Shown piece after piece: positions 1 through 7,263 of a stretch of DNA of 7,263 nucleotides (its first letter is position 1; the number at the start of each line of letters is the position of its first letter). A program made the position numbers and the translations under genes. This DNA comes from Candidatus Eiseniibacteriota bacterium (GTDB taxonomy: Bacteria > Arandabacterota > Arandabacteria > JAGLYR01): the NCBI GenBank assembly GCA_023132135.1, contig JAGLYR010000185.1, positions 1 to 7,263 on the forward strand, given 5' to 3'. The notes below the pieces were generated by a model. The model was not told where the DNA came from, did no database searches, and saw nothing but the letters and a program-made list of their open reading frames with translations.

Positions 1-14
1 CCTGTCACCTGTCA
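1..14. repeat. Two tandem copies of a 7-bp unit (CCTGTCA)
   Basis: CCTGTCA occurs twice back to back at 1-7 and 8-14, followed by another C. The window begins here, so the array may continue to the left. It lies downstream of the sulfatase-like gene and outside any supported gene. It may be the end of a short intergenic repeat, or chance. Confidence 0.3.
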
Positions 15-72
15 CTGGATCTATGAATCGGCTTTGCCTGTGTGACGTAGCAGAAACCTGGTGAGAAATGCA

Positions 73-89
73 GGCTACTGAATGTAGCC
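73..89 (-). terminator. Short hairpin across the stop codon of the sulfatase-like gene, possible weak terminator
   Basis: A perfect 6-bp inverted repeat (GGCTAC, 5-nt loop, GTAGCC) spans 73-89. It contains the TAG stop (75-77) of the minus-strand gene. Read on the minus strand, the stem is followed by TGCATTTCTC, only a poor T tract, so it is at best a weak intrinsic terminator or a 3'-end stabiliser. It is the only hairpin I see at the end of the two-gene minus-strand unit. Confidence 0.3.
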
Positions 90-1529
90 GAGGGATCGGA
101 GGCGCTCTTCTGTCTCTGCGTCCAGGGCGAAGGAATCGGGTGCGGCATTCTCGGTCAGGGCAAGGTTCTCCACCGCGTCGATCCAGCGGAGCAGCTCCTG
201 CTCCATGAAATGGAACCAGGGATCCACGGTTGCGCCGGTCAGATTCACCGTCTCTCCGGGATCGGACCGCAGGTTGTAGATCTCGCAGTTCCCCTCGGTC
301 ATGTTACGCACCAGCTTCCAGTGTCCCATTCGCAAGGACCTGATGTCGTAGTACTTGATGCCGTCATCCGGAAATGCCTCGGTCTGACCCGTCCGGTCGG
401 CGATGGGCAGCATGCACATGTCGCTGAAGGCTATGGTATCGGAATACGCCGCCCCGGACAGAGCGCCCATGAAGCTCGCCCCGTCGATTCCCGAATTGTC
501 CCAGCTCACCCCCAGCATTTCCAGCAGTGTCGGCATGATGTCGATCAGTTCCACCGGTGGATGGAAGTGAGAGGGCATCTCGGGCATGGCCGGGTTGCGG
601 AGAATCAGCGGCACATGGACGATTTCCTCGTATAGGTCTCGAGTGTGACCCAACCACCCGTGTTCCATGAACTCCTCGCCGTGGTCCGACGTGATAACAA
701 TCAGGGTTGATCCGTCCAGCCCGAGACGATCCAGCGTCTTGAGGACTCGCCCAACGTGATGATCGGTGAAAGCAATCTCGCTGTCATAGAGACTCGCGAG
801 GTAGGCGGCATCGCGGGGCTTCACGGCCCACAGTCGTGTTCGGATCTGCTGGAGTCGGGCCTTCGGGTCGATCCATCCGCCGTACGGCTCGCTGAACTCA
901 AATCCCGGGTGTTCAATGTACGCGTGGTGAGGGTCGTAGTAGTGCAGGAACAGAAAGAACGGATCCCGGTGATTGTCCTTGAGCCACTGAATGGCCCGGT
1001 TGCTAACCTCCTCCGAGGTCACGTCCAGATAGTCGCCCTTCATTGACTCATCGAAGTCATCGAATCCCTGGTGCATGTTGTACTTGGAAGACACGAGGGT
1101 GTTGCTGATCACGGCCCCGGTTCTGTATCCCCGCTCCTGCAGGATTTCCGGCAACGTCACGCGCCACAACGGCAGCCGCGACTTGATGTTGATGGCCTGG
1201 TGGCGCGTGGGGTACAGGCCGGTCAGCAAGCTGGCAATGGACGGGAGCGTCCAGGAGCTCTGGGCCACGGCGTTGTCGAACAGGGTTGCCCGCTCGGCAA
1301 GTCTGTCGATATTCGGACTTGTGGGGCGATGGTGCCCGTAGCAGCCCAGGTGGTCTGCGCGAGCTGTGTCGATCAGGATGATCAAGAGGTTCGGACGGGA
1401 ATCCCGGGCCCGCGGTTGGCAGCCGCAGAGGAGGACGGACAGGAGGCAGACCGCCAGCGCGCCGGCGACAGGCCACCGGGCCACTATCTGGAAACTCCGG
1501 TTTCTGGATGCTCGGGGAATCTCACGCAT
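75..1529 (-). CDS. Sulfatase/alkaline-phosphatase-superfamily lipoprotein with Thr at the nucleophile position
   Basis: A 484-residue hydrolase or transferase of the sulfatase fold, probably lipid-anchored outside the cytoplasmic membrane. With ATG 1529 the N-terminus is basic, then hydrophobic (ALAVCLLSVLL), ending in a lipobox-like L-C-G-C with Cys37. The longer start at 1580 would run 49 nt into the upstream gene and spoil the signal peptide; ATG 1529 lies 2 nt after the upstream stop, although I see no strong ribosome site. Superfamily motifs in order: the metal Asp54 in LIDTARADHLGCYG; the active-site helix WTLPSIASLLTG with Thr94 where sulfatases have Cys/Ser and Ile98 where they have Arg; HYYDPH (196-201); SDHGEE (Asp282, His283); and GH (His295). 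The tail ends in RLRSLGYIQ, which I recall from many environmental members. Metal-site residues look intact. Thr cannot become formylglycine, so phosphoester chemistry of the LtaS/EptA/nucleotide-pyrophosphatase kind is as likely as sulfate hydrolysis. The substrate cannot be read. Probably co-transcribed with the M24 peptidase. Confidence 0.9.
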   Translation of the reverse strand: MREIPRASRNRSFQIVARWPVAGALAVCLLSVLLCGCQPRARDSRPNLLIILIDTARADHLGCYGHHRPTSPNIDRLAERATLFDNAVAQSSWTLPSIASLLTGLYPTRHQAINIKSRLPLWRVTLPEILQERGYRTGAVISNTLVSSKYNMHQGFDDFDESMKGDYLDVTSEEVSNRAIQWLKDNHRDPFFLFLHYYDPHHAYIEHPGFEFSEPYGGWIDPKARLQQIRTRLWAVKPRDAAYLASLYDSEIAFTDHHVGRVLKTLDRLGLDGSTLIVITSDHGEEFMEHGWLGHTRDLYEEIVHVPLILRNPAMPEMPSHFHPPVELIDIMPTLLEMLGVSWDNSGIDGASFMGALSGAAYSDTIAFSDMCMLPIADRTGQTEAFPDDGIKYYDIRSLRMGHWKLVRNMTEGNCEIYNLRSDPGETVNLTGATVDPWFHFMEQELLRWIDAVENLALTENAAPDSFALDAETEERLRSLGYIQ

Positions 1530-1531
1530 AG

Positions 1532-2728
1532 CTAGCCGATCGTCCAGATTTCCGTTTGCGGAGTGGAGAGATACTCGCAACCGCTTTCGGTGATCAACAC
1601 GTCCTCTTCGAGGCTCACAAGGCCCTGTGGAATCCGGACCTCGAGTTCAAGCGTAAACACATTGCCCGGTTCGAGAGGACGGGATGTCAGGTCACCGTAC
1701 TTTTCCCACCGGGGCCCAATGAGTGCGGCGCCGTCGTGAACGGAGCGGCCAATCTGGTGGCCCAGCGCGTGGGGGTATTCGTCAAACCCTCGGGCCTTCA
1801 GATACTCCCGGGCGGCCGCGTCCACCACGTGGCCGACGACGCCCGGTTTCACCAGTCTCTGGGCCGTCTCGATACTGCCCCGAACCGCATCAAAAGCTCT
1901 TCTCACCTCTTCCGGCGCCTCCGTCTCGCCGTCGGCCAGCAGGTACCAGAGTCTCTGGAGATCTGAACAGTATCCGTTTTCCCTCACACCGAAGTCGACT
2001 CCAATCGTTTGTCCCTTGAGTACCGCGTAGTCCTGCGGTCCCACATGGCCAAAGGGGGAATCAGCACCGGCCGTCACGCTGGGGCAATGGTCCAGATCCC
2101 AAGCGGGCTCGAGGTCTCTCTTCTCCATCTCCGCGCGGAAGAAGGCGGCCGTTTGTTTCTCGGTGAGGCCCGGCTCGATCGATCTGCCGAAGGCCTCGAA
2201 GATTTCCTCGGTGTTACGGATCGCCTTCTGGAGGCATTCAATCTCCGCAGGCGACTTGTTTCCCCGGAGGGATGAGACCACGGCATCAGAAGAGACAAGG
2301 CGATCACGGTAGGGGGTGCCCGACAGGTGCTGCTCCAGCAGCAGATAGAGACCATGGGTCAGCCCGTCGGCCATGAGGTTGTTCTCGGAGTAGTTGATGG
2401 CGATCTTGTTCGGACGGATCCGGTTGAGGACATCGAGGAGTGGCTCCTTGACGCTTGTGTCGTACCCCACGATGTTGTCATAGATGCCCCTGGTCTTCAG
2501 GGCCTCCACTTCCAGAGTTCCGATGATGGCGGTCCTCTCTCCGGTCCGGGAGAGAAGCAGAGCCGAAGGCCACGTGAGGTTCATGCCGCAGATGAGATCC
2601 AGCACCGGATCGTGAACGGTTGCGGATTCCCGGACGAATGTCATCCACAGATCGATCCCTTCCCGATCCAGCAGCCGGATTGCCTGTTCTACCTTCTCTT
2701 TCAGAATCGCCTCGGTGACCGATGCCAT
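1532..2728 (-). CDS. M24-family metallopeptidase (Xaa-Pro aminopeptidase/prolidase-like)
   Basis: A 398-residue cytoplasmic protein of the pita-bread (M24) fold, whose members mostly release N-terminal residues next to proline or split Xaa-Pro dipeptides using two metal ions. The N-terminal half (about 1-150) is the creatinase-like domain and the C-terminal half (about 160-398) is catalytic. All five metal ligands are visible: Asp245 (GVDFG), Asp256 (CSDLQR), His324 (ALGHQIG), Glu361 (FTLELEV) and Glu374 (VSLEEDV). His320 fits the substrate-binding His. This argues for an active enzyme rather than a degenerate creatinase-like member. ATG 2728 was chosen because AGGAGG lies 4 nt upstream; the reading frame stays open for 33 more codons, but that part lacks a ribosome site and looks non-coding. 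It is first in a two-gene minus-strand unit, 2 nt before the sulfatase-superfamily gene, and diverges from dus. The exact substrate (peptide, dipeptide or other amide) is not predictable; I avoid pepP or pepQ. Confidence 0.92.
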   Translation of the reverse strand: MASVTEAILKEKVEQAIRLLDREGIDLWMTFVRESATVHDPVLDLICGMNLTWPSALLLSRTGERTAIIGTLEVEALKTRGIYDNIVGYDTSVKEPLLDVLNRIRPNKIAINYSENNLMADGLTHGLYLLLEQHLSGTPYRDRLVSSDAVVSSLRGNKSPAEIECLQKAIRNTEEIFEAFGRSIEPGLTEKQTAAFFRAEMEKRDLEPAWDLDHCPSVTAGADSPFGHVGPQDYAVLKGQTIGVDFGVRENGYCSDLQRLWYLLADGETEAPEEVRRAFDAVRGSIETAQRLVKPGVVGHVVDAAAREYLKARGFDEYPHALGHQIGRSVHDGAALIGPRWEKYGDLTSRPLEPGNVFTLELEVRIPQGLVSLEEDVLITESGCEYLSTPQTEIWTIG

Positions 2729-2732
2729 TATG

Positions 2733-2738
2733 CCTCCT
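2733..2738 (-). promoter_or_regulatory. Ribosome binding site fixing the M24 peptidase start
   Basis: On the minus strand AGGAGG is followed by CATA and then ATG at 2728, a full-consensus Shine-Dalgarno with a 4-nt spacer. It decides for this start over two upstream ATGs in the same frame (2827 and 2776). Confidence 0.85.
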
Positions 2739-2832
2739 GGCCTGGACAGTACGGACCATGATTGGTATGGTGCCATTCTCCCACACCAGCCTGCATTATG
2801 CACGGGTTTTGCGGTCGGATGCTGCAATTATG

Positions 2833-2862
2833 TGGTCTGCAGAAGATCGGAAATGCAGACCA
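2833..2862. promoter_or_regulatory. Perfect 9-bp inverted repeat in the divergent intergenic region, candidate operator
   Basis: TGGTCTGCA (2833-2841) and its exact reverse complement TGCAGACCA (2854-2862) are separated by 12 nt, giving 21 bp between half-site centres (two helical turns). The element ends 6 bp before the -35 box of the dus promoter candidate and also lies upstream of the minus-strand peptidase gene. A dimeric regulator could therefore control both directions. No regulator gene lies in the window. It could instead act only as a hairpin in a longer peptidase-side transcript. Confidence 0.5.
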
Positions 2863-2868
2863 AAGCGG

Positions 2869-2897
2869 TTGCCACCTCGCGCTGCCTTGACTATAGT
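2869..2897 (+). promoter_or_regulatory. Sigma70-like promoter for dus, predicted to give a leaderless transcript
   Basis: TTGCCA (2869-2874) and TATAGT (2892-2897) are separated by exactly 17 bp; they match the consensus -35 at four of six and the -10 at five of six positions. The expected start of transcription, about 7 nt past the -10 box, falls at about 2904, the A of the dus ATG. The lack of any Shine-Dalgarno before that ATG agrees with this. Confidence 0.5.
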
Positions 2898-2903
2898 CCG
2901 GCC

Positions 2904-3875
2904 ATGGGATTGGAATTCCTGGATAGGGATTACCCTGTGGTCCTGGCCCCGCTGGCCGGGTACTCGGTGCGGCCGTTCCGGAAGATCTGTCTGGAGCACG
3001 GGGCGGCGGCTGTGTGGTCGGGAATGATCAGCGCCGACGGGCTCGTCCGCAGGGACAAGGAATCGCGCCGCGCCGCGCATTTTGATGAGGCCGAACGCCC
3101 CATCGGACTGCAGCTGTTCGGGGCGAAGCCGGACGTCATGGGGGAGGCCGCCGCCATTCTGTCCGAACAGAAGCCGGACTTCATCGACCTCAACGCCGGT
3201 TGCCCTGTCAAGAAGGTCTGCAAGCGCAACGGAGGATCCGCTCTGCTCAAGGAACCGGAGTTGGTGGGACGCATTGTCGAGACGATGGTCGAGGCCAGCG
3301 ATGTTCCCGTCACGGTGAAGATCCGTATCGGCTGGCAGAAGGACCATTGCAACCACCTCGAGGTCGCCCGGATTGTCGAGGAGGCGGGAGCTGCGGCCAT
3401 CAGTGTCCATGGCCGGACGCGGTCGGAGCGGTTCGAAGGTCGGGCCGAGTGGAGGTTCATCGGCGAGGTTGTCGACACAGTTTCCATTCCTGTGCTGGGA
3501 AACGGGGACGTCAACACGCCGTTGGATGCCGAGAGGATGTTCAAAGAAACCGGTTGCTCCGGGGTCATGATCGGGCGCGCAGCCATGGGGAACCCGTGGA
3601 TCTTCGGAAGAGTCAATGCCTGGCTCCGGTCGAAGGAGGACATCCCGGAGCCGACGCCCGCGGAGCGGGCAGAAACATGTTTCCGCCATGCCGAGAGTCT
3701 GCTGGCCGACAACGATGAGGAACCGGCCATGCGGGAATTCCGCAAGTTCCTGGTGCGGTACTCGAAGGGATTGCCCTACAGCTCGCGGTTGCGCAGACAT
3801 CTGCCGGAGCTGTCGTCGCTCGACAGACTGAAGGCCGCGTTGGATGAGCTGCTGGATAGCCTGGATTCTTCATGA
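2904..3875 (+). CDS. dusB: tRNA-dihydrouridine synthase, DusB type
   Basis: A 323-residue FMN enzyme that uses NAD(P)H to reduce specific uridines in the tRNA D-loop to dihydrouridine. A TIM-barrel domain covers about residues 8-240, followed by the helical tRNA-binding domain. Visible landmarks: the FMN-site strand APLAGYSVRPFR (15-26); the catalytic cysteine Cys100 in LNAGCPVKKV; Lys139 in VTVKIRIGW; His169 in VHGRTR; NGD at 200-202; and GRAAMGNPWIF (224-234). GCPxKKV, GSALL and VHGRTR favour DusB/NifR3 over DusA or DusC. In APLAGYSVRPFR the usual Met and the Asp of the 'TDxPFR' stretch are Leu and Val, a mild departure. ATG 2904 gives the usual short lead before the barrel; starts at 2853 or further upstream add unconserved sequence and would lie across the promoter candidate. 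The last five codons and the stop lie inside the 56-bp palindrome, so the original C-terminus may have been changed. Confidence 0.95.
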   Translation: MGLEFLDRDYPVVLAPLAGYSVRPFRKICLEHGAAAVWSGMISADGLVRRDKESRRAAHFDEAERPIGLQLFGAKPDVMGEAAAILSEQKPDFIDLNAGCPVKKVCKRNGGSALLKEPELVGRIVETMVEASDVPVTVKIRIGWQKDHCNHLEVARIVEEAGAAAISVHGRTRSERFEGRAEWRFIGEVVDTVSIPVLGNGDVNTPLDAERMFKETGCSGVMIGRAAMGNPWIFGRVNAWLRSKEDIPEPTPAERAETCFRHAESLLADNDEEPAMREFRKFLVRYSKGLPYSSRLRRHLPELSSLDRLKAALDELLDSLDSS

Positions 3876-3912
3876 ATCCCTGCGCTGCGGGATTCCTGAA
3901 TAACCCAGGCTA
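3857..3912. repeat. 56-bp imperfect palindrome (REP-like hairpin) across the dus stop codon
   Basis: The arms are 3857-3880 and 3889-3912, with an 8-nt loop, TGCGCTGC (3881-3888). Twenty-one of 24 positions pair. The outer 8 bp are perfect (TAGCCTGG with CCAGGCTA), and so are the inner 7 bp (GAATCCC with GGGATTC). The mismatches are 3865/3904, 3868/3901 and 3873/3896. The TGA of dus (3873-3875) lies inside the left arm. No T tract follows on either strand, so it is not a standard intrinsic terminator. Its size, symmetry and position at a gene end fit a REP/BIME-type repeat of the kind moved by RAYT transposases. It could also block 3'-end decay of the dus mRNA. Confidence 0.75.
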
Positions 3913-3948
3913 CAACGGCAGCGTTGAGGTCTCGTGTGTCTCTGAGAC

Positions 3949-3955
3949 AGAGGTG
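3949..3955 (+). promoter_or_regulatory. Ribosome binding site supporting the TTG start of the LysM/TPR gene
   Basis: AGAGGTG ends 6 nt before TTG 3962. The ATG that would begin the same frame at 3872 has no such site and lies within the palindrome. A small inverted repeat, TGTCTC-T-GAGACA (3937-3949), touches this site and might affect its access. Confidence 0.5.
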
Positions 3956-3961
3956 AAGAGC

Positions 3962-4783
3962 TTGAGAATTCGTGGTGGCCCCTGCAGATTGCCCATTCGC
4001 CGTTTCGGCGGTGCGCCGTTTCGCTCCGTTTCCGCTTTCCCCCTTCATCTTCTGCTTGCCCTTGCCCTTCTCACAACTTGCGCGCCTCCGCCTCCGGTCC
4101 TCCCGCCCCCCGACTACCCGGACCAGATGACGCTGTACACGCTTCAGCCGGGCGAGACGCTGCATGACCTGGCGGAGCGCAGCTATGGTGATCGGTCCCT
4201 GGGATGGTCCTTGGCCATCGTGAACGAGTTTCCCGATCCGGGGATGCCGGAAGCAGGCACGACGATTTACATCCCGAACAGCCCCGAGATCCTGGTTTCC
4301 ATGGCCCAACAGCGCGGGGCGGCCAAGCGGCCCTACAACCGGGGTACGGTTCTGCTGGAATTGGGTCGGAACCGCGAGGCCATCCGTCAACTGGAGCAGG
4401 CTCTCTCGGTCGTGCCTGAAGTCGTGGCACCGCGGTATCATCTGGGCGTGGCCTACCTCAGGGAAGGGCGAGTGGAAGAAGCGGTCATGGAACTGGAGGA
4501 AGTTGCCCGGCGCCGCCCTCTGGATCGGGATTTCAGGTACGCGCTGGGTTGTGCCTACCTGGAGCAGGGAACTCTTGAGGCAGCGCGCAGGCAGTTCGAT
4601 CAGGCTTTCCGGTTCGACAACTCCTTCGCCCCTGCCCAGTTCGGTCTGGCTCTCGCCCTGCACCTCCAGGGCAAGCGGCGAGACGCCGCAAAGGCGTGGC
4701 GTGGCTACCTGGAGATGGACCCCACCGGGGACTGGGCCGAGCAGGCGCGCCGCCGCCTCATGAGCCTTTACGAGGAGGACTGA
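3962..4783 (+). CDS. LysM and TPR repeat protein, predicted secreted, probable lipoprotein
   Basis: A 273-residue protein if read from TTG 3962. A basic N-terminus and hydrophobic stretch (LHLLLALALL) lead to L-T-T-C with Cys40, then a proline-rich linker (APPPPVLPPP). Thr just before the Cys is unusual for a lipobox, so lipidation is likely but not certain. Residues about 59-104 are a LysM-like module (YTLQPGETLHDLAERSYGD to TTIYIP), the family that binds peptidoglycan or related glycans. Residues about 124-258 are four consecutive 34-residue TPRs, a protein-binding scaffold. No catalytic domain is present. It is probably an envelope scaffold. An in-frame ATG at 3872 overlaps the dus stop as ATGA, but it would add about 30 residues encoded by the palindrome and spoil the signal peptide; TTG 3989 is another possible start. 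The stop lies 7 nt before ecfA1, which suggests co-transcription, but no functional tie to the transporter is evident. Confidence 0.85.
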   Translation: MRIRGGPCRLPIRRFGGAPFRSVSAFPLHLLLALALLTTCAPPPPVLPPPDYPDQMTLYTLQPGETLHDLAERSYGDRSLGWSLAIVNEFPDPGMPEAGTTIYIPNSPEILVSMAQQRGAAKRPYNRGTVLLELGRNREAIRQLEQALSVVPEVVAPRYHLGVAYLREGRVEEAVMELEEVARRRPLDRDFRYALGCAYLEQGTLEAARRQFDQAFRFDNSFAPAQFGLALALHLQGKRRDAAKAWRGYLEMDPTGDWAEQARRRLMSLYEED

Positions 4784-4790
4784 TCTCACC

Positions 4791-5648
4791 GTGCTCCAGG
4801 CCACCTCCCTCGACTACCGTTACTCCGCAGCAGAAGAGCAGACTGCCCTTTCGGGGATAGATTTCGCAGCAAATGCCGGGCAGTGGGTTGCGGTCATGGG
4901 GGCGAACGGCAGCGGCAAAAGTACGCTTCTGCAACTTCTGGCCGGAATCCGGGTTCCCTCCCGGGGGCGAGTGCTCATTGACGGTGTTGACATGCGGGAC
5001 CTGGCCTGCCGGCGGGAGATCGCCCGGCATGTAGGCATCGTTTTCCAGGATCCGGCGACCCAGCTGGTGAGTGCCACGGTGGAGAGGGAGGTGGCCTTCG
5101 GGCTGGAGCATATGGGGATGCCCGCCGGCGAGATGAGATCCAGGGTCAAGCAACTCCTCGAATACTTTGATATTACATCAGTTAGAAACAGGCCCCCGCA
5201 GAGTCTGTCGGGAGGTCAGAAGCAGCGGGTGGTCTTGGCGTCGGTCCTGGCAATGGAGCCCGGCGTTCTGCTGCTGGATGAACCGACTGCGCTCCTCGAT
5301 TCGGCAGCGCGGGAAAAACTGATGGGGATTCTCGAGAATTTCCGGGCTGGGGGAGCCATGGCCATCGTGATGGCGACCGCTCACCCGGAAGAAGTCCTCC
5401 GGGCTGATCGGGTTGCGGTGCTCTCCAGAGGATGTTTGGTCGCGGACGAGGCCCCGCGCTCCCTCTTCTCCAGGGAGCAGGAGTGTGAGAAGTGGGGGCT
5501 CCCGCGTCCGCCGGCTGCGAGGATGGCATCCGCCCTTGGGAGGAGAGGTAGAACGCTTCCCGATTCGCCCATGACCGTGGCGGAATTCGTGTCGGCATGG
5601 ACCGCAGCTTCGGCGGACGCGTCTCCGAAAGAGGGTCCCAGGGAATGA
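4791..5648 (+). CDS. ecfA1: Energy-coupling factor transporter ATPase EcfA1
   Basis: A 285-residue cytoplasmic ABC ATPase, one half of the EcfA1-EcfA2 motor that drives vitamin or transition-metal uptake through EcfT and a substrate-specific S component. Motifs are complete: Walker A GANGSGKST (37-45); Q-loop Gln86 in FQDPATQLVSATVEREVAFGLEHMG, the spacing and wording typical of EcfA/CbiO; signature LSGGQKQR (139-146); Walker B VLLLDEP (159-165) with catalytic Glu164; and switch His198. The C-terminal part of about 60 residues (ECEKWGLPRPPAARMASAL to MTVAEFVSAW) fits the EcfA extension. GTG 4791 is the only usable start after the in-frame stop at 4761. GAGGAGG at 4772-4778 lies in the end of the preceding gene with a rather long 12-nt spacer. 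The gene overlaps ecfA2 by 4 nt. Confidence 0.93.
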   Translation: MLQATSLDYRYSAAEEQTALSGIDFAANAGQWVAVMGANGSGKSTLLQLLAGIRVPSRGRVLIDGVDMRDLACRREIARHVGIVFQDPATQLVSATVEREVAFGLEHMGMPAGEMRSRVKQLLEYFDITSVRNRPPQSLSGGQKQRVVLASVLAMEPGVLLLDEPTALLDSAAREKLMGILENFRAGGAMAIVMATAHPEEVLRADRVAVLSRGCLVADEAPRSLFSREQECEKWGLPRPPAARMASALGRRGRTLPDSPMTVAEFVSAWTAASADASPKEGPRE

Positions 5649-6499
5649 TTGTGCTTGAGACGGTTGGGTTCCGGTATGAGATGGACACCACGGAACCCGT
5701 GCCCGCGCTGGAGGGGATTTCCCTCTCCGTCACCCCGGGGACGACTCTGGGGATCGCCGGAGCCAGCGGCTCGGGTAAGACCACGCTTCTCCAGGTGATG
5801 TGCGGACTGCTGCTTCCCACCAGCGGAACAGTGCGGGTGGAAGGCCGGGATCTTTCGCGGTCAACGAAGGCAAGGCGGCGCGCCTGTATCCTTGCCGGCC
5901 TGGTATTTCAGTTTCCCGAACGACAGCTGTTTGAGGCCACCGTTGCCGACGATGTTGCCTACGGGCCCCGTAACCTGGGGTTGGAAAGGGCCGATGTGGA
6001 GGAGCGTGTTCGCCATGCGCTCGGCCGCGTTGAGCTGGATCCTGATACTTTCGGCCGGCGCTCTCCACTCTCCCTGAGCTTCGGGGAGATGCGCCGGGTT
6101 GCCCTGGCGGGAGTGTTGGCTCTCAAGCCCCGGGTCCTTCTCCTGGACGAGCCCACCGCCGGACTCGATGAGCGGGGCAAGAGGAATCTGGAAGGACTTC
6201 TACGATCGTTGCACGAGGGGGGAGTCGGTGTAGTAGTGGCCTCTCACGACGTGGGTTTCCTGGCGGAGATGGTTCAGGATCTGGTGCTCCTTGAGAATGG
6301 ACGTGCGGTGGTCCGCGGGCCGGTGGTAGAAATCCTGGGCAACACGTCGGCCCTTCGGCAGGCCGGGGTCGCCGTCCCCTTTGCTCCGGCAGTGCTCTCA
6401 GTCCTGGGCGAGCGCGGTTGGAGGATCGAGACCGGGTCGATGAGGGAAGACGCTGTGGCCGACGCGCTCGTCCGCGCCGGCGCTCGGCCGGTGAGGTGA
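5645..6499 (+). CDS. ecfA2: Energy-coupling factor transporter ATPase EcfA2 with noncanonical signature motif
   Basis: A 284-residue partner ATPase of EcfA1. Walker A is GASGSGKTT (39-47). The Q-loop Gln89 sits in VFQFPERQLFEATVADDVAYGPRNLG, and FQFPExQLFxxTV is characteristic of EcfA2. Walker B is VLLLDEP (164-170) with Glu169, the D-loop GLD follows, and the switch His201 is in ASHD. The ABC signature reads LSFGEMRR (144-151): the usual third-position Gly is Phe146 and the Gln is Glu148, while Ser145 and Gly147 are kept. ATG 5645 overlaps the EcfA1 stop as ATGA, with GAGGG (5631-5635) 9 nt upstream; the longer start at 5597 would overlap ecfA1 by 52 nt. Translation is probably coupled, giving 1:1 subunits. 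No ecfT follows, although ecfA1-ecfA2-ecfT is the common order. Confidence 0.93.
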   Translation: MIVLETVGFRYEMDTTEPVPALEGISLSVTPGTTLGIAGASGSGKTTLLQVMCGLLLPTSGTVRVEGRDLSRSTKARRRACILAGLVFQFPERQLFEATVADDVAYGPRNLGLERADVEERVRHALGRVELDPDTFGRRSPLSLSFGEMRRVALAGVLALKPRVLLLDEPTAGLDERGKRNLEGLLRSLHEGGVGVVVASHDVGFLAEMVQDLVLLENGRAVVRGPVVEILGNTSALRQAGVAVPFAPAVLSVLGERGWRIETGSMREDAVADALVRAGARPVR

Positions 6500-6515
6500 T
6501 TCCTGGTTCCCATTC

Positions 6516-6540
6516 CTGTGTGATCTGTGTATTGTGTGTC
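6516..6540. repeat. GT-rich degenerate 9-bp tandem repeat between ecfA2 and the Nudix gene
   Basis: CTGTGTGAT (6516-6524) and CTGTGTATT (6525-6533) are followed by GTGTGTC (6534-6540), a degenerate 9-bp periodicity in the 80-nt spacer. Its composition differs from the surrounding G+C-rich coding DNA. It looks like a decayed short intergenic repeat rather than a regulatory site. Confidence 0.35.
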
Positions 6541-6579
6541 CGAAGGTTCGCCTCTTCTCTCGCATCACAGGGAGCGCAG

Positions 6580-7209
6580 ATGATACGGAAGGAGACTCCC
6601 CGCTGGCTGGAGTGGGCCCGGGAAATCCAGGCCATGGGCCAGACGGGGCTGGCGCACAGCCCGGGAAGATACGATGAGGAACGCTACCGGCGTCTAATGG
6701 AAATCGCCGTGGACATCGTTCACTCTCACACCGATCTGTCCAGAGAGTCCCTCCTTGAGAATTTCCTGAAGCAACCCGGCTATGCCACGCCGAAGATCGA
6801 CGTGCGGGGCGCTGTGGTCCGCGATGGCAGGATCCTTCTTGTTCAGGAAGCCATGGACAAGCACTGGTGCATGCCCGGTGGGTGGGCCGAGGTCGGTGAG
6901 TGCCCCTCTGAATCGGTAGAGAGGGAGACATGGGAGGAGAGCGGCTTCGAGGTGAAGGTGAGGAAGGTCGTGGGTGTGTACGACGCCAACCGGGCAGGTT
7001 CTCCCATCGAGTTCTACCACGCATTCAAGGTGGTTTTCCTCTGCGAGATCTCAGGCGGCGAGGCCCGTCCGAGCAGCGAGACTCTGGCCGTCGATTTCTT
7101 CTCATTCGATGACTTGCCGCAGCTGTCGTCCCAGCGCACAAACGAGCGCCATCTGGCCGACGTTCGGGCTCACTGCGAGGATCCCGGCAAGGCGACCGCT
7201 TTCGACTAA
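6580..7209 (+). CDS. Nudix hydrolase with N-terminal Nudix_hydro_N-type domain (ADP-ribose pyrophosphatase-like)
   Basis: A 209-residue cytoplasmic pyrophosphohydrolase that would cleave a nucleoside diphosphate linked to another group, using divalent metal ions. Residues 8-65 (WLEWAREIQAMGQTGLAHS onward) match the small helical domain that precedes the catalytic domain in a family usually labelled ADP-ribose pyrophosphatase (COG1051-like). Residues about 72-195 are the Nudix fold. The 23-residue Nudix box is complete at 101-123: Gly101, Glu107, then R115-E-T-W-E-E-S-G-F123, with metal-binding Glu119 and Glu120. ATG 6580 has AGGGAG 5 nt upstream; the frame stays open further upstream only as overlap with ecfA2. 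The ending DPGKATAFD fits the normal family end, so the protein is not truncated. The substrate is uncertain: ADP-ribose is the default label, but relatives act on other nucleotide diphosphates. It follows ecfA2 on the same strand after 80 nt and may be co-transcribed. Confidence 0.93.
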   Translation: MIRKETPRWLEWAREIQAMGQTGLAHSPGRYDEERYRRLMEIAVDIVHSHTDLSRESLLENFLKQPGYATPKIDVRGAVVRDGRILLVQEAMDKHWCMPGGWAEVGECPSESVERETWEESGFEVKVRKVVGVYDANRAGSPIEFYHAFKVVFLCEISGGEARPSSETLAVDFFSFDDLPQLSSQRTNERHLADVRAHCEDPGKATAFD

Positions 7210-7263
7210 CGTGGACGGAGACTGTTCCCATTTCCTCGCATGGTATTGAGGGCCCCGCGGGAT

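Follow-up and report, generated by a model that had tools for sequence, protein, structure and literature searches.

REP/BIME elements, which are mobilised by REP-associated tyrosine transposases (RAYTs), are dispersed palindromes lying downstream of genes in many extragenic copies; they prefer gene 3' ends and have a tag feature at the hairpin end (PMC3733652). MITEs of insertion sequence (IS) families are short and geneless, have terminal inverted repeats in common with an autonomous IS, are flanked by a target duplication and show an intergenic bias; the review that describes them does not mention the IS1380 family (PMC10969869). Insertion sequences of this family (ISEcp1, ISPme1, IS1247), which encode a PF13701 transposase and make a 4-bp duplication, mobilise 3' flanking DNA (PMC9330008). 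The ERIC/IRU repeat of enterobacteria (127 bp) is one long, MITE-like hairpin with TA-type termini. YPAL/RU-2 of Yersinia (168 bp) is a palindromic intergenic repeat; internal inverted repeats have been described in it, and its target duplications vary in length (PMC2229807).

The palindrome analysed here overlaps the 3' end of dus in Candidatus Eiseniibacteriota bacterium, and is most probably, at roughly three chances in four, an internally deleted copy of an end-to-end hairpin MITE of about 175 bp with terminal inverted repeats of the IS1380 family. It resembles REP/BIME elements in its dispersal downstream of genes in about 40 extragenic copies, and differs from them in having no GTAG tag, no RAYT and a target duplication of the DDE type. 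All the MITE features listed above are found in its family, but the full-length form is a hairpin of fixed length whose interior is conserved across phyla. It shares with the IS1380 insertion sequences the 4-bp duplication and only the ends, of about 20 bp. The core layout of ERIC is similar, and several elements agree with it in register and orientation, although its ends are different; YPAL/RU-2, of similar size, is set apart by description only. No description of the arm sequence or of an IS1380 MITE of this kind was found in the open-licence literature. MITEs are a known kind of element; what appears to be new is this family, together with its distribution and its conserved core.

The palindrome at the dus stop codon and its copies in the host

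The window, that is, the whole analysed stretch of 7,263 nucleotides, is contig C96 of a 3.4-Mb draft genome in 345 contigs. On its plus strand, dus, encoding tRNA-dihydrouridine synthase (2904–3875; Pfam PF01207, E 5e-86), runs into a palindrome composed of a left arm TAGCCTGGATTCTTCATGAATCCC (3857–3880), an 8-nt loop TGCGCTGC (3881–3888) and a right arm GGGATTCCTGAATAACCCAGGCTA (3889–3912). Direct reading confirmed the initial annotation in that 21 of 24 arm positions are paired and that the last five dus codons and the stop (AGC CTG GAT TCT TCA TGA, 3858–3875, plus strand) are element sequence. Its view that the structure is far from chance agrees with the predicted fold of 3850–3930, at -36.8 kcal/mol against -22.9 ± 3.2 in 200 shuffles (z -4.3), none of which was as good. 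Judged by transposon-type ends, the element spans 3860–3909 (CC...GG): the left end proper begins with CC at 3860 after ATAG (3856–3859), and the right end proper closes with GG at 3909 and is followed by CTAC. These flanks differ, so that a target duplication is absent at this copy. R3, a covariance model built from 28 elements of other genomes with no host sequence, matches 3860–3909 on the minus strand (38.0 bits, E 1.6e-9 in 44.7 kb). There is no transposase gene inside the element, either in these 56 bp or in the full length of about 175 bp.

The proposal that the 3' end of dus received the palindrome by insertion, and takes its stop codon from it, is supported, the TGA lying inside the element. 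The native terminus may have been replaced in this way, as also proposed; Dus homologues (37–48% identity) terminate close to this position, at a distance of a few to about 25 residues. A LysM/TPR lipoprotein-like gene follows (3962–4783, plus strand). The warning that its reading frame from ATG 3872 begins in repeat DNA is reasonable, and TTG 3962, which stands after AGAGGTGA (3949–3956) and runs directly into a lipoprotein-like signal, is probably the better start. At the other end of the window, a second element (1–77, plus strand) with the end GGTGAGAAATGCAGG is truncated by the contig end. It belongs to host family B; blast matches to it in the host genome number over 40, and R3 matches it weakly (1–74, 11.8 bits). 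The TAG stop of a minus-strand sulfatase gene, CTA at 75–77, is placed exactly at the family B end.

A blast search of the host genome with 3850–3920 gave 55 matches at E<=1e-3, which by our own count represent about 40 distinct places; the palindrome is thus dispersed genome-wide, as the initial annotation held, rather than present in a single copy. R3 detected three host families at a total of 42 places (E<=1e-3), scoring 91–103 bits for long copies of family A, 99–111 for B and up to 140 for C, and one family C copy is flanked by CTAG on both sides. Some host copies have a short loop of 8–20 nt, and others take the form of about 175 bp with the same arms (L026–L028, L034). Comparison of their sequences suggests that the short forms arose from the long one by internal deletions, the breakpoints of which differ, and the loop at dus would be the remnant after loss of an interior of about 120 bp. 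Left ends of host copies are sharp at TAG^CCTGG, whereas right arms continue into sequence common to other copies, namely CAACGGCA... in family A and AAATGGGAC... in family B. The proposed extent of 56 bp therefore stands on the left and not on the right, where the common CAACGGCA, often followed by GCGTTGAGGTCTCGG..., makes the local repeat longer; the right flank at dus (3913–3937, plus strand) is common, in varying length, to other host copies and was seen in the host only. Several additional short repeats, e.g. TATTCCCCAATCCCAGTCGCCTGTCACC, GTAGGGGCGACCCGGTGGGTCGCCC and GGACTAGGGACTGGGGACT (right flanks in L009–L046 and L177–L206), make up mosaics in the intergenic DNA of the host, and many host contigs end in them.

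IS1380-type ends, target sites and a possible partner transposase

With CCTGGATTATTCATGAA, the element has the ends of insertion sequences of the IS1380 family, and IS1380 transposases with such ends are present in at least seven other genomes. A scan of GTDB genomes with 20 bases of the arm found at least 93 stretches under about 14 phylum-level names, where about 2 would be expected by our own arithmetic; most carriers of this arm core are draft metagenome bins, and some of the phylum labels may be wrong. Many of the stretches form inverted pairs about 160 bp apart, and in a filamentous cyanobacterium one inverted pair encloses a PF13701 transposase (E 2e-129). PF13701 was searched in 27 carrier genomes, and more transposases with these ends were found in Mariprofundaceae (L207), Armatimonadetes (L209, L226), Lentisphaerae (L210, L216), Euphemobacter (L213), Nitrospiraceae (L214) and Spirulinaceae (L225). 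The ends lie on both sides of the transposase at L082/L208, L207 and L209, and likewise flank a deletion derivative of 658 bp (L216/L125); further IS1380 transposases have such an end on one side. Beyond the terminal bases, IS interiors are unlike the hairpin core.

Identical 4-mers flank 29 of 57 element pairs (22 CTAG, 4 TTAG and 3 CTAA), as compared with a mean of 19.2 and a maximum of 28 when the pairing was shuffled 10,000 times. The sites often coincide with stop codons. In other genomes, an ORF of 100 codons or more terminates in frame on the TAG or TAA of the element at 39 of 135 element ends, against 10 in each of the other two frames and 69 of 656 control CTAG sites (Fisher p 2e-7). 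With a cut of 95 codons, stops abut host copies at 17 of 48 ends in family A (p 1e-5) and 21 of 43 in families B/C (p 2e-9), as compared with 109 of 997 TAG sites taken as controls; since some right ends are included among the left ends of the family A set, its left-end effect is understated. This bias may be due either to target choice or to survival of harmless insertions. The dus stop is an exception, in that it comes from inside the element and not from the TAG of the element: translation enters the arm and reaches TGA five codons on.

A single near-complete IS1380 gene is present in the host, and its right end, CCCGCATTTCTCACCA, is identical to the family C ends and one base away from family B; an IS1380 gene with family A ends was not found in the host draft genome. 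Directly upstream of this only IS1380 gene is an IS3-like transposase gene (L173, 253–1500), which probably removed its left end. Among 16 genomes chosen for element matches, a clear IS1380 gene is present in only one. The copy-rich drafts G006, G042, G100, G133, G152 and G181 have no IS1380 gene, and G182 has a marginal match only. The missing partner could be explained by loss after spread, by assembly drop-out or by another transposase. A strong IS1380 expansion is seen in Ghiorsea (G076, locus L128), with 42 PF13701 matches in a 2.4-Mb genome; three of its loci were read, and none has A-type ends.

A conserved hairpin core and its distribution

Elements from several phyla, 21 in all, group together when their interiors are compared by blastn. 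Intact elements are 168–178 bp long over a G+C range of 0.33–0.71. The long host form (z -8.6) and a Nitrospiraceae element (z -6.8) are predicted to fold end to end. The alignment of 28 elements, from which host sequences are absent, has compensatory changes at 40 of its 44 modelled pairs. Whereas the terminal 17 bp or so are widely different, the internal loop CGTMGCGAG/CGCAGCAG (CGUMGCGAG as RNA) is nearly invariant.

Matches to model R1 at E<=1e-3 were found in 19 of 193 genomes. R3 matched 27 of 386 sampled genomes (about 7%) at E<=1e-8, a figure not fully independent of that of R1 because R3 was trained partly on elements from this sample. Relatives of the same class have the element in two of seven cases and lack it in five. 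A minimal form, the perfect 32-bp palindrome TAGCCTGGATTATTCATGAATAATCCAGGCTA (L146, 7705–7736; L151, 2350–2381), is carried by Mariprofundaceae (one mismatch class variant) and by a Gammaproteobacteria bin. An element of this type is present on the IMG/VR viral contig IMGVR_UViG_3300031452_000089 (L172, 1054–1242). A 34-mer query had no match in plasmid and phage collections, nor had a 182-bp element query in plasmids, and Rfam at its gathering threshold had no match in the window or in 11 loci with elements.

A second size class of about 117–127 bp (L251–L255; L163, 6016–6131; G405, G166, G319) aligns to the models in their inner core alone; its ends are different and its layout is ERIC-like. 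The order of motifs is ERIC-like in these interior-only matches of 117–127 bp and in host family C. R2 places ERIC in register at only 3–4 bits (E 0.14–0.31), and R1, R3 and nhmmer gave no significant match to ERIC. Local alignments of elements with ERIC were equalled in 0 of 500 shuffles for L254 and 1 of 1000 for L278, these being the best among the thirteen elements tried and the others weaker. A kinship with ERIC, judged by sequence, is only a lead.

Origin of the element and its meaning

The preferred explanation starts from direct observations, namely the identity of the ends with IS1380, the 4-bp duplications in relatives, the structured full-length form of fixed length and the abutment on stop codons; to these it adds three presumptions, namely that the element is mobilised in trans, that its interior is lost by deletion and that it is neutral at the stop. 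An IS1380-type DDE transposase acting in trans would recognise the element ends and choose 4-bp YTAR sites, mostly CTAG, for insertion. Such a CTAG or TAG is often at the same time the TAG stop of a gene, where an insertion does not alter the protein, and many copies would for this reason come to lie exactly on stops. The unstable palindrome would then shed its middle, leaving a REP-like stub as at dus.

The position of the palindrome directly at the stop codon might suggest a terminator or other 3' structure specific to dus, but the chance of this is negligible: the copy number in the host refutes a dus-specific structure, the proteins of Dus relatives end nearby without the repeat, and an intrinsic terminator is ruled out by the lack of a terminator-like U run. 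The initial annotation had instead seen a REP/BIME element mobilised by a RAYT, and short dispersed palindromes that adjoin gene 3' ends in mosaics with other repeats do look like this. Such membership is nevertheless very improbable. The foot TAG is paired with CTA and the base before it is variable, so that the unpaired GTAG/CGTC tag of REPs is wanting; relatives have 4-bp target duplications and IS1380 ends, and the full-length form is 175 bp. No intact RAYT was found in the host genome, where the sole PF01797 (IS200-like, Y1_Tnp) match is a fragment of 29.7 bits in a 112-codon frame on contig C145, for which no palindrome copy is listed; on this ground RAYT mobilisation was rejected. An integron attC site, considered for the AAC...GTT beside the right arm, was also rejected, since the motifs do not fit and a cassette array is not seen.

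Two further readings are nearer to the IS1380 MITE. The conserved right flanks of host A and B copies are unexpected for a cut-and-paste MITE, and may point to one-ended mobilisation of the ISEcp1/ISPme1 kind, in which the IS1380 transposase pairs one true end with a surrogate and yields units with a fixed left end and a variable right flank. Such modules, which carry along 3' flanking DNA, have been described (PMC9330008), and the host copies have left ends sharp at stops and right flanks conserved over varying length. No outer 4-bp duplication was demonstrated in the host, and recombination between repeats could also make the intergenic mosaics; this variant, compatible with the IS1380 MITE, is rather unlikely. 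A structured mobile element whose core is selected besides its ends, as a hairpin of RNA or single-stranded DNA whose internal loop binds a protein, comes close to an even chance without reaching it, and would borrow whichever IS1380-type ends suit the resident transposase. The constant length, the compensatory changes and the near-invariant loop between divergent termini favour a selected core, but template-switch correction of quasi-palindromes can yield compensatory changes without function, and the model matches were chosen for the core. Such correction could account for part of the covariation, though probably not for the whole, given the conserved mismatched loop. On a tentative wider view, held at somewhat under even odds, there is a pan-bacterial superfamily of structured hairpin transposons of fixed length, with a selected core, interchangeable IS1380-type ends and insertion at stop codons, of which ERIC is perhaps an enterobacterial branch.

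With the internally deleted IS1380 MITE as the preferred reading, a class of REP-like stubs can be worn hairpins of DDE transposons and not RAYT products, and IS1380 is named as the likely transposase family. Sites at stop codons explain the harmless accumulation of such elements, which there mislead gene-start calling downstream. The absence from Rfam, and the lack of plasmid and phage matches to the 34-mer and 182-bp queries, may explain why the family went unnoticed. If its core is functional, this would be a widely distributed mobile structured element, and if ERIC should truly prove to be its enterobacterial branch, the unsolved question of how ERIC moves would come within reach.
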